The notes beneath the pieces were generated by a model. The model saw only the letters and a program-made list of their open reading frames with translations, made no database searches and was not told the DNA's origin. Source: Hujiaoplasma nucleasis (GTDB lineage Bacteria; Bacillota_I; Bacilli_A; Izemoplasmatales; Hujiaoplasmataceae). Taken from it: DNA of 64,000 bases. Position numbers and translations under genes: made by a program. Shown piece by piece: positions 1 to 64,000 of this stretch (its first letter is position 1; each line of letters opens with the position of its first letter). Where the stretch lies: positions 124,001-188,000 of the forward strand of contig NZ_CP051151.1 in NCBI RefSeq assembly GCF_013745115.1. Direction: 5' to 3'.

Positions 1-791
1 CTGTACCTGAAGTACAAGACGAGAATGATGTTATTGAATTAGAAAAAGTCAAGGGTAAAATAGAATTTAAAAATGTATGGTTTGCTTATAACGAAGGTGA
101 ATGGGTTTTAAAAGATGTTTCATTCGTTGTTCAACCAAATCAAACAATGGCTTTGGTTGGAGCAACAGGATCAGGAAAAACAACAATCATTTCATTAGTT
201 GTTAGAAATTACGATATCCAAAAAGGTCAAATTTTAATTGACGATATTGACATAAAAAAAATTAAAATTTCAAGTTTAAGAGAAAAAATTGGTCAAATGC
301 TTCAAGATGTTTTCTTATTTTCGGGTACAATTGAGTCCAATATTCGTTTAAGAGATGAGACCATCACTGATAGAGATGTTTTATCGGCTTCTAAATATGT
401 TAATGCCGATTATTTTATTCAAAAATTGCCAGATAAGTATGATGAATTGGTAAGAGAAAGAGGCAATAATTTTTCTTCTGGGCAAAGACAATTATTGTCT
501 TTTGCTAGGACGATTGTCCATCATCCACAAATAATGATTTTAGATGAAGCCACCGCTAATATAGATACTGAGACAGAAATGTTAATTCAAGAATCATTAA
601 AGAAAATTATGAATATAGGTACTATGATTATCGTAGCCCATAGATTATCAACAATCCAACACGCGGACAATATCATAGTCATGCAAAAAGGTAAGATAAT
701 CGAACAAGGAAATCATCAGGAATTACTTAAAGCTAAAGGACATTATTATCAGTTGTATCGTTTGCAATATGATAAAAAAGTTGAAGAATAA
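1..791 (+). CDS. ABC exporter ATPase/permease, C-terminal part (5' end outside window)
   Basis: This is the nucleotide-binding end of an ABC-type exporter. The reading frame is open from base 3 and no start codon is needed inside the window, so the gene is cut by the window edge and its membrane domain lies upstream. Visible motifs, in order, are Walker A (GATGSGKTT), Q-loop (MLQDVFLFSG), signature (FSSGQ), Walker B with catalytic Glu (IMILDEATAN) and switch His (VAHRLSTI). All catalytic residues are intact. By analogy with the two complete exporter pairs in this window, it may be the catalytically competent half of a heterodimer whose partner lies upstream; that is inference. A strong terminator follows at once, so it is the last gene of its operon. 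Substrate unknown. Confidence 0.95.
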   Translation, partial: VPEVQDENDVIELEKVKGKIEFKNVWFAYNEGEWVLKDVSFVVQPNQTMALVGATGSGKTTIISLVVRNYDIQKGQILIDDIDIKKIKISSLREKIGQMLQDVFLFSGTIESNIRLRDETITDRDVLSASKYVNADYFIQKLPDKYDELVRERGNNFSSGQRQLLSFARTIVHHPQIMILDEATANIDTETEMLIQESLKKIMNIGTMIIVAHRLSTIQHADNIIVMQKGKIIEQGNHQELLKAKGHYYQLYRLQYDKKVEE

Positions 792-798
792 TAATTTT

Positions 799-834
799 GA
801 GCTATTCATATGATGAATAGCTCTTTTCTTTCTT
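799..834 (+). terminator. Intrinsic terminator
   Basis: A perfect 11-bp stem (GAGCTATTCAT, 799-809; partner 813-823) with a 3-nt loop is followed by a T-rich tail (824-834). It closes the upstream ABC transporter transcript and separates it from the MarR-type operon. Confidence 0.93.
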
Positions 835-840
835 AATAAT

Positions 841-872
841 TAGTTGACATCGCAACTATATTATTTTATACT
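841..872 (+). promoter_or_regulatory. Promoter with overlapping palindromic operator for the MarR-ABC operon
   Basis: The -35 box TTGACA (844-849) and -10 box TATACT (867-872) are separated by exactly 17 bp, giving a predicted start near 879. The perfect inverted repeat TAGTTG-N6-CAACTA (841-858) covers the -35 box. MarR-family dimers bind palindromes of this size, so autorepression by the product of the first gene is the natural reading. The repeat and boxes are seen; the regulator assignment is inferred. Confidence 0.8.
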
Positions 873-899
873 TATTATATGTATAAAAGGAGTAATGAA

Positions 900-1343
900 A
901 TGAACAATCAACATGAAAGAATGATTAATAAGTATCATCATAAATTTTTAGAAGAAAAGTTTAAGGAATTTAATTTAGGAAGGGCTGAAGCTCCTTATAT
1001 CAAAATGATTTACCATCAGAGTCCTATCAAGATGAACACATTAATCTCTAATGTGGTTTTTCATAAGTCTCATACAACAAGAGCCATCAATCAAATGGTT
1101 AAAGATGGACTTATTACCAAGGAAAAAGACTTAGAAGATAAACGATCGTACATCATTACCATTACTCAAAAGGGGATCAAAGTGGCAGAACAAGTCAAGC
1201 AAATCTTAGAGGAATGGGAAAATTTAATCGATAGTGCTTTAAATGAAGAAGAGCGAAATCAATTAAATATTATGAGAGAAAAAGTATACTATAAATTAAA
1301 GGAACACTTTGAGGAGGATTTACAAGATGAAAAAAATGTTTAA
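900..1343 (+). CDS. MarR-family transcriptional regulator
   Basis: A winged-helix regulator of about 147 residues, the normal MarR length. The central helix-turn-helix and wing are recognisable (SHTTRAINQMVKDGLITKEK, then DKRSYIITITQKG). I start at ATG 900 because AAAGGAG lies 7 bases upstream; the in-frame ATG at 879 coincides with the predicted transcription start and has no ribosome-binding site. The gene leads an operon and overlaps the following ABC exporter gene by 17 bases, the usual arrangement for a regulator that senses an exporter's substrate. The operator palindrome at 841-858 points to autoregulation. Ligand unknown. Confidence 0.93.
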   Translation: MNNQHERMINKYHHKFLEEKFKEFNLGRAEAPYIKMIYHQSPIKMNTLISNVVFHKSHTTRAINQMVKDGLITKEKDLEDKRSYIITITQKGIKVAEQVKQILEEWENLIDSALNEEERNQLNIMREKVYYKLKEHFEEDLQDEKNV

Positions 1344-3159
1344 TTACTTAAAACCATATAAACTTCAAGTTTTCTTTATCTTGATTCTTGTGACTTTTAC
1401 TGCTTTAGGTATGTTATTGTTGCCAGATTATATGAGTAAAATTATTGGTGAAGGTTTAGATGCAGAATACCAAGTATTGGTTGATAACGAATGGCAGGTT
1501 GTTGAAGAATGTAGTATCGAAGTAAATCCTGATACTTGTAGGGTTATTCAAACATCAGATTTTAATGTGATTTTAAAATATGGTGGCATCATGCTTTTAG
1601 TTACTTTGGCTTCAACTTTAAGTTTTATTGGATTAATGTATTTATCAAGCGATGTATCTAGTAAAGTTGGTCGAGATATTAGAAGAGACTACTATAATAA
1701 AATTAATGATTTATCTATTTACGAAACAGGAAAATTTGGGACATCTACATTAATTACAAGAGCAACGAATGATGTTATGCAAGTTCAAAATTTCTTAATT
1801 ATGGCTTTAAGAATGGTCTTACGAATACCTATTATTTTTATTGGAGCATTGGTTTTTTCATTACAAAAATCAGTAACTCTAACACTAGTTATTTTAGCTG
1901 GTGTTCCTTTGCTAGGTATTGTGATTGTGATTGCATTTAAACTTGTCTTACCTTTATTTAAATTATTCCAAAAACGAGTCGATAAAATGACTTTAGTGAC
2001 GAGAGAAAGTATCAATGGTGTAAGGGTCATTAGAGCTTTTGGTCAAGGTGATAGAGAAGTAGAGAAATTTAATGAGTCGAACCAAGATTTAGCTGATGTA
2101 GGTTTAAAAGCTGGAAAAATCATGGCAACCCTAAATCCAACAATAAATTTGATATTTAATCTTGTGATTTTAGCAGTAGTATTTTTTGCTTACCATATGG
2201 TTTTAGATGGAAAAATAATTGATTATCAAGGCTTGGGGAATGTATCAGCTTTAATTCAATATGCTATGCAAATGCTTTTTAGTATTCTGATGTTAACGAT
2301 GACCTTTATTATGTATCCTAGAGCCGAAGTGTCAGGTAAAAGAATTCAAGAAATTTTGGAACTTGAATCTTCTATTATTGATACTGCAGATGATTCTTAT
2401 AGTGATTTTAATTTCAAGGGTGAAGTTGACTTTAATGAAGTTTCATTTAAATTTCCTGATGCTGAAAAAAATGTCTTAGATAACATTAGTTTCAATGCAA
2501 AACCAGGTGAGACCATAGCAATAATAGGTTCAACTGGTTCTGGAAAATCTACAGTAGTTAATTTATTGCCTAGATTTTTTGATATCACCGGTGGGTCCTT
2601 AAAAATAGATGGTGTTGATATCAAGAATATTAAATTATCTAAATTAAGATCTCTCATTGGTTTTGTTCCTCAAACAGCGACTCTGTTTTCTGGTACTATT
2701 AAGTCAAATATAGCTTATGGGGTTGAAGAACCTTCTGATGAAGAAATAGTTAAAGCTGCACAAATCGCTCAAGCTGAAGAATTTATTTTAGAATTAGATG
2801 ATACTTATGATGCTGTAGTTGAGCAATCTGGAAATAATTTTTCAGGTGGTCAAAAACAAAGGCTTTCTATAGCCAGAGCGATTATTAGAAAACCAAAAAT
2901 ATTTGTTTTTGATGATAGTTTTTCAGCACTTGATTTTAAGACTGATTCAACATTAAGAAAAGCTTTGAAAGAAGAAATAAAAGATGCAACAATCTTTATT
3001 GTTGCTCAAAGAATAGGGACCATTATGGACGCTGATAAAATTATTGTTTTACAAGAAGGTAAAATGGTTGGCATAGGAAAACACAAGGAATTATTGGATA
3101 CATGTGAGGTATACAAAGAAATAGCCTTATCTCAATTAGATGAGGAGGAAATACGATGA
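1327..3159 (+). CDS. Heterodimeric ABC exporter, degenerate-site subunit
   Basis: A full ABC half-transporter of about 610 residues: a six-helix membrane domain, then a nucleotide-binding domain. Walker A (GSTGSGKST, about residue 401) and signature (FSGGQKQR, about 504) are intact. The residue after Walker B is Asp (FVFDDS, about 526) where Glu is usual, and the switch residue is Gln (VAQRIGTI, about 560) instead of His. These substitutions are known from the degenerate partner of heterodimeric exporters such as TM287/288. The loop between the first two helices is enlarged and carries two Cys (about residues 50-70). ATG 1327 is chosen because GAGGAGG lies just upstream; the in-frame TTG at 1309 has no such site. 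It overlaps the next gene by 4 bases. Confidence 0.95.
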   Translation: MKKMFNYLKPYKLQVFFILILVTFTALGMLLLPDYMSKIIGEGLDAEYQVLVDNEWQVVEECSIEVNPDTCRVIQTSDFNVILKYGGIMLLVTLASTLSFIGLMYLSSDVSSKVGRDIRRDYYNKINDLSIYETGKFGTSTLITRATNDVMQVQNFLIMALRMVLRIPIIFIGALVFSLQKSVTLTLVILAGVPLLGIVIVIAFKLVLPLFKLFQKRVDKMTLVTRESINGVRVIRAFGQGDREVEKFNESNQDLADVGLKAGKIMATLNPTINLIFNLVILAVVFFAYHMVLDGKIIDYQGLGNVSALIQYAMQMLFSILMLTMTFIMYPRAEVSGKRIQEILELESSIIDTADDSYSDFNFKGEVDFNEVSFKFPDAEKNVLDNISFNAKPGETIAIIGSTGSGKSTVVNLLPRFFDITGGSLKIDGVDIKNIKLSKLRSLIGFVPQTATLFSGTIKSNIAYGVEEPSDEEIVKAAQIAQAEEFILELDDTYDAVVEQSGNNFSGGQKQRLSIARAIIRKPKIFVFDDSFSALDFKTDSTLRKALKEEIKDATIFIVAQRIGTIMDADKIIVLQEGKMVGIGKHKELLDTCEVYKEIALSQLDEEEIR

Positions 3160-5012
3160 AAGAAAAAGAAAATAACAAACAAAGCAATCAATCAAAAGGT
3201 CCAAGACGTGGTATGGCCATGGGTATGCCTGCAGAAAAACCTAAGGATTTAAAAGGAACAAGTAAAAGGCTTTTAAATTATATTGGTAATTATAAATGGC
3301 ATTTACTCTTCATTATTATATTGACGATATTAGTATCCGCTGTAGCGGTTGTTGGTCCAAATCTAATTAGATACATTATTAATGGTTTACAACAAATGAT
3401 AACAGGTGAAATTACTAAAGAAGAAGGCATGAGAACAGTTTCTACTTTCTTTATCGCCATTGTTTCGTTGTATGCTATACGTTTCATCATTGAAGTATTG
3501 TTAATGCTTATAGGAAATAAAGTCAGTATCAATATTGGCTTAAAAATGAGATCTGATCTTAGAGACAAATTAGAGAAATTACCAATTAAATATTACGATG
3601 AAAGACAAACTGGTGACATACTATCAGTATTTTCAAATGATGTGGATGTTGTGATTAACTCTATACAACAGAGTTTAATTAACATAATTTCATCAACATT
3701 TATGGTGGTAGGTATCTTGGTTATGATGTTTATCATCTCATGGAAATTAACGTTAATAGCCTTAGTGGCCTTACCTTTATTTGTATTAGCAACAGCCACT
3801 ATTGCAAAAAAATCTCAAAAGAAGTTTAAGGCTCAACAAAAAGAATTAGGGGTTTTAAATGGCCATATCGAAGAAAACTTTACTGCCAGCAAGATCGTTA
3901 AGTTATTTAATAAGGAAGTAGAATCTTTCCAACATTTTGATGATATTAATGTTAATTTGGCAAAAGAAATGAAGGGTGCACAATTCTTATCCGGTCTTAT
4001 TCGACCTATTATGGAATTCATATCAAATATAGGTTATGCTTTAGTGGTTATTGTTGGTGGATACTTGGCTGGTTTACCAAGCCCTTTACTAATTGGGGAC
4101 ATCACAGCCTTTGTTCAATATCAAAGATCTTTTGTAAACCCAATATTAAATATAGCGAATATTGTTAATCAATTACAATCAGCGATTGCAGGAGCTGAGA
4201 GAATTTTTAGAGTTATTGATGAAACAGAAGAAATTAATGAAGTTTTAGAAACAGAATATGACTTAAAGGAAATCACTGGAGAAGTTGAGTTTAAAGAAGT
4301 AGACTTTTCTTATTCAGAAGAAACTGAACTCATCAAAGCTCTTAATTTGCATGTGAAACCAGGTAAACAAATAGCAATAGTTGGACATACTGGTGCAGGG
4401 AAAACCACCTTAGTGAATCTTTTAATGCGTTTTTACGATATTAATAGTGGAGCTATTACCATTGATGGTCAAAAAACAACTGAAATTCCTAGAGTTGTCT
4501 TAAGAAAGCATTTTGGTATGGTTTTACAGGATACATGGTTGTTTTCTGGAACCATTAAAGAAAATGTTGCTTATGGGAAAAAAGATGCCAGTGATGAGGA
4601 AATTATTGAAGCGTGTAAAAAAGCCCATGTACATCATTTCATTGAAACTTTACCAGAGGGTTACAATACCTTGTTAAAGGAAGATGCTGATAATATATCT
4701 CAAGGACAAAAACAGTTATTGACTATTGCAAGAGCAATTTTATTTGATCCAAAAATTTTAATTTTGGATGAAGCTACATCTTCTGTGGATACTAGAACAG
4801 AAAGTTATATTCAAAACGCAATGTTGAAAATGATGGAAGGCAAAACATCTTTTGTTATTGCTCATCGTTTGTCAACTATTAAAAATGCTAATACTATTTT
4901 AGTGATGGAACAAGGAAAAATTGTTGAACAAGGTAATCATCATGAACTCTTAGAAAAACAAGGGGTTTATGCTGACTTGTATAATTCACAATTTTTAAAC
5001 AAACCAATTTAG
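3156..5012 (+). CDS. Heterodimeric ABC exporter, catalytic subunit
   Basis: Partner of the preceding gene, about 618 residues, translationally coupled by an ATGA overlap. A Met/Gly-rich cytoplasmic N-terminus (about residues 17-35) precedes six membrane helices, as in LmrD/BmrD-like subunits. In the ATPase domain Walker A (GHTGAGKTT, about 409), catalytic Glu (ILDEATSSVD, about 535) and switch His (AHRLSTI, about 568) are intact, but the signature is ISQGQ rather than LSGGQ. The pair would therefore have one competent and one degenerate ATP site. Substrate is likely a hydrophobic compound or drug, by family only. Confidence 0.95.
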   Translation: MKEKENNKQSNQSKGPRRGMAMGMPAEKPKDLKGTSKRLLNYIGNYKWHLLFIIILTILVSAVAVVGPNLIRYIINGLQQMITGEITKEEGMRTVSTFFIAIVSLYAIRFIIEVLLMLIGNKVSINIGLKMRSDLRDKLEKLPIKYYDERQTGDILSVFSNDVDVVINSIQQSLINIISSTFMVVGILVMMFIISWKLTLIALVALPLFVLATATIAKKSQKKFKAQQKELGVLNGHIEENFTASKIVKLFNKEVESFQHFDDINVNLAKEMKGAQFLSGLIRPIMEFISNIGYALVVIVGGYLAGLPSPLLIGDITAFVQYQRSFVNPILNIANIVNQLQSAIAGAERIFRVIDETEEINEVLETEYDLKEITGEVEFKEVDFSYSEETELIKALNLHVKPGKQIAIVGHTGAGKTTLVNLLMRFYDINSGAITIDGQKTTEIPRVVLRKHFGMVLQDTWLFSGTIKENVAYGKKDASDEEIIEACKKAHVHHFIETLPEGYNTLLKEDADNISQGQKQLLTIARAILFDPKILILDEATSSVDTRTESYIQNAMLKMMEGKTSFVIAHRLSTIKNANTILVMEQGKIVEQGNHHELLEKQGVYADLYNSQFLNKPI

Positions 5013-5021
5013 GAGTTATTT

Positions 5022-6341
5022 ATGAAAATAGGATTTATCAGCTTAGGCTGTGCAAAAAATTTAGTAGATTCAGAAATGATTTTGGGTATCTTACAACAAG
5101 CAGGATGTATTATTGTCAATGATCCTGAAGAAGCTGATGCCATTTTTGTGAATACCTGTGGATTTATTGAATCAGCAAAAACAGAAACATTAGAAACTAT
5201 TTTAGAAATGGCTTCTTATAATAAAAAATTAATTGTTACAGGATGTTATGCAAAAAGGTATAAAGAAAAACTTGAGAAGGAAATGCCTTTTATTGATAAG
5301 ATAATAACCTTGCAAGACTACCCTAAAATTCATTTAATTTTGAATGATTTGTTTTCAGAAGAACATATGAAATTTTCCCCTTTAAGGTATGAAAATCGTC
5401 TTTTAACGACATCTCATTATTCTCCTTATGTGAAAATAGGTGAAGGGTGTAACAATAATTGTACTTATTGTGCTATTCCTCTTATTAGGGGAAAATTCCG
5501 TTCAAAGCCATTTCAAGATGTTTTATCTGAATGTCAATTGTTAGTAGACAATGGTGCAAAAGAGATTAATTTAATTTCGCAAGATACTTCTAGGTATGGT
5601 TCTGACTATAATAAGCAAAATAAATCTGAATTACATCATTTAGTTCATGAAATATCTCTATTAGAGGGCATTGAATTGGTTAGGGTCCTTTATTTATATC
5701 CTGATGAGATAAGTGATGATTTAATTGAAGAAGTTAAAACTAATCCTAAGGTAGCCAAATACTTTGATATTCCAATTCAACATATTTCTTCTACAGTTTT
5801 AAAAAGAATGAATCGCCGTGGTAACAAAGAGTTTATTGAAGACTTATTAAACAAAATTAGAAGAGAAATTCCCCAAGCGATTATTAGGACAACATATATT
5901 GTTGGTTTTCCAGGAGAAACTCATGAAGATTTCAACCAATTATATGAATTTACAGAAAAATTTCAATTTGATCGTTTAGGGGTATTTGCTTACTCAAAAG
6001 AAGAAGATACAGGTGCTTATTCTATGACCAATCAAGTGGATGAGTTAGTTAAGGAAGAACGCTTAGAAAAAATAATGAAATTACAAAAACGTCTTAGCCG
6101 TCAAGTAAATAAGAAGCAACTTGGATCAATACATAATACTTTAATTGAAAATTATGACCCTGAAACGAAATTTTATTATGGAAGATCATTTGCATTCGCT
6201 CCAGATGATATTGATGGTATGATTGTATTTCAGTCTAATAAGCCTTTAGAAATAGGGCAAATGGTCAATGTGAAGATAAAAACATTCTTTGGCTATGACT
6301 TGATTGGAGACAGGGTAGAAGGTGAAGACAATGTTTCTTGA
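5022..6341 (+). CDS. rimO: Ribosomal protein uS12 methylthiotransferase RimO
   Basis: Radical-SAM enzyme that adds a methylthio group to the conserved Asp of ribosomal protein uS12. About 439 residues, the normal length. The N-terminal UPF0004 domain begins with the RimO-type motif SLGCAKNLVDSE; the radical-SAM cluster Cys are in GCNNNCTYC (about residues 142-149), and a TRAM domain occupies the C-terminus. The LGCAKNLVDSE start separates it from MiaB. A good AGGAG site precedes ATG 5022, 9 bases after the ABC gene. The end overlaps the next gene by about 11 bases, so the two are translationally coupled. Confidence 0.96.
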   Translation: MKIGFISLGCAKNLVDSEMILGILQQAGCIIVNDPEEADAIFVNTCGFIESAKTETLETILEMASYNKKLIVTGCYAKRYKEKLEKEMPFIDKIITLQDYPKIHLILNDLFSEEHMKFSPLRYENRLLTTSHYSPYVKIGEGCNNNCTYCAIPLIRGKFRSKPFQDVLSECQLLVDNGAKEINLISQDTSRYGSDYNKQNKSELHHLVHEISLLEGIELVRVLYLYPDEISDDLIEEVKTNPKVAKYFDIPIQHISSTVLKRMNRRGNKEFIEDLLNKIRREIPQAIIRTTYIVGFPGETHEDFNQLYEFTEKFQFDRLGVFAYSKEEDTGAYSMTNQVDELVKEERLEKIMKLQKRLSRQVNKKQLGSIHNTLIENYDPETKFYYGRSFAFAPDDIDGMIVFQSNKPLEIGQMVNVKIKTFFGYDLIGDRVEGEDNVS

Positions 6342-7260
6342 GTTAATAATTAAAGGATTTATTGTGGGTATAGCTTTCATCATTCCTGGAGTCAGTGGTG
6401 GAACTTTAGCTGTATATTTGGGTATTTATAAAAAATTATTGGATTCTATTGGCAATATTTTTACAGATTTTAAAAATTCAATGAAGTTTCTTATACCTTT
6501 CGCTATTGGAGGGGTCATATCTGTTTTAGGTCTTGCTAAATTGTTTGGAATCTTGATTGAATGGAATTCATATATCGTTTTGATGTTCTTTATTGGTTTA
6601 TTGGCTGGTGGATTAAAGCATATCTATTTAAAATCTCAAGTTAAGTCTTTGCATTTGCCATCATTAATATCTGGTGGTTTAGCTTTTATGCTATTATTGC
6701 TAGTGATTATTATTGATAAGACCAAGAGTACAGAAGGAATTGAATATTTTAATTTGGTATTTACGGATTATTTAATAATTATTGGATTGGGCATTGTTGG
6801 TGCTACCACGATGATTATTCCTGGCATTTCTGGTTCAGCAATGTTAATGGTTCTAGGTTTTTATACAGCCATTGTAACTAATGTTATAGGGAATGTATTA
6901 AACTTTGATAATCTATCTTATAACTTACGAGTTCTAGTATTTTTCGCTTTAGGTATATTTATTGGAATTATATTATTTTCAAAGCTTATTTCTTTCTTGT
7001 TAGATAAGTATCCAAAACAAACATATTTTGCTATATTAGGATTTATAATAGCGAGTATTATTGGAGTTTTCTTAGAAATTAAAGACCCTAATTCTAACGT
7101 TTCATTTGAAAATCAAAAACCTATATATCAAGATTTATGGACTTATATTTCTGAAAATCCATGGATTGTTATTATAGGCTTAACTTTGTTGGTTTTAGGA
7201 TATATTTCAAGTCAATATTTAACTAAAATAGAATTGAAAGGAAGTCAAAATGAATCTTAA
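6331..7260 (+). CDS. DUF368 membrane protein, candidate undecaprenyl-phosphate translocase
   Basis: Polytopic membrane protein of about 309 residues. The repeated glycine/proline motifs typical of DUF368 are present twice: FIIPGVSGGTLAVYLGIY near the start and MIIPGISGSAMLMVLGFY near the middle, suggesting an inverted repeat fold. DUF368 proteins have been shown in other bacteria to return undecaprenyl phosphate across the membrane (PopT). I start at ATG 6331, with AAGGTG about 6 bases upstream; GTG 6322 is an in-frame alternative. It overlaps rimO at the front and the M20 gene by 11 bases at the end. In an organism that may lack a wall, the lipid carrier could serve other glycan export. Confidence 0.9.
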   Translation: MFLELIIKGFIVGIAFIIPGVSGGTLAVYLGIYKKLLDSIGNIFTDFKNSMKFLIPFAIGGVISVLGLAKLFGILIEWNSYIVLMFFIGLLAGGLKHIYLKSQVKSLHLPSLISGGLAFMLLLLVIIIDKTKSTEGIEYFNLVFTDYLIIIGLGIVGATTMIIPGISGSAMLMVLGFYTAIVTNVIGNVLNFDNLSYNLRVLVFFALGIFIGIILFSKLISFLLDKYPKQTYFAILGFIIASIIGVFLEIKDPNSNVSFENQKPIYQDLWTYISENPWIVIIGLTLLVLGYISSQYLTKIELKGSQNES

Positions 7261-8395
7261 AGATTATGTTATTGAAAAAAGAAGACATTTTCATCAATTT
7301 CCTGAAGTTGGTTTTCACTGTAAGAAAACTTCTCAAGATATCGAGGTTTATTTAAGAGAATTAAAAGTTGATCATATCCACCATGTGGGTGTTCATTCTC
7401 TTATTGGAGTTGTTCAAAATGGTCAGGGACCAACCATAGGTTTAAGGGCGGATTTTGATGCTTTAAATATCTTGGAAGATACAGAGCTTGATTTTTCTTC
7501 TAAAAACAAGGGTAAAATGCATGCTTGTGGTCATGATGCTCATACAGCTATGTTATTGGGAACTTGTAAATATCTTACAGAACATAAGGAGGAATGGACA
7601 GGCACTATTAAGTTTATTTTCCAAGAAGCTGAAGAAGGTCCTGCGCCTGGTGGAGCCTTAGCCATTGTGAAATCTGGTCTATTAGATGATGTTGAAGATT
7701 TTTATGCTTTGCATGTTTCACCTCAGTATGAGACTGGTGTTATGGCAATAAATTATGGGCCAGCCATGGCCGCAGCTGATACTATTCATATAGAATTTAT
7801 AGGTAAGGGTGCTCATGCTGCTTTGCCTGAAGAAGGTATAGATCCTATCATTATGCAGGCTGAATATATCATGTCTATACAAAATATAATTACTAGAAAA
7901 ATTTCTCCAATGGAACGTTCAGTTATTACCATTGCAAAAGTAGAAGCTGGAACAACCCATAATGTTATTCCTGAAAATGCAAAGCTTATGGGAACGGTAA
8001 GAACCTTTTCTCAAAATGTTAGAGATAAGATTAGACAAGAACTTGAAAAACTTGCTATGTCTATTGCGAATAGACATGGAGGCAAATTGAAATTTAAGTA
8101 TGAATATGGTTATGATCCAGTAATTAATAACAAAGATTCTGTTGATTTCTTTGTTCAATCAGCACAGGCGGTTCTTGGAAAAGACTCAGTTGAGATTTTA
8201 GAATTACCTATGGCTGGGGGAGAAGATTTTTCAAGATATATCAACTTAAAACAGGGAGCACTTGCTTGGCTTGGTGTTAAGCAAGTTGATAAAGAAACTC
8301 ACAACATTCATCATCCTAAATTTAACTTGAATGAAGATGCGTTGATGAATGGTGTTCAAATATTTATTGAGTTAATTAAAAGGAGGAATCATTAA
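7250..8395 (+). CDS. M20-family amidohydrolase (N-acyl amino acid hydrolase-like)
   Basis: Zinc/cobalt-type amidohydrolase of about 381 residues, typical M20D length. Metal-binding motifs are seen in order: HACGHDAH (about residues 92-99), EAEEG (about 126-130), a dimerisation-domain His (GKGAHAALPE) and a C-terminal HHPKF. Relatives remove acyl groups from amino acids, including N-acetyl-diaminopimelate, but the substrate cannot be set from sequence. GAAAGGAAG precedes the ATG. The stop codon shares a base with the next start (TAATG), so it is tightly coupled to a second, unrelated amidohydrolase, suggesting consecutive steps of one breakdown route. Confidence 0.92.
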   Translation: MNLKDYVIEKRRHFHQFPEVGFHCKKTSQDIEVYLRELKVDHIHHVGVHSLIGVVQNGQGPTIGLRADFDALNILEDTELDFSSKNKGKMHACGHDAHTAMLLGTCKYLTEHKEEWTGTIKFIFQEAEEGPAPGGALAIVKSGLLDDVEDFYALHVSPQYETGVMAINYGPAMAAADTIHIEFIGKGAHAALPEEGIDPIIMQAEYIMSIQNIITRKISPMERSVITIAKVEAGTTHNVIPENAKLMGTVRTFSQNVRDKIRQELEKLAMSIANRHGGKLKFKYEYGYDPVINNKDSVDFFVQSAQAVLGKDSVEILELPMAGGEDFSRYINLKQGALAWLGVKQVDKETHNIHHPKFNLNEDALMNGVQIFIELIKRRNH

Positions 8396-9564
8396 TGTAT
8401 TTAATTAAGAACGCGAATTTGTTAAGCATGGCAGACATCAACTATGAGATTACAGATATTTTAATTGACGGAAAAGAAATTAAAAAAATAGGTAAACTGA
8501 ATGAATCAGATTACCCACAAGCTAAAGTCATTGATGCTAAAGAGAATTATGTGACACCTGGATTAGTAGATCCTCACTGTCATATTGGTCTATACGAAGA
8601 ATCGATTGGCTTTGAAGGGTCTGATGGTAATGAAATGACATCACCTGTCACGCCAGAGTTAAGGGCTATTGATGCTATAAAACCTCAGGATGTTGCTTTT
8701 ATTGAGGCTAGAGAACATGGAGTAACAACTGTTGTCACCGGACCTGGTTCAGCCAATTGTATCGGCGGTACATTCACTGTTATAAAAACTTATGGAAAAA
8801 CAATTGATGATATGATTCTTGTGCCTGAAATATCTATGAAAATGGCTTTAGGTGAGAACCCTAAGAGAGTATATAGTTCTAAATCTCAAACACCAGCAAC
8901 TAGGATGGCAACTACAGCGGTTATTAGAGATGCCTTATCAAAAGCAAGAGACTATAAGGATAAGATTGATGAATATGAGCAAAATAGAAAAGCCAATAAA
9001 GAAGCTAAGAAACCTGAATTTAATATGAAGTGGGCATCTTTAGCAAGAGTATTTGATGGATTGCAAGTTAAAATTCATGCTCATCAACAAGATGACATTG
9101 TAACTGCTATTAGAATTATAGAAGAATTTGGGTTAGATGGTACGATTGAACATTGTACTGAAGGACACTTAATCACTGATTATTTGAAGGAACATAATCA
9201 ACAAGTTATCATTGGACCTACTTTAGGTTCAAAATCTAAATATGAATTAAGAAACAAAACCTTTGAATCAGGAAGAATATTGAAAGAAGCAGGAATTGAA
9301 TTTGCTATTATGACTGACCATCCTGTTATTCACGCTTCAAGTAATTTAACACAATTAGGCTTATTTGTAAGAGAAGGTCTGGATGAGTTGGAAGCTTTTA
9401 AAGCAGTGACTATAAATGCTGCTAAAATAACTAAAATTGACCATAAAGTTGGAAGTATCGAAGTCGGAAAAGATGCAGATATAGTTATTTGGAATGGACA
9501 CCCATTACATTATATGACAAAAACACAAATGGTCATGATTAATGGTGAAATCATTCACCAATAA
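8395..9564 (+). CDS. Metal-dependent amidohydrolase (imidazolonepropionase-like family)
   Basis: Cytoplasmic amidohydrolase-superfamily enzyme of about 389 residues. An N-terminal beta-sandwich leads to the metal motif DPHCH (about residues 62-66); further ligands are likely the His in KIHAHQQDD, IEHCTEG and the Asp in MTDHP. The C-terminus restores the sandwich domain (VGSIEVGKDADIVIWNGHP). It resembles the imidazolonepropionase-like group, yet no histidine-degradation genes are nearby, so true HutI function is unlikely. Coupled to the M20 gene by a TAATG overlap. A bidirectional terminator follows. Confidence 0.88.
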   Translation: MYLIKNANLLSMADINYEITDILIDGKEIKKIGKLNESDYPQAKVIDAKENYVTPGLVDPHCHIGLYEESIGFEGSDGNEMTSPVTPELRAIDAIKPQDVAFIEAREHGVTTVVTGPGSANCIGGTFTVIKTYGKTIDDMILVPEISMKMALGENPKRVYSSKSQTPATRMATTAVIRDALSKARDYKDKIDEYEQNRKANKEAKKPEFNMKWASLARVFDGLQVKIHAHQQDDIVTAIRIIEEFGLDGTIEHCTEGHLITDYLKEHNQQVIIGPTLGSKSKYELRNKTFESGRILKEAGIEFAIMTDHPVIHASSNLTQLGLFVREGLDELEAFKAVTINAAKITKIDHKVGSIEVGKDADIVIWNGHPLHYMTKTQMVMINGEIIHQ

Positions 9565-9606
9565 AAAAATACAAGGGATTTTATGAAAATCCCTTGTTCT
9601 TTTTTA
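9563..9606. terminator. Bidirectional intrinsic terminator
   Basis: A perfect 12-bp stem (ACAAGGGATTTT, 9571-9582; partner 9586-9597) with a 3-nt loop has a T-run on its right and an A-run on its left. It can end transcripts of the convergent amidohydrolase (+) and pyrophosphatase (-) genes. Confidence 0.92.
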
Positions 9607-10107
9607 CAATTTTTTTGATAATTCTTCAGTGTATCTAACTTGACATTCTTCAATCAATTCAATGGCATCTGCTTTAGAATAGTAATCTAATACTTTTACA
9701 TGGTGACCAGGTTCAAGAATTTTATAGTTTTCAAAAAACAACTTAATTTCTCTCAATTGAAGAGATTTAATATCACTAATATCATTAATATCATCAAATC
9801 TTGGATCAGCATCTACAACAGCGATGATTTTTTGATCTCTTTCTCCTGAATCATACATGTCTAAATAACCAACAACTCTAGCATCAACAATACAACCCGG
9901 AAATGTTTGGGTAGTAGCTAAAACTAAAATATCAAGCGGATCATTATCCTCAGCTAATGTTTTTTCAATAAAGCCATACTCTGCAGGATAAGTCATTTTA
10001 GAATATAAGACCCTATTTAATTTTATTCTATTCTTTTCTTTATCAATTTCATATTTATTTTGTGTACCCATAGGAATTTCGATGACTGCTTCGATAATTC
10101 TTGACAT
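9604..10107 (-). CDS. ppa: Inorganic pyrophosphatase, family I
   Basis: Soluble Mg-dependent enzyme that hydrolyses pyrophosphate and so drives biosynthetic reactions. About 167 residues, normal for bacterial family I. Diagnostic stretches are visible: IEIPMGTQNKYE near the start, YPAEYGFI, and the active-site block EDNDPLDILVL with DADPRFDD later. GAGAGGGTGA lies just upstream of ATG 10107. It has its own sigma-A-type promoter and is divergent from the EIIB-like/Crh operon. Confidence 0.97.
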   Translation of the reverse strand: MSRIIEAVIEIPMGTQNKYEIDKEKNRIKLNRVLYSKMTYPAEYGFIEKTLAEDNDPLDILVLATTQTFPGCIVDARVVGYLDMYDSGERDQKIIAVVDADPRFDDINDISDIKSLQLREIKLFFENYKILEPGHHVKVLDYYSKADAIELIEECQVRYTEELSKKL

Positions 10108-10127
10108 AATATCACCCTCTCGAAAAG

Positions 10128-10156
10128 ATTATATAGGATATTTGGTGCAAATGCAA
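10128..10156 (-). promoter_or_regulatory. Promoter of ppa
   Basis: On the minus strand TTGCAT (10156-10151) and TATAAT (10133-10128) are separated by exactly 17 bp, about 20 bp upstream of the ppa start codon. Confidence 0.8.
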
Positions 10157-10242
10157 TATGAATGAAAGGAAAATATTAGATTTTATCTATTTTTTTTGAT
10201 AGAATATGATAAAATATTTACATAGAAAAAGAGGTGACTTAC

Positions 10243-10638
10243 ATGAATGACATCATTGTCTTTGGAAATATAACAACTTGGTTAAAATATAATTTTTGGT
10301 GGATATTAATATTATTGGTTCTTTTACTTGTACTTTTTGGTTTTATTAGATTACAGAGAAAACCTAAAATAGTAAAACCTAAATCTGTAGAAGATGATCA
10401 AATACTTTCAATCATTGAATCATACGGCGGAATAAATAACATTAAGGCTGCTTTTTTAGATGGTAAAAGACTAAAAGTTGAATTAAAGAGTTTAGATCTT
10501 CTAGATATAGAAAGATTTGAATCATATGGAGCTTCAGGTATTTTCATATCAGGCAATCACATTAAAATGGTTTTGCCTTATGATATGCAAAAATTAGTAG
10601 ATAAAATTAACAATGAAATTGATGGAGGAAAATCATGA
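10243..10638 (+). CDS. Membrane-anchored EIIB-like (glucose-family PTS) protein lacking the phosphorylated Cys
   Basis: About 131 residues. One membrane helix (about residues 17-38) is followed by a basic linker and a domain (about 53-126) that aligns with the EIIB domain of glucose-type PTS transporters: GGINNI for GGKENI, then RLKVEL for RLRVSV, and SYGASGIFISGN for KLGAAGVVVAGS. The active-site Cys just before the RLR motif is absent, and the whole protein has no Cys. It cannot pass phosphate in the normal way. I start at ATG 10243, five bases after GAGGTGA. It overlaps the Crh-like HPr gene by 4 bases. A role as a membrane dock or sensor is inference. Confidence 0.75.
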   Translation: MNDIIVFGNITTWLKYNFWWILILLVLLLVLFGFIRLQRKPKIVKPKSVEDDQILSIIESYGGINNIKAAFLDGKRLKVELKSLDLLDIERFESYGASGIFISGNHIKMVLPYDMQKLVDKINNEIDGGKS

Positions 10639-10901
10639 TTGAAGAAAAATTTAAGATTGTTTATTCACAAGGTTTACAGGCAAGACCAGCGACTAAACTT
10701 GTATCAAAAGCCAATAGTTTTCAAGCAGAAATGTACATGGAATATAATGATCGAAAAGTGAATTTGAAATCTATTATGGGTGTGCTTTCATTAGGTGTTC
10801 CAGCAAATTCTAAAGTAAAGATTTCTGTTTCAGGTAGTGATGAAGATGATGCTTTCAAAGCGATTTCAAGAATTATCACTGAAATAAATGAGATGGTGTA
10901 A
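10635..10901 (+). CDS. crh: Crh-like HPr paralog (Gln15, Ser46)
   Basis: HPr-fold protein of about 88 residues. The active-site motif reads GLQARPA, with Gln (codon CAG) at position 15 where HPr has the phosphorylated His. Ser46 and its surroundings (VNLKSIMGVLSLGV) are conserved. This combination defines Crh of Bacillus, which cannot take part in sugar phosphotransfer but is phosphorylated at Ser46 by HPr kinase and then acts with CcpA in carbon catabolite control. It is coupled by ATGA overlap to the Cys-less EIIB-like gene, and precedes an MFS transporter by 2 bases. A canonical HPr must be encoded elsewhere if a PTS operates. The gene symbol rests on the Gln15/Ser46 pattern only. Confidence 0.85.
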   Translation: MIEEKFKIVYSQGLQARPATKLVSKANSFQAEMYMEYNDRKVNLKSIMGVLSLGVPANSKVKISVSGSDEDDAFKAISRIITEINEMV

Positions 10902-10903
10902 GT

Positions 10904-12151
10904 ATGTCAAGTATTAAAGAACACAAAGGACAAATGCTCAAATTTGGTATGTATGGGTTCTTAAAAAATCTAAGATTTTTTGAACCTTTTTTAATATTGT
11001 TCTTTTTAGCAACGGGTGACCTCAATTTATTCCAAGTTGGTTTATTAGTTGCCATAAGAGAAATAATTATTTATATTGTAGAGATACCATCAGGAGTCAT
11101 AGCTGATATGTATGGTAAGAAAACACAGTTAGTTATGTGTTTCCTATTTTATATAATCTCTTTTCTCATCTTTTTCTTAGGAGGATTTTATCCTTCATTT
11201 TGGATTTTTGTAATTGCTATGTCTCTCTTTGGTTTTGGGGAAGCATTTAGGTCGGGAACCCATAAAGCAATGATTATGCAATTTCTTGATGTTGAGGACA
11301 TTGTTGAACCCAAGAGTGAAGTATATGGAAAAACAAGATCAATGTCATTAATCGGTTCAACAATCATGAGTCTTATTTCAATTGCGTTGATAATCCTTGT
11401 AAAAGGTCAATACCATTGGTTGTTCTTGGCTGCAATTATACCTTATGCAATTGACTTGTTAATGATTTTAACTTATCCAAAATACATGAACGAAAGAAAA
11501 GAAACAACATTTAAATTAAAACAATTTTTAAAAGAAAACTGGGAAAGTTTAAAATATGTCTTTACTACAAAAAAAGTAAGAGGATTTGTTTTTGATGCCT
11601 CAGCTTTTCAAGCTGGTTTTAAGAGTATAAAAGACTATATTCAACCTTTGATTTTAGCTGCAACTATTGGTTTGTATGTCTTTAGTGAAAACCAAAATGA
11701 GGAAGTCTATATTGGAATTATCTATGCTATTATCTATATTATCTCAGCAGTTGCAAGTGCAAACGCTTATAAACTTGAAGCAAAGATTGATAAAGTAAAG
11801 ATTATAAATTATGCTTGGTTATTCATGGGAATCGTATCATTAATCTTAGGATTCTTTGTTGGAAACATCTATGTTATTATGGTTGCATTTATACTTATGT
11901 ATATCCTTCTTAATATTAGAAGGCCTATTATGGTTCAAGAAATTGGTGATGTTACAGCAGAGGGAAGAAGAGCAAGTGCACTGAGTATCCAGGCTCAATT
12001 AACATCATTATTATTGGTTGTTTTTGCCCCTTTGATTGGTTTGATTGCAGACTATTCTTATGATTTATTATTCAAACTCGTGGGTATTACAATGATTTCT
12101 ATCTTTGTTATAGCTGCTATTACTAGAAGAAAGTTACAATACACTAATTAA
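10904..12151 (+). CDS. Major facilitator superfamily transporter
   Basis: Twelve-helix transporter of about 415 residues. The loop between helices 2 and 3 carries an MFS-type motif (GVIADMYGKKTQLV). The N-terminal block YGFLKNLRFFEPFLILFF is typical of a Bacillota/Mollicutes MFS group of unknown substrate. It starts 2 bases after the crh-like gene with only a weak ribosome-binding site (GATGGTG), so translation is probably coupled. A terminator-like hairpin lies inside its first 30 codons (10956-10992). Confidence 0.9.
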   Translation: MSSIKEHKGQMLKFGMYGFLKNLRFFEPFLILFFLATGDLNLFQVGLLVAIREIIIYIVEIPSGVIADMYGKKTQLVMCFLFYIISFLIFFLGGFYPSFWIFVIAMSLFGFGEAFRSGTHKAMIMQFLDVEDIVEPKSEVYGKTRSMSLIGSTIMSLISIALIILVKGQYHWLFLAAIIPYAIDLLMILTYPKYMNERKETTFKLKQFLKENWESLKYVFTTKKVRGFVFDASAFQAGFKSIKDYIQPLILAATIGLYVFSENQNEEVYIGIIYAIIYIISAVASANAYKLEAKIDKVKIINYAWLFMGIVSLILGFFVGNIYVIMVAFILMYILLNIRRPIMVQEIGDVTAEGRRASALSIQAQLTSLLLVVFAPLIGLIADYSYDLLFKLVGITMISIFVIAAITRRKLQYTN

Positions 12152-12164
12152 TTTATGATAAAAT

Positions 12165-12202
12165 AAAAGACTTTCATTTTACATCCATGAAAGTCTTTTT
12201 TC
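12165..12202. terminator. Bidirectional intrinsic terminator
   Basis: A 13-bp stem (AAAAGACTTTCAT, 12165-12177; partner 12187-12199) with a 9-nt loop separates the convergent MFS (+) and trpS (-) genes. A/T-rich flanks on both sides allow function in both directions. Confidence 0.9.
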
Positions 12203-13198
12203 TTATTTTCTTCCTAATCCAATTTTTTGTTTACACTTTCTCATTTTTTTAAAGGCATATTGATTTGCAGTATCTCTTCCCTTATCTAAGATTTCTTGTA
12301 ACTTATCAGACTTAATTAGGGCTTGATATTTTTCTTGAATAGGTTTTAAAACATCGACAATTGCTTGTCCCAAATCCTCTTTAAAATTTTTATAACTTGA
12401 CTCCTTGTATTTCTCAACAATTTCTTCAATACTTTGATCACTCATGCTAGCAAAAATATTTATTAAGTTTGCTAATCCAGGTTGGTTTATTGGGTCAAAC
12501 TGAATGATAGCCAGTGAATCTGTGACTGCAGAAGCAATTTTTTTCTTAATAAGATTTTCATTATCAAATAAAGTGATGTAACCCTTAGGATTATCTTCAG
12601 ATTTCGACATTTTTTTATTAGGGTCTTGTAGATCCATGATTCTTGCGCCTACCTTAGGAATGATAGGTTCAGGAACTGTAAAAAAGTTATTATAATAATG
12701 ATTAAATCTCTCTGCGATATCTCTTGTGAGTTCTAGATGTTGTTTTTGATCATCACCTACAGGAACGTAATCAGCATCATATAATAAAATATCAGCTGCC
12801 ATTAAAGCTGGATAAGTGAATAAAGAAGAAGTGATGGATTCTTGTCCTTTTTGCGCCTTATCTTTAAATTGTGTCATTCTTTCTAATTCGCCCATGTAAA
12901 CATTTGATTGTAATATATAGCCCAATTCTACATGTTGAGGAACTTCTGATTGAATAAACAAAACTGTTTTTTCTTCATCTAAACCACAAGCTAAATACAT
13001 AGCAGCTATATCCAATGTTCTTTGACGTAATTCGTGGGGAACTTGTCTAATAGTAATGGCGTGTAAGTCTGCGATGAATAAGAAAAATTCATCATCTTTT
13101 CTTTCTTTTTGTAATTTAACAAACTGTTTTATAGCTCCAATATAATTGCCTAAGGTTAAACTACCTGTAGGTTTTATACCTGATACGATTCTTTTCAT
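12203..13198 (-). CDS. trpS: Tryptophanyl-tRNA synthetase
   Basis: Class Ic aminoacyl-tRNA synthetase charging tRNA-Trp, about 331 residues as usual. The N-terminus GIKPTGSLTLGNYIG carries the HIGH-equivalent motif, and KMSKS is present (about residues 194-198). GGAGAGA precedes ATG 13198. Expression is controlled by an upstream Trp-specific T-box leader. The C-terminus ends in a basic stretch (KKMRKCKQKIGLGRK). Confidence 0.97.
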   Translation of the reverse strand: MKRIVSGIKPTGSLTLGNYIGAIKQFVKLQKERKDDEFFLFIADLHAITIRQVPHELRQRTLDIAAMYLACGLDEEKTVLFIQSEVPQHVELGYILQSNVYMGELERMTQFKDKAQKGQESITSSLFTYPALMAADILLYDADYVPVGDDQKQHLELTRDIAERFNHYYNNFFTVPEPIIPKVGARIMDLQDPNKKMSKSEDNPKGYITLFDNENLIKKKIASAVTDSLAIIQFDPINQPGLANLINIFASMSDQSIEEIVEKYKESSYKNFKEDLGQAIVDVLKPIQEKYQALIKSDKLQEILDKGRDTANQYAFKKMRKCKQKIGLGRK

Positions 13199-13204
13199 AT
13201 TATC

Positions 13205-13390
13205 TCTCCATTTCTAAAAAAAAATCGTCCTTATATAAAGGACGATTTATTACCGTGGTACCACCTTAGTTCTAGTAAACTAGCACTTAAATCTTTAACG
13301 CAGATCTACGGATGTCTTTAGCACCTCTCCATGGTCCATTCATTATATTTTAATCAAGATTTACACCAACCATCTTGTCTCTAAGAAAAT
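13205..13390 (-). promoter_or_regulatory. T-box leader (tRNA-Trp sensing) for trpS
   Basis: On the minus strand the leader shows a stem I region, a specifier triplet TGG at 13338-13336 in the context GAA-TGG-ACC, the conserved T-box AAGGTGGTACCACGG, and a terminator stem AATCGTCC/GGACGATT with a run of T. TGG is the Trp codon, matching the downstream gene. Uncharged tRNA-Trp should favour the antiterminator and transcription of trpS. The 5' limit is approximate. A promoter lies between here and the pepF stop codon (a TTGATA is seen at 13437-13432). Confidence 0.93.
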
Positions 13391-13439
13391 AATATATAAT
13401 TACTATTCCATATCATTGATTTAATTTATTATATCAAAC

Positions 13440-15203
13440 TTATGATTTTAATACAACTTCTAATTCATCTACTAATTCTTCTAAACGATTAACAACTGCT
13501 TTAAATGAATCTTCTTTAGTCAAGTCAACTCCAGCTTCTAAAGCTTGTTTTACAGGGTAATCTGAGCCACCTGATTTAAGCAAGCCAATATATTTTTCGA
13601 AAGCATCTTTTTCTTTATTCTTAACATTTTCATAAATTTTAAGTGAAGCAGCAAAGCTAGTTGCATATTGGTATACATAGAATGGTGTATAGAATAAATG
13701 AGGGATATATGCCCACACAAATTCTTTAACTGATTCTTCTTTAATATCAATATCATAAAATTCTTGGTACAAATCAATCATTATTTGTGATAACTTATCT
13801 GCAGTTATTGGTTGATCAGTTTCAATTAACTTATGAGCTTCTAATTCATAGATTGCAAAAAGTGTTTGTCGGTAGAAAGTTCCCATAATATCATCAATGG
13901 CTCTTTGTAATAAAGCGATTTTTTCATTCTTAGAAGCTTTAGACTCTTTGATAATATAATCAAGTAGATTATGTTCATTGAAAGTAGAAGCGATTTCTGC
14001 AACAAATATAGTATAGTTTTGAAGACTCGTTGGTTGAGATTCAGCAGCATACATTGAATGCATTGAATGTCCTGCCTCATGGGCTACAGTAAAGACATTT
14101 GAAAGTGTTTTATCATAATTTAATAAGATAAAAGGATGCATGTTTGGCATTGAAGAAGAATAAGCTCCTGTACGTTTACCTGGTTGTTCCAAAACATCAA
14201 CAAAGCCATCTCTTAATACTTCATGGGCTTTATCTTGGAAATCTTGTGGAAAATCTTTAATAGAGTTAAAGAATAAAGTTTTAGCTTCTTCAAATTCATA
14301 CTCTTTATCAGACTTAGCAAGTTCTAAGAAACGATCATATGTATGGTGCTTCTCAAGTTTTAAATATTCTTTTCTAAGTTTTAAATATTTCTTTACGGCT
14401 TTTGTGTTTTCACGAGCTACTTTTGTTAAAGTGAGATAAACATCAGTAGGAATGTTATTGTTGAACAAATAACTTTCTAGTGAAGAAGCATATTTTCTGT
14501 TTTTCATTCTTGCATAATCAGCATCTAAAACAGTTTTATAGATGTTTGCATATGTATTTTTATGGGCTGCATAATAATCAAAAACAGATTCAAAAATATC
14601 TTTTCTTTCTTCTGGAGAATTAGATTTTTGAATATAAGCACGATAATTACTGTTGGTGATGGTAACCATATCACCATTGTCCAACATAATGTCAGTGCCT
14701 TCAATATCAGCAACTGTTAATGAACTATATAAGCTTTTACCTGCTGAAGCTAATTGTGAGTAATTAGCAATCAAAGCTTCGGATTGATCATCTAAAATAT
14801 GTTCTTGTCTTCTAAAAAGTTTTTCCATGGCAAATCGATATTCATGTAATTCATTATTGTCTTCAATAAATTTCATTACTTTTTCTTGGCCAATAGAAAT
14901 TAGTTCTGGTTCTTCAAAAGAAACAGCTTGTTGGAGCTTAGCAAAGGCTAATTGTACTTTTTGCAAGCGAGCAGCTTTTTCAGAGTCTTTTTTATTTAGG
15001 TCACTTGATAATGAAGCGAATTGATATACTCTTAAACCAGTCTCTTCGAATTGTTTTTGTAAATCAAAATAAGCTTTAAAATCTTTTTCGTTTCCTAATT
15101 TACCTTTAAAAGAAGCAAGTTTATCAATAATAGACACTGTTTCTTCAAAAGCTTTTTCAAAATCTTGATCATTTTTAAAGTGATAAGTTAAATCCCATTT
15201 CAT
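13440..15203 (-). CDS. pepF: Oligoendopeptidase F (M3 family)
   Basis: Cytoplasmic zinc metallopeptidase of about 587 residues that cleaves oligopeptides. The zinc motif HEAGH (about residues 375-379) is followed by the downstream Glu region FVAEIASTFNE. The family N-terminus (WDLTYHF) is present. CAGGAGG lies ideally before ATG 15203. A minus-strand extended -10 box (TGATATAAT, TATAAT at 15238-15233) serves it. The gene ends just upstream of the trpS leader; whether the two share a transcript is unclear. Confidence 0.96.
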   Translation of the reverse strand: MKWDLTYHFKNDQDFEKAFEETVSIIDKLASFKGKLGNEKDFKAYFDLQKQFEETGLRVYQFASLSSDLNKKDSEKAARLQKVQLAFAKLQQAVSFEEPELISIGQEKVMKFIEDNNELHEYRFAMEKLFRRQEHILDDQSEALIANYSQLASAGKSLYSSLTVADIEGTDIMLDNGDMVTITNSNYRAYIQKSNSPEERKDIFESVFDYYAAHKNTYANIYKTVLDADYARMKNRKYASSLESYLFNNNIPTDVYLTLTKVARENTKAVKKYLKLRKEYLKLEKHHTYDRFLELAKSDKEYEFEEAKTLFFNSIKDFPQDFQDKAHEVLRDGFVDVLEQPGKRTGAYSSSMPNMHPFILLNYDKTLSNVFTVAHEAGHSMHSMYAAESQPTSLQNYTIFVAEIASTFNEHNLLDYIIKESKASKNEKIALLQRAIDDIMGTFYRQTLFAIYELEAHKLIETDQPITADKLSQIMIDLYQEFYDIDIKEESVKEFVWAYIPHLFYTPFYVYQYATSFAASLKIYENVKNKEKDAFEKYIGLLKSGGSDYPVKQALEAGVDLTKEDSFKAVVNRLEELVDELEVVLKS

Positions 15204-15270
15204 GTGAATACCTCCTGTTATTTTCTTATTTCATTATATCATAATTAATGTGTTTTTAAGAAAATAAATC

Positions 15271-15298
15271 TTTAAAGTTATTCATTTTATGGTATAAT
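15271..15298 (+). promoter_or_regulatory. Extended -10 promoter of the Spx-like gene
   Basis: TATAAT (15293-15298) is preceded by TGG, giving the extended element TGGTATAAT. The -35 region (TTTAAA, 15271-15276, 16-bp spacer) is weak, as expected for extended -10 promoters. Confidence 0.65.
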
Positions 15299-15320
15299 AA
15301 TATGGAAGTGAGGTGTTTAT

Positions 15321-15773
15321 ATGATAACTTTATACACAAGTTCAAGTTGTTCATCATGCCGAAAAGCTAAAAAGTGGTTAGATAACAATAAAATTCCTTA
15401 TAAAGAAAAGAATATTATTGGTATTAAACTCACTAGAAACGATATTATAAACATGCTTAAATATTCAGAAAATGGTTTTGAAGATATTATTTCTACACGA
15501 TCAAAAGTGTTTAAAGAAAGTGATATTGAACCAGATAATATGAAGTTTTCTGAATTAGCTAATTTTATCATCGATAACCCAACCATTCTTAAAAGACCAA
15601 TCATTATTAATGACCAAATTATGCAAACAGGTTACAATAAAGATGAAATAAGAGCTTTTATACCGAGTGAACTAAGAAATTTTTCCGTATGCACTGAGGA
15701 TTGTCCTGAGTGCGAATACAAAGATTGTGTTGATAAGGCCTTAGCTAGAGCAAGAGACAACAACGAATCATAA
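15321..15773 (+). CDS. Spx/ArsC-family regulator with Cys-rich C-terminal extension
   Basis: A thioredoxin-fold protein of about 150 residues. It has the Spx redox switch CSSC (C10, C13), the RPI motif (LKRPIIINDQ) and the Spx hallmark RAFIP. Spx binds the RNA polymerase alpha subunit and redirects transcription under disulfide stress. Spx is usually about 131 residues; this protein continues after RAFIP with a four-Cys cluster, C124-x3-C128-x2-C131-x4-C136, that I do not know from Spx. It could bind zinc or an Fe-S cluster. Single-gene transcript with its own promoter and terminator. An arsenate-reductase role is unlikely given the CxxC and RPI motifs. Confidence 0.85.
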   Translation: MITLYTSSSCSSCRKAKKWLDNNKIPYKEKNIIGIKLTRNDIINMLKYSENGFEDIISTRSKVFKESDIEPDNMKFSELANFIIDNPTILKRPIIINDQIMQTGYNKDEIRAFIPSELRNFSVCTEDCPECEYKDCVDKALARARDNNES

Positions 15774-15778
15774 TTGAT

Positions 15779-15806
15779 AAAGACCTGCTAAGGTCTTTTT
15801 CTTTTT
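15779..15806 (+). terminator. Intrinsic terminator
   Basis: Stem AAAGACCT/AGGTCTTT (15779-15786 and 15791-15798) with a 4-nt loop and a T-rich tail ends the Spx-like transcript. Confidence 0.9.
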
Positions 15807-15839
15807 AACAAAAAAGAACAATATCACTGATTAATTCAA

Positions 15840-15897
15840 TGAAAACGTTTTTATCTCGGCTATCTTAATTGAAATAAATGTCTATATACGTTAAAAT
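15840..15897 (+). promoter_or_regulatory. gap promoter with cre-like box
   Basis: TTGAAA (15869-15874) and TAAAAT (15892-15897) are spaced by 17 bp. Upstream, TGAAAACGTTTTTA (15840-15853) matches the catabolite-responsive element consensus TGWAARCGYTWWCA at 13 of 14 positions. CcpA with Ser46-phosphorylated HPr or Crh binds cre sites; a position upstream of the -35 box suits activation, as expected for a glycolytic gene. Box positions are seen; the regulator is inferred. Confidence 0.65.
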
Positions 15898-15929
15898 ATA
15901 GATGTAATTTAATTAAAGGAGGACATATT

Positions 15930-16931
15930 ATGTCAGTAAAAGTAGCAATTAATGGTTTTGGAAGAATCGGTAGATTAGCTTTCAGAATTATGTTTGGTAA
16001 CAAAGATTTCGACATCGTCGCTATCAATGATTTAACAGATGCAAGACAATTAGCTTATTTATTAAAATATGATAGTTCACAAGGACGTTATAACAAAGAA
16101 GTATCATACGAAGGTAACGAATTAATTGTTGAAGGAAAAAGAATCACTATTTTTTCTCAAAGAGATCCTGAACAATTACCTTGGAAAGAAAAGAATGTTG
16201 ATGTTGTTTTAGAATGTACTGGATTCTTTACTTCAGAAGAAGGCGCTAATAAACACATTAAAGCAGGTGCTAAAAAAGTATTGATTTCTGCACCAGCAAA
16301 AGGAAAAATTCCTACAATTGTTTATGGTGTTAATGACAATGTTTTAACTGGTGAAGAAAAAATAGTTTCTGCAGCTTCTTGTACAACAAACTGTTTAGCA
16401 CCAATCGCCCAAATTTTGAATGATAAATTTGGAATCGTTAAAGGATTTATGACAACAGTACATGCTTATACAAATGACCAAGCAACTTTAGATATACCTC
16501 ATCCAAAAGGAATCGAAGCTAGAAGAGGTAGAGCTGCAGCTGCTAATATTGTTCCTACATCTACAGGTGCTGCAAAAGCAGTTGGACTTGTATTGCCAGA
16601 ATTAAATGGTAAATTGGATGGTATGGCTTTACGTGTTCCTGTAATTACGGGTTCTGTTGTTGATTTAGTTGTTGAATTAGAAAAATCAGTAACTGAAGAA
16701 GATGTTAATAAGGCTGTTAAAGATGCACAATCTGATACAGTGGGTTATACTGAAGATCCAATTGTATCTTCAGATGTAATTGGGATTTCATATGGAACAT
16801 TATTCGATGCTTTATCAACTAAAGTTATGGAAGTCGATGGAAAACAAATGGTTAAGGTCATTACTTGGTATGACAATGAATATTCATTTACTTCCCAAAT
16901 GATTCGTACTTTGAAGAAATTAGCTCAATAA
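15930..16931 (+). CDS. gap: Glyceraldehyde-3-phosphate dehydrogenase, type I
   Basis: Glycolytic NAD-dependent enzyme converting glyceraldehyde-3-phosphate to 1,3-bisphosphoglycerate, about 333 residues. The NAD-binding start [13 protein letters not shown], catalytic Cys in ASCTTNC (about C151) and the C-terminal [11 protein letters not shown] are intact. AAAGGAGG precedes ATG 15930. Codon use is noticeably biased and uniform, as expected for a highly expressed gene. Own promoter with a cre-like box; terminator at once downstream. Confidence 0.98.
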
Positions 16932-16941
16932 CTTATATTTA

Positions 16942-16970
16942 AAAAGCATCTACGGATGCTTTTTTCTTTT
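16942..16970 (+). terminator. Intrinsic terminator between gap and the VTT gene
   Basis: Stem AAAAGCATC/GATGCTTTT (16942-16950 and 16955-16963) with loop TACG and a T-rich tail to 16970. The tail runs directly into the GGAGG of the next gene, leaving no space for a promoter between them. Confidence 0.9.
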
Positions 16971-16978
16971 GGAGGATT

Positions 16979-17608
16979 ATGGAACTATTTTATAGATTAT
17001 TAGATGAACTAAGAATACTTGTACAAAATAACTTTTGGTTAACACCATTAATTGGTGTTTTTTTGCCATTCATCGAAGCTATACTTCCCACCATCCCTCT
17101 AGCCATTATTATTTCATTTAACTTATCTGTTTTAGGTTCTGCTTTTGGTACAGTTCAAGGAACAATATTAACTATTTTCTTATCAACTTTAGGATCTTTT
17201 CTAGGTATGTTTTTAATATATTTATTAATAAAAGCTACCTTTGCTGAATATTTTGTGAAAAAAGTAAGAAAATATAAGTATGGCAATACCTTCATTGATG
17301 CTATTCAAGGCCGAAGTACCTTTTTTATTTTAACTTTATTATCCAATCCTTTCTTACCTTCATCTATCCTTAATTATGGTTTATCTCTTGCTAATATAAA
17401 AATAAAAAAATATTTGATTTTAACAATAATTTCAAGGTTTATAATCATTATTTTTATGGTATTTTTGGGTTCTGTATTTTCAATCCAGAAAAACCCACTA
17501 AATGTCTTATGGATGATGCTTGCGTATTTTTTTGTTTTAGGTATATGGATATTATATTTAAGGTCAAGGAAAAATAAAAAAGGTTCTTTTTTTGAAGATA
17601 AAGACTAG
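16979..17608 (+). CDS. VTT-domain (TVP38/TMEM64, DedA-like) membrane protein
   Basis: Polytopic membrane protein of about 209 residues. The VTT signature region is visible: an early re-entrant-type segment PFIEAILPTIPLAIIISFN and a later block RSTFFILTLLSNPFLPSSI ending in NYGLSLANI. DedA-type relatives flip undecaprenyl phosphate or phospholipids; which lipid is moved here is unknown. GGAGG sits only 3 bases before the ATG, but no later start fits. The gene lies directly behind the gap terminator without a visible promoter, so it depends on read-through. Confidence 0.85.
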   Translation: MELFYRLLDELRILVQNNFWLTPLIGVFLPFIEAILPTIPLAIIISFNLSVLGSAFGTVQGTILTIFLSTLGSFLGMFLIYLLIKATFAEYFVKKVRKYKYGNTFIDAIQGRSTFFILTLLSNPFLPSSILNYGLSLANIKIKKYLILTIISRFIIIIFMVFLGSVFSIQKNPLNVLWMMLAYFFVLGIWILYLRSRKNKKGSFFEDKD

Positions 17609-17616
17609 TTTAATCA

Positions 17617-17646
17617 TTGTTCATTATTAGCCACTTATGATATAAT
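17617..17646 (+). promoter_or_regulatory. Promoter of the M24 peptidase/recD2 genes
   Basis: TTGTTC (17617-17622) and an extended -10 element TGATATAAT (TATAAT at 17641-17646) with an 18-bp spacer, 19 bases upstream of ATG 17665. Confidence 0.7.
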
Positions 17647-17664
17647 AAACTTTGAGGTGAGAAT

Positions 17665-18939
17665 ATGAATAACAAAGAATTTATTAAAAGAAGAAAAACT
17701 TTAATTGAACAAATGGATGACCAAAGTTTTGCCTTGTTATCATCAGGACAAGCAAAGCATAAGTCTTTAGATCAACATTTTAAATATTTTCCTGAAAGAA
17801 ACTTTTTTTATTTAACAGGATTGAAAAGAGAAAAATTTATTTTGCTTTTAGTAAAAAACAAAAAAGCGATGCTAGATTTTATTTTCATTGAAGAAGCAAG
17901 TGACTATGCGACAAAATGGTTAGGAAGCCGTTTGAGTAAAGAAGAGGTAAGTCAAATAACTGGAATTGATACACAAAGAATTTTTTATTTGAATGAATTT
18001 GATAATTTTATTTCAAACCGTTTGCTTGTGGATTCTAGACAACTCTTATTGGATCGTCTACCTTCAGTTATGTATCTAGACATGTTTAGGGCAGCTTCTT
18101 TAGAAAAACCTGTTTCTTTCGATACATTTTTTAAAATCGTCGAGAATTACCCAGAATTAACAGTTAAAAATATCAATAGTATGATTGCTGAATTGCGAAG
18201 ATTTAAATCAAATGATGAGGTAGCTGATATAAGAAAGGCAATTGCACATACAAAAAAAGGAATTTATAGTATTTTTGATTATGCAAAAGCTGGTGTTAAT
18301 GAAAGAGAATTAGAGGCAACTTTTGAATATAATATTAAATTATCAGGATCTACTGGTGTTTCTTTTGACACCATCGTAGCAAATGGTAAAAATGCAACAG
18401 TATTACATTATGTAGATAATGATCAAGAAATATTGGATGGCAATCTTGTACTTTTAGATTTAGGTGCTTATCATAATGAATATGCTGCAGATATAAGTAG
18501 GACCTTTCCTGTAAATGGTAAGTTTACCCAAAGGCAAGCAGAGCTTTATCAAATGGTTTTAGATGTTAATAAAGAGACCATTAAAAGGGTAAAACCTGGT
18601 ATTTATGTCAGTGAATTAAATGAATTTGCTAAAAATGCCTTAGCTGAAGGTATGATTAAGTTAGGTTTAATTAAAGAAAAATCTGAGGTCAGCAAGTATT
18701 ATTATCACAATGTTAGTCACTATTTAGGATTGGATGTTCATGATGTTGGTACATATTCTAAAAAAATCGAAGCTGGTGTAGTCTTAACTGTAGAACCTGG
18801 CATCTATATAGAAGAAGAAAAGATAGGTATCCGTATCGAGGACGATATATTAGTGACAGAAGATGGATATGAAAATTTAAGCAAGGATATTATTAAAGAA
18901 ATTAAAGATATAGAAGATTATTTTAACAAGAAGGAATAA
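17665..18939 (+). CDS. M24B-family aminopeptidase (Xaa-Pro aminopeptidase-like)
   Basis: Binuclear-metal peptidase of about 424 residues that removes N-terminal residues preceding proline. An N-terminal creatinase-like domain (about 1-175) includes HFKYFPERNFFYLTG. The catalytic pita-bread domain shows the metal ligands in order: two Asp in LDLGAYHNEYAADISR, His in HDVGTYS, and Glu in VEPGIYI and IRIEDD. Upstream GAGGTGAGA fits ATG 17665. One base separates its stop from the recD2 start, so the two form an operon. Confidence 0.94.
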   Translation: MNNKEFIKRRKTLIEQMDDQSFALLSSGQAKHKSLDQHFKYFPERNFFYLTGLKREKFILLLVKNKKAMLDFIFIEEASDYATKWLGSRLSKEEVSQITGIDTQRIFYLNEFDNFISNRLLVDSRQLLLDRLPSVMYLDMFRAASLEKPVSFDTFFKIVENYPELTVKNINSMIAELRRFKSNDEVADIRKAIAHTKKGIYSIFDYAKAGVNERELEATFEYNIKLSGSTGVSFDTIVANGKNATVLHYVDNDQEILDGNLVLLDLGAYHNEYAADISRTFPVNGKFTQRQAELYQMVLDVNKETIKRVKPGIYVSELNEFAKNALAEGMIKLGLIKEKSEVSKYYYHNVSHYLGLDVHDVGTYSKKIEAGVVLTVEPGIYIEEEKIGIRIEDDILVTEDGYENLSKDIIKEIKDIEDYFNKKE

Positions 18940-18940
18940 T

Positions 18941-21172
18941 ATGACATATGTCGAAGGCACTATAAAAAGATATCTTTTTTATAGTGAAGAAAATTCATAC
19001 TCGGTGATTAAGGTAGAAATACAAGATACCAATAATCCTGAATTGATTCGTTATGAACCCACAATTGTTGTTTGTGGGTTTTTTCCTAAGTTAGACTTAC
19101 ATGCTTCCTATAAATTTATGGGCGAAATAGCTTATCATAAAACATATGGCTTACAGTTTAATGCAAAGACATTCGAAAGATATATTGATGAAACATACGA
19201 TGGCATTATTGACTATTTATCTAGTGATATATTTCCAGGTGTCGGTGTGAAAACAGCTGAAAGAATCGTGGATACATTGGGGATGAATTGCTTAGATTTA
19301 ATTGCTGAAGATAAAGACCAATTAAAGAAAGTTGATAAACTAAATAAAAAATTACATAAAATAATTTTTGACGGAATTGTTGGACATCGTGAAATGGAAA
19401 ACACCTTAGTTTGGCTATATGGCTTTTCTATATCACCTAATATGGCAATGAAAATTTACAATAAATATGGCCTTGAAACTAAACAAATAATTAAAGAAAA
19501 TCCTTATGTTTTAATGGAAGAAGTAGAGGGCATTGGATTTAAAAGAGCAGATGAGATTGGCTTGAAAGTTGGCTTTGCTTATGATAGTGATGTTAGAATT
19601 TCAGCTGTTATATATTATTTGCTTAACGAATATATGAATAAGTTTGGCGACACTTATCTTTTAGAAGAAGAGTTAATTAAGTATACTTTACAGTTTTTGA
19701 ATAACCACGAAGACTTTGAAGTTGATGAACAAAAAGTCATTAAGCAATTATTCTTGTTGATTGAATCTCATAAATTAATTAAGGAAGAAGATAGAATTTT
19801 TCTTAGATACCTTTATTATGCTGAGAAAAGTATTGCTAAAATGATGTTGAAATTTAACATCAATAGTGACGTCAATTTATCGGTTGATGACCACCTACAA
19901 GCTTTTAAGTCAATAAATCATATTAATTATACTCAGGCTCAAAGAAAAGCCATTCATTTGGCATTGACTAATCATGTGAGCATTATTACAGGTGGGCCTG
20001 GAACAGGTAAAACAACCGTTATTAAGGGTCTTATCCATGTTTACCGAATGATGCGTAATCAAGCCTTAGATGACGAAGATTTAAAATTGGCTGCACCTAC
20101 AGGTAAAGCTGCTAAAAGATTGTCTGAATCGACAGATTTACCAGCTTCAACCATACATAAGTTATTAGGTTATGATTTCAATGGAGAGTTTAAGTATGAT
20201 GAGTTTTCTCCTTTAGAAGCGAAGTTAGTTATTATTGATGAAGCTTCAATGATTGATTGTATATTAATGAAAAAATTATTGAGTGCTATAAAAGTAGGTA
20301 CTATCCTTGTCTTTGTAGGTGATGCTAATCAGTTGCCTTCAGTAGGACCCGGAGATGTATTAAATGATTTAATTAAGTCTGATTTATTTCCAGTTCAAGA
20401 ACTAAATATAATTCATAGACAAGCCAATGATTCTAACATCATTTCCTTAGCCTATGATGTTCTTGAAAAACAAATTGATGAGTCAATTAGAGATAATAAG
20501 GATGATCGGTTATTTTTTAATGCCAAAGATGAATATATTTCTTCTACACTCCTAAAACTGATTGATCGATTGATACAAAAGAATTATTCTTTACTAGAAG
20601 ACATTCAAGTCTTGGTGCCGATGTATAAAGGTATCAATGGCATTGATAGATTAAACGATTTAATACAAGAAACCTTTAATGGAGACAATAAAAATCTATC
20701 TTTGTCTTTTGGTGATAAGAAATTTTACTTTCAAGATAAAGTTATGCAATTGGTTAACCAACCAGATAAGAATGTGATGAATGGCGACCAAGGTTTTGTT
20801 GTTGCTATTGATGATGAACGAGAAATGGTGGTTGATTTTTCTGGTCAATTGGTTAAATATAATCGTAAAGAACTCGATCAATTAACCTTAGCTTATGTAA
20901 CATCAATTCATAAGTCCCAAGGCTCTGAATATAAAGTTGTTATTATGCCATTGACTTTATCCTATTCCATTATGTTAAGAAAGAAGTTGCTTTATACAGC
21001 TATTACTAGAGCCAAAGAAATACTAATCATGGTTGGTAATTTTGAAGCTTTTAAAAGAGGTGTTTTAGGTAAAGATAGAAAGAGAAGAACTATGCTTAAA
21101 AACTTTCTTACAGATGAACTTAATCAAAGTCCAAGCAATCAAGTGAAAATTGAAGATTTTCTAAATGAATAA
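18941..21172 (+). CDS. recD2: RecD2-type SF1B DNA helicase
   Basis: ATP-dependent 5'-3' helicase of about 743 residues, close to other RecD2 proteins; it acts in DNA repair and replication-fork handling without RecBC. An N-terminal OB-like region and helix-hairpin-helix repeats (FPGVGVKTAERIV; EVEGIGFKRADEIG) come before the motor. Walker A is GGPGTGKTT (about residue 351), motif II is VIIDEASM, and the C-terminal motif VTSIHKSQGSEY with ALYTAITRAK-like LLYTAITRAK is present. A terminator-like hairpin lies early in the coding region (19056-19084). It stands before alaS, as in Bacillus. Confidence 0.96.
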   Translation: MTYVEGTIKRYLFYSEENSYSVIKVEIQDTNNPELIRYEPTIVVCGFFPKLDLHASYKFMGEIAYHKTYGLQFNAKTFERYIDETYDGIIDYLSSDIFPGVGVKTAERIVDTLGMNCLDLIAEDKDQLKKVDKLNKKLHKIIFDGIVGHREMENTLVWLYGFSISPNMAMKIYNKYGLETKQIIKENPYVLMEEVEGIGFKRADEIGLKVGFAYDSDVRISAVIYYLLNEYMNKFGDTYLLEEELIKYTLQFLNNHEDFEVDEQKVIKQLFLLIESHKLIKEEDRIFLRYLYYAEKSIAKMMLKFNINSDVNLSVDDHLQAFKSINHINYTQAQRKAIHLALTNHVSIITGGPGTGKTTVIKGLIHVYRMMRNQALDDEDLKLAAPTGKAAKRLSESTDLPASTIHKLLGYDFNGEFKYDEFSPLEAKLVIIDEASMIDCILMKKLLSAIKVGTILVFVGDANQLPSVGPGDVLNDLIKSDLFPVQELNIIHRQANDSNIISLAYDVLEKQIDESIRDNKDDRLFFNAKDEYISSTLLKLIDRLIQKNYSLLEDIQVLVPMYKGINGIDRLNDLIQETFNGDNKNLSLSFGDKKFYFQDKVMQLVNQPDKNVMNGDQGFVVAIDDEREMVVDFSGQLVKYNRKELDQLTLAYVTSIHKSQGSEYKVVIMPLTLSYSIMLRKKLLYTAITRAKEILIMVGNFEAFKRGVLGKDRKRRTMLKNFLTDELNQSPSNQVKIEDFLNE

Positions 21173-21174
21173 GT

Positions 21175-21203
21175 TTGCAAATTAAGTAGATGTATTGTAT
21201 AAT
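21175..21203 (+). promoter_or_regulatory. Promoter of the alaS leader
   Basis: TTGCAA (21175-21180) and TATAAT (21198-21203) spaced by exactly 17 bp, just after the recD2 stop codon and before the T-box leader. Confidence 0.82.
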
Positions 21204-21214
21204 ATTTTTAAATC

Positions 21215-21412
21215 AATGATGAAGATAAGTAGTAAATAATTGCATAAAACAAGAGAGTCTAGGATGGTGGGAACTAGACATGCATATTTATGAAGCTCCT
21301 TCTGAGAGGTGTTAATCACACACGTGACTCGCGTTAAGAGTTTTGAGTGCTAGGTAACTAGAATAAAGGTGGTACCGCGATTGAATCGTCCTTGGTTTAT
21401 AGGGACGATTTT
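21215..21412 (+). promoter_or_regulatory. T-box leader (tRNA-Ala sensing) for alaS
   Basis: The leader contains a stem I region, a specifier triplet GCT at 21295-21297 in the context GAA-GCT-CC, the conserved T-box AAAGGTGGTACCGCGA and a terminator AATCGTCC/GGGACGATT with following T. GCT is an Ala codon, in agreement with alaS downstream. Its terminator stem shares the AATCGTCC sequence with the trpS T-box, although the genes are 8 kb apart on opposite strands. Limits are approximate. Confidence 0.93.
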
Positions 21413-21432
21413 CTTATTTGGAGAGGTGAATA

Positions 21433-24066
21433 ATGAAAAGATTAAAAGGACATGAAATTAGAGAAATATGGTTAAATTTTTTTAAGGATAAAAACCATAA
21501 AATAGAAGAAAGTGCATCATTAATACCTAATAATGATCCTACTTTATTATGGATGAATTCTGGTGTAGCAGCTATGAAAGCTTATTTTGATGGCAGAATA
21601 GTACCTAAAAATCCAAGAATGGTCAATGTTCAAAAATGTATTCGTACTAATGATATTGAAAATGTTGGGAATACAGCTAGACACCATACTTTTTTTGAAA
21701 TGATGGGTAATTTTTCTATTGGTGATTATTTTAGAGATGAAGCCATTGAATATGCTTATGAAATTTTGACAAGTCCTAAATATTTTGATTTTCCTTTAGA
21801 AAAGTTATATTTTACTTATTATCCAACAGATATTGATACTTATAACAAGTGGCTTGAGATTGGTATTGAAGCAGATCATTTAATTAGTTCTGAGAATAAT
21901 TTTTGGGAAATAGGAACCGGTCCTTGTGGACCATGTACAGAAATATTTTTTGATAGAGGCCCTGAATTTGGCGATTTTACAACTGAAAGTATTAAAAAAG
22001 ATATAGAGAATGACCGTTATGTGGAGTTATGGAACATAGTATTATCTCAATATAATGCTAAAGAAAATCTTACACGAGAAGAATATCCTGAATTACCAAA
22101 TAAAAATATTGATACGGGTGCAGGTTTAGAAAGATTTGCTTCTGTTTTCCAAAATGCTAAAACTAATTTCGAAACAGATTTATTTTTGCCTATCATTGAA
22201 AAATTTGCTGATATATCAGGGATTGAGTATAAGGGTCAAAAATCCTTTAAAATTATTGCAGACCATATTAGAACCATTACAATGGCTTTAAATGATGGGG
22301 CAATGATTTCGAATGAAGGTAGAGGCTATGTTATCAGACGTTTACTTAGAAGGGCTGTAAAACATGGCAAACAAAACGGTATAACGAGGCCATTCTTATC
22401 AGAATTAGTGACTGTTGTGATTGATTTGATGAAACCTTCATATCCCGATTTACTAGATAGACAAGATATGATTAAAAAAATTATACATAGTGAAGAAATA
22501 AAGTTTTTAGAAACTTTGCAATCTGGTGAAGAAAAGCTTAAAGACATGATTAATCAAACACAAAGTCATATGATTAAGGGAGAAGATGCATTTATTCTTT
22601 ATGATACTTATGGTTTTCCATTAGAGTTAACCGAAGAATACGCTGAAGAATTAGGTTATAAGGTTGATGTTAAAGCTTTTGAAGTTGAAATGAGTAAACA
22701 AAAAGAACGTGCAAGAAGTGCTAGAACTGAGACTTCCTCTCTTGCGTCACAAAATCAAGATTATTTAAATTTCACTGATGAGTCTATTTTTGTTGGTTAT
22801 GAAAAACTTAGCCAATTGGCTAAAATAATCAAAGTTTTTCCTGAAGGAATTGTATTAGATAAAACACCATTTTATGCAACTTCAGGTGGACAGCTAGCGG
22901 ATAAAGGTATTATATACAATGACGACATTACTTTACATGTAATCGATGTAAATAAATTGCCTAACGGTCAATTCATTCATATGATAAAAGAAGATATTAA
23001 TCAATCATTAGAAGGGAAAGAGATGACTGCTAAGGTTGATCAAGTCAATAGAGAGTTCACTGAATATCATCATTCAGCAACCCACTTATTGTTTAAAGTT
23101 TTAAGGGATAGGTTGGGAAGTCATGTGAGTCAACAAGGGTCACAAGTTTCTAGCGAAAGTTTAAGATTTGACTTCAATCATTATGAATCTATTGATGATT
23201 CACTCATATTAGAAATTGAAAAAGATGTCAATGATATGATTCAAGATTCTTACAAAACTTCAACAAGTATTCTCTCAATCGATCAAGCAAAAGAAAAAGG
23301 AGCAATCGCTGAGTTTGGAGAAAAATATTCAGATAAAGTTAGAACAGTTGATTTAAAATACACCCTTGACTTGTGTGGTGGAACACATGTTAAAGATATC
23401 AGTGATATTGGTAGGTTTGCAATTAAATCTTTATATTCTATCGGTTCAGGTATTTACCGTATTGAAGCTTTGGTCAATGATAGGGTTGATAATCTAGTAG
23501 ATGAGTTAAAAGGTTTAAATGAAGATATAGAAAATGTTAAACGTAAGGCACATAGAATTATTGATGAGGCTAAAGAAGAGGGAATTGTATTATCAATTGA
23601 TTTTAGTGATAACTACAAAGCGAAAGGTTCTTATCAAGATGTGATACATCAAAGGGACCTATTAAAAATATATCAAAATCAAGTGAAAAATCTTGAAAAA
23701 GAATATCAAAGAATTAAAGAAGAAAAAGCCATGCAGAGTTTATCAGATTTTACTAAAGATACATATGGTCAAAAGATTATTTCAATTGTAAATGATGTGA
23801 ACGGTGGAGTATTAAAACAAGTGGCAGATGACTTAATCGACACGTTAGACAAGGGATTCGTATTTTTAGCAAGTATTTATAATGAAAAGGTTATATTTGT
23901 TGCTAAAAGCAATGACCCTAATATTGATGCAGGAAGAATAGTAAAAGAAGCTGCAATCATATGTCAAGGTAATGGTGGCGGTCGAAAAGACTTTGCTCAA
24001 GCCGGTGGAAAAGATACTGAAAGAGTTCAAGAGGCTATAGACAAGGTAAAGGACTTAGTCTTATGA
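21433..24066 (+). CDS. alaS: Alanyl-tRNA synthetase
   Basis: Class II synthetase of about 877 residues, full length: catalytic core (motif MNSGVAAMKAYFDG, then NVGNTARHHTFFEMMGNFSIGD), an editing domain with the metal-binding HHSATH (written HHSATHLLF) and CGGTH motifs, and a C-terminal DHHA1/C-Ala domain with the glycine-rich end QGNGGGRKDFAQAGG. GGAGAGGTGA precedes ATG 21433. It is controlled by the Ala T-box. The stop codon overlaps the ruvX start by 4 bases. Confidence 0.98.
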   Translation: MKRLKGHEIREIWLNFFKDKNHKIEESASLIPNNDPTLLWMNSGVAAMKAYFDGRIVPKNPRMVNVQKCIRTNDIENVGNTARHHTFFEMMGNFSIGDYFRDEAIEYAYEILTSPKYFDFPLEKLYFTYYPTDIDTYNKWLEIGIEADHLISSENNFWEIGTGPCGPCTEIFFDRGPEFGDFTTESIKKDIENDRYVELWNIVLSQYNAKENLTREEYPELPNKNIDTGAGLERFASVFQNAKTNFETDLFLPIIEKFADISGIEYKGQKSFKIIADHIRTITMALNDGAMISNEGRGYVIRRLLRRAVKHGKQNGITRPFLSELVTVVIDLMKPSYPDLLDRQDMIKKIIHSEEIKFLETLQSGEEKLKDMINQTQSHMIKGEDAFILYDTYGFPLELTEEYAEELGYKVDVKAFEVEMSKQKERARSARTETSSLASQNQDYLNFTDESIFVGYEKLSQLAKIIKVFPEGIVLDKTPFYATSGGQLADKGIIYNDDITLHVIDVNKLPNGQFIHMIKEDINQSLEGKEMTAKVDQVNREFTEYHHSATHLLFKVLRDRLGSHVSQQGSQVSSESLRFDFNHYESIDDSLILEIEKDVNDMIQDSYKTSTSILSIDQAKEKGAIAEFGEKYSDKVRTVDLKYTLDLCGGTHVKDISDIGRFAIKSLYSIGSGIYRIEALVNDRVDNLVDELKGLNEDIENVKRKAHRIIDEAKEEGIVLSIDFSDNYKAKGSYQDVIHQRDLLKIYQNQVKNLEKEYQRIKEEKAMQSLSDFTKDTYGQKIISIVNDVNGGVLKQVADDLIDTLDKGFVFLASIYNEKVIFVAKSNDPNIDAGRIVKEAAIICQGNGGGRKDFAQAGGKDTERVQEAIDKVKDLVL

Positions 24067-24479
24067 AAATATTAGGATTAGATTTAGGTTCAAAGACTCT
24101 AGGCATAGCTTCATCAGATTTAAGTCAAACTGTAGCAAGCATGGTAAAAACAATTACTTTTCCTGAAAATCAATTTAAAAGAGCAATTAATGAGTTAAAA
24201 TCATTGATAGATTTCTCAGTCTATGAGAAAATAGTTTTAGGACTACCAAAGAACATGGATGGAAGCCTTGGTAAACAAGCTGAGGACACCCTTGTATTTA
24301 AAAAAATGTTGGAAAATCACTTTCATTTGGAAGTTGTTATGTGGGATGAGAGATTAACATCAAAGATGGCAAATTCTATGATGATTACAGCGGATTTAAG
24401 TCGAAAGAAAAGAAAGCAAAAAGTCGATTATGTGGCAGCGACTATTATATTACAAAGCTATTTAGATAGCAGAAAGTGA
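24063..24479 (+). CDS. ruvX: Putative Holliday junction resolvase / pre-16S rRNA nuclease YqgF
   Basis: RNase H-fold protein of about 138 residues. The acidic active-site strand LGLDLGSKTLGIASSD starts the protein; the later motifs KIVLGLPKNMDGSLG and MWDERLTS are typical of YqgF/RuvX. Its accepted role is 16S rRNA 5'-end maturation and possibly junction resolution. Coupled to alaS by ATGA overlap, as in Bacillus (yrrK), but the small ireB/yrzL gene that normally stands between them is missing. Confidence 0.96.
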   Translation: MKILGLDLGSKTLGIASSDLSQTVASMVKTITFPENQFKRAINELKSLIDFSVYEKIVLGLPKNMDGSLGKQAEDTLVFKKMLENHFHLEVVMWDERLTSKMANSMMITADLSRKKRKQKVDYVAATIILQSYLDSRK

Positions 24480-24486
24480 GGAAATT

Positions 24487-24765
24487 ATGACAGATATACA
24501 TGATGATACTTTAGTATTAACCGATGAACTTGGAAATGAAATTACAGCGAAAATCATATTAACTTTTGAATCTGAAGAATTTAATAAATCTTATGTGGTT
24601 TATCAATTAGATGATGAAGATGAAGAAGAATACCATGCAGCTAGTTTCAATCCTGAAGATGGCGATGAAGGTACATTAGGTCAAATCGAAACCGATGAAG
24701 AATGGGATTTGATTGAAGAAGTATTAGAAAGCTTCTTAGAAGAAGACGAAGAAGAACAAGAATAA
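24487..24765 (+). CDS. yrzB: DUF1292 (YrzB-like) acidic protein
   Basis: Small, strongly acidic protein of about 92 residues with the DUF1292 pattern: an N-terminal beta segment (LTDELGNEITAKIILTFE), YVVYQLDDEDEEEYHAASF, and an Asp/Glu-rich C-terminus (WDLIEEVLESFLEEDEEE). Function unknown throughout the family. GTGAGGAAATT precedes ATG 24487. Its place between ruvX and trmR matches Bacillus, except that mltG, which normally follows, is absent. Confidence 0.92.
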   Translation: MTDIHDDTLVLTDELGNEITAKIILTFESEEFNKSYVVYQLDDEDEEEYHAASFNPEDGDEGTLGQIETDEEWDLIEEVLESFLEEDEEEQE

Positions 24766-24768
24766 TCA

Positions 24769-25389
24769 ATGATTAACGCTTATTTAAAATCATTAAATCA
24801 ACCATTGGTACATCCAATGGTTGACCTTATGAAAAAGCAAGCTTTAAATGATCATGTTCCCATCATTACAGATGAAGGTATTCGTTTTCTCATTCAATTA
24901 TTAAAAATTAAAAATGCAAAAAAAGTGCTTGAGATAGGAACTGCTATAGGCTATAGTTCTATTCTTATGGCACTTTTTACCCATGTGGATATTACGACAA
25001 TTGAAAGAGATGAAAAACTTTTTAAAATAGCAGAAGAAAATATTAATAAAGCAAATTTACAAAAAAAGATTAAAGTAATTTTGGCTGATGCCCATGATGT
25101 AAGTATAAATGATCAGGATTATGATTTGCTTTTTATTGATGCTGCGAAAGCTTCGTATATTGATTTTTTTGAAAAGTTTTCAAAAAATGTATCGACTGGT
25201 GGTGTCATCGTTACAGATAACCTTTTGTTTAGAGGTTTGGTTGCTAGTCCACAGGGTATTGAAAGTAAAAATCGATTACAATTAGTTAAGAAGATTAATA
25301 AGTTTAACGAATATATTATTAAGCAAGAAGATTATGATACTTATATTTATCCAATTGGTGATGGTATGAGCATATCTATTAAGAAATAG
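24769..25389 (+). CDS. trmR: tRNA 5-hydroxyuridine methyltransferase (TrmR, O-methyltransferase family 3)
   Basis: SAM-dependent methyltransferase of about 206 residues. The SAM site VLEIGTAIGYSSILMA and the metal-binding stretch LLFIDAAKASYIDF with TDNLLFRG are typical of the cation-dependent O-methyltransferase family. The Bacillus ortholog YrrM methylates 5-hydroxyuridine at tRNA wobble position 34 to methoxyuridine. Here it sits directly before the two U32 genes that make the hydroxyuridine, so the whole route is present. The start has no strong ribosome-binding site, only GAAGAAGAA; coupling to yrzB, which ends 3 bases earlier, is likely. Confidence 0.93.
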   Translation: MINAYLKSLNQPLVHPMVDLMKKQALNDHVPIITDEGIRFLIQLLKIKNAKKVLEIGTAIGYSSILMALFTHVDITTIERDEKLFKIAEENINKANLQKKIKVILADAHDVSINDQDYDLLFIDAAKASYIDFFEKFSKNVSTGGVIVTDNLLFRGLVASPQGIESKNRLQLVKKINKFNEYIIKQEDYDTYIYPIGDGMSISIKK

Positions 25390-25398
25390 GTGATTTTT

Positions 25399-26283
25399 TT
25401 GAAATTAGTTGTTAGGATAAAAAATCAAGAAGAAATTAGACATTTGACTGAAATTGGTGCAGATGTTTTTTTGCTTGATACTGATAATTTCACAACTAAA
25501 GCTATTTTTGCACTTGGCATAAATGAAATGAAGTCAATAGTTCAGTACATAAAATCTCTCAATAAGGAAGTTTATGTTTTAATCAATAAAATGATTCATG
25601 AACCTGATATTTTAAGACTTAAGTCTTATTTGTCTTATTTGAAGGAACTTGAAGTGGATGCTATTGTTATCAATGATTTTTCAGTGTATGTCATAGCCAA
25701 AGAAATTGAATTGGATCATTTGATTATATATCAACCAGGTACTATGAATACCAATAGTTTTGATGTGACTTATTTAAAAAATAGAATTAAGGGTATGACT
25801 CTCTCAAAGGAGATTACCCTTGATGAAATTCAGGTAATGATAGAATCAAGTAAGGACATTGAATTTTCTATTATTGGACATGGTTATATTGATATGTTCT
25901 ATTCCAAAAGAAAATTAATTACTCATTATTTAACTCACAAGGATTTATCGGGTCCTTTAGTCAAAGGTAATCAAGGTTTTGTTCTTGAAGAAAAAACTAG
26001 AGAAAATATGTTCTATCCTATATATGAAGATGAAATAGGAACACATATTTTTAGGGATAAAAAGCTGGAATCTTTTAAAGAAATTCAAATGATTAAAGAT
26101 AAAATAAGCGATTTTTTTATTGAAAGAATTTTTATGGATGATCAGGAATACTATCATGCTGTTAAAGCTTATTTAAATCAAGAATCTGTTGAGAGTTTCT
26201 TAAAGCAATATGGGGCTTCATACAATAAAGGTTTTTATTACACCCCTACTGAAAAAAGAAAGGGTGAAATTCATGAAAACTGA
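25399..26283 (+). CDS. trhP1: U32-family protein TrhP1 (tRNA wobble uridine hydroxylation, YrrN-like)
   Basis: About 294 residues, a U32 'peptidase' family protein of the shorter YrrN type. In Bacillus the YrrN/YrrO pair is needed to hydroxylate uridine 34 in tRNA, with prephenate as an oxygen-related source; proteolysis is not its main role. The N-terminal strand pattern LVVRIKNQEEIRHLTEIGADVFL and the later block IIGHGYIDMFYSKRKLI fit the fold; the Cys cluster of the longer paralog is not seen. I choose TTG 25399, five bases after AGGTGA; GTG 25390 overlaps that site. It overlaps trhP2 by 11 bases. Confidence 0.88.
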   Translation: MKLVVRIKNQEEIRHLTEIGADVFLLDTDNFTTKAIFALGINEMKSIVQYIKSLNKEVYVLINKMIHEPDILRLKSYLSYLKELEVDAIVINDFSVYVIAKEIELDHLIIYQPGTMNTNSFDVTYLKNRIKGMTLSKEITLDEIQVMIESSKDIEFSIIGHGYIDMFYSKRKLITHYLTHKDLSGPLVKGNQGFVLEEKTRENMFYPIYEDEIGTHIFRDKKLESFKEIQMIKDKISDFFIERIFMDDQEYYHAVKAYLNQESVESFLKQYGASYNKGFYYTPTEKRKGEIHEN

Positions 26284-27460
26284 GTTGTTGGCACCGGCAG
26301 GAGATTTACAAAAAGCAAAAATAGCCTTATTATATGGCGCTGATGCTGTATATATAGGAGGCAAACAATTTTCATTAAGAGCTAGAGCTTCTAATTTTGA
26401 TGTATCTATGATAAAAGAATTGGTCGATTATGCTCATCAAATAGAAAAAAAAGTTTATGTTACCATGAATATGGTATTTCACGATGAAGATGTAGAGGGG
26501 TTAGATCAGTATTTAAAAGCACTAGATCAAATAGGAGTAGATGCTATCATTTGTTCAAATATGATTGTTATTGAAAAGGCAAAAGAGTTAACTAATTTAG
26601 AAATTCATTTATCAACTCAGTTTTCATTAACAAACTCATCTTTAGCAAACTATTTTTTCCAAGAAGGTGTACAAAGGGTTGTTTTATCAAGAGAAGCATC
26701 TTTAGAAGAAATAAAGGAAATTCAAAATAAATCTAAAGCTGAGTTGGAAGTCTTTATTCATGGTGGTATGTGTGTATCATATTCTGGAAGATGTACATTA
26801 TCAAATTATACAGTACTAAGAGATGCCAATCGCGGAGGATGTGCTCATACTTGTAGGTGGTTGTATAACTTGTACGATCATGGCAGATTGATATCTGAGG
26901 ATTTTGATTACCAAATGTCTTCAAAAGATTTAGAAGCAACAAATTATATTAAAGACTTATTAGATATAGGTGTAGCATCCTTAAAGGTTGAAGGTAGGAT
27001 GAAATCAATTCACTATATAGCCACAGTTATAAATGCTTATCGCATGTTGATAGATGACTACCATAAGTCTTGTTTAAGACCTATAGAACAATATCAATTA
27101 GAAATTCAAAAAGCAGAAAATAGACTGACTTCGTACGGCTTTTTTGAAGGAGAAACAAGCACAGAACAGCAATTATATAATGCTAGAAGTGAAATACCTA
27201 CTAAAGAGTTTGTAGCTTTAGTTAAAGAATATAATGAGGATAAGAAAGAACTGATTATTCAACAAAGGAATTATTTTGAACCAGGTGATAGTCTTGAAAT
27301 ATTAATGCCTGATAAAACAATTATTCAATTAAAAGTAAGAGAAATTTTTGATGAAGATAATCTAAAATTGGATGCAGCTAGACATCCATTACAAACCATC
27401 AAATTAAGATGTCTTATTCGTGTTAAAAAGAATAGTATGGTCAGAAAAATTTTAGTTTAG
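26273..27460 (+). CDS. trhP2: U32-family protein TrhP2 (tRNA wobble uridine hydroxylation, YrrO-like)
   Basis: About 395 residues. It starts at ATG 26273 after AAAGGGTGAA, giving the family N-terminus ELLAPAGDLQKAKIALLYGADAVYIGG. The U32 signature EVFIHGGMCVSYSGRC and RGGCAHTCRW supply four Cys that probably hold an Fe-S cluster. A small C-terminal beta domain (about 320-395) matches the PF16325-type tail. With the preceding gene and trmR it forms the methoxyuridine-34 pathway for wobble decoding. Confidence 0.93.
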   Translation: MKTELLAPAGDLQKAKIALLYGADAVYIGGKQFSLRARASNFDVSMIKELVDYAHQIEKKVYVTMNMVFHDEDVEGLDQYLKALDQIGVDAIICSNMIVIEKAKELTNLEIHLSTQFSLTNSSLANYFFQEGVQRVVLSREASLEEIKEIQNKSKAELEVFIHGGMCVSYSGRCTLSNYTVLRDANRGGCAHTCRWLYNLYDHGRLISEDFDYQMSSKDLEATNYIKDLLDIGVASLKVEGRMKSIHYIATVINAYRMLIDDYHKSCLRPIEQYQLEIQKAENRLTSYGFFEGETSTEQQLYNARSEIPTKEFVALVKEYNEDKKELIIQQRNYFEPGDSLEILMPDKTIIQLKVREIFDEDNLKLDAARHPLQTIKLRCLIRVKKNSMVRKILV

Positions 27461-27485
27461 TTAACAAATATATTTGTGATATAAT
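27457..27485 (+). promoter_or_regulatory. Extended -10 promoter of greA
   Basis: TGATATAAT (TATAAT at 27480-27485, TG two bases upstream) with a poor -35 region (TTAGTT, 27457-27462, 17-bp spacer). Confidence 0.7.
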
Positions 27486-27508
27486 AAATAAGTAAAGGGG
27501 ATTATATA

Positions 27509-27979
27509 ATGGAAAATAAATTTAAATTAACCCAAGCTGGGTTTGAACAACACCAAAAAGAATTAGAAGAACTTAAGGGTCCTATTAGAGAAAAAAACTT
27601 GCAAGATTTACAAGAAGCAAGAGCTCAAGGTGACTTATCTGAGAATGCTGATTACGATGCAGCTAGAGATGAGCAAGCAAGAATAGAAGCTCGTATCAAA
27701 GAAATTGAGAATATTTTAAAAAATGCTGTAATTATTAACGAAAACAGCCGATCAAAATCTATTTCTGTGGGGAAACAAATCACAGTTAAATTTATAAAAC
27801 AAAACGTTGAAAAAAAATTAAAATTAGTTGGACCTGTTGAAGCTAACCCATTAAGCAATCAAATCTCTGATGAATCACCATTGGGTAAAGCACTTATTGG
27901 ACAAAAGAAAGGTCAAATTATTCATTATAAAGCTGAAACCGGTAAAGAAATAACTGTTGAAATATTAGATGTTAAATAG
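27509..27979 (+). CDS. greA: Transcription elongation factor GreA
   Basis: About 156 residues. An N-terminal antiparallel coiled coil (about 1-75) carries the acidic tip DLSENADYDAARDEQ that reaches into the RNA polymerase secondary channel and stimulates cleavage of backtracked RNA. The C-terminal FKBP-like domain (about 80-156) includes SPLGKALIGQKKGQ. AAAGGGGA precedes ATG 27509. It has its own extended -10 promoter although it lies in the conserved trhP-greA-mtnN order; udk, normally before greA, is absent. Confidence 0.97.
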   Translation: MENKFKLTQAGFEQHQKELEELKGPIREKNLQDLQEARAQGDLSENADYDAARDEQARIEARIKEIENILKNAVIINENSRSKSISVGKQITVKFIKQNVEKKLKLVGPVEANPLSNQISDESPLGKALIGQKKGQIIHYKAETGKEITVEILDVK

Positions 27980-27996
27980 AGTGTGAGGAATACATT

Positions 27997-28704
27997 GTGA
28001 TAGGAATCATAGGCGCATTAGATATTGAATTAAACTTTCTATTTGAAAATATGGTTATCGCAAGGACAGAATTGATTGCCGATAAGACTTTTTATTTAGG
28101 ACATATAAAAAACCAAGAAGTTGTTGTCTCTAAATCTGATATTGGTAAAGTGAATGCAAGCATCACTGCGACCATTATGGCAAGTTATTTCAAAGTAAAA
28201 TTGATTATTAACACAGGTATAGCTGGTGGTTTGCATCCTGCTCAAGTAGGAGATATTATATTGGCTAATGGCTTGTCGTATTTCGATGCTTCAACCACAG
28301 CGATTGATGATGCTCCTCATGGCCAATTAGGGGATGATCCTTTAATAGTCAAGACTGATAAAGCTTATTTGCATAAAGCCATTAATGTTTTTAATAAACT
28401 AGCATATGATTATAAGATTGGACATATTGTTTCTGGAGATAAATTTGTAACCAAGATAAGAACATTAGATAAGATTAGTAAGAATGTTACTAATATTTTA
28501 GCCTGCGAAATGGAAGGTATGGCCATAGCCATAACTGCTTATAAATTTAATATTCCTTTTATTTCAATTAGAGGTATTTCTGATGTGGTTGAAGATAAAG
28601 GACAAACCCTATCTTATAAAAAAATAGCTCATGAAATTGCTAAAAAAAGTTCTCAATTTGTTCTATCTTTTTTAGGAGTGTTAAATGAATCAAATAAAGC
28701 TTGA
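27997..28704 (+). CDS. mtnN: 5'-methylthioadenosine/S-adenosylhomocysteine nucleosidase
   Basis: Nucleosidase of about 235 residues that splits methylthioadenosine, S-adenosylhomocysteine and 5'-deoxyadenosine, so it removes by-products of the SAM-using enzymes in this window. The N-terminus IGIIGALDIEL, TGIAGGL, the substrate segment CEMEGMAIA and the catalytic region ISDVVED are present. The start is GTG 27997, about 9 bases after GTGAGGAA. The stop lies inside the next gene and inside a terminator-like hairpin (28700-28734). Confidence 0.95.
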   Translation: MIGIIGALDIELNFLFENMVIARTELIADKTFYLGHIKNQEVVVSKSDIGKVNASITATIMASYFKVKLIINTGIAGGLHPAQVGDIILANGLSYFDASTTAIDDAPHGQLGDDPLIVKTDKAYLHKAINVFNKLAYDYKIGHIVSGDKFVTKIRTLDKISKNVTNILACEMEGMAIAITAYKFNIPFISIRGISDVVEDKGQTLSYKKIAHEIAKKSSQFVLSFLGVLNESNKA

Positions 28705-29362
28705 TAATTATGTTTTTAATTATCAAGTTTTTTTCAATAAGATAAAACATGTATATTTAAGAATAGAAAAAGACTATATTAAAGTCACTTGTCATCCTAG
28801 CTTTAGTCAAGATCAAATAGAGGCTTTCTTATATAAGCATAAACGATGGATTATCAATCGATTAAGCATAGAAAAAAAAGATATCTATAATTTGAAGTCT
28901 TTCTCTTTATGGGGTCAAGAGTATAAAGTAAGAGTAAATAAAAATATTTCTCGCTCTATTTATCTTTTTGATAGCCATATCAATATTAAATCTGATACTA
29001 TTGATGGAAAAGTAATTGAACATTTCTATAGAAATGAAACTTTAAAAGAAATAAAACAGATTATTGAAGATAATAAGGAATTATTGAAGCAGTACTTCAA
29101 TATAGACCAGCTTACTTTTAAAGCTCAATTAATGAAATCAAGGCTTGGAAGTTGCATTACGCAAAAGAAAATCATCAAACTAAATTCCATACTGGCAAGA
29201 TTAGATAAGAAATATCTAAAACTAGTCTTATTTCATGAGTTAGTTCATTTAAGTGTCCAAAATCATTCTAAAAATTTTCATGATTTACTTGAGGTTTTAT
29301 ATAAGAATCATCGTCTTGCCACTCGTCAATTAAATCATGAAATTAAAAAGTATAAAATGTAA
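28685..29362 (+). CDS. YgjP-like (DUF45/WLM) metallopeptidase
   Basis: Putative zinc metallopeptidase of about 225 residues. The zinc motif HELVHLSVQNHSKNFH gives HExxH and a third His further on (about residues 183-198). The N-terminal region KHVYLRIEKDYIKVTCHP and HKRWIINRL matches the YgjP/DUF45 family. AGGAGTG precedes ATG 28685, within mtnN. Codons 5-18 form a perfect 11-bp hairpin with a following T-run, so expression may depend on anti-termination or ribosome coupling. Confidence 0.88.
   Translation: MNQIKLDNYVFNYQVFFNKIKHVYLRIEKDYIKVTCHPSFSQDQIEAFLYKHKRWIINRLSIEKKDIYNLKSFSLWGQEYKVRVNKNISRSIYLFDSHINIKSDTIDGKVIEHFYRNETLKEIKQIIEDNKELLKQYFNIDQLTFKAQLMKSRLGSCITQKKIIKLNSILARLDKKYLKLVLFHELVHLSVQNHSKNFHDLLEVLYKNHRLATRQLNHEIKKYKM
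28700..28734 (+). terminator. Terminator-like hairpin spanning the mtnN stop and the first codons of the next gene
   Basis: Stem CTTGATAATTA (28700-28710) pairs perfectly with TAATTATCAAG (28717-28727) over a 6-nt loop and is followed by seven T (28728-28734). It has the form of an intrinsic terminator for mtnN, but it lies wholly inside the reading frame of the YgjP-like gene. Confidence 0.7.
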
Positions 29363-29381
29363 GTGTTCACTCATGAAAAAA

Positions 29382-29410
29382 TAGACATTTACCTTTAAAT
29401 ATTATATAAT
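29382..29410 (+). promoter_or_regulatory. Promoter of the yqeG operon
   Basis: TAGACA (29382-29387) and TATAAT (29405-29410) spaced by 17 bp, 33 bp before the yqeG start codon. Confidence 0.75.
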
Positions 29411-29442
29411 AATATATGCAATGTATAATCCTGGAGGCAACT

Positions 29443-30003
29443 ATGATCGAAATTTTTCTGAAAAAGAAATTCTTTTACCCAAATGAATACCAGAAAACCG
29501 TTTTTGATATAGATTTTAATAAGTTAAAATCCAAGGGTATACAACATATATTAATTGATTTAGATAATACGCTTATCCCCTATGATGAGCATTTACCGAA
29601 CACAAGAATAGAAGAATTAGTAAATCAAGTTAAGTCTTTAGGATTGACAATGACAATTATTTCTAATAATAAAGAGAAGCGAGTTCAAGCATTTTCTAAA
29701 GCCATTCAATTGGATTATGTAAATAGCTCAAAAAAACCATTAAAATATGGTTTCAAAAAAGCTTTAAAAAAACTTTCTTATCCTTCAGTAAGCACAGTTT
29801 GTTTGATTGGAGATCAATTCATGACAGATGTGTTTGGGGGTAATCGAATGGGCTTTTACACGATTGTTGTCGATGCAATAAAAAGAAAAACTGAAAAATG
29901 GTATACCAAGCTTAATAGAAAATTAGAGAATAAAGTTCTTTTAAGGTTAAAAAAGACTGATCCTGATTTTTATGATTTGATGAATTTAGCGGAGAAGAGG
30001 TAG
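29443..30003 (+). CDS. yqeG: YqeG-family HAD phosphatase
   Basis: HAD-superfamily hydrolase of about 186 residues, PGP/YqeG type. The nucleophile motif IDLDNTL and the later CLIGDQFMTDVFGG (motif IV) are clear. Physiological substrate unknown; the gene is always linked to the ribosome-assembly GTPase yqeH. I start at ATG 29443, preceded by TGGAGG at good spacing; ATG 29416 has no such site. First gene of a long operon running to yqeM. Confidence 0.93.
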   Translation: MIEIFLKKKFFYPNEYQKTVFDIDFNKLKSKGIQHILIDLDNTLIPYDEHLPNTRIEELVNQVKSLGLTMTIISNNKEKRVQAFSKAIQLDYVNSSKKPLKYGFKKALKKLSYPSVSTVCLIGDQFMTDVFGGNRMGFYTIVVDAIKRKTEKWYTKLNRKLENKVLLRLKKTDPDFYDLMNLAEKR

Positions 30004-30006
30004 AGT

Positions 30007-31128
30007 ATGAGTCAAGATGCATATTGTAATGGCTGTGGTTCAAAAATACAAAGCACAGACAAAACCAAACCTGGATTTATTAGTGAAGATTTATTAAAAG
30101 AGAAATCATCAGATGAACTAATATGTCAAAGATGTTTTAGAATTAAGAATTATTCTGAAACATTTCCTTATGAGGTATCAAACCAAGATTTTTTGCAAGT
30201 AATAGATAAAATTAGAAACGAAGATGCATTAATTGTTAAAATTGTTGATATTTTTGATTTTTCAGGATCTTTCGTACCAGCAATTAAGACTTTAACTGAA
30301 AAAAAAGATTTTATATTAGTTGGAAACAAAGTAGACCTTTTACCAAAAAATGTAAAGCATAAAAAGATATTGAGTTGGCTAAAAATAATGTTGAGAAATC
30401 AAGGTTTTGATGTTTTAGATAGTGTACTTGTATCTGCTAAATATGGTGATAATTTTGACGAGTTAATGAGATTGATTTATAAGTATAAGGGTAATAGAAA
30501 TGTTTATATTGTGGGTTCAAGTAATGTGGGTAAATCTAAAATTATTAATCAAATATTAAAAAGATATTTAGGTGCAGCATCTGACATAGTAACAGAATCA
30601 TTATCCCCTCAAACAACTTTAGGTTTGATTGGTTTTAATCTTCTTGATGGTTCAATCATTTATGATACACCTGGAGTGGTTAATAAACATCAATATATGC
30701 ATTATTTATCGAGACAGTCTTACAAGGCAACATATCCACAAAAAGAAGTAAAACCACTTGTTTTTCAGTTAAATGAAGAACAAACTTTATTCTTTGGTGG
30801 TTTGGCAAGATTAGACATTATTTCTGGTGAAACCTGTGATATTATAAATGTCGTAACTTATTTTTCAAATAGGTTAAATATTCATCGAACTAAGACTGAT
30901 AGAGCAAACAAATTATATAAAGATAAATTATATTCTTTATTGTCTCCACCTGTTTCATCAGAAGAAGAATTACCTAGATGGGTCTTTCATGAGTTTAGAA
31001 TTAGAGACAATCAAAAATATGATATCGTCTTTTCTGGTTTAGGCTTTGTGACATTAAGAGCACCTTTTCATGTTAAAGCTTATGCACCCTTTGTCGTGGG
31101 CGTATATACTAGGTTGGCCATTATATAA
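30007..31128 (+). CDS. yqeH: Ribosome biogenesis GTPase YqeH
   Basis: Circularly permuted GTPase of about 373 residues needed for 30S subunit assembly. An N-terminal zinc finger (CNGCG ... CQRCF) comes first; G-motifs then appear in permuted order: VGNKVDLL (G4), SAKYG (G5), GSSNVGKSK (G1), and YDTPGV (G3). Directly abuts yqeK. In Bacillus aroE, yqeI and nadD stand between yqeH and yqeK; here they are missing from that place. Confidence 0.96.
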   Translation: MSQDAYCNGCGSKIQSTDKTKPGFISEDLLKEKSSDELICQRCFRIKNYSETFPYEVSNQDFLQVIDKIRNEDALIVKIVDIFDFSGSFVPAIKTLTEKKDFILVGNKVDLLPKNVKHKKILSWLKIMLRNQGFDVLDSVLVSAKYGDNFDELMRLIYKYKGNRNVYIVGSSNVGKSKIINQILKRYLGAASDIVTESLSPQTTLGLIGFNLLDGSIIYDTPGVVNKHQYMHYLSRQSYKATYPQKEVKPLVFQLNEEQTLFFGGLARLDIISGETCDIINVVTYFSNRLNIHRTKTDRANKLYKDKLYSLLSPPVSSEEELPRWVFHEFRIRDNQKYDIVFSGLGFVTLRAPFHVKAYAPFVVGVYTRLAII

Positions 31129-31704
31129 ATGAAAAATTTATTAGACCATATAAAAGACTATCTAATTCATGAATTTGAAAGTGATTCCTATAGGCTAAAG
31201 CATATTTTTTCAGTTGCTGAAATGGCTGTTAAATTGGCTAATCATTATTATATAGATGTTTATAAAGTAGAAATAGCTGCTTTATTACATGATGCTACAA
31301 AAAATGATTCAATTGAGACTATTTGGTCAATGGCACAAGAGGAATTTTCATTAGAAGAATTAGAGAAGATTCCTAAAGGCTGTTTGCATGCATATTCGGC
31401 TGTTGTTTTAGCTAAAAATAATTTTAATATCCAAGATAAAGAAATTTTAGATGCAATAAAATACCATTGTCATGGTAGAATGGGTATGTCAAAGGTAGAG
31501 CAAGTAATTTATTTAAGTGATTACCTTGAAGAGACAAGAGATTTTGTCACAGATGATTTTAGGCAACTTGCTTTTCAAAATCTTGATCTTGCAACGGCTA
31601 GAGTTGTAAAAGAAACCATTGATTATTTGCATAAGAAAAAAGCATATATATCTGAAGAAACATACAAATTGTATGACTATTATTATATTGGAGGAAATGA
31701 ATGA
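31129..31704 (+). CDS. yqeK: HD-domain Ap4A hydrolase YqeK
   Basis: HD-superfamily protein of about 191 residues. Metal-binding motifs are visible: H in RLKHIFSVAEMA, HD in ALLHDATKN, His in CLHAYSA, and Asp in YLSDYLE. YqeK hydrolyses diadenosine tetraphosphate symmetrically to two ADP. It begins on the base after the yqeH stop without an evident ribosome-binding site, so coupled translation is likely. Four-base overlap with rsfS. Confidence 0.94.
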   Translation: MKNLLDHIKDYLIHEFESDSYRLKHIFSVAEMAVKLANHYYIDVYKVEIAALLHDATKNDSIETIWSMAQEEFSLEELEKIPKGCLHAYSAVVLAKNNFNIQDKEILDAIKYHCHGRMGMSKVEQVIYLSDYLEETRDFVTDDFRQLAFQNLDLATARVVKETIDYLHKKKAYISEETYKLYDYYYIGGNE

Positions 31705-32048
31705 GTAAAAAATTACAAAAAGTAGTGGATGCCCTATTAGACTTAAAATTATTTGATGTTTTGGTTTATGATTTTAAAGATGTATCCCCTTTTTTTGATT
31801 ATCAAATCATCGCATCAGCATCTAATGAAAGACAAGCTCATTCATCGATTGAATTTGTAAAAAAAGCTCTAGACAATCTAGATAATTACCATGTTGAAAG
31901 TGATCCTGCAAGTCGTTGGGTCCTAATAGATTTACAAGATATTATTATTCACGTCTTCCATAAAGATACAAGAAATGATTACCAAATTGAAAAGTTGTTT
32001 TACGATCGTAAGCTTATAAGTCAAGAGGAGATCCAAAATGGAGTATGA
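31701..32048 (+). CDS. rsfS: Ribosomal silencing factor RsfS
   Basis: About 115 residues, RsfS/YbeB/YqeL family. It binds uL14 on the 50S subunit and prevents subunit joining in slow growth. Typical blocks: DYQIIASASNERQAHSSIE and WVLIDLQDIIIHVFHKDTR. GGAGGAAATGA precedes the start. Overlaps yqeK by 4 bases and yqeM by 11. Confidence 0.95.
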   Translation: MSKKLQKVVDALLDLKLFDVLVYDFKDVSPFFDYQIIASASNERQAHSSIEFVKKALDNLDNYHVESDPASRWVLIDLQDIIIHVFHKDTRNDYQIEKLFYDRKLISQEEIQNGV

Positions 32049-32718
32049 TTATTTAGCAAGTTTTTATGATGCTTTTATTGATCAAGAAGTCTATGAGCAA
32101 TATCTTGATTATATAAATAAATACTCAGGATTAGGATCTGTTTTAGATATAGGATGTGGAACGGGTAATTTATCTTTACAATTGGCTAGAATAGGATATG
32201 ATGTAGTAGCCACAGATTTAAGTGAGAGTATGTTGCATATTGTAACTCAAAGAGCTGAAAATGAAGATTTAAAAATCGAAGTTGGAGTTTATGATATGTT
32301 AGATCCTATTGAATTTCAGTTTGATTTAATTATTGCTTCTATGGATGTGATTAATCATTTGTCTGATTTAGAAGATGTTGAATTTGGTTTTACGAATATA
32401 TTTAATTCTCTTAAAGAAAATGGTGTATTTATTTTTGATGTTTTATCTGTAGAGTTTATAGATGCTTTTGATGGCTATGAAGAAAATGATAAAGACTATC
32501 AATTTCATTGGCATAGCGAGAAGGGTGATAAACCACACAGTATAGTTCATACCATTAGGGTTGAACACTTGGATAACCCCCATGAAATTCAAATATATGA
32601 ACAAACTCATGAATATATAGAGTATGAAAAAATATTGGAAAAAGTCGGTTTTAAAATTGTTGATTCAAGATCAATGCCTGAAAGAAAAATATACGTTGTT
32701 CAAAAACAAGAACTCTAA
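32038..32718 (+). CDS. yqeM: Class I SAM-dependent methyltransferase YqeM
   Basis: Methyltransferase of about 226 residues. SAM-binding motif I VLDIGCGTGNLS (about residues 35-46) and motif II VATDLSESM are intact. Substrate unknown; conserved location between rsfS and comEA as in Bacillus. GAGGAGA precedes ATG 32038. A terminator follows. Confidence 0.93.
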   Translation: MEYDYLASFYDAFIDQEVYEQYLDYINKYSGLGSVLDIGCGTGNLSLQLARIGYDVVATDLSESMLHIVTQRAENEDLKIEVGVYDMLDPIEFQFDLIIASMDVINHLSDLEDVEFGFTNIFNSLKENGVFIFDVLSVEFIDAFDGYEENDKDYQFHWHSEKGDKPHSIVHTIRVEHLDNPHEIQIYEQTHEYIEYEKILEKVGFKIVDSRSMPERKIYVVQKQEL

Positions 32719-32748
32719 CACTTCAAAAGAAGTGTTTTTCTTTTTTTC
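32717..32748 (+). terminator. Intrinsic terminator after yqeM
   Basis: Stem AACACTTC/GAAGTGTT (32717-32724 and 32729-32736) with an AAAA loop and a long T-rich tail. The first two bases overlap the yqeM stop codon. Confidence 0.9.
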
Positions 32749-32796
32749 AAGAAGAATTTTCACCACACTCAAGTAGTATATGATTGAGGTGGTACA

Positions 32797-34548
32797 ATGA
32801 AATTCTTAAAAAATAATATGGGTTTTATTTTAATATTTTTAGCAATTCTTGCTTTTTTTGCTTATAATACAATTGATTTAAAGGATCAAGAAATTAATCC
32901 TTATCCAATAAGCACTGAGGACTCAATTCATAGGCAAATTAAAGTAGAGGTTAAAGGAGAAGTGCTTCAACCAGGTATTTATGATTGTTACGATAATGAT
33001 AGGGTAGTAGATTTGATTAATAAGGCAGGAGGACTTACTTTAGCAGCTGATACAGCCACAATCAATCAATCAGAAAGAGTTTATGATGAGATGGTTATTA
33101 TTGTACCAAGGATATCTAGTGGTCATATCCCTCCTGAAGATATTTATCGCTATATATATGTTGAGATTAAAGGACAAGTGAATGAACCAGGAGTCTATAA
33201 AATTAAAGAAAATGCAATTTTAGATGATTTAATCTTGATGTCTGGGGGTTTAACACCCTTTGCAGATATTAGAGAAGTCAATTTAGCTGAAAAACTAAAA
33301 CATGAAAAACTCTATATAATTGAGAAGCTTGTTGATCAATATATTTATGTAGAAGTTAAGGGACAGGTCAGGAATCCAGGTGTTTATCAAATGAATCAAG
33401 GTGATTTATTAAGGGATGCTATTGATGAAGCTGGAGGTCTTAAAGAAGAGGCTTATACAAAAGAACTAAATTTGGCTAGACTTTTGGTAAACAATGAATT
33501 TATCTATATATATCATCTTGATGATATGCTAGATGAGTTTGCAGTAGAAGTTAAAGGTCAAGTGAAAAATCCAGGAGTCTACTATTTTAAACAAGAGACT
33601 AGAGTAATTGATGTAATTCAAAGTGCAGGAGGCTTTACGGACCTTTCAAATTACGAAAAGGTTAACTTATCTGAAATTGTTGAGGATGAACAAGTTATAA
33701 ATATTCCTATGCTTAAAGAAGCAACTCTCTTTGCTGTTGATATTAAGGGGCAAGTTAAGTACCCAGGAGTATATTATTTAAAAGAAGGATCAAGAATTAT
33801 TGATGTGATTGGTATGGCGGGTGGTTTTAGACCTGATGCAGATTCAAGTCTTGTCAACTTATCTGAATACGTATATGACGAGCAGGTTATAGAAATTAGT
33901 GAAGTGGACAATGATAAAGAATATTTTTATGTAGAATTAAGAGGGCAAGTCATTTTACCTGGGATATATAGCTTTTTACCAGGAGAAAGATTAATTTCTA
34001 TAATCAATAGAGCAGGTGGGTTAACGGCTAAAGCCGATATAGACAATATGAATTTGACAAGACAATTGGAAGATCAAGAGGTAATTGTTGTTCCTAGTAT
34101 TTATGAAGAAAAAATATATGTTCAAGTTTCTGGAGAAGTTTTTAATCCTGGTTCTTACTTAGTCCCAAGAGGGATTGATATGATAGACCTATTAGAAATT
34201 GCAGGAGGATTAACAGTTTATGCAGACTATGAATATATTGACTTTTATCAAGTATTTTATTCAAATTCATCAGTCTACATTCCAAGTATTCCATCTACTG
34301 AAGTCATAACTGAAGAGGTGACTACACAAATTCCAGATCTACCAAATAACCCTTCAGGAAAAGTCAATATTAACCTTGCGACTAGGGAAGAACTACAAAC
34401 ATTGACTGGTATAGGTGTTATTCTAGCTGAAAGAATTATAGATTATCGTATGCAGCATGGTTTCTTTGAAAATATAGAAGGTATTATGAGTGTTAGTGGT
34501 ATAGGAACAAGTATCTATGAAAATATTAAAGACCATATTACAGTCTAA
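32797..34548 (+). CDS. comEA: ComEA-like DNA receptor with seven SLBB repeats and a helix-hairpin-helix end
   Basis: About 583 residues. An N-terminal membrane anchor (about 8-24) is followed outside the membrane by seven tandem SLBB units at about 48-106, 120-178, 183-241, 248-306, 312-370, 377-435 and 440-498, each with the pattern VEVKGQV-NPGVY, an AGGLT turn, and VNLSE. A linker leads to the ComEA helix-hairpin-helix domain (about 520-583; GKVNINLATREELQTLTGIG). ComEA binds incoming DNA for uptake; ordinary ComEA has one SLBB and about 200 residues. The place before comEC supports the assignment. GAGGTGG precedes ATG 32797. A weak -10 (TATGAT, 32779-32784) may provide a promoter. Confidence 0.92.
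   Translation: MKFLKNNMGFILIFLAILAFFAYNTIDLKDQEINPYPISTEDSIHRQIKVEVKGEVLQPGIYDCYDNDRVVDLINKAGGLTLAADTATINQSERVYDEMVIIVPRISSGHIPPEDIYRYIYVEIKGQVNEPGVYKIKENAILDDLILMSGGLTPFADIREVNLAEKLKHEKLYIIEKLVDQYIYVEVKGQVRNPGVYQMNQGDLLRDAIDEAGGLKEEAYTKELNLARLLVNNEFIYIYHLDDMLDEFAVEVKGQVKNPGVYYFKQETRVIDVIQSAGGFTDLSNYEKVNLSEIVEDEQVINIPMLKEATLFAVDIKGQVKYPGVYYLKEGSRIIDVIGMAGGFRPDADSSLVNLSEYVYDEQVIEISEVDNDKEYFYVELRGQVILPGIYSFLPGERLISIINRAGGLTAKADIDNMNLTRQLEDQEVIVVPSIYEEKIYVQVSGEVFNPGSYLVPRGIDMIDLLEIAGGLTVYADYEYIDFYQVFYSNSSVYIPSIPSTEVITEEVTTQIPDLPNNPSGKVNINLATREELQTLTGIGVILAERIIDYRMQHGFFENIEGIMSVSGIGTSIYENIKDHITV
32938..34290 (+). repeat. Seven tandem SLBB-coding repeats
   Basis: Seven in-frame units of about 59 codons with short linkers. 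They are conserved in protein sequence but diverged in DNA sequence, so the array is old rather than a recent tandem expansion. Units 4 and 5 are the most alike (both begin FAV-[ED]-[VI]-KGQVK and continue PGVYY). Confidence 0.9.
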
Positions 34549-36652
34549 CGCTTCTAAATATATCCATATTGTTTTCATTCTTTCTTTAGCCCTATATATA
34601 AGAAAACAGCCATTAATCCTAATGGCTGTTTTCGTCTATTCAGTGGTATTATTCAAAAAAAGAAAAAGTCTACTTTATTTATCAATGTTCATTTTATTTT
34701 TAGTAATCATAAGATTAAGTTTGATAGATCATAGAATAAATGAACCTATCCCATTACAAGCTAAAGTTTTAAAAGTTGATGTTGATTCATTATTAGTCAA
34801 ATCAAAGTATAAGTATTTAGTATATCTCGATGATACTTCATTTTATTATCCTGGAATGACATTAAAAATAAATGGTCAATATCGAGAACTAGATATCAAA
34901 AATTTACCTAACAGTTTTAATTATTCACTTTACCTAAAATCACAAGGTATTCAAGCTGTCATTGATGTTGAATCTATTCGTGTGCTTGACAATCAAAAAA
35001 GTATATTTTATTTGCAATACGCACTTCAAAATTGGATTGATAAAACTTATGATGGACATATACAAACATATCTAAATTTGTTTATTTTAGGAGATAAATC
35101 ATATCTAAATCAAGAGATTTACTCGGCATCATTAGATATTGGTATATCCCATCTTTACGCAATCTCAGGTATGCACTTAGGATTGATTATATTAATGCTT
35201 CAGACTATTTTAAATCAATTTTATTTAGATAGAAAAACCCACTTATTGCTGATGTGTTTTTTTCTTATAATCTATAATATAATAACGGGTTTTTCTATTT
35301 CTCTCATAAGGGCATCACTACTCTTTGTCCTTGTCTTTGCATTTAAAAAAACATCCAATAAACTTTCTGCTTTGGACTATCTAACGGTTATTTTTATTGG
35401 CTTTTTGTTGTATCAGCCCTACTTAATTTATTATATAGGTTTTCAATTATCTTTTTTAATGACCTTTGTGATCATAGTATTTTCTAAATTGACTTATAAA
35501 AAGTCTAAAATAAAACAACTATATATTCTATCAGCTTTAGCTTATGTTTTTTCTTTACCTATTATATTAAGTGCTAATCATAAAATTGGTCTTATGAATA
35601 TTATATATAATCCTATTTTTATTATATTCGTTATGACATTTCTTTTGCCTGGAACATTTGTAATTTTAATTTATCCACCTTTCAAAATAATCTATACTCA
35701 TTTTATTCAAACCTATGAAAAAGCTATATTATTTGGTCAAAGTTATAATCTATATATTGATTATAGTTTCTTTAATGGCATGATGATTCCTTTATATTGG
35801 CTCCTTTTAGTTGTTAGTATTAGTGTTTTATATAAAGGGAAAAAATTTAAACTATTAGCATCTTTGTGGTTGTTTTTTATAATTCTTAATTCTTCGGCTA
35901 ATAGTATATCAATGATATCTCGAGTAAGTATTTTAGATGTCAACCAAGGTGATGCTATTTTTATAGAATCAAATCATTGTAAAGCAATTATAGATACCGG
36001 TAATGTTGACGATTACAATTCCTTAATAAATTATATTAAAGGCAGAAATATAAATCAAATAGACATTTTATTCATCAGTCATCCTCATCAAGATCATTAT
36101 GGAGAAGTAAAGGACTTGGTTAATGAAATTCATGTCAATAGAATTTATGTTAGTAGATATATTAATACTATTGATAAGGAATCTCAAATAATTGCAAAAA
36201 AAGGCGATCAAATAATATGCAAAAAACAAGTTTTTTCGATCATTCACTCAAATATAGATGATAATAACGAAAACAATAATTCTTTGGTTATCTACACCAA
36301 AATTCATAATGATGGTTGGCTATTTACTGGAGATATAGAATCAAAAGTAGAAGCAATGATTATCAAAGAGTTTCAAATGGATATTAAACATCTTAAATTA
36401 GCTCATCATGGTTCGGATACTTCATCTACTGATGCATTTCTTAATGCTTATAAACCTAAATATGCTTATGTTTCTGTTGGAAGAAATGATTATGGAATGC
36501 CTTCAAAAAATGTATTATCAAGATTGAATGCCCATCAAGTAAGATTATATTCAACTTATGAGATAGGTAGTATTGAGGTAAATTACATAGGGAAATTTAC
36601 CTTTACTACAACTTATATTGACGGTAAAAAAACCTATAGATTTAACAAATGA
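34517..36652 (+). CDS. comEC: ComEC/Rec2 DNA-uptake channel protein
   Basis: About 711 residues, full-length ComEC. An N-terminal DUF4131/OB-like region, then the Competence membrane domain with the hallmark YAISGMHLGLI and FSISLIRASLLF, and a C-terminal metallo-beta-lactamase domain (SHPHQDHYGE; LAHHGSDTS). ComEC moves single-stranded DNA across the membrane; the last domain probably degrades one strand. The start overlaps comEA by 32 bases, with comEB absent. A perfect 14-bp hairpin lies inside codons 29-39 (34602-34633). Confidence 0.95.
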   Translation: MKILKTILQSNASKYIHIVFILSLALYIRKQPLILMAVFVYSVVLFKKRKSLLYLSMFILFLVIIRLSLIDHRINEPIPLQAKVLKVDVDSLLVKSKYKYLVYLDDTSFYYPGMTLKINGQYRELDIKNLPNSFNYSLYLKSQGIQAVIDVESIRVLDNQKSIFYLQYALQNWIDKTYDGHIQTYLNLFILGDKSYLNQEIYSASLDIGISHLYAISGMHLGLIILMLQTILNQFYLDRKTHLLLMCFFLIIYNIITGFSISLIRASLLFVLVFAFKKTSNKLSALDYLTVIFIGFLLYQPYLIYYIGFQLSFLMTFVIIVFSKLTYKKSKIKQLYILSALAYVFSLPIILSANHKIGLMNIIYNPIFIIFVMTFLLPGTFVILIYPPFKIIYTHFIQTYEKAILFGQSYNLYIDYSFFNGMMIPLYWLLLVVSISVLYKGKKFKLLASLWLFFIILNSSANSISMISRVSILDVNQGDAIFIESNHCKAIIDTGNVDDYNSLINYIKGRNINQIDILFISHPHQDHYGEVKDLVNEIHVNRIYVSRYINTIDKESQIIAKKGDQIICKKQVFSIIHSNIDDNNENNNSLVIYTKIHNDGWLFTGDIESKVEAMIIKEFQMDIKHLKLAHHGSDTSSTDAFLNAYKPKYAYVSVGRNDYGMPSKNVLSRLNAHQVRLYSTYEIGSIEVNYIGKFTFTTTYIDGKKTYRFNK
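34602..34633 (+). other. Perfect 14-bp hairpin inside the 5' coding part of comEC
   Basis: GAAAACAGCCATTA (34602-34615) pairs perfectly with TAATGGCTGTTTTC (34620-34633) over a 4-nt loop. The stem is longer than expected by chance and ends in a U-rich arm, so it could pause or attenuate transcription, or protect or block the message. Confidence 0.75.
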
Positions 36653-36676
36653 GAAATGTTAATTTTTTGCTAGTTG

Positions 36677-36685
36677 TGATATAAT
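36677..36685 (+). promoter_or_regulatory. Extended -10 promoter of holA
   Basis: TGATATAAT (36677-36685) lies 25 bases before the holA start codon, without a clear -35 box. Confidence 0.65.
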
Positions 36686-36710
36686 AATTAAGGTAAAGTG
36701 AGTTGATGTT

Positions 36711-37670
36711 ATGAACAAGAATTGTTATTTGCTCTATGGAGATGATCATTTTTCTATTAAAGAGAAAACCAATCAAATTTTACTCGAGAACGATATTCCA
36801 GAGGATGCTATTGAAATTTATGACTATGAAGAAGTTGGATTGCATATTGCCTTATCCAATGCTTTAACTTTACCTTTTTTGGTAGATAAGAAAGGTGTTG
36901 TTGTTCGTAACTCAAGCTTCTTAAAAAAACAAGGAAAAATGGACGAAAATGAAAACGAAGAATTAATTCGTTTTTGTAAGATGAATGTTCAAGAAACTGT
37001 TTTTATCATTCAAGCACCCTATGAACAATTAGATGGCCAAAAAAAGATTGTGAAGTTCTTAAAGAAGAATATCCTTCATCATACTTATAATCAAAACAAA
37101 AGTTTGAATGTCTTTGAATATGTTAAAGATAAGTTATTAGAGAACCAAATAAAAATTGAAACTTTTGCATTAACTCAGTTTGTTAATAGAATTAATCATG
37201 ACTTAGATAGTGTAAATAATGAAATTGAAAAACTTATAGCATATTCTAGTGGGAAAGACATAATTAATTCAGAAATAATTAGTCAAATAACAGTCAAGGA
37301 TGTTGATGATAATATCTATAATTTAGTGAATGCCTTACTGGACAATAATAAAACTAAATTAATGGAAATTTACCAAGAGTTAAAATCCATAAATACGAGT
37401 GAAATATGGATGATTTCAGCCATATCAAATAAATTCTTAGAAATCCTTCATACAAAATCACTTACGAAAATTGGCTACAATCAAAGTGATATTATGTCTT
37501 ATTTTAATGTATCTAGTGGGAGAGCTTACTATATGAAAAAAAATGCTGAAGAAACGGATATGGATGAATTAATCAAACATATGACTTCTTTAGCAAATTT
37601 AGATTATAAAATTAAAAGTGGTCAAATTGACAAAAGTTTAGGAGTTGAACTGTTCCTACTAAACGTATAA
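36711..37670 (+). CDS. holA: DNA polymerase III subunit delta
   Basis: About 319 residues. HolA/YqeN opens the sliding clamp within the clamp-loader complex. The N-terminus YLLYGDDHFSIKEKT and the C-terminal LANLDYKIKSGQIDKSLGVELFLL are characteristic. Synteny comEC-holA-rpsT (convergent S20 gene) is as in Bacillus. Own extended -10 promoter. Confidence 0.94.
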   Translation: MNKNCYLLYGDDHFSIKEKTNQILLENDIPEDAIEIYDYEEVGLHIALSNALTLPFLVDKKGVVVRNSSFLKKQGKMDENENEELIRFCKMNVQETVFIIQAPYEQLDGQKKIVKFLKKNILHHTYNQNKSLNVFEYVKDKLLENQIKIETFALTQFVNRINHDLDSVNNEIEKLIAYSSGKDIINSEIISQITVKDVDDNIYNLVNALLDNNKTKLMEIYQELKSINTSEIWMISAISNKFLEILHTKSLTKIGYNQSDIMSYFNVSSGRAYYMKKNAEETDMDELIKHMTSLANLDYKIKSGQIDKSLGVELFLLNV

Positions 37671-37684
37671 GATTGACAGTAAAT

Positions 37685-37712
37685 ATAAATAAAAACGTTC
37701 GGATGACGAACG
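37685..37712 (-). terminator. Terminator of rpsT
   Basis: Minus-strand stem CGTTCG/CGAACG (37712-37707 and 37701-37696) with a 5-nt loop, then TTTTTATTTAT. It may also act weakly on holA, since the plus strand is followed by a T-rich stretch. Confidence 0.8.
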
Positions 37713-37741
37713 CTATTCTTTATTTATTTGATTGAATTTAA

Positions 37742-38002
37742 TTATAGAGCATTAACTTTTTTAGATAAACGAGCTTTTTGTCTATTAGCATAGTTTTTGT
37801 GATGAATGCCTTTAGAAACAGATTTATCAATTTTTTTGAAAGCATAGTTTAATGCATCAACAGCAAGTTCTTTTTCGCCATTTTTAACAGCTAATTCTAC
37901 TTTTTTAATAGCAGTTTTTAAAGAAGATCTGTAAGATACATTAGCAAGACGTCTTTTTTGATTTTGAATATTACGTTTCATTTGTTGTTTGTTGTTAGCC
38001 AC
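37742..38002 (-). CDS. rpsT: Ribosomal protein bS20
   Basis: Basic, all-helical 30S protein of about 86 residues that binds 16S rRNA. I start at GTG 38002, which gives the standard N-terminus ANNKQQMKRN after Met and lies six bases after GGAGGTGA; the ATG at 38017 would add five residues and overlap the binding site. Conserved C-terminus IDKSVSKGIHHKNYANRQKA. Monocistronic, as usual for S20. Confidence 0.96.
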   Translation of the reverse strand: MANNKQQMKRNIQNQKRRLANVSYRSSLKTAIKKVELAVKNGEKELAVDALNYAFKKIDKSVSKGIHHKNYANRQKARLSKKVNAL

Positions 38003-38102
38003 GATTTTCACCTCCATGTGTACAGCGTAACTATTTTATCAAATAAACTTGAAAATTGCAACAAATAAAAGTCGAAATTATGTAAATTAATAGGATAGTG
38101 TC

Positions 38103-38131
38103 TTGGTATTTATTTTAAAAGAAGATATAAT
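38103..38131 (+). promoter_or_regulatory. Promoter of the GH65-like/pyk operon
   Basis: TTGGTA (38103-38108) and TATAAT (38126-38131), 17-bp spacer, 33 bases before ATG 38164. Confidence 0.78.
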
Positions 38132-38163
38132 AAATAAAAATATATTTTTTAGGTGGTAGCATC

Positions 38164-40077
38164 ATGAATATTAATTCAAATACAATTGCTGATACAAAAC
38201 TTAATATGCAACGAATGCTTCTAAGAAACCAAAGTCTCACTTGTTATGGAGTTCTTGAAGAAACATCAGATAAATTGGTTTCTGTTTTGTTAAAACACGA
38301 TAAGAAAACAGTTGTTTCATACAATCCATTATTTTCGATGATTAAAGCCAATGATATAATTTTAAATCCACAGTTTATAGAGCCTTTAACTCATGATTTT
38401 AATATGGATTTACATGGTAATATTTTATATAGAGATTCTAAATATAAAATTAATACTTGTGAAATAAACATTAAAAGTGAAAGATTTTTACTTGAAGATG
38501 AATCAATTATTATAATGAAATATCAATTTTCAAGTTCTGAGTCTATTAATCTTGATTTTTATTCAGGTGTCAATGAAAATATTGAATCTGCAATTTTAAA
38601 TACAATAAAAGTCCAATCTACTTTACATGAAATTTCTCTAGAAACAGATCAACCAAACCATAATATAGTAATTGTTTATGAAAAAGATTTTAGACATCAA
38701 AACCGTAATTTAGAAAAAGATCCTATTGAACACTATGAAATTAAGACTGAAGCCGATAGGGTCTATTCTATTATAAAATATATTGGTCTAAGTAAAGATA
38801 TAGATCAGTTAAAAAGGAAACTTTACGGGATAAAAAACCAAGGTTATGAAATGGTGAAATCAAAACATCTTGAATATAACCATAGACAAATAAACAAATA
38901 TAGAATAAATATTATTAACAATGAAAATTTACAAATTTTATCAGACTTTTCTATTCGACAATTGCTTAATCATTCAGGGAATATTGATGAAGTTTCTCCT
39001 TCCGGTTTGGGTCAATGGTTGCCATATTATTTTTATATAATGAAGGAACCTAAAAAAGCTAAAGCATTATTAGAAAAACAAATTAATGCTTTACCTGAAT
39101 TTATTCTTTTAACTGGTCAACTAGGATATAAAGGGGCTTTATTTAGTTTGGATATTAACAAGAAGCCTTTGGGTCAATATCATATATTAAATGGTGCATT
39201 CTTCACTCATATGCTTCATTTATATTTAGAGCAAACTGATGATGTTTCAATTTTTTATTCTGGGGCAATGGATACAGTTGCGGCTATTTGTGACTTTTAT
39301 CTTGATTATTCAAGATATGATGAAAATCACCATCATTATAGTATAATGAATGTGTCTGATTTAGCAGCTTCTATCCATCATATTGATAATCATACGCTAA
39401 CCAATCACATGGTTAAACATACCATTAGATTATATAAATTATTCCTAAATAAAGTGAAAAAACTAAATAAAGCATATTATAATGACTTTATAAAAAAATA
39501 TCATGTGATCAAAAAGCTAAAAGCACTCGATCATCTTTACCAAAAGATATTTTTAATGAAGGCCAACATTCACGAAGAATTATTGCCTTATCAAAAATTT
39601 AACGATGATTTTAAACATGATAGACTTGCTTTATTGAATCAACATGTTTCTTTAGTTCAAGATCAAATTCTGTTATTTGTAATTTTTAAAGACAAATTTA
39701 ATCAAACAATCATGAAGAGTAATTATGATTCAATAAAAGATAAGTATCAAAATCAAGCGATTAATCAACTTTACTCGTCTTTATTGCCTATGGATCACAC
39801 TATAGAAGATGCTTTAGAAATAGTATTAGAAAATTTATCGATTGAAAAAGAGTCCTTATTTGTTAATCAAGAAAATCTTGATGTAGGTTTGGCTGGCTTT
39901 ATATATTATTTTATAGTCTTTAGACTATGTAAACTAAATCATGTGAAAAACCAATTTACTGTGGATGCTATTCTACCAAAATCAGTAAGAAGAATTGAAT
40001 TTGATTTTTTATTCAAAACATACCTAGCTCAAGTGAAAATAAAAAGAAATAGCGCTCGTATAGAGTGGAACCAATAG
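38164..40077 (+). CDS. GH65-like protein, probably catalytically inactive
   Basis: About 637 residues. Several blocks follow the layout of glycoside hydrolase family 65 (maltose/trehalose/kojibiose phosphorylases): SIRQLLNHSG and SGLGQWLPYYFY (about 263-292), LGYKGALFS (about 320-328), GQYHILNGAFFTHMLHLYLE (about 337-356), and the C-terminal GLAGFIYYF then DAILPKSVRRIEFDFLFK (about 575-617). The family's acidic catalytic stretch, DEYHENVDNNAYTN in relatives, aligns with AASIHHIDNHTLTN (about 401-414), so the carboxylates are gone. A pseudoenzyme, perhaps a sugar-phosphate sensor, is inferred from its place 12 bases before pyk. Alignment made by eye. Confidence 0.6.
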   Translation: MNINSNTIADTKLNMQRMLLRNQSLTCYGVLEETSDKLVSVLLKHDKKTVVSYNPLFSMIKANDIILNPQFIEPLTHDFNMDLHGNILYRDSKYKINTCEINIKSERFLLEDESIIIMKYQFSSSESINLDFYSGVNENIESAILNTIKVQSTLHEISLETDQPNHNIVIVYEKDFRHQNRNLEKDPIEHYEIKTEADRVYSIIKYIGLSKDIDQLKRKLYGIKNQGYEMVKSKHLEYNHRQINKYRINIINNENLQILSDFSIRQLLNHSGNIDEVSPSGLGQWLPYYFYIMKEPKKAKALLEKQINALPEFILLTGQLGYKGALFSLDINKKPLGQYHILNGAFFTHMLHLYLEQTDDVSIFYSGAMDTVAAICDFYLDYSRYDENHHHYSIMNVSDLAASIHHIDNHTLTNHMVKHTIRLYKLFLNKVKKLNKAYYNDFIKKYHVIKKLKALDHLYQKIFLMKANIHEELLPYQKFNDDFKHDRLALLNQHVSLVQDQILLFVIFKDKFNQTIMKSNYDSIKDKYQNQAINQLYSSLLPMDHTIEDALEIVLENLSIEKESLFVNQENLDVGLAGFIYYFIVFRLCKLNHVKNQFTVDAILPKSVRRIEFDFLFKTYLAQVKIKRNSARIEWNQ

Positions 40078-40089
40078 GAGGTTAAAATT

Positions 40090-41511
40090 ATGAAAAGAAA
40101 AACAAAAATTGTTTGCACCATTGGTCCAGCCATTGACTCGCCTGAAATGATTGAAAAAATTATTGATGCAGGGATGAATGTCGCAAGACTAAACTTTTCT
40201 CATGGTAATCATGAAGAACATAAGAAACGCATTGAAATGATTAGAAGTATCTCTAAGAAACTTAATAGATATATAGGTATCATGGCTGATACAAAAGGTC
40301 CCGAAATTAGGACTGGTGATTTTAAAGATGGTTTCCAATCATTTAAAAAGGGAGATATAGTAAAAGTAGTAAGTGAGCCTATATTAGGGACAAAAGATGC
40401 TTTTCATATTTCTTCTAAAGAAATGTTTGATGATGTTCAAGTGGGAGATTATTTGTTGATTGATGATGGTAAAATGCGTCTGGATATTAGAAAAGTATCT
40501 CCTAACGAATTAGAATGTATGGTATGGAATACAGGTATCATCAAAAGTAAAAAAGGTGTTAATATTCCTAATGCTAAATTAAGTATGCCTTTTATATCAA
40601 GCAAAGATGAAGCTGACATTCGTTTTGCAGTAGAAATGAAAGTAGATTTTATAGCTTTATCATTTGTTAGAAGAAAAGAAGACATTTTAGCTGTAAAAGA
40701 TATCTTAAATAAAATCAATGCTCCTCAAATTGAAATTATTGCTAAAATTGAAAATCAAGAGGGTGTTGACAATCTTGATGAGATTCTAGAAGTCACTGAT
40801 GGAATTATGGTTGCTAGAGGAGATTTAGGTGTTGAGGTATCAACTCAACTAGTACCTATTTATCAAAAAAAGATTATTCAAAGAGCAAATGAAATGGGTA
40901 AACCTGTTATTACTGCGACTCATATGTTAGAATCAATGATGTTATCACCAAGACCAACTAGAGCTGAGGCAAGCGATGTTGCTAATGCTATTTTGGATGG
41001 GTCTGATGCAATTATGTTATCAGGTGAAACAGCTGCGGGAGAATACCCAATTGAATCTGTATTAACCATGGATACTATTGCTAAAGCTATTGAAGATACT
41101 ATTGACTATGAACAAAAACTAACTAAGTCAATTAAAACATCTCATCCAACCACCAATGATGCTATTGGAATTGCGGTTAGTCAAACAGTCTTGGCTCTTC
41201 CAAAAGCAGAAGTAATTATAGCTTTTACTGAAACAGGTGGTACTGCAAAAAGAATGGCTAAATTTAGACCAGGCGTTCCAATAATAGCAATTACTAATAA
41301 TGTAGAAACTTGTCAAAGATTGTCTTATTATTGTGGGGTATTTGCAACGATTGGTGAAAATGTAACTGATTTAAAATATCATGATCAAGTTGCTATTAAA
41401 GTAGCTAAAGATTTTGGGTTTGAAGTTGGAGCTACATTAGTGATCACTTCTGGCTGGGGTCAAAAACATGGTTATACCAATACCATGAGAATCATAGATA
41501 TAGAAGAATAG
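40090..41511 (+). CDS. pyk: Pyruvate kinase
   Basis: Last glycolytic step, phosphoenolpyruvate plus ADP to pyruvate plus ATP. About 473 residues, the classical form without the extra C-terminal PEP-utiliser domain found in Bacillus. N-terminus KTKIVCTIGPA, active-site stretch IEIIAKIENQEGVDNLDEI, and the signature THMLESMM are present. AGGAGG precedes ATG 40090. Cotranscribed with the GH65-like gene. Strong terminator follows. Confidence 0.98.
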   Translation: MKRKTKIVCTIGPAIDSPEMIEKIIDAGMNVARLNFSHGNHEEHKKRIEMIRSISKKLNRYIGIMADTKGPEIRTGDFKDGFQSFKKGDIVKVVSEPILGTKDAFHISSKEMFDDVQVGDYLLIDDGKMRLDIRKVSPNELECMVWNTGIIKSKKGVNIPNAKLSMPFISSKDEADIRFAVEMKVDFIALSFVRRKEDILAVKDILNKINAPQIEIIAKIENQEGVDNLDEILEVTDGIMVARGDLGVEVSTQLVPIYQKKIIQRANEMGKPVITATHMLESMMLSPRPTRAEASDVANAILDGSDAIMLSGETAAGEYPIESVLTMDTIAKAIEDTIDYEQKLTKSIKTSHPTTNDAIGIAVSQTVLALPKAEVIIAFTETGGTAKRMAKFRPGVPIIAITNNVETCQRLSYYCGVFATIGENVTDLKYHDQVAIKVAKDFGFEVGATLVITSGWGQKHGYTNTMRIIDIEE

Positions 41512-41520
41512 TAAAAGTAA

Positions 41521-41560
41521 AGGACTAGTTCAAAATAAATGAACTAGTCCTCTTTTTTTT
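41521..41560. terminator. Bidirectional terminator between pyk and the PAP2 gene
   Basis: A 12-bp stem (AGGACTAGTTCA, 41521-41532; partner 41540-41551) with a 7-nt loop and T8 tail. The stop codon of the minus-strand PAP2 gene (TAG) lies inside the stem. Confidence 0.92.
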
Positions 41561-42275
41561 CTAAGTTAAAACGAATATTAATCTTTTTAAAAAAATTACA
41601 TACATTTTCATGCCATTTATACTTAATAATTATCCAATAAAAACCTTCAGTTAAAATGATGCCAACGATAAGATCAATGATATAATGTTGTTTTAAAGTC
41701 TGAGTGGCAATGATGATTGAAATAGACAGAGTATAGATAATAATCTTATTGACTTTAGGCATGGTTTTATCATTTCTAACCCCTACAATAGCAATCCAAC
41801 TTGAAATGGTATGCATGGAAGGTAAAGCATTTCTTGGACCAGCTTTTTGATAAATCCACATAACGATACTTTCAGTAAATGATAAATCAGTTCGTGGAGT
41901 TAAGTAGTTATTGTCAAGAAATAAACCAGAGGTCACTCTCCATGCTTCTACATCTGATTGCCAAAAGAAATACCAAACTCCACATATAGTGAATGTAATC
42001 ATTGCGAGAGTGGTAATAATATACATGTTTTTTTCTGAACGATAACTAATATATATAAAAGCAAAAAACCAAAAGGGATAGGCTATGATATATGGGTAAA
42101 TTGTCCAAGCTAAAAAAGGAACTGATTGATTTAAGTTATAAAAAATATAAGAATAGTCTTTGCCAGGATTGCCAAAAACTTCAGCATAAATTTGATTTCC
42201 AAAGTAATTAACAAGCAAAAATAACAAAGCAACTGACAAGGGAATCAGTAGTTTTTTAACTTTAGCGATTTCCAT
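41544..42275 (-). CDS. PAP2-superfamily membrane protein
   Basis: Polytopic membrane protein of about 243 residues with around six helices. The PAP2 phosphatase motifs are partly visible: PSMHT (about residues 152-156) and HYIIDLIVG (HxxxD, about 197-201). The first motif (K-x6-RP) is not clear, as in the inositol-phosphotransferase-like PAP2 branch. It probably acts on a lipid phosphate. TGGAGG precedes ATG 42275. A minus-strand extended -10 (TGTGATATAAT, TATAAT at 42310-42305) drives it. Confidence 0.82.
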   Translation of the reverse strand: MEIAKVKKLLIPLSVALLFLLVNYFGNQIYAEVFGNPGKDYSYIFYNLNQSVPFLAWTIYPYIIAYPFWFFAFIYISYRSEKNMYIITTLAMITFTICGVWYFFWQSDVEAWRVTSGLFLDNNYLTPRTDLSFTESIVMWIYQKAGPRNALPSMHTISSWIAIVGVRNDKTMPKVNKIIIYTLSISIIIATQTLKQHYIIDLIVGIILTEGFYWIIIKYKWHENVCNFFKKINIRFNLEKKED

Positions 42276-42356
42276 ATAAATCCTCCATTTGATATTTCTT
42301 CAATATTATATCACAATAAAAATATCTTGGGTAGAGGATAAGGATTTTGATTTTTA

Positions 42357-42385
42357 TTGATAAAGATTGATGAATGTGATAAAAT
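42357..42385 (+). promoter_or_regulatory. Promoter of the acyltransferase-like gene
   Basis: TTGATA (42357-42362) and TAAAAT (42380-42385) with 17-bp spacer and an extended TG (42377-42378). ATG follows at 42411 after TGAGGG. Confidence 0.75.
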
Positions 42386-42410
42386 GATATGAGTAAAAAG
42401 TGAGGGAAAA

Positions 42411-43277
42411 ATGTTTGGATTTCGTAGCGATGGAAAAAAAATAAAAAGAATTGATCCTTTTATGAAAATAGTACCGCACATCATGTTTAATCGGAATGAT
42501 GCACTGGTTGCTAAATTTGAAGATATTGATTGTTCTAAATTAGATTCATATATACTTAATAAAAGGCGTGAAGAAAACGTCAAATTAGATTATATGGATA
42601 TTATTATTTCTGCTTTTGTTAGGGTCTATTCTTTAAGACCAAAACTAAATCGTTTTGTAGTCAATGGAAGACTATATAAACGAAACAATATCCAATTATG
42701 TTTAACAATGAAAAAAAGATTAGTGGATAGCGCTGAAGAAACCGTTATAAAACTAACATTTGATGGGACTGAGTCAATTTATGATGTTATAGAACAAGTC
42801 CATAAAACAGTAAAAGAAAATTCTGGTGTTCAAAAAAGAAACACTGTTGATAAGTTAGCTGAATTATTTACCAAAGGACCTAATTTTATCATTAAATATA
42901 CTGTACGATTCTTTATGTGGTTAGATAAACACGGAATGTTACCAAAATCTATTCTTCAAGCCTCTCCCTTCCACACTTCTGTATTTTTAGTTAATTCTAG
43001 ATCAATTAAAATGAGCCCTGTACAACATCATATTTATAATTTTGGTACAACTGGAGCCTTTGTCTCAATGGGTAAAGAGACTTTTCAACCTGTTGTCATC
43101 AATCCAAACAGTAATGAAATTGGCATTAAAAAACTTATGCCCTTAGGCATTGTTGTTGATGAAAGAATATGTGATGGTCTATATAACAGCTTATCATTAA
43201 AAGAACTCAATAGAATTTTAGCCAATCCTGAAGTGTTAGATGAAAAGAACTTAAATGTTGTAAAGGATGAGGAATAG
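42411..43277 (+). CDS. Stand-alone E2-type acyltransferase domain (CAT-like fold)
   Basis: About 288 residues resembling the catalytic domain of 2-oxoacid dehydrogenase E2 subunits, but without lipoyl and E1/E3-binding domains. Recognisable blocks are FGFRSDGKKIKRIDPFMKI, PFHTSVFLVN, and VVDERICDGLYNS. E2 enzymes use His in DHRxxDG; here Glu takes its place (DERICDG). I recall the same DERICDG in other stand-alone clostridial members, so the change seems family-wide and not local damage. No dehydrogenase-complex genes are near. Function unknown; an acyl carrier or CoA ester substrate is possible. Confidence 0.8.
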   Translation: MFGFRSDGKKIKRIDPFMKIVPHIMFNRNDALVAKFEDIDCSKLDSYILNKRREENVKLDYMDIIISAFVRVYSLRPKLNRFVVNGRLYKRNNIQLCLTMKKRLVDSAEETVIKLTFDGTESIYDVIEQVHKTVKENSGVQKRNTVDKLAELFTKGPNFIIKYTVRFFMWLDKHGMLPKSILQASPFHTSVFLVNSRSIKMSPVQHHIYNFGTTGAFVSMGKETFQPVVINPNSNEIGIKKLMPLGIVVDERICDGLYNSLSLKELNRILANPEVLDEKNLNVVKDEE

Positions 43278-43278
43278 G

Positions 43279-43509
43279 ATGATTATTCCTGGAATCTTCA
43301 CCATTCTCTTTGGTTTGTTTTTTGTGTTTATAGCATATAAATTTTTATTTAATACAGAGAAAACCATTAGAGCCTTACAAGAACTGAAATATAAGTCATC
43401 TAGCCAACCAAACCCAAAGGCCATAATTCTTACAAGAGTATTTGCTGTGATACTGTTATTAATAGGTATCTATTTTATTGGTTTAGGAATCAGTAGTTTG
43501 ATGAACTAA
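43279..43509 (+). CDS. Small two-helix membrane protein
   Basis: About 76 residues with two hydrophobic helices (about 2-20 and 50-73) joined by a polar, basic loop containing TEKTIRALQELKYKSSSQPN. I do not recognise the family. ATG 43279 follows GAGGAA at short spacing; ATG 43267 overlaps that site. It directly follows the acyltransferase-like gene, and a terminator stands right after it, so it may act with that protein at the membrane. Confidence 0.7.
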   Translation: MIIPGIFTILFGLFFVFIAYKFLFNTEKTIRALQELKYKSSSQPNPKAIILTRVFAVILLLIGIYFIGLGISSLMN

Positions 43510-43539
43510 GAAACAGAGTAATCTGTTTCTTTTTATTTT
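43508..43539 (+). terminator. Intrinsic terminator
   Basis: Stem AAGAAACAGA/TCTGTTTCTT (43508-43517 and 43522-43531) with loop GTAA and T-rich tail. The AGAGG of the following ABC-F gene starts about 10 bases later, leaving no promoter space. Confidence 0.88.
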
Positions 43540-43551
43540 AAGAGGTTTATT

Positions 43552-45390
43552 ATGAGTTTATTAAGAGTTAACCAAGTATCTAAATCCTTTGCTGGTGATT
43601 TATTGTTTGATCGTATATCTTTAGATATTAATCAAAATGAAAAAGTTGCTTTAATCGGAAGAAATGGTACTGGAAAATCAACATTATTCAAGATTATATT
43701 AAAAGAAATTTCGCCGGATCAAGGAGAGGTTTTTATTCATGGACAAACAAAAATAGGTTATCTTTCCCAGAACATTATTGAAGATGAAAATCACACCTTG
43801 TATGAAGAAGTTGTGACCGTATTTAAGGAAGTTATAGATTTAGAAAAGAAACTTCATGAAATTACACAAGTCATGGAAAAGGATCATTCAGAAAGACTGA
43901 TGAATCATTATGCAAGAGTTGAGGACGAGTTTCAACATAAGGGTGGCTATGATTATTTGATTAAGATAGATACTCTTTTAAGTCATTTTGGTTTTAAAAA
44001 AGAACAATATAACCGCCAAATTAAAACATTTTCAGGCGGTGAAAAAACTAGAATTGCTTTTGCAAAGTTATTAATGATTGAACCAGATATATTATTATTG
44101 GATGAGCCTACCAATCATATGGATATAGAAATTATTGAATGGCTTGAAGATTATCTAAAGGCCTATAACAAAGCAGTCTTTGTCATTACTCATGATAAGT
44201 ATTTTATTAATAAAGTATGTAAAAAAATTATTGAAATAGATCAAAATACAATTGAAACTTATCATGGTAATTATGATGAATATGAAGAGGAAAAAGTCAA
44301 ACGCTACGAGTTGTTGATGAAAAAGTATCAAAAACAACAGAAGGAAATACTGCATCTTCAAAGTTTTGTTGATAGATTTAGATATAAAGCGACCAAAGCC
44401 AAGTCCGCTCAAGATAGAATCAAAAAATTAAATAGAATTGATAGGATAGAAGCACCAAGCAAATCTAATGCTAGGGTACATATTAATTTTAATACCAAAA
44501 GACCAACAAAAATAAACATTATTGAATTAAAGAACTTGAGTATTGGTTATGATCAAGCAATTTTAAAAAATATCAATTTTAAAATGCGTGGATTTGATAA
44601 AGTTGGAATTATTGGACCCAATGGTTCTGGAAAAACAACATTAATCAAGACTATTATGTCTATGATAGAACCCATTTATGGACAAGTTATTTTTCATAAG
44701 CATATGAAAATTGGATATTTTGATCAAAATTTATCAAAGTTTAATCCAACATTGACTTTATTAGAAACTGTTCATCAATATTACCCTACAAAAACATTAA
44801 CTGAAGTAAGATCTGATCTAGCTAGAGTGATGTTTGTTCAAGAAGATGCTTATAAAACTATTTCGGTTTTAAGTGGTGGTGAATTGGTTAAACTTCATTT
44901 ATTATTTCTTATGCTTGAAGAACCTGATTTGTTAATATTGGATGAACCCACTAACCATCTAGATATAGATACTAAAAATATTATTGAAGATGTTTTTGAA
45001 GATTATGAGGGACCTATTATCTTTATTTCACATGATAGATATTTCATTAATAAGGTAGCTACTAAAATTATTTCTATTTCAAATCACATAGAAGTATATC
45101 ATGGAAATTACACTGATTATATTGGTCAAAAAAGCATAAATCAAACAAAGGAAATTAAGCCAGTTAACAAAATTAAAAGAGTTTCAATTGAACAATCATT
45201 AGAAAAACTTGAAGAAGAGATATCTCATTTAGAAACTCTTATTATAGACCAAAAACAAAAACTGTTTGAAGAAGAAATATACAGTAATATAGATAAGTAT
45301 GATTTTGAAAATCAGTTATTGTTAGAATTAGAAAATAAATTAAATGAAAAATATCATGAATTAGAGATTCTCGTGAAAAAAGAATATTAA
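43552..45390 (+). CDS. ABC-F family ATPase (ribosome-associated, YdiF/Uup-like)
   Basis: Soluble protein of about 612 residues with two ABC domains and no membrane segment. Walker A GRNGTGKST and GPNGSGKTT, signatures FSGGEKTR and LSGGELVK, Walker B LLLDEPTNHMD and LILDEPTNHLD are intact. The interdomain linker (about 245-305, RYELLMKKYQKQQKEILHLQ) is the P-site tRNA-interaction motif; a C-terminal coiled coil (about 555-605) resembles YdiF/Uup. ABC-F proteins relieve stalled ribosomes or confer antibiotic resistance; which one cannot be decided here. Confidence 0.93.
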   Translation: MSLLRVNQVSKSFAGDLLFDRISLDINQNEKVALIGRNGTGKSTLFKIILKEISPDQGEVFIHGQTKIGYLSQNIIEDENHTLYEEVVTVFKEVIDLEKKLHEITQVMEKDHSERLMNHYARVEDEFQHKGGYDYLIKIDTLLSHFGFKKEQYNRQIKTFSGGEKTRIAFAKLLMIEPDILLLDEPTNHMDIEIIEWLEDYLKAYNKAVFVITHDKYFINKVCKKIIEIDQNTIETYHGNYDEYEEEKVKRYELLMKKYQKQQKEILHLQSFVDRFRYKATKAKSAQDRIKKLNRIDRIEAPSKSNARVHINFNTKRPTKINIIELKNLSIGYDQAILKNINFKMRGFDKVGIIGPNGSGKTTLIKTIMSMIEPIYGQVIFHKHMKIGYFDQNLSKFNPTLTLLETVHQYYPTKTLTEVRSDLARVMFVQEDAYKTISVLSGGELVKLHLLFLMLEEPDLLILDEPTNHLDIDTKNIIEDVFEDYEGPIIFISHDRYFINKVATKIISISNHIEVYHGNYTDYIGQKSINQTKEIKPVNKIKRVSIEQSLEKLEEEISHLETLIIDQKQKLFEEEIYSNIDKYDFENQLLLELENKLNEKYHELEILVKKEY

Positions 45391-45435
45391 AAGCATTTAG
45401 TTTATGATAAAATTATTATGTTATAGGAGGTCCAC

Positions 45436-47139
45436 ATGATTAATCAAATTAAAGAAAGTATAAAAAGTGAGTTAGAATTTTTTATATATAATGAATTTCA
45501 AACAAAAATAGAAATCGGTGTTGAAAAGCCAAAAAATCCAAATTTAGGTGATTTATCAGTTCCTGTCTTTTCAGTTGTAAAGGCTTTAAGAAGACCTTTG
45601 CCAGAGATTGTTAAAATCATTCAAGACCAACTTCAATTGCTGACTATAAGTTCGTTTCTCGCTGAAATTAATTCAGTGTCTGGTTTTATTAATATTAGAC
45701 TCAATCAAGTATATTTTGCACAAGCAGTTATCAAAGAGTACCAGTCAGCCAAAAATTATGGAGAAAGTCTTATTGGTCTAGGAAAAACAATTGTCATTGA
45801 TTATTCCTCGCCTAATATTGCCAAACCTTTTTCAGTAGGACATTTACGTTCAACGGTCATAGGGAATGCTATTGGAAATATTCTTGAAAAGCTGAATTAT
45901 AAGGTTGTTAGAATAAATCATTTAGGTGATTTTGGTACTCAATTTGGTAAGATTATCTATGCTTATTTAAATTTCGGTGATAAAGAAAAAGTAGATAAAA
46001 ATCCAATTGAAGAACTTATGAAATTGTATGTTGATTTTCATGAGTTAGCTAAAGAAAATCCTGAAATTGAAGATAAAGCAAGGGAAATATTTAAAGAACT
46101 TGAGTTAAATAATCCTGAATACGTTTCCTTATGGAAACATTTTAGACAAGTATCTCTTGAGGAGTATATGAAAGTCTATAAAATATTAGGTGTTGAATTT
46201 GATTCTTATGATGGCGAAGCTTTTTATAACGATAAAATGCAGACTATTGTAGACGAACTTAAAGAAAAGAACTTATTGGTTAAAGACCAAGGGGCAATGA
46301 TTGTATCCTTAGATGATGATTTACCGCCTGCTTTAATACAAAAAAGTGATGGATCTACTTTATATATTACAAGGGATTTAGCTGCTTTATTTTACAGAAA
46401 AAACACTTATCATTTTGATGAAGTACTATATGTGGTTGGCAATGAGCAAAAACTTCATTTTACTCAATTGCAAGAAGTTGTTAAAAAAATGGGTTATTCT
46501 TTTTATGAAGATATTCATCATATTAATTTTGGATTGGTATTGCAAGATGGAAAAAAAATGTCTACACGCAAGGGAAAAATTGTTAAGTTAATTGATGTTT
46601 TAGAAGAAGCAAGAAATCTATCATTAAATTATATGAATGAAAAAAATCCTAGTTTAGAAAACAAAGAAGAAATAGCACAAGCTGTTGGCGTATCTGCAAT
46701 TATATTTAATGATTTGAAAAATTTCAGATCAAATGATATTGATTTTAACCTAGAAGATATGGTTAATTTTGTTGGACAAACTGGACCATATTTGCAGTAT
46801 ACATCGGTTAGAATTTCATCTATTTTAGATGAAAATATTATGGATATTAACTCAATTGACTTTGATTTATATGCAAACGAGGCTAGTTTTGAGTTAATTA
46901 AGTCTATTGATGAGTATCAAGATATTTTATTGAAAGCAAAAGAAGACTATGCGCCTTCAGTGCTCGCAAAATATTTATTATCTTTAGCAAGTTACTTTAA
47001 CAGTTACTATGCTAAAGAAAAAGTAATGGTAGATGATTTATTAGAAAGAAACACAAAATTATACTTAATTTCAATAGTGCGTCACATCTTAAATGATGGA
47101 ATGAAACTATTGGGAATGAAAATTATTAAGAAAATGTAA
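45436..47139 (+). CDS. argS: Arginyl-tRNA synthetase
   Basis: Class I synthetase of about 567 residues. N-terminal Arg-tRNA synthetase N domain (about 1-85), catalytic HIGH-like motif in SSPNIAKPFSVGHLRSTVIGN-type segment (HLRS, near residue 138), the KMSTRKGK signature (about 375-382) and the C-terminal DALR anticodon-binding domain (GPYLQYTSVRISSIL onward). ATAGGAGG precedes ATG 45436. A TGATAAAAT element (ending 45413) could be its promoter. No T-box is seen. Confidence 0.97.
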   Translation: MINQIKESIKSELEFFIYNEFQTKIEIGVEKPKNPNLGDLSVPVFSVVKALRRPLPEIVKIIQDQLQLLTISSFLAEINSVSGFINIRLNQVYFAQAVIKEYQSAKNYGESLIGLGKTIVIDYSSPNIAKPFSVGHLRSTVIGNAIGNILEKLNYKVVRINHLGDFGTQFGKIIYAYLNFGDKEKVDKNPIEELMKLYVDFHELAKENPEIEDKAREIFKELELNNPEYVSLWKHFRQVSLEEYMKVYKILGVEFDSYDGEAFYNDKMQTIVDELKEKNLLVKDQGAMIVSLDDDLPPALIQKSDGSTLYITRDLAALFYRKNTYHFDEVLYVVGNEQKLHFTQLQEVVKKMGYSFYEDIHHINFGLVLQDGKKMSTRKGKIVKLIDVLEEARNLSLNYMNEKNPSLENKEEIAQAVGVSAIIFNDLKNFRSNDIDFNLEDMVNFVGQTGPYLQYTSVRISSILDENIMDINSIDFDLYANEASFELIKSIDEYQDILLKAKEDYAPSVLAKYLLSLASYFNSYYAKEKVMVDDLLERNTKLYLISIVRHILNDGMKLLGMKIIKKM

Positions 47140-47164
47140 AGATTGTTCTTTAGGAGGAGCATAA

Positions 47165-48991
47165 ATGGAAGAGACAATAAAAAATCCTAAACGACATATT
47201 GGTAAGTACTTAAAATTAATGGCAAAATGGATGGGAAAATACGGATATTTTTTAATCCCTATATTTATCATCTTGCTTCTTGAATCTTATTTAAGAACTT
47301 TGGTGCCGTTATTTGGCCAACATATAATTGATGTTGTTTTAGATGGAAGTGATAATCCGTCTGAACTGCCAATAATTTTAGCGAATTTATTGATTGCCGA
47401 TACAGTCATGAAACAATTGTTATTGGCTGCTGGATTAATCGTTTTAACAGCACTTATTAGAAGTGTATTTATATTCACAAGAAGATATATGACTGGTTTT
47501 TTTTCTGAAAGAACCGCATATAATTTAAGAAATAAACTATATAAGAAATTACAAGATGCAGACTATTCTTTTTATTCCCATGCTGAAACGGGAGATTTAA
47601 TTCAACGATGTACGACAGATGTGGAAATGTACAAAAGATTTATCTCAGAACAGGTCATTGAAATTGGAAGATTAGGTTTTCTAGTAGGTTTTTCAATATA
47701 CCAAATGTCTAGAATGAACATTAACATGACGTTGATTTCCTTAATCATCGCTCCTGTTTTGTTTGCTATTGCAATTGTATATTTTAGAAAAGTAGAAAAA
47801 ATGTTTCATGTTATTGAAGAAAATGAAGCTAAAATGACAACTCACGTTCAAGAAAATGTATCTGGAGCTAGAGTGGTAAAAGCTTTTGCGAACGAAGCTT
47901 ACGAAGTTAAAAAATTTGATAATTTATCTAGGACTTTCACTGATTCTGATTTTGAGTTAGTAAAGAAAATGTCTATCTTTTGGTCAGTGACTGACTTTTT
48001 ATCATTTATTCAATTTTTCGTTATTGCTATTGTAGGAGTTATCTATGCATCACGAACAACTATTTCATTGGGAATGTATACAGCATTCTTAGCTTATGCT
48101 GGTAATATTATATGGCCTATGAGACAGTTAGGTCGTATAGTTGGCGATTTTTCAAAAGCAATTGTCAGTGTATCACGTTTGGATAAAATAATTTCCGACC
48201 CTGGTGAATATCAAGGTGAAGAAGATAAAGTTCAACCTGAAATTAAAGGAAAAGTACATTTTGACCATGTATCATTTAAATTTGATGATGGACAAAATGA
48301 TCAAATTGTAGATATTGATTTTAAAGTCAATCCGGGAGAAACTGTAGCTATTATTGGTAAAACTGGATCAGGTAAATCAACATTAATTAATTTACTTGTA
48401 AGGTTGCTTGATTATCAAAAAGGACATATTTTCATCGATGATGTAGAAGTGAAAGATATTGAAAAACATCATTTAAGAAAAAACATTGGTTTTATTTTAC
48501 AAGAACCTTTCTTATTCTCTAGATCTGTAGAAGAGAATATTAAGATTGCTGATAAATCAAGTTCTCCTGAAAGGGTAGAGCGTGTGGCTAGAATCGCTCA
48601 AGTCCATGAAGATATTGTAAACTTTGAAGAAGGATATCGAACTTTAGTTGGTGAACGCGGGGTTACTTTATCAGGTGGTCAAAAACAAAGGGTTGCTATT
48701 GCAAGAATGTTAATTAATCCAAAACCAATTTTGGTTTTTGATGATAGTTTATCAGCTGTGGATACAGTAACTGATATTCAAATTAGAAGAGCATTAAAAC
48801 AAGAATGGAAAGATTCAACAGTCTTTATTATTACTCATCGTATAACTACTGCTGCAGAAGCTGATAAAATTATCGTGATTGAAGATGGTAAAATTATCGA
48901 ATCTGGATCACATGAAGAACTTGTCCTAAGGGAAGGTTCATATAAAAGAATTTGGGAAATTCAATCTAAGATTGATTTTCGATTGAAATAG
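47165..48991 (+). CDS. Heterodimeric ABC exporter, degenerate-site subunit (second pair)
   Basis: About 608 residues: membrane domain, then ATPase domain. Walker A GKTGSGKST (about 398), signature LSGGQKQR, switch His retained (THRITTA, about 557), but Asp replaces the catalytic Glu (VFDDSLSAVD, about 526). It is thus the non-catalytic half of a pair, less degenerate than the exporter at 1327. AGGAGGAG precedes ATG 47165. Nine bases separate it from its partner. Confidence 0.94.
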   Translation: MEETIKNPKRHIGKYLKLMAKWMGKYGYFLIPIFIILLLESYLRTLVPLFGQHIIDVVLDGSDNPSELPIILANLLIADTVMKQLLLAAGLIVLTALIRSVFIFTRRYMTGFFSERTAYNLRNKLYKKLQDADYSFYSHAETGDLIQRCTTDVEMYKRFISEQVIEIGRLGFLVGFSIYQMSRMNINMTLISLIIAPVLFAIAIVYFRKVEKMFHVIEENEAKMTTHVQENVSGARVVKAFANEAYEVKKFDNLSRTFTDSDFELVKKMSIFWSVTDFLSFIQFFVIAIVGVIYASRTTISLGMYTAFLAYAGNIIWPMRQLGRIVGDFSKAIVSVSRLDKIISDPGEYQGEEDKVQPEIKGKVHFDHVSFKFDDGQNDQIVDIDFKVNPGETVAIIGKTGSGKSTLINLLVRLLDYQKGHIFIDDVEVKDIEKHHLRKNIGFILQEPFLFSRSVEENIKIADKSSSPERVERVARIAQVHEDIVNFEEGYRTLVGERGVTLSGGQKQRVAIARMLINPKPILVFDDSLSAVDTVTDIQIRRALKQEWKDSTVFIITHRITTAAEADKIIVIEDGKIIESGSHEELVLREGSYKRIWEIQSKIDFRLK

Positions 48992-49000
48992 AGGGGGTTT

Positions 49001-50863
49001 ATGATGCAAGATCAATTACGCGATGAAGAACATTTCTCCTCAAAAAAAATAGACTGGGATGTATGGAAAAAGATTTTTTCATTAATGAAACCACTTAAAA
49101 AATATGTCATACTAGCTTTAGTGACAGTTGCTTTACTAGCAACTGCTGATGTGGTTTACCCCTATATTACTAAATTTGCTATCGATGATTTAATTAGACC
49201 TAATATTAATATAGTTGAAAATGGTGGAAGTCCTGACTTATCAAAGATCAACATTTTAATTATATTCTTTATTGGTTTTATGATATTACAAGCTGTTTCA
49301 GTTTATTTGTTTATTATTTTTGCAGGAAAAATACAAACAGAGTTAGCATTCAACATAAGAAAAAAAGCATTTAAGCATTTACAAGAGTTACCATTCTCAT
49401 ATTATGATAGGACCAGAGTTGGTTGGATTATGGCGAGAATGACTTCTGACTCAAGAAACCTAAGTGAAATATTATCCTGGGGTTTTATTGACTTAGCATG
49501 GGGATTATTTTTGATTATTATCCTTACAGTTTTTATGTTTGTGATTAATTTTAAGTTAGCTTTAACTGTTTTGGCAGTATTACCAGCTTTAGTATTAGTG
49601 TCGATATTTTTTAGAAAATACATTCTTAAAGCATATCGCTCAATTCGTAAAGTGAATTCAAAAATCACAGGAGCTTTTAATGAAGGAATTACTGGTGCAA
49701 TTACTACAAAAACACTTGTGCTAGAAGCAGAAAATTATGATGAATTTGATCAATTAACAGCTGATATGCGCCAACAATCAATTAAAGCACACATTTTACA
49801 AGGCTTGTATTTTCCATCAATGTTATTTATCATATCCATTGGTGTATCATTAGTCTATTTGGTTGGTGGTAACATGGTTAGTATGGATTCATCGACAGCT
49901 TTAGAAATAGGTACATTATATTTATTTACAAACTATGTATGGCAGTTTTTTGAACCAGTTAATAATGTTGCTAATATTTATGCAAGATTCCAACAAGCAC
50001 AAGCCTCAGCAGAACGAATTGTTTCATTAATTGAAACTGAGTTAGAAATTAAAGATACTGATGAAGTTATTGAGAAATATGGAACTGTTTTTGATTATAA
50101 TTTAGAGAATTTTGAGCCTTTATTAGGTGATGTTGAGTTTAGAAATGTCGATTTTAAATATAATGTTGGTGAAAAGGTTTTAACTGATTTTAATTTGCAG
50201 GTTAAAGCCGGCGAAACCATTGCTCTAGTTGGACACACGGGTGCAGGTAAGACAACAATTATTAACTTAATATCAAGATTTTATGAACCGACGTCTGGTC
50301 AAATATTGATTGATGGTAAAGATTATAAAGAACGGTCTTTAGGATGGTTACATTCTAATTTAGGTTATGTTTTACAAACTCCGCATTTATTTAGTGGATC
50401 TGTTATGGAAAACATTAGATATGGTAAATTAGATGCAACAGATGAGGAAGTAATCCAAGCTGCCAAAGCTGTCGAAGCTCATGAATTTATTATGAAGTTT
50501 GAAAAGGCTTATGATACTGAATGTGGTGAAGGTGGTTCTAGACTATCTGTAGGACAAAAACAATTGGTTTCTTTTGCAAGAGCAATTCTATCTGACCCTA
50601 AGATATTAATTCTTGATGAAGCTACTTCATCAGTTGATACTGAGACAGAACAAGTTATACAAATTGCAATACACAAATTACTAGAAAATAGAACTTCATT
50701 TATTGTGGCCCATAGACTATCAACGATTGTACAAAGCGATCGAATATTAGTTTTAGAAAATGGAAAAGTGATAGAAGAAGGTTCTCACCAAGAATTGATT
50801 GATAGAAAAGGATATTATTATAAGCTTTATACCAATCAATATTCAGAAGATATGTTAAAATAA
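49001..50863 (+). CDS. Heterodimeric ABC exporter, catalytic subunit (second pair)
   Basis: About 620 residues. Walker A GHTGAGKTT (about 411), catalytic Glu in LDEATSSVD (about 540) and switch His AHRLSTI intact; signature degenerate (LSVGQKQL, about 514). It completes the heterodimer with the preceding gene. GAGGGGGTT lies before the tandem ATG codons at 49001 and 49004. Family members export drugs, lipids or peptides; the substrate is unknown and no regulator gene is adjacent. Confidence 0.94.
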   Translation: MMQDQLRDEEHFSSKKIDWDVWKKIFSLMKPLKKYVILALVTVALLATADVVYPYITKFAIDDLIRPNINIVENGGSPDLSKINILIIFFIGFMILQAVSVYLFIIFAGKIQTELAFNIRKKAFKHLQELPFSYYDRTRVGWIMARMTSDSRNLSEILSWGFIDLAWGLFLIIILTVFMFVINFKLALTVLAVLPALVLVSIFFRKYILKAYRSIRKVNSKITGAFNEGITGAITTKTLVLEAENYDEFDQLTADMRQQSIKAHILQGLYFPSMLFIISIGVSLVYLVGGNMVSMDSSTALEIGTLYLFTNYVWQFFEPVNNVANIYARFQQAQASAERIVSLIETELEIKDTDEVIEKYGTVFDYNLENFEPLLGDVEFRNVDFKYNVGEKVLTDFNLQVKAGETIALVGHTGAGKTTIINLISRFYEPTSGQILIDGKDYKERSLGWLHSNLGYVLQTPHLFSGSVMENIRYGKLDATDEEVIQAAKAVEAHEFIMKFEKAYDTECGEGGSRLSVGQKQLVSFARAILSDPKILILDEATSSVDTETEQVIQIAIHKLLENRTSFIVAHRLSTIVQSDRILVLENGKVIEEGSHQELIDRKGYYYKLYTNQYSEDMLK

Positions 50864-50868
50864 GATAA

Positions 50869-50892
50869 AAGCCTATAAGAAATTATAGGCTT
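50869..50892 (+). terminator. Hairpin after the exporter pair (weak terminator)
   Basis: A perfect 10-bp stem (AAGCCTATAA, 50869-50878; partner 50883-50892) closed by a GAAA loop. The tail (CTATTATA) is poor in T, so termination may be partial. The next gene's GGAGG begins at 50902. Confidence 0.65.
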
Positions 50893-50911
50893 CTATTATA
50901 TGGAGGATATT

Positions 50912-52306
50912 ATGAGACTACCGGGCTTTATAGATTCACATTTGCATGTGTTAGGGATTGGTTATTTTGAATCTATTGTTGATTTATCTCAATGCCAATC
51001 CATTGAGGATCTTATCAATTTATTAAAGAAGTATACTAATAGACCAATGATTATTGGAAGAGGTTGGAATCAAGACCAGTTTTCTGAAAAGAGAATGGTA
51101 AGCAAAAATGATTTAAATGAAGTTTCTAAAGATATTCCCATCATGGTCACAAGAGTATGTGGGCATGTCATTGCAGTTAATGATAAAATGCTTGAATTAG
51201 CAAATATCCACGATAAATCGAAGCAAATACTAGGGGGTCATTTTGATTATGAATCAGGTATTTTTTCTGAGAAAGCATTGTCATTAATCCATAGGGTTAT
51301 ACCAAAACCTAATAAGGAATTGTTAAAGGAATACTTTCTTTTAGCAGATAAAATTTTAATAAAAAATGGAATTACTGCAGTTGCTAGTGATGATTTTTGT
51401 GTTTTTGAAAATTCTTATGAAGAAATTATTGAAGTATTAAAAGAACTTTACGATCAAGGATTAATGAAAGTGAAAATAACTGAACAAGTGAATCTACCTT
51501 TAGATAAGTTAAAAGACTTTATTGCAAAGGGCTATGTTCGAAAGCAAATTCATCCTAAATTTAAAATGGGTCCTCTTAAAATTTTAGCTGATGGATCTTT
51601 GGGTGGAAGAACTGCTGCTTTATTAGAAGACTATAGTGATTCCCCAAATGAAAAAGGAATACTTACCTATACTGACGAAGAATTATTTGATTTAATCCAT
51701 TTGGCGGATATACATGGTATGGACACAACCATACACGCCATTGGTGATTTAACGACTAAGCAAGCTATTCAAACCATTGCTAAATCAATGAAAATAAGTC
51801 ATAGATATGAACACGCTCATGCTATTATTCATGCGCAGTTAACTAGAAGCCATCAAATTCCATTAATGGAAAAATATAATATAGGAGCCATTGTTCAACC
51901 TATTTTTATCAATACTGATATTAAAATTATTGAAGATAGATTGGGTTATAGAACTAATGATGTTTATTTGTTTAAATCTATGTATAATAAGATTAGATTA
52001 GGTTTTTCAACGGATGCTCCTATTGAACCTGTTAATCCATTTTACAATATATACACAGCAATGACTTATAAGAGTATCAAATATCCAAATGAGAAATCAC
52101 TTAATGAAAATCAATGTTTTACTTTGAAAGAAGCACTTGATTCATATACCGTCAATAATTTAGATTTCATTTATCAAGACCAATTAGATTCAAATGATTA
52201 CATTCTTATTGATAAAGATATTTACCATATAAGTACTGAAGAAATAAAAGATATAAAGGTCCTTAAAACTTTTATCGATGGAGAAGAAGTTTTTTCAACA
52301 AATTAA
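50912..52306 (+). CDS. Amidohydrolase family 3 protein (YtcJ-like) with short N-terminus
   Basis: About 464 residues. The metal motif DSHLHV occurs at residues 8-13, so the usual N-terminal beta-sandwich half (about 50 residues) is missing; relatives are about 530 residues long. Other conserved blocks: IIGRGWNQDQF, CGHVIAVND, LADGSLGGRTAAL, HAIGD, YEHAHAI and GFSTDAPIEPVNPF. GGAGGAT five bases before ATG 50912 fixes the start; ATG 50900 lies within that site. Substrate unknown. It follows the ABC pair after a weak terminator, so read-through expression is likely. Confidence 0.9.
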   Translation: MRLPGFIDSHLHVLGIGYFESIVDLSQCQSIEDLINLLKKYTNRPMIIGRGWNQDQFSEKRMVSKNDLNEVSKDIPIMVTRVCGHVIAVNDKMLELANIHDKSKQILGGHFDYESGIFSEKALSLIHRVIPKPNKELLKEYFLLADKILIKNGITAVASDDFCVFENSYEEIIEVLKELYDQGLMKVKITEQVNLPLDKLKDFIAKGYVRKQIHPKFKMGPLKILADGSLGGRTAALLEDYSDSPNEKGILTYTDEELFDLIHLADIHGMDTTIHAIGDLTTKQAIQTIAKSMKISHRYEHAHAIIHAQLTRSHQIPLMEKYNIGAIVQPIFINTDIKIIEDRLGYRTNDVYLFKSMYNKIRLGFSTDAPIEPVNPFYNIYTAMTYKSIKYPNEKSLNENQCFTLKEALDSYTVNNLDFIYQDQLDSNDYILIDKDIYHISTEEIKDIKVLKTFIDGEEVFSTN

Positions 52307-52358
52307 TTAAATTATACTTTTATATTTTATCAATATATTGTATAATATTCTTTGACGT

Positions 52359-52445
52359 GCCGGTATGGTGGAATTGGTAGACACGATGGACTCAAAATCC
52401 ATTGCCCTTAAAAGCGTGTCGGTTCGAGTCCGACTACCGGTACCA
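52359..52445 (+). tRNA. tRNA-Leu (anticodon CAA)
   Basis: An 87-base class II tRNA with encoded CCA. The D-arm GGTGGAATTGGTAGACAC, anticodon stem ATGGA/TCCAT with loop CTCAAAA (anticodon CAA, reads UUG), a long variable arm and the T-arm GTCGGTTCGAGTCCGAC are clear. The acceptor stem GCCGGTA/TACCGGT has a G-U first pair, as in the matching Bacillus tRNA. TATAAT at 52341-52346 is a likely -10 box. Confidence 0.97.
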
Positions 52446-52458
52446 TAAAAAGAAAAAT

Positions 52459-52494
52459 AATCTCTTAGCTTAAAAACTAAGAGATTTTTGTTTT
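52459..52494. terminator. Bidirectional terminator after tRNA-Leu
   Basis: Stem AATCTCTTAG/CTAAGAGATT (52459-52468 and 52477-52486), 8-nt loop, T-rich on the right and A-rich on the left. Serves the tRNA (+) and the nitrilase-family gene (-). Confidence 0.9.
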
Positions 52495-53289
52495 CTATAA
52501 GTCAACTTGATTTTTTATTATTGGTATAGATTTCCTTGCTTTTTCAATATCATCTAAGTTAATTTCTGTATCAATGATACCTTGTTTTTCATCTAGATCT
52601 TTAATGATTTTTCCTAAAGGATTAACGATTAAGGAATGACCATAAGGTTCATAAGTTCCAAATGAATCTCTAGCAGGACTTGCTCCTACAAAGAATAATT
52701 GATTGTCTATAGCTCTTGCTTTAAAGGTTGTGTACCAGTGCATTGGTCCAGTGTAGGTATTAAATGCCGCTGGGACAAAAATAACTTTAACATCTTGTTT
52801 TTGAAGCAGATAAGCAAGTCTTGGAAATCTTATGTCAAAGCAAATCATTAAGCCCATTTTTCCAAATTCTGTATTAAAAGTAACAATCTTTTTTCCAGAA
52901 GACAATACTTCATTTTCAGAAAAAGAATGACCATTAGGATAAACAACTGAAAATAGATGTATTTTTCTGTATTTAGAAATTAAAGTACCGTTTCTATCAT
53001 AAACAAAGGATGAATTATATATTTTGTTTTCTGATATTTCTGGAATAGAACCTCCAATGACATATGTATTATATTTAATTGCTAAAGCTTTTAAATAGGC
53101 TAAAACTTCTCGATTATCTCTTGATGATGTATTCTTAAAATACTTTAATTCATAGGGTGTTGTGAACATTTCAGGAAATACAATAAAATCATAAGATGTT
53201 TTTGATAATTCATTTTCAAGAGTAAGTAAATTCTTAATATTTTCTTCAATACTTTCATATACTTTATTTTGAATAACGCATATTTTCAT
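52495..53289 (-). CDS. Carbon-nitrogen hydrolase (nitrilase superfamily, omega-amidase-like)
   Basis: About 264 residues. The Glu-Lys-Cys triad is visible: FPEMF (about residue 40), YRKIHLF (about 108), and MICFDIRFP (about 148). The sequence resembles Nit2/YafV-type omega-amidases that hydrolyse 2-oxoglutaramate or similar amides. I use ATG 53289, about 9 bases after GGGGGA; ATG 53298 overlaps it. A minus-strand TGATAAAAT (53315-53310) is a likely -10 box. Confidence 0.93.
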   Translation of the reverse strand: MKICVIQNKVYESIEENIKNLLTLENELSKTSYDFIVFPEMFTTPYELKYFKNTSSRDNREVLAYLKALAIKYNTYVIGGSIPEISENKIYNSSFVYDRNGTLISKYRKIHLFSVVYPNGHSFSENEVLSSGKKIVTFNTEFGKMGLMICFDIRFPRLAYLLQKQDVKVIFVPAAFNTYTGPMHWYTTFKARAIDNQLFFVGASPARDSFGTYEPYGHSLIVNPLGKIIKDLDEKQGIIDTEINLDDIEKARKSIPIIKNQVDL

Positions 53290-53342
53290 AAAGACCATCC
53301 CCCAATACTATTTTATCATAGATAATTAATAAGGAAACTTAT

Positions 53343-53371
53343 TTCAAAAATAAGAGTATATCATATATAAT
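53343..53371 (+). promoter_or_regulatory. Promoter of the Crp/Fnr-type gene (leaderless)
   Basis: TATAAT (53366-53371) with TTCAAA (53343-53348) 17 bp upstream. The expected transcription start, seven bases after the -10 box, is the A of ATG 53378. No Shine-Dalgarno sequence is present upstream. An inverted repeat CTTATT-N5-AATAAG overlaps the -35 region. Confidence 0.65.
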
Positions 53372-53377
53372 AAACAT

Positions 53378-54001
53378 ATGAAGAAAAATTGTGCCAATTG
53401 TATTTATGGGAATATCCATTCTCAAGAGATAGTTTTAGAAGATAAGGCAATATTATTTCTTGAAGGACAAAGCTTAAAACATGTGTATTCAATCAACCAA
53501 GGTTATATTAAAATGAGTAAGTATACCGAAAATGGTGATGAGTATATTATTGGAGTTTTGGGGCCTGGAGATTATATTGCTCTTTTAGCTTTGCTTCAAA
53601 ATAAAGAGACTTACATTGCATCTGCGACTGCCTTGTCTAAGGTCGAACTAAGATCTATGGAAAAAAATGAAGTACTAAAAGCTTATCAATCAAATCAAAA
53701 ATTTAAAGAAATGTGTTTGAATTGTGCCATCACAAGATCCAATTTATTTCATAATCAACTATCCATATCAGCCAATACAGATATCAAAGAAAAAATTATA
53801 TTAATCTTATCGAACTTAGCCAATAAATTTGGTTACATTAATAACAAGAAAATGTACATTGACCTGCCATTTTCTAAGACAGTATTGGCAAACATTATTA
53901 ATGTTAGAAGAGAAACGCTTTCTAGATATCTATCTGTATTACAAAACGAAAAAATATTGAGTGTCAATAAGAATCAATATATATTACATTATGTGATTTA
54001 A
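53378..54001 (+). CDS. Crp/Fnr-family transcriptional regulator with four Cys
   Basis: About 207 residues: an effector domain (about 15-125), dimer helix, and HTH (about 165-194, FSKTVLANIINVRRETLSR). Cys at 5 and 8 (NCANC) and at 113 and 116 (MCLNC) could hold an Fe-S cluster or act as thiol sensors; spacing differs from Escherichia coli Fnr. The recognition helix RRETLSRYL has the R-E-x3-R pattern of Crp, which reads TGTGA half-sites. A perfect TGTGA-N6-TCACA site overlaps its own stop codon and lies upstream of the hemerythrin-PAS gene. Sensor of oxygen, NO or redox is the likely role. Confidence 0.9.
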   Translation: MKKNCANCIYGNIHSQEIVLEDKAILFLEGQSLKHVYSINQGYIKMSKYTENGDEYIIGVLGPGDYIALLALLQNKETYIASATALSKVELRSMEKNEVLKAYQSNQKFKEMCLNCAITRSNLFHNQLSISANTDIKEKIILILSNLANKFGYINNKKMYIDLPFSKTVLANIINVRRETLSRYLSVLQNEKILSVNKNQYILHYVI

Positions 54002-54034
54002 ATCACAGTCAAAATTGTATTACTCATTTATACT
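53992..54034 (+). promoter_or_regulatory. Crp/Fnr box and promoter of the hemerythrin-PAS gene
   Basis: TGTGATTTAAATCACA (53992-54007) is a perfect 16-bp palindrome of the TGTGA-N6-TCACA type used by Bacillus Fnr. A -10 box TATACT lies at 54029-54034 and no good -35 box is present. With transcription starting at 54041 the palindrome is centred at -41.5, the classical position for activation by this family. Confidence 0.82.
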
Positions 54035-54052
54035 TATATCGAGGTGAATAAA

Positions 54053-55255
54053 ATGAGTGAATTTATAAATAACCAAACTTTAGAAAGACAAGTTAAATTA
54101 AAAGACTTAATTAAAAAAATCCACCAAGGCATGCCTTTAGAAGAGGCTAAAGTCTTATTTAAGAAAGATTTTCAAGAAATATCTACAGATGAAATCGTTA
54201 AATTAGAACAAGCTTTAATGGATGAAGGTATGAGTATGGATGAAGTACAAAGCCTTTGTGATGTCCATGCAGCAGTGTTTGATGGGTCGATTACAGATAT
54301 TCATAAGCCGAAATCAATGATGAAAATACCTGGACATCCTGCTAAAGTTTTTTCTGATGAGAATCATAGAATATTGCAATTAATTGAGGAAGAAATACAA
54401 GCCTATCTAGGTAAAACAGATCCCAACTCCTTCCTGATGTTAAGAATAGGTTTCGAAAGACTAATGGAAATTAGTAAACATTATGAAAGAAAAGAAAATT
54501 TATTTTTCCCTGCATTGGAGAAAAAAGGTATTACATCTATACCTAAGGTTATGTGGGGTGTAGATGATGAAATTAGAGCAGATCTCAAGGAAGTTAAATC
54601 TTTATTAGATGACAAATCATCTAATTATCAAGTCATTGAGAAGAAGATTTTAAATGTTTTAGAACGAGTCAAAGACATGGTAATGAAAGAAGAGAATATT
54701 CTATTACCTAAATTAAGTGATATCATGACTTTTTATGATTGGATTATGGCAGACAAGGCAAGTGATGAAATAGGATATTTCCTAGAAAAACCTAAAGAGT
54801 CATGGGCTGTGAAGGAAGTAAAACAGGAAGAGGAAGATACAGTTCAGGGTGAAATTAAGTTTGATGCTGGGCATTTATCACAAATTGAATTAAATTCAAT
54901 CCTTAATACATTGCCTTTAGATATGACTTTTGTAGATAAAGATGGTCATGTTAAATATTTCACTCAAGGAAAAGAACGAATTTTTAATCGTCCTGTGACA
55001 ATTATTGGAAGACATGTTTCTTTATGTCATCCTCCAAAATCGGTTCATATCGTTGAAGATATCATCGAGAGTTTTAGAACTGGGAAAAAGGACCATGAAG
55101 ATTTTTATATTCAGATAAAAAACATGTTTGTTTATATTCGTTATTTTGCAGTAAGAGATAAGTTAGGACAATACCTAGGTACTTTAGAAATTACACAAGA
55201 TATAAAACCTATTAGGGATTTAGAAGGTGAAAAAAGATTGGTGAATGAATCTTGA
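54053..55255 (+). CDS. DUF438-hemerythrin-PAS protein
   Basis: About 400 residues. DUF438 (about 1-80, ending EVQSLCDVHAAVF), a hemerythrin-like helical bundle (about 95-245; HYERKENLFFPALE) and a C-terminal PAS domain (about 275-390; DKDGHVKYF, CHPPKSVHIVEDI). Proteins of this type are linked to oxygen or NO sensing and Fe-S repair. The usual His of the hemerythrin HDEIR motif is Asp here (WGVDDEIR). ATG 54053 is placed 5 bases after GAGGTGA. It is probably activated by the adjacent Crp/Fnr regulator and shares a transcript with the DUF454 gene. Confidence 0.9.
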   Translation: MSEFINNQTLERQVKLKDLIKKIHQGMPLEEAKVLFKKDFQEISTDEIVKLEQALMDEGMSMDEVQSLCDVHAAVFDGSITDIHKPKSMMKIPGHPAKVFSDENHRILQLIEEEIQAYLGKTDPNSFLMLRIGFERLMEISKHYERKENLFFPALEKKGITSIPKVMWGVDDEIRADLKEVKSLLDDKSSNYQVIEKKILNVLERVKDMVMKEENILLPKLSDIMTFYDWIMADKASDEIGYFLEKPKESWAVKEVKQEEEDTVQGEIKFDAGHLSQIELNSILNTLPLDMTFVDKDGHVKYFTQGKERIFNRPVTIIGRHVSLCHPPKSVHIVEDIIESFRTGKKDHEDFYIQIKNMFVYIRYFAVRDKLGQYLGTLEITQDIKPIRDLEGEKRLVNES

Positions 55256-55614
55256 GAATTCTTTATCTTAGTTTAGGGAGTATATCATTAGCCTTAGGTA
55301 CTTTGGGAGTTATTTTACCTGTTTTACCGACGGTGCCCTTTTTACTACTGACAACTTACTTATACTCTAAGTCATCAAATAAGTTTCATCAATGGTTTAT
55401 ATCTACTAGAATTTATCACTTATATATTGAAGGATTTATCCAGGATAGATCAATGACAAGAGAGCGAAAATGGGCCTTGTTATTATTTGTTGATATAATG
55501 TTGGCTTTAAGTTTTATACTAGTAGATAGTATCCTTGTTAGAGGATTGATTATTTTGATATTTGTTACTAAACACTATTATTTCTATAAGTATGTCAAAG
55601 TCATAAAACCATAG
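55252..55614 (+). CDS. DUF454 (YbaN-like) membrane protein
   Basis: About 120 residues with the DUF454 signature: SLALGTLGVILPVLPTVPF, then LTTYLYSKSSNKFHQW and KWALLLFVD. Three to four helices. Function unknown; YbaN is near redox or heme-related genes in several bacteria. The start is TTG 55252 overlapping the upstream stop (TTGA), preceded by GGTGA. Its stop codon lies in the terminator stem. Confidence 0.9.
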   Translation: MRILYLSLGSISLALGTLGVILPVLPTVPFLLLTTYLYSKSSNKFHQWFISTRIYHLYIEGFIQDRSMTRERKWALLLFVDIMLALSFILVDSILVRGLIILIFVTKHYYFYKYVKVIKP

Positions 55615-55637
55615 TTTTTCTATGGTTTTTTCTTTCC
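55605..55637 (+). terminator. Intrinsic terminator
   Basis: Stem AAAACCATAG/CTATGGTTTT (55605-55614 and 55620-55629) with a T5 loop and T-rich tail; includes the DUF454 stop codon. Confidence 0.9.
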
Positions 55638-55639
55638 TA

Positions 55640-55667
55640 TTGAGATAAAACAATTTTATGATACAAT
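55640..55667 (+). promoter_or_regulatory. Promoter of the thioredoxin reductase operon
   Basis: TTGAGA (55640-55645) and extended -10 TGATACAAT (TACAAT 55662-55667), 16-bp spacer. AGGGGGA stands before ATG 55694. Confidence 0.65.
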
Positions 55668-55693
55668 ATTTATGGAAACAATAGGGGGACCAT

Positions 55694-56602
55694 ATGGAAA
55701 ATATACTAGATGTTGTTATTATTGGTGCTGGACCTGGTGGATTGAGTGCAGCAATATATGCTAAAAGAGCCATGTTAAATTTTGTTATTCTTGAAAAATT
55801 TCTACCTGGTGGAGGCATAGCCAATACATTTGAATTAGAAAATTACTTAGGTGTTGGGCGTGTTACCGGCCTAGAAATGTCAGATATGATGTTGAATCAT
55901 GTTCATGCCTTAGATATAGAAATACAAAGTGAAGAAGTCAGAGAAGTAGAGTTCAAAGAAGAACTTAAAACTGTAGTCACAAATAAGCATACTTACAAGA
56001 CAAAAAATATTGTGATAGCTACTGGAGCTTCTCCAAGAAAACTTGGTTGTGAAGGTGAAGAAAGACTTTTTGGTCGTGGTGTATCTAATTGTGCTACTTG
56101 TGATGGTTTTATATATAAAAATAAGAATGTAATGGTTGTTGGTGGCGGTGATGTTGCTGTTGAAGATGCCTTGTACCTATCAAGAATGGTAAACAAAGTA
56201 TATTTAGTACATCGAAGAGATGAGTTAAGAGCAGTAAAATCACTTCAAGATAGATTATTTAAAATCGAAAATGTTGAAATATTATGGAATCATGAATTAA
56301 AAGAGATACAAGGTGAAGATTTTGTAGAAAGAGCATTAATTTATAACAATAAAAGTAATGAAGAAAAAATTATTTCTGTAGAAGGGATTTTTATAGCAGT
56401 AGGTTATAATCCTAATATAGATTATTTAGGTGATGGTCTAGATCAAACTCCCCAGGGCTGGATAAAAACAAATCAAAACTGTGAGAGTTCAATAAAAGGT
56501 GTATATGCAATTGGTGACATCAGAGATACAATATTAAGACAAGTTGTGACTGCCGTGAGTGATGGTGCAATTGCAATTTCAGACATCAGTAAGAATTTAT
56601 AA
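55694..56602 (+). CDS. trxB: Thioredoxin reductase (or close flavin disulfide reductase)
   Basis: About 302 residues, low-molecular-weight thioredoxin reductase type. FAD site IGAGPGGLSAAIYAKRA, redox-active CATC (CATCDGF, about 136-139), NADPH site VVGGGDVAVEDALYL and the second FAD motif YAIGDIRD are intact. It reduces thioredoxin using NADPH. Related ferredoxin-flavin reductases share this frame, so the electron donor is not certain. Ten bases before an orphan permease gene. Confidence 0.93.
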   Translation: MENILDVVIIGAGPGGLSAAIYAKRAMLNFVILEKFLPGGGIANTFELENYLGVGRVTGLEMSDMMLNHVHALDIEIQSEEVREVEFKEELKTVVTNKHTYKTKNIVIATGASPRKLGCEGEERLFGRGVSNCATCDGFIYKNKNVMVVGGGDVAVEDALYLSRMVNKVYLVHRRDELRAVKSLQDRLFKIENVEILWNHELKEIQGEDFVERALIYNNKSNEEKIISVEGIFIAVGYNPNIDYLGDGLDQTPQGWIKTNQNCESSIKGVYAIGDIRDTILRQVVTAVSDGAIAISDISKNL

Positions 56603-56612
56603 GAGTTGAATT

Positions 56613-57563
56613 ATGGTTTGGTATATTATCAAAAGAATCATCTTAGTTATTCTTGCTTTGTTTGTTATTATGACCACAGTTTTTATCCTTACTAGAGTAT
56701 CAATGTTACAAATTTGGTCCTTGCCACACCCAGTAAGTGAAGATTTTAAGATTGCATGGAATGACTATAAAATTTATCTCGATAATATCGTTAGTAGATG
56801 GGATTGGGGTGAAGATAAGTATTATACTCCTATTTGGGATTTAGTTTTAGAAAAAGCAAAGGTATCCTTAAAATATAACGTGATTGCTTTTGTTTTCTAT
56901 TTCTTTGGTGGGGTAAGCTTAGGAGTTGTCGCTGCATATTATAAGAATAAAACTGCGGATTATTTAATTTCTTTGTTTTCTATGTTATTTAATTCGATAC
57001 CTGGATTTGTTCTCATATTCTTTTTAATCTTATTATTTGGATATCATTTAAAGTGGTTTCCTCCACAAGAACCTTTTCAAAACGCAAGTTTATATAGAAA
57101 ATTCTTGGGTTTTTTTATTCCTGTATTAGCTCTATCTTTGGGACCTATGGGTAAAATTGCTCAAACAGTTAGAGGTGAGATTTTGGATTCAATGCAATCG
57201 CCTCAGTATTTATTATTAAGAGCAAAAGGACTAACAAAAAAACAAGCCTTTATTAGACATGGTATTAAGGATAGCATGGTGGTAATGTTGCCAGAAATTG
57301 TGCCTTTATTTGTTTATGTAATTAATATGTCATTTGTGATTGAATACACCTATAATATCAATGGATTGGCTAATTTATTCTTCAATGCCTTAATAAGTTT
57401 TGGTGGTGCAAACAATTCCATTTATGTGAATACACAAATTGCTGTTCCTGTTGCGGTATTGCTTGTAGGTGTAATTATGATATTTTCTTTAATTTCTGAT
57501 GTTACTCTTGCTTTTGTTGATCCAAGAATAGCGATAAGATCAAAAAAATCTAAAAAAATATAG
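56613..57563 (+). CDS. Orphan DppB/OppB-like ABC transporter permease
   Basis: About 316 residues with the N-terminal MVWYIIKRIILVILALFVIM helix and the permease block AQTVRGEILDSMQSPQYLLLRAKGLTKKQAFIRHGIKDS that contacts an ATPase (EAA loop). Oligopeptide permeases normally come with DppC, one or two ATPases and a binding protein; none is present. It shares an operon with trxB, an unusual partner. Only a weak GAGTTGA precedes the ATG. It may use ATPases encoded elsewhere, or have a different job. Confidence 0.88.
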   Translation: MVWYIIKRIILVILALFVIMTTVFILTRVSMLQIWSLPHPVSEDFKIAWNDYKIYLDNIVSRWDWGEDKYYTPIWDLVLEKAKVSLKYNVIAFVFYFFGGVSLGVVAAYYKNKTADYLISLFSMLFNSIPGFVLIFFLILLFGYHLKWFPPQEPFQNASLYRKFLGFFIPVLALSLGPMGKIAQTVRGEILDSMQSPQYLLLRAKGLTKKQAFIRHGIKDSMVVMLPEIVPLFVYVINMSFVIEYTYNINGLANLFFNALISFGGANNSIYVNTQIAVPVAVLLVGVIMIFSLISDVTLAFVDPRIAIRSKKSKKI

Positions 57564-57589
57564 GAAGAAGATACTTTTCTTCCTTTTTT
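57562..57589 (+). terminator. Intrinsic terminator
   Basis: Stem AGGAAGAA/TTCTTCCT (57562-57569 and 57577-57584), 7-nt loop and T-run; begins in the stop codon of the permease gene. Confidence 0.88.
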
Positions 57590-57596
57590 AATCTTA

Positions 57597-57625
57597 TTGT
57601 TTAGAAAAAAACTTAATGTTATAAT
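57597..57625 (+). promoter_or_regulatory. Promoter of the aldehyde dehydrogenase operon
   Basis: TTGTTT (57597-57602), 17-bp spacer, extended -10 TGTTATAAT (TATAAT 57620-57625). Confidence 0.78.
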
Positions 57626-57643
57626 ATTGGTGAGGTGAGTAAA

Positions 57644-59011
57644 TTGATAAAAAATATTGTTGAAAATCAAAGAACCTTTTATATGACTCATGTAAGTAAG
57701 CCCTATGAATTTAGAAAAAGAGCATTAAACTTACTCTATGAATCAATTCTTCTTCATGAAGATCAAATCAAAGAAGCCCTATTAAAAGACTTGAATAAAT
57801 CTTCTGGAGAAGCATATTTAACTGAAATAGGTGTTACTTTAAAAGAAATTAAATACTTACTAAAAAATCTCAAGAAATTTATGAAAACTAAATCAAGAAA
57901 AACAGAAATAACTAATTTTCCTGCTAAAAGTTTTATATCCCCACACCCATATGGTGTGACTTTGATTATGAGTCCTTGGAATTACCCTATTTACTTAAGC
58001 TTAGCTCCTTTAGCGGGTGCTATAGCTGCTGGTAATACCGTAGTGCTTAAACCTAGTAACTACAGTTCCAATACTGCTGATGTTATTGAAAAATTAATCC
58101 TGGCTGTTTTCAATGAATCCTATATTGCTGTTGTTAAAGGTGGTAGGGAAGAAAATCAAGATTTATTAAATCAAAAGTTCGATTATATTTTCTTTACAGG
58201 AAGTACTAATGTAGGAAAAATAGTCATGGAAAAAGCTGCAAAAAACCTAACTCCAGTTAGTTTAGAATTGGGCGGAAAAAGTCCTACTATTGTAACCAAA
58301 GAAGCTAAATTAGAGTTGGCTGCGAAAAGAATTATATTTGGAAAACTTATTAATGTTGGACAAACCTGTGTTGCTCCTGATTATGTCATAATAGATCAGG
58401 ATATAAAAACAGAATTTATAGGGTATTTAAAAAAATATATTAAAGAATTTTATGGCGATAATCCTCTTGAAAATGAAAACTTAGGAAAAATTATTAATCA
58501 AAAGCATTTTTTAAGATTAAAGAACTTAATGACTGATATGACTATAGCTCACGGTGGACAAAGTCAAGAAGAAACTTTAAAAATAGCGCCAACCATCCTA
58601 GATGAAGTTTCTTGGAATGACCCAGTTATGCAAGAAGAGATATTTGGTCCTATATTACCAATCATTACATATAAATCATTAGATGATGCTATACAACTTA
58701 TTCAATCAAAGCCACATCCATTAGCCTTATATTTGTTTACTCAATCAAAAACTGAAATTAAGAAAGTTCTTAATGAAGTTCAATTTGGTGGCGGTTGTAT
58801 TAATGATACCATTATGCAAGTTGCCAGCGATTATTTACCTTTTGGTGGTGTTGGAGATAGTGGCATGGGTTCATATCATGGGAAAGCTAGTTTTGATACT
58901 TTTACTCATTATAGATCAGTGATAAAGAAATCCAATTTAATCGATATACCATTGAGGTATTTTCCAATCTCAAAAGCTAAGGAAAAAATTGTTAAAAAGG
59001 TGCTAAAGTGA
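57644..59011 (+). CDS. Aldehyde dehydrogenase (class 3-like)
   Basis: NAD(P)-dependent oxidation of aldehydes to acids, about 455 residues. PWNYPIYLSLAPLAGAIAAGN, LELGGKSPTIV with catalytic Glu, and NVGQTCVAPDYV with catalytic Cys are intact; the short C-terminus and FGGVGDSGMGSYHG match the fatty-aldehyde (class 3/YwdH) type. TTG 57644 is chosen, five bases after GAGGTGA; GTG 57635 overlaps that site. Leads an operon with a Pr6Pr membrane protein and a hemerythrin-PAS paralog. Confidence 0.94.
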   Translation: MIKNIVENQRTFYMTHVSKPYEFRKRALNLLYESILLHEDQIKEALLKDLNKSSGEAYLTEIGVTLKEIKYLLKNLKKFMKTKSRKTEITNFPAKSFISPHPYGVTLIMSPWNYPIYLSLAPLAGAIAAGNTVVLKPSNYSSNTADVIEKLILAVFNESYIAVVKGGREENQDLLNQKFDYIFFTGSTNVGKIVMEKAAKNLTPVSLELGGKSPTIVTKEAKLELAAKRIIFGKLINVGQTCVAPDYVIIDQDIKTEFIGYLKKYIKEFYGDNPLENENLGKIINQKHFLRLKNLMTDMTIAHGGQSQEETLKIAPTILDEVSWNDPVMQEEIFGPILPIITYKSLDDAIQLIQSKPHPLALYLFTQSKTEIKKVLNEVQFGGGCINDTIMQVASDYLPFGGVGDSGMGSYHGKASFDTFTHYRSVIKKSNLIDIPLRYFPISKAKEKIVKKVLK

Positions 59012-59012
59012 T

Positions 59013-59663
59013 ATGAATAAATTATATTTTCACCAGGCTTTTAAGTTTTTAATTGTTTTATCAAGTGCCTTAGGTGTGATTTTGGCTATAGTTCACGCTG
59101 ATGATTCATTATATCCCTTGACATATTTTACCAATCAATCTAATTTACTAGTATTTTTAATTTACTTTTTTTATATTTTCTATTATAAAAAATATCAAGA
59201 AAAATGGATTACAATTATATACCAAGTAGTCTTGGCTATAGTCTTGACAGCGATAGTATACCATTTAATGTTAAGACCTTATATTGATCCTAAGACTTTT
59301 GGTGTTAATCCTTTTACTGATTTACTTGTCCATACTGTAACTCCAATATTGGTGGTTGTTGAGAGAATTATCTTTGGAAAAAAAGGTATCTTGCAAAGAA
59401 AACAAGCTTTATTATGGTTAACTTTCCCATTCTTATATTACCTTTTTGTACTTTTGTATGGTTTCTTAGGAGGAAGTTTCCATGCTGGAACAGATTATGA
59501 ATCTAAATATCCATACTTCTTTTTAAATATCAAAGAAGAAGGCATAGGATATTTCTTCTTTGTTATATCATTAATTTTAATGATTGGATATTTAATGGTT
59601 TTTATCAATCGCGTACTTTTGAATAGAAAGAGAAATGATCATGGAATTATTAAAGCTAAATAA
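59013..59663 (+). CDS. Pr6Pr-family membrane protein
   Basis: About 216 residues with six or seven helices and the family motif YPLTYFTNQSNLLV, followed by VYHLMLRP, NPFTDLLVHTVTPILVV and a C-terminal FLGGSFHAGTDYES. Pr6Pr relatives resemble FAR-17a/AIG1 lipid hydrolases, but bacterial function is unproved. Starts 1 base after the aldehyde dehydrogenase stop; overlaps the next gene by 23 bases. Confidence 0.88.
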   Translation: MNKLYFHQAFKFLIVLSSALGVILAIVHADDSLYPLTYFTNQSNLLVFLIYFFYIFYYKKYQEKWITIIYQVVLAIVLTAIVYHLMLRPYIDPKTFGVNPFTDLLVHTVTPILVVVERIIFGKKGILQRKQALLWLTFPFLYYLFVLLYGFLGGSFHAGTDYESKYPYFFLNIKEEGIGYFFFVISLILMIGYLMVFINRVLLNRKRNDHGIIKAK

Positions 59664-60816
59664 AGATAGAATAAAAAAAATCGATTTATTTATGAAGAGA
59701 TTGATTGAGTCTACAAGGACTGAAGAAAAAGTAAAAGTCTTTAGGGAATTTGAAAAAGATATAGAAGAAATGACGCCTTTAGACATGTTTTATTTGCATA
59801 ATTATGGAGATAAAACCGATTTATCAATCAATGAAATTAAATCAACAGCCAATAAATTTGTGAATGTTTTTTACAAAGGCTTGGAGAAATATTCAAGAGA
59901 TTTTAATCATATTTTATTAAAAAAATTATTTGATGAAAACCAAAAAATGGAAGAGCATCTCAATGTTTTAAAAGAGTACTATAAGAGTAAAGATATAAAA
60001 AAATATAAAGATGAATTGTTAGAGGGTTTTAAAAAGTGTTTAGAATTTGAATTAAAATTTATTAAATTTGAAAATATTATTTTTCCTCAGTTAGAACATA
60101 AACTACCTTCAACAAAACCCTTTGAAGTTTTATGGAGTTTACATGATGATGCTAGAAGTCAAATTAAAGACTTGATTAAATTACTAGAAAAAGATCTTGT
60201 TGATGAACGTTTAATTATTGAAAAAATAGGTGCATATTATTATTTGGTTTTTGGAATTAACCAAAAAGAAAGATTAATAATTATGCCTTTACTTGAAGAA
60301 CTGCACACAGAAGCAGAGTTAAATGCTTTATATAATGAATGTATAGATTATGGTTTTGTATTTATGGGTGAACAAAGTAAAATAAAAGTAAATATACCTA
60401 CCATAGATGAAAATCAATTTGTCTATAAGTCAATCACTGGTCAATTAAGTCAGCTAGAATTATCACTTATATTAAACAAAATCCCTATTGATATTACATT
60501 TGTTGATAAAGATGATAAGGTCACATATTTTAATAATAGAAAGGAAAGACATTTTCCTAGAAATCCTTCAGTTATTGGTAGACTCGTTAAACATTGTCAT
60601 CCGCCAAAATCTGTTCATATCGTTGAAGAAATAGTTGAAGATTTTAGAAATAACCGTAGAGATTCAGCTGAATTTTGGATTGAAATAAGGGGTGTGTTTC
60701 TTTACATCACGTATTATGCGCTTAGAGATCAACAAGGACAATATCAAGGAGTTTTAGAAGTGTCTCAGGATGTTAGCCACATCAGATCTTTGCAAGATCA
60801 AAAAAGATTGCTATAA
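59641..60816 (+). CDS. Hemerythrin-like/PAS protein, paralog of the gene at 54053
   Basis: About 391 residues. The layout matches the gene at 54053: N-terminal DUF438-like part, helical bundle, and C-terminal PAS with the same CHPPKSVHIVEEI signature (about residues 320-332). The bundle is more diverged: the HYERKENLFFP block reads KFIKFENIIFP (His lost), while the HDDAR block retains His (WSLHDDARS). The DUF438 CDVHAAVF motif is not recognisable. ATG 59641 fits the AAAGAGA site; ATG 59635 is an alternative. It ends an operon with an aldehyde dehydrogenase and Pr6Pr gene. Confidence 0.82.
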   Translation: MELLKLNKDRIKKIDLFMKRLIESTRTEEKVKVFREFEKDIEEMTPLDMFYLHNYGDKTDLSINEIKSTANKFVNVFYKGLEKYSRDFNHILLKKLFDENQKMEEHLNVLKEYYKSKDIKKYKDELLEGFKKCLEFELKFIKFENIIFPQLEHKLPSTKPFEVLWSLHDDARSQIKDLIKLLEKDLVDERLIIEKIGAYYYLVFGINQKERLIIMPLLEELHTEAELNALYNECIDYGFVFMGEQSKIKVNIPTIDENQFVYKSITGQLSQLELSLILNKIPIDITFVDKDDKVTYFNNRKERHFPRNPSVIGRLVKHCHPPKSVHIVEEIVEDFRNNRRDSAEFWIEIRGVFLYITYYALRDQQGQYQGVLEVSQDVSHIRSLQDQKRLL

Positions 60817-60825
60817 ATGGGCACC

Positions 60826-60886
60826 TTTAAATTGGCTCACAAATATGTTATAATGGAAATGATGACTTTGGTCATCATTTTTTTTT
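60826..60886 (+). promoter_or_regulatory. Promoter directly merged with a terminator hairpin
   Basis: TTTAAA (60826-60831), 17-bp spacer and extended -10 TGTTATAAT (TATAAT 60849-60854). The hairpin AAATGATGAC/GTCATCATTT (60857-60866 and 60871-60880) with a T-run to 60886 starts within the predicted first bases of the new transcript (near 60861). The AGGAGG of the next gene begins at 60887. The hairpin can end the upstream transcript, while the new mRNA would begin with a 5'-terminal stem. Confidence 0.75.
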
Positions 60887-60900
60887 AGGAGGTCAATTAA

Positions 60901-62094
60901 ATGAAGAAAATTGGAAAAACACCATTATTAAGAGCAAGGAATATTGAAAAGAAGTTAGGCGTAAAAAGAATTTATCTTAAGTTGGAAGGTGCTAATTCTA
61001 CTGGTTCAAAACAAGACCGTTTTGTTGAGAGAATAGTGTATTCTGCCATAAGTCAAAATAAAAAAATTATAGTGGCAGAAGGATCTAAACCCTATTTAAA
61101 ATCATTATCTTTTTTCACTGATTTATATCATATTAAATTGAAAGTGATTCAATATAAGAACCAAAAATGGAAGAATTCATTAGGAAGTCATGTTATCGTC
61201 ATCGATCAAAGTCATCAAACAAAGTCATCTGTTGAAAAAAATATAGATATACATATGGACAAGACAAATGATTTTAGAGCTATTGAAGGACTAGATCACA
61301 AGGGTTTAGCTGAACTAGCTTATAAAGAAATAGCTGAAGAAATGATAGATAAGATGAAGAAACCTGCAACTAGTGTTTTTTATACCCATAGTAAAGATTA
61401 TCATGACAGTATTTATAATGGCTATTTAATGGATTCAATGAAAAGTCAAAATCCCATGCCTGAAATTTATACTATAGAAGAAGGGAATTATGATAAAGAT
61501 TTAATTACGACCGACTTATTGGATCAAGCATATCGCTTACTTTCTAGAACTGAACATTTAAAATTGAAGAAAAAACAAGCGATAGTACTTGCACATTTTA
61601 TTGCAAAAGTTAACCAAGGAGATATTTCAGATGGTGAACATATCATAATATTAGAACAAGCAAAAACAAGATTACAAATGACTCGTCTTGAAAACTTTAA
61701 TGAGATTTCAAAGGATGAAATATTATCATATGTTGATCATTACTTGGATCGCTATTCTGATCCTTTAGAAGAAGCTAGTGATGCATTGGATAACGCTATA
61801 GATAAAGGCTTTATACTGATTGCATCAAGAGATGATTCGATTGATGGAGTATGTATTGTTGTCCATACTGGATTTGACCATTTTATTCCAACTTATCACT
61901 TAGCTTATATTGGGACTAACCCTAATAGCAAGGGTAGGGGATTAGGTACTGAACTTATAGAATATGCAGTTAATTTAAGTGATGGTAATATTTCTTTGCA
62001 TGTTGATTTAGATAATTATAGGGCAAAAAAATTATATGAAAAAATGGGTTTTAAACACATTTACAATCGAATGATTTTTCAAAGAGAAGAATAA
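60901..62094 (+). CDS. Degenerate PLP fold-II domain fused to a GNAT acetyltransferase domain
   Basis: About 397 residues. The N-terminal part (about 1-258) resembles threonine synthase/cysteine synthase-type PLP enzymes: GKTPLLRARNIEKKLGVKRI, then YLKLEGANSTGS. The motif TGSFKDR is changed to TGSKQDR, with Gln38 at the Schiff-base lysine position and Lys one residue earlier; the glycine-rich phosphate loop is also missing. A linker leads to a GNAT domain (about 285-397) with KGRGLGTELIEYA and the end LDNYRAKKLYEKMGF. AGGAGG precedes ATG 60901. A role in amino-acid sensing coupled to acetylation is inference. Confidence 0.75.
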   Translation: MKKIGKTPLLRARNIEKKLGVKRIYLKLEGANSTGSKQDRFVERIVYSAISQNKKIIVAEGSKPYLKSLSFFTDLYHIKLKVIQYKNQKWKNSLGSHVIVIDQSHQTKSSVEKNIDIHMDKTNDFRAIEGLDHKGLAELAYKEIAEEMIDKMKKPATSVFYTHSKDYHDSIYNGYLMDSMKSQNPMPEIYTIEEGNYDKDLITTDLLDQAYRLLSRTEHLKLKKKQAIVLAHFIAKVNQGDISDGEHIIILEQAKTRLQMTRLENFNEISKDEILSYVDHYLDRYSDPLEEASDALDNAIDKGFILIASRDDSIDGVCIVVHTGFDHFIPTYHLAYIGTNPNSKGRGLGTELIEYAVNLSDGNISLHVDLDNYRAKKLYEKMGFKHIYNRMIFQREE

Positions 62095-62114
62095 AATTTA
62101 ATATCTCGTTAAAG

Positions 62115-62150
62115 ACATTTTCATGATATCCAAATGAAAATGTTTTTTTT
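62115..62150 (+). terminator. Intrinsic terminator
   Basis: Stem ACATTTTCAT/ATGAAAATGT (62115-62124 and 62134-62143), 9-nt loop and T8 tail. Confidence 0.9.
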
Positions 62151-62203
62151 CAATATTTTGTGTTAAAATATGGTAGAATATCTTATATAGAAAGAGATTT
62201 TAT

Positions 62204-63523
62204 ATGCGAGCAGATAAGATTTTTAATAGTATATTTTACTTTTTATTTTTAAGTTCAATAACTTTATATATTTGGATTAATCATCTTGATTTTATTGGCA
62301 TGGGTATTTTTGTTCTTGTCAGTTTTTTTGTTTTGGTTTTTGTCAAAAATACCATTCATGCATTTCCTTATTTCTTTAATATGTTATTTATGATTAGTCA
62401 GACTGAATGGAGCCTTGAAAGTATACCTATATTTTTATATGCTTTACCTATTATTTTAGCTATTGGTTTTATCATTCATTATATTCGATTTAGGGATGAA
62501 TGGTTTAAAGGCATTTTGACTAAACCTATGTTATTAATGTTTGTGGCTATGGCTTTATCCATTTTTAATTCACAAATTTTGGATCTCAATTTCGTTTTTT
62601 ATTTAGTCATTGGATCATTTTATGTTTTGTTATATGTGTTCTTTATTCAAACCATCAAAGGCGATCAGGTTGAATATATCATTAAATTGTTTGTTGTTTT
62701 AGGTTTGATGATTTCTTTACAAATTCTAATATATTACATGAATTCAGGAGATATTGCCGAAGCTTTAAGATCTGACAGGGTTAATTTAGGTTGGGGTATT
62801 TCTAATTTTGCAGCAACATATTTAATAATGTTTATATCTGCCACAATCTATTATGTGAAAACCAAACCTCAATATATTTTCTTTTCAATAGTTTTAGCCT
62901 TTGAAATCCTCATGTTAATCTTTACCTTGTCAAGAGGCGGTGTTTTATCTTTTATTGCTTTGATGCCGTTATTAATTTATTATTTATATCACGGACAAAA
63001 AAACAAATTGTATATTACTTTATATATTCTTATAACTTTAATTATATTAGTGACTGTCTTTATAGTGAGAACTGATTTCTTTTTACCTCTATTTGAGAGA
63101 TTTAAGGATTTGGATTTTAAAGAAGGTAATGGTAGAGTTGAACTTTGGATTCAAGCTTACCATAAATTTCTTGAATATCCTTTAGTGGGGGCAGGATTAT
63201 TTGCTAGGGTTGAAGGTGACTATTTTGGTTTTTATCATAATACATTTATGCACACTTTGGCATCTTTAGGTCTAGTGGGGATGATATCATTACTTTGGCA
63301 AATTATTGTGGTAAGCAAATTATTTTTAAGAAAAATCAATTTAAAAAAATCAATATTATTGATTATTTTGCTTGGAGCAAATATACATGGAATGGTTGAT
63401 AACGTATATTTTATGCCTCACTTTATGGTTATATTCTTTGCAATAGTTGCTGTTGTAGAAGTAGATGAACACGAACGTTTAAATCAACCCTATATATGGA
63501 GGTTGTCAAATGTCAAAAAATAG
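62204..63523 (+). CDS. O-antigen ligase/polymerase-like (Wzy/WaaL-type) membrane protein
   Basis: About 439 residues with 10-12 membrane helices. The family region is seen in TLSRGGVLSFIALMPLLIYY (about 245), and then EGNGRVELWIQAYHKFLEYP with VGAGLF and YHNTFMHTLASLGLVG (about 305-360), the large extracellular loop with conserved Arg and His. Such proteins polymerise or attach lipid-linked glycans, so a surface polysaccharide is likely. No glycosyltransferase is adjacent in the window. TAGAAAGAG precedes ATG 62204. Overlaps the CDF gene by 14 bases. Confidence 0.88.
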   Translation: MRADKIFNSIFYFLFLSSITLYIWINHLDFIGMGIFVLVSFFVLVFVKNTIHAFPYFFNMLFMISQTEWSLESIPIFLYALPIILAIGFIIHYIRFRDEWFKGILTKPMLLMFVAMALSIFNSQILDLNFVFYLVIGSFYVLLYVFFIQTIKGDQVEYIIKLFVVLGLMISLQILIYYMNSGDIAEALRSDRVNLGWGISNFAATYLIMFISATIYYVKTKPQYIFFSIVLAFEILMLIFTLSRGGVLSFIALMPLLIYYLYHGQKNKLYITLYILITLIILVTVFIVRTDFFLPLFERFKDLDFKEGNGRVELWIQAYHKFLEYPLVGAGLFARVEGDYFGFYHNTFMHTLASLGLVGMISLLWQIIVVSKLFLRKINLKKSILLIILLGANIHGMVDNVYFMPHFMVIFFAIVAVVEVDEHERLNQPYIWRLSNVKK

Positions 63524-64000
63524 GCCTATGAAATCTGAAAAAAGAATGTTTTTATCTTTTATTCTTAATTTCATTTTTACAGTTTTTGAATTTTTTGGTG
63601 GACTAATTACCGGTTCAATTGCTTTGTTAAGTGATGCGGTTCATGATTTGGGTGATTCTATTTCAATAGGTGTTGCTATAATTCTCGAAAAAAAATCAAA
63701 GCAAAAACCTGATTATAAATACACTTATGGTTATTATCGGTTTTCTTTGTTAGGAGGATTGATTTCATCTATTATATTGATAGTTGGATCAACCTTAATC
63801 ATTTATAGGGCCATAGAAAGGCTATTTAATCCTCAAGATCTTATGAATCCTGAGTTATTAATTGTATTTGCTGTCATTGGTGTTATAGTAAATGGTTTGG
63901 CTGCTTTTAATGCTTCAAAAGGACATAGTATCAATGAAAAAGTGATTTCATTACATTTGCTAGAAGATGTTTTTGGATGGGTTGCTTTATTAATAGCGGC
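63510..64000 (+). CDS. Cation diffusion facilitator (CDF) metal exporter, N-terminal part
   Basis: The first 163 codons of a CDF transporter, open to the window edge. After a short basic N-terminus the helices contain the metal-site motifs SDAVHDLGDSISIG (about residues 42-55, HxxxD) and LHLLEDVFGW (about 147-156, HxxxD). These residues match the Zn/Fe/Co transport site of ZitB/CzcD-like proteins. GGAGG (63498-63502) is well placed before ATG 63510, which lies within the end of the preceding gene. The cytoplasmic C-terminal domain is outside the window. Confidence 0.95.
   Translation, partial: MSKNRPMKSEKRMFLSFILNFIFTVFEFFGGLITGSIALLSDAVHDLGDSISIGVAIILEKKSKQKPDYKYTYGYYRFSLLGGLISSIILIVGSTLIIYRAIERLFNPQDLMNPELLIVFAVIGVIVNGLAAFNASKGHSINEKVISLHLLEDVFGWVALLIA

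What the first reader, a model, noticed from the sequence alone, without database searches (positions are those of the whole stretch)
28700..28734. Terminator for mtnN embedded in the first codons of the YgjP-like protease gene
An 11-bp perfect stem with seven T straddles the mtnN stop codon and codons 5-18 of the following gene. A ribosome starting at 28685 would cover the left arm and prevent hairpin formation, so downstream transcription would depend on translation of its own leader codons. This is an attenuation design without a separate leader peptide.
Basis: partly seen in the sequence, partly recalled or inferred. Interest (0 to 1): 0.55.

Follow-up and report, generated by a model that had tools for sequence, protein, structure and literature searches.

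The report
Transcription terminator written in gene's codons
The first codons of a bacterial metalloprotease-like gene appear to double as a stop signal for RNA polymerase that ends the message of the genes in front of it, and evolution has kept that signal almost letter for letter in three related genera while the protein around it changed freely.

Summary
The hairpin is real: an 11-bp perfect stem (28700-28710/28717-28727) and seven T (28728-28734) in codons 6-17 of ygjP. Alone it would be weak evidence; comparison makes it notable. The same element occurs once, always 15 nt into ygjP, in 15 of 90 genomes of the order, which are 15 of the 16 members of one three-genus clade. Proteins there are 36-54% identical to this one, yet 6 of 6 amino-acid-invariant codons in the element keep one codon, against 6 of 174 elsewhere in ygjP, mtnN and greA: selection acts on nucleotides. 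Strength and distance to the mtnN stop match ordinary terminators of this genome. Best reading: an intrinsic terminator ending the greA-mtnN message, ygjP being transcribed by read-through. Gating by ygjP's own starting ribosome is not supported: in E. coli a terminator 30 bp past a start codon lost only about 10% efficiency that way (PMC4824070), terminators here often overlap stop codons, a proxy for uncoupled transcription, and no other conserved fold was found. A gate read by the ribosome finishing mtnN stays open. Termination itself is inferred; there are no transcript data.

The parts
28700..28710 (+). left arm of the hairpin, CTTGATAATTA (ygjP codons 6-9)
   Evidence: sequence; fold; first 9 nt invariant in 15 genomes except one A-to-G, in 2 of them, that allows a G-U pair
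28717..28727 (+). right arm, TAATTATCAAG (ygjP codons 11-15)
   Evidence: last 9 nt ATTATCAAG invariant in 15 genomes
28728..28734 (+). U-tract, seven T here; at least six in all 15 genomes (codons 15-17)
   Evidence: pattern with six T in 15 genomes
28696..28699 (+). AAAG that can extend the stem by pairing with the first four T of the tract (28728-28731); not strictly conserved
28685..29362 (+). ygjP, 225 aa, YgjP-like metallopeptidase family
   Evidence: PF01863 E 9.8e-29; ORF
28674..28678 (+). AGGAG, ribosome-binding site of ygjP
   Evidence: sequence; a GAGG, GGAG or AGGA within 16 nt of the start in 14 of 15 genomes, not in L004
27997..28704 (+). mtnN-type nucleosidase (phosphorylase superfamily), overlaps ygjP by 20 nt
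28702..28704 (+). mtnN stop codon TGA, inside the left arm (this genome only, of 15)
27509..27979 (+). greA, in front of mtnN in a conserved greA-mtnN-ygjP run
   Evidence: PF03449, PF01272; mtnN beside ygjP in 32 of 33 loci and greA in 30 of 33
29382..29410 (+). promoter-like site in front of the next gene (HAD family, ORF 29416-30003)
   Evidence: 11 of 12 consensus matches, where such matches are no more common than in shuffles; similar sites after ygjP in g1 and g6 relatives by eye

Best explanation
The element is an intrinsic (hairpin plus U-tract) transcription terminator that ends the greA-mtnN message just after the mtnN stop codon. Because ygjP starts at or inside the end of mtnN, the terminator has to be written in ygjP's own codons 6-17. 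Any transcript that carries the ygjP start must pass it, so ygjP (and in genus g10 the gene directly behind it) is transcribed only by the polymerases that read through. The terminator therefore sets a low, roughly fixed ratio of ygjP to greA-mtnN mRNA. Shown: the structure, its unique place, its conservation, and selection on the nucleotides rather than only on the amino acids. Inferred: that it acts as RNA, that it terminates, and that its efficiency is constant rather than regulated.
For: Pattern CTTGRTAAT-N6..12-ATTATCAAGTTTTTT: one copy in 15 of 90 genomes of the order, none in 75, reversed-pattern control 0; all 15 in codons 6-17 of ygjP. The clade g1+g6+g10 has SH-aLRT 100 on greA+mtnN, and 15 of its 16 genomes carry it. 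Codon test: 6 of 6 amino-acid-invariant columns use one codon in all 15 genomes, v. 1 of 25 in the rest of ygjP, 2 of 71 in mtnN, 3 of 78 in greA; Leu CTT 15 of 15 although CTT is 11-28% of Leu codons. Synonymous recodings of the same peptides give a 9-bp hairpin with U-tract in only 4-125 of 2000 per genome. Changes inside the 9-pair core keep pairing: A-U to G-U in 2 of 14 distinct rows; next to it A-U and U-A exchange in 5 of 14 rows. In the genome scan its -11.9 kcal/mol is near the median -11.2 of 156 non-coding signals; 67 of 156 are at least as strong. The stem starts -5 to +14 nt from the end of the mtnN stop in 15 genomes; 77 of 128 gene-end signals of this genome fall in -6..+14. No Rho over the family cut-off in 0 of 34 family genomes, with 8 of 14 control genomes over it, so intrinsic signals should carry termination (inference).
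Against: No transcript data. Stem-loop is A-T rich: 5 of 28 bases G or C by my count, v. a median of 0.33 for the 156 non-coding signals. L008 folds to only -7.9 kcal/mol. A terminated transcript keeps the ygjP start without a stop codon, a cost (tmRNA is present). One clade member, G028 (L015), does without the hairpin. Little covariation: 8 of 15 pairs never vary; the number of pairs with two-sided change (1; 468 of 500 shuffles as high) and of further pair types (6; 457 of 500) do not exceed shuffles; the five U-A rows are all genus g1, so perhaps one event; the outer pairs are unpaired in up to 6 of 14 rows. In g6 a further terminator-like hairpin follows ygjP (by eye), so the embedded one is not the only stop there.
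Confidence: 0.62

Rival explanations
1. Ribosome-gated attenuator read by the ribosome that finishes mtnN: when mtnN is translated close behind RNA polymerase, the terminating ribosome covers the lower left arm and polymerase reads into ygjP; when translation lags, the hairpin forms and ygjP is shut off.
For: The mtnN stop ends within -5..+14 nt of the stem in 15 of 15. In E. coli a stop codon 5 bp before a terminator cut its efficiency from about 90% to under 10%, and uncoupling translation abolished that repression (PMC4824070, passages). Rho-less family, so Rho polarity would not do this job.
Against: 37 of 128 gene-end signals of this genome begin before the end of the stop codon and the median distance is 6 nt: a proxy for polymerases that outrun ribosomes (PMC7858274, passages), reported for many low-GC Gram-positive bacteria (PMC13323073, passages). 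The hairpin's place is then simply that of an ordinary terminator.
Confidence: 0.15
2. One reading: the ribosome initiating at the ygjP start covers the left arm and keeps the hairpin open, so ygjP transcription depends on translation of its own first codons.
For: Start codon and its 15-nt distance to the stem are the same in 15 of 15 genomes, a ribosome-binding site is present in 14 of 15.
Against: Stem starts at +16, beyond an initiating ribosome (footprint recalled). In E. coli silencing the start codon 30 bp before a terminator changed efficiency by only about 10% (PMC4824070, passages). Uncoupled transcription likely in this genome.
Confidence: 0.06
3. DNA palindrome: an operator for a DNA-binding protein inside ygjP.
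For: CTTGATAAT and ATTATCAAG are perfect inverted repeats; core sequence nearly invariant; unique in the genome.
Against: Six or more T follow on the sense side in 15 of 15. The one core change, in 2 genomes, allows a G-U pair, which keeps an RNA stem but breaks DNA symmetry. A site after the start codon of the third gene of a run would be an unusual operator place.
Confidence: 0.07
4. RNA element of another kind: 3'-end protection or processing site of the greA-mtnN mRNA, or a structure tuning ygjP translation, without termination.
For: Stable local hairpin, the only consensus fold predicted in -110..+119.
Against: Would not need the conserved T-tract (GTT TTT fixed in 15 of 15).
Confidence: 0.08
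5. By-product of protein constraint: the peptide LDN..YQVF is conserved and happens to fold.
For: Amino acids of the arms are largely conserved in the clade.
Against: Codon test (6 of 6 v. 6 of 174); recoding test; relatives outside the clade have other residues here.
Confidence: 0.02

Closest known systems
Internal intrinsic terminators that set gene ratios inside operons, e.g. ABC importers of cellulolytic Clostridia (PMC9045158, passages)
   Same: Hairpin terminator between an upstream gene made in excess and a downstream gene reached by read-through
   Different: Those were sought in intergenic regions of more than 50 bp and have longer GC-rich stems and poorer U-tracts; here the signal is in codons 6-17 of the downstream gene, A-T rich with a full U-tract, and nearly frozen in sequence
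Terminators a few nucleotides after stop codons in bacteria with runaway transcription, B. subtilis type (PMC7858274, passages; PMC13323073, abstract and passages)
   [quoted passage not shown] low-GC genome
   Different: Here another gene's start codon lies upstream of the stem
Leader-peptide attenuators (trp, pyrBI; general features recalled, pyrBI also in PMC4824070 passages)
   Same: Terminator within an ORF; possible link to ribosome position
   Different: No separate leader ORF, no alternative consensus fold found, no pause or signal identified
ORF-internal 3' ends of E. coli (PMC7815308, passages) and Borrelia (PMC10319736, passages)
   Same: 3' ends formed inside coding sequence
   Different: Mapped experimentally in one species each and only partly ascribed to intrinsic termination (20% of the listed E. 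coli ends by score); the passages I saw do not speak of codon-level conservation

Membership tests
Intrinsic (Rho-independent) terminator | Stable hairpin directly followed by a U-tract | tested here: met
   15-pair stem, -14.8 kcal/mol, seven T; six T in 15 of 15 genomes with the element
Intrinsic (Rho-independent) terminator | GC-rich stem | tested here: not met
   Two G-C pairs in 11; stem-loop 5 of 28 G or C by my count, below the median 0.33 of 156 non-coding signals. In a 30% GC genome the feature discriminates little, so I keep the terminator reading as how it works rather than as proven membership
Intrinsic (Rho-independent) terminator | RNA polymerase releases transcript at the U-tract | not testable with these tools
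   No transcript data
Internal operon terminator setting stoichiometry | Lies so that the downstream gene can only be reached by read-through | tested here: met
   ygjP start lies upstream of the stem, so any ygjP mRNA must pass it
Internal operon terminator setting stoichiometry | Lower downstream than upstream transcript | not testable with these tools
   No RNA-seq
Ribosome-mediated attenuator | Mutually exclusive antiterminator structure or ribosome occlusion of an arm | tested here: inconclusive
   No second consensus fold in -110..+119 of 15 genomes; occlusion by the mtnN ribosome is geometrically possible
Ribosome-mediated attenuator | Transcription-translation coupling in the host | tested here: inconclusive
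   Terminator placement points to uncoupled transcription; indirect
Known Rfam cis-regulatory RNA | Match to a covariance model | tested here: not met
   0 matches up to E 1 in 26000-31500
DNA operator palindrome | Symmetry kept in both half-sites | tested here: inconclusive
   Kept in 13 of 15 genomes; broken by A-to-G in L005 and L010, where RNA can still pair G-U

The most novel reading that the evidence does not exclude
In a lineage without Rho, a hairpin written in the first codons of ygjP acts as a Rho-free polarity checkpoint: it lets RNA polymerase continue into ygjP only while a ribosome is closely behind it at the end of mtnN. Protein sequence has been bent to encode this checkpoint, and selection keeps it at the RNA level across three genera.
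Probability: 0.15. Interest if true: 0.75.

Novelty: new variant of a known kind. Interest (0 to 1): 0.5.

Why it matters
It looks like a clear natural case in which codons are held fixed by a signal in the nucleotides rather than by the protein, probably at the cost of amino-acid changes (relatives outside the clade have other residues there; gain in the clade is inferred). It shows how compact genomes without Rho could place a terminator where genes overlap. Each terminated message would carry a start codon with no stop, a defined natural source of non-stop mRNA. Measuring read-through here would test whether ribosomes matter for termination in lineages thought to have runaway transcription.

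Tried and rejected
YgjP as UTP pyrophosphatase, which would suggest UTP sensing through the U-tract: the label is recalled only; searches for YgjP with UTP, UTP pyrophosphatase and ygjP alone gave listings in which I saw nothing usable, so the idea was dropped.

A Fur-like operator reading of the palindrome was considered from memory and set aside because the spacing of the two halves differs.

Mobile or repeated element: rejected, one copy per genome.

Programmed slippage on the T-run: not pursued; the reading frame is open and aligned on both sides in the 15 genomes.

A first estimate of mtnN stop positions was wrong because tblastn ends ran through stop codons; it was recomputed, and searches are used.

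Another hairpin with a T-run early in a coding sequence of this genome (L062 405-431) served as a control. Its same-genus orthologue (L069, 48% identical) folds to -9.4 against -10.7 kcal/mol for the same 60 nt, but in a different structure and without the T-run. One orthologue only; the other loci, among them L070 which also covers the N-terminus, were not examined.

Nearby starts with hairpins (nine besides the window's) were read by eye only; at least one (L056 19193) looks like a wrong start codon.

No protein structure prediction was run.

Full report
Observation. The sequence holds an 11-bp perfect inverted repeat, 28700-28710 with 28717-28727, a 6-nt loop, and seven T at 28728-28734. 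Folded alone, 71 nt around it form a 15-pair hairpin of -14.8 kcal/mol, z -3.54; within 201 nt the same hairpin forms, z -2.22. It lies in codons 6-17 of a 225-aa ORF of the YgjP-like metallopeptidase family (PF01863, E 9.8e-29) that starts at 28685 behind AGGAG. There is no other in-frame start codon before codon 70. The upstream mtnN-type gene (PF01048) ends at TGA 28702-28704, inside the left arm.

Chance within one genome. In the window plus 20 stretches of 20 kb of the same genome (464 kb, 443 ORFs of 60 aa or more chosen by length) a hairpin-plus-T scan gave 211 candidates: 29 in sense coding sequence, 26 antisense to coding sequence, 156 elsewhere. Sense and antisense counts are alike, so coding-sequence hits are mostly background. 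The window hairpin (-11.9 kcal/mol in that scan) is the second strongest of the 29 sense ones, but 6 of the 26 antisense ones are as strong. On this evidence alone the finding would be weak.

Conservation. YgjP was found in 32 of 34 genomes of the family. Reading the start of ygjP in 31 loci, 30 of the family and one of another family, showed the same hairpin in genera g1 (5 of 5), g10 (5 of 5) and g6 (5 of 6). A pattern search over 90 genomes of the order found CTTGRTAAT, a spacer, then ATTATCAAGTTTTTT exactly once in each of those 15 and in none of the other 75; the reversed control was 0. It is unique in the window's genome. On a tree of greA+mtnN (30 of 33 loci) the three genera form one clade with SH-aLRT 100 that holds 15 hairpin genomes and one without, G028; the label needs two changes. 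That tree is a quick one without bootstrap. The ygjP protein tree needs four changes of the label and has several long branches, with two non-clade rows falling among the hairpin genera; I rely on greA+mtnN. The distance from the A of the ygjP start to the first stem base is 15 nt in 15 of 15.

Selection on nucleotides. Among the 15 genomes, whose YgjP proteins (the window's own aside) are 36-54% identical to the window's, amino-acid-invariant columns were compared for codon choice. In the element 6 of 6 columns use a single codon in all 15; elsewhere 1 of 25 in ygjP, 2 of 71 in mtnN, 3 of 78 in greA. From these counts my own arithmetic gives about 2e-8 for six single-codon columns of six, taking columns as independent. 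Leu is CTT in 15 of 15 although CTT makes up 11-28% of Leu codons; Val is GTT in 15 of 15 at 14-67% usage. The one other single-codon column of ygjP is codon 2, which lies in or next to the mtnN overlap. Random synonymous recodings of the same peptides gave a hairpin of at least 9 bp with a U-tract in 4 to 125 of 2000 per genome, so each peptide allows the hairpin but does not force it.

Why the core does not covary. In the reading frame each third codon position of one arm pairs with a second position of the other, and first positions pair with first (read from the sequence). Hence no core pair can change by two silent changes, and nearly every silent change breaks a pair; CAA to CAG is the exception, and is not seen. 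The changes seen in the nine-pair core keep pairing: A-U to G-U in two genomes. The tenth pair is A-U in 8, U-A in 5 and unpaired in 1 of 14 distinct rows; the five U-A rows are genus g1, so this may be one event. Outside these, pairs are unpaired in 1, 6 and 1 rows at the base and 4 and 5 rows at the tip. Eight of 15 pairs never vary, and the numbers of pairs with two-sided change and of further pair types do not exceed shuffles. The covariation score and the share of paired cells exceed all 500 shuffles, but related sequences can do that without structure (all). The evidence for RNA pairing is therefore moderate; the codon evidence is strong.

What it is. Two facts fit a terminator. First, at least six T follow directly on the sense side in all 15 genomes. 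Second, strength and place match the ordinary terminator-like signals of this genome: 67 of 156 non-coding ones are as strong or stronger, and the stem lies -5 to +14 nt from the end of the mtnN stop, where -6..+14 holds 77 of 128 gene-end signals. Its stem-loop is poorer in G and C than most (5 of 28 by my count; median 0.33). No Rho protein reaches the family cut-off in any of 34 family genomes, some of them incomplete, while 8 of 14 control genomes are over it (own genome); the weak hits are probably ATP synthase subunits (inference). No Rfam family matches. RNAalifold over -110 to +119 predicts this hairpin and nothing else, so there is no sign of an antiterminator or aptamer.

How it most likely works. 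Polymerase finishing mtnN meets the hairpin and often stops; the part that reads through makes ygjP mRNA. Since the ygjP start lies before the stem, no promoter downstream could replace that read-through. In g10 ygjP is followed directly by an ORF that I take for ygiQ from recalled sequence features; in g6 terminator-like hairpins follow ygjP (by eye). In the window the scan lists no signal on the + strand between this hairpin and 32717, and by eye none is evident after ygjP in the other g1 genomes. The terminator is thus a ratio setter and, in g1, perhaps the only stop of the greA-mtnN unit. A terminated RNA would carry the ygjP start with about 16 codons and no stop codon; tmRNA is present (156.6 bits).

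Ribosome gating. Li et al. (PMC4824070; abstract and passages) tested both geometries in E. coli. A terminator 30 bp after a start codon kept most of its efficiency, lowered only about 10% by translation of its own ORF; a terminator whose upstream stop codon was moved to 5 bp before it fell from about 90% to under 10%. So gating by ygjP's own initiating ribosome is unlikely even in a coupled cell, while gating by the ribosome finishing mtnN could be strong in one. Whether this lineage is coupled is unknown. [quoted passage not shown] That favours a constant terminator, but it is indirect.

Known or new. Internal terminators that set ratios in operons are known (PMC9045158, passages), as are ORF-internal 3' ends (PMC7815308, PMC10319736, passages). 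In the listings of six searches and the passages I read I did not see a terminator conserved at codon level inside the start of a downstream gene; most papers of subscription journals are not in that library, so this is no proof of absence. I file it as a new variant of a known kind.

Limits.

Noticed in passing
L007, L008, L011, L012, L013, L015 (genus g6), directly after ygjP: Terminator-like hairpins that include or touch the ygjP stop codon, with sequences that differ from genome to genome (weaker T-run in L012), in contrast to the nearly frozen embedded one. Read by eye.
   Followed up: partly
L015 (G028), start of ygjP: The one clade member without the hairpin; its N-terminal residues resemble those of relatives outside the clade. 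Loss or gene replacement not resolved.
   Followed up: partly
G000 and 33 other family genomes: No Rho over the family cut-off in any of 34 genomes.
   Followed up: yes
L062 405-431: Another hairpin with a T-run early in a coding sequence (484-aa ORF); not kept in the one same-genus orthologue examined.
   Followed up: partly
window 41521-41551: Strong hairpin with T-rich tails on both strands, possibly a bidirectional terminator.
   Followed up: no
window 29382-29410 and the same place in g1 and g6 relatives: Promoter-like TAGACA-17-TATAAT in front of the next gene, with similar sequence in relatives by eye.
   Followed up: no
ygjP against greA and mtnN: ygjP evolves faster than its neighbours (median end branch 0.57 over 33 rows v. 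0.17 over 30 rows for greA+mtnN), which makes the nearly frozen element stand out.
   Followed up: partly
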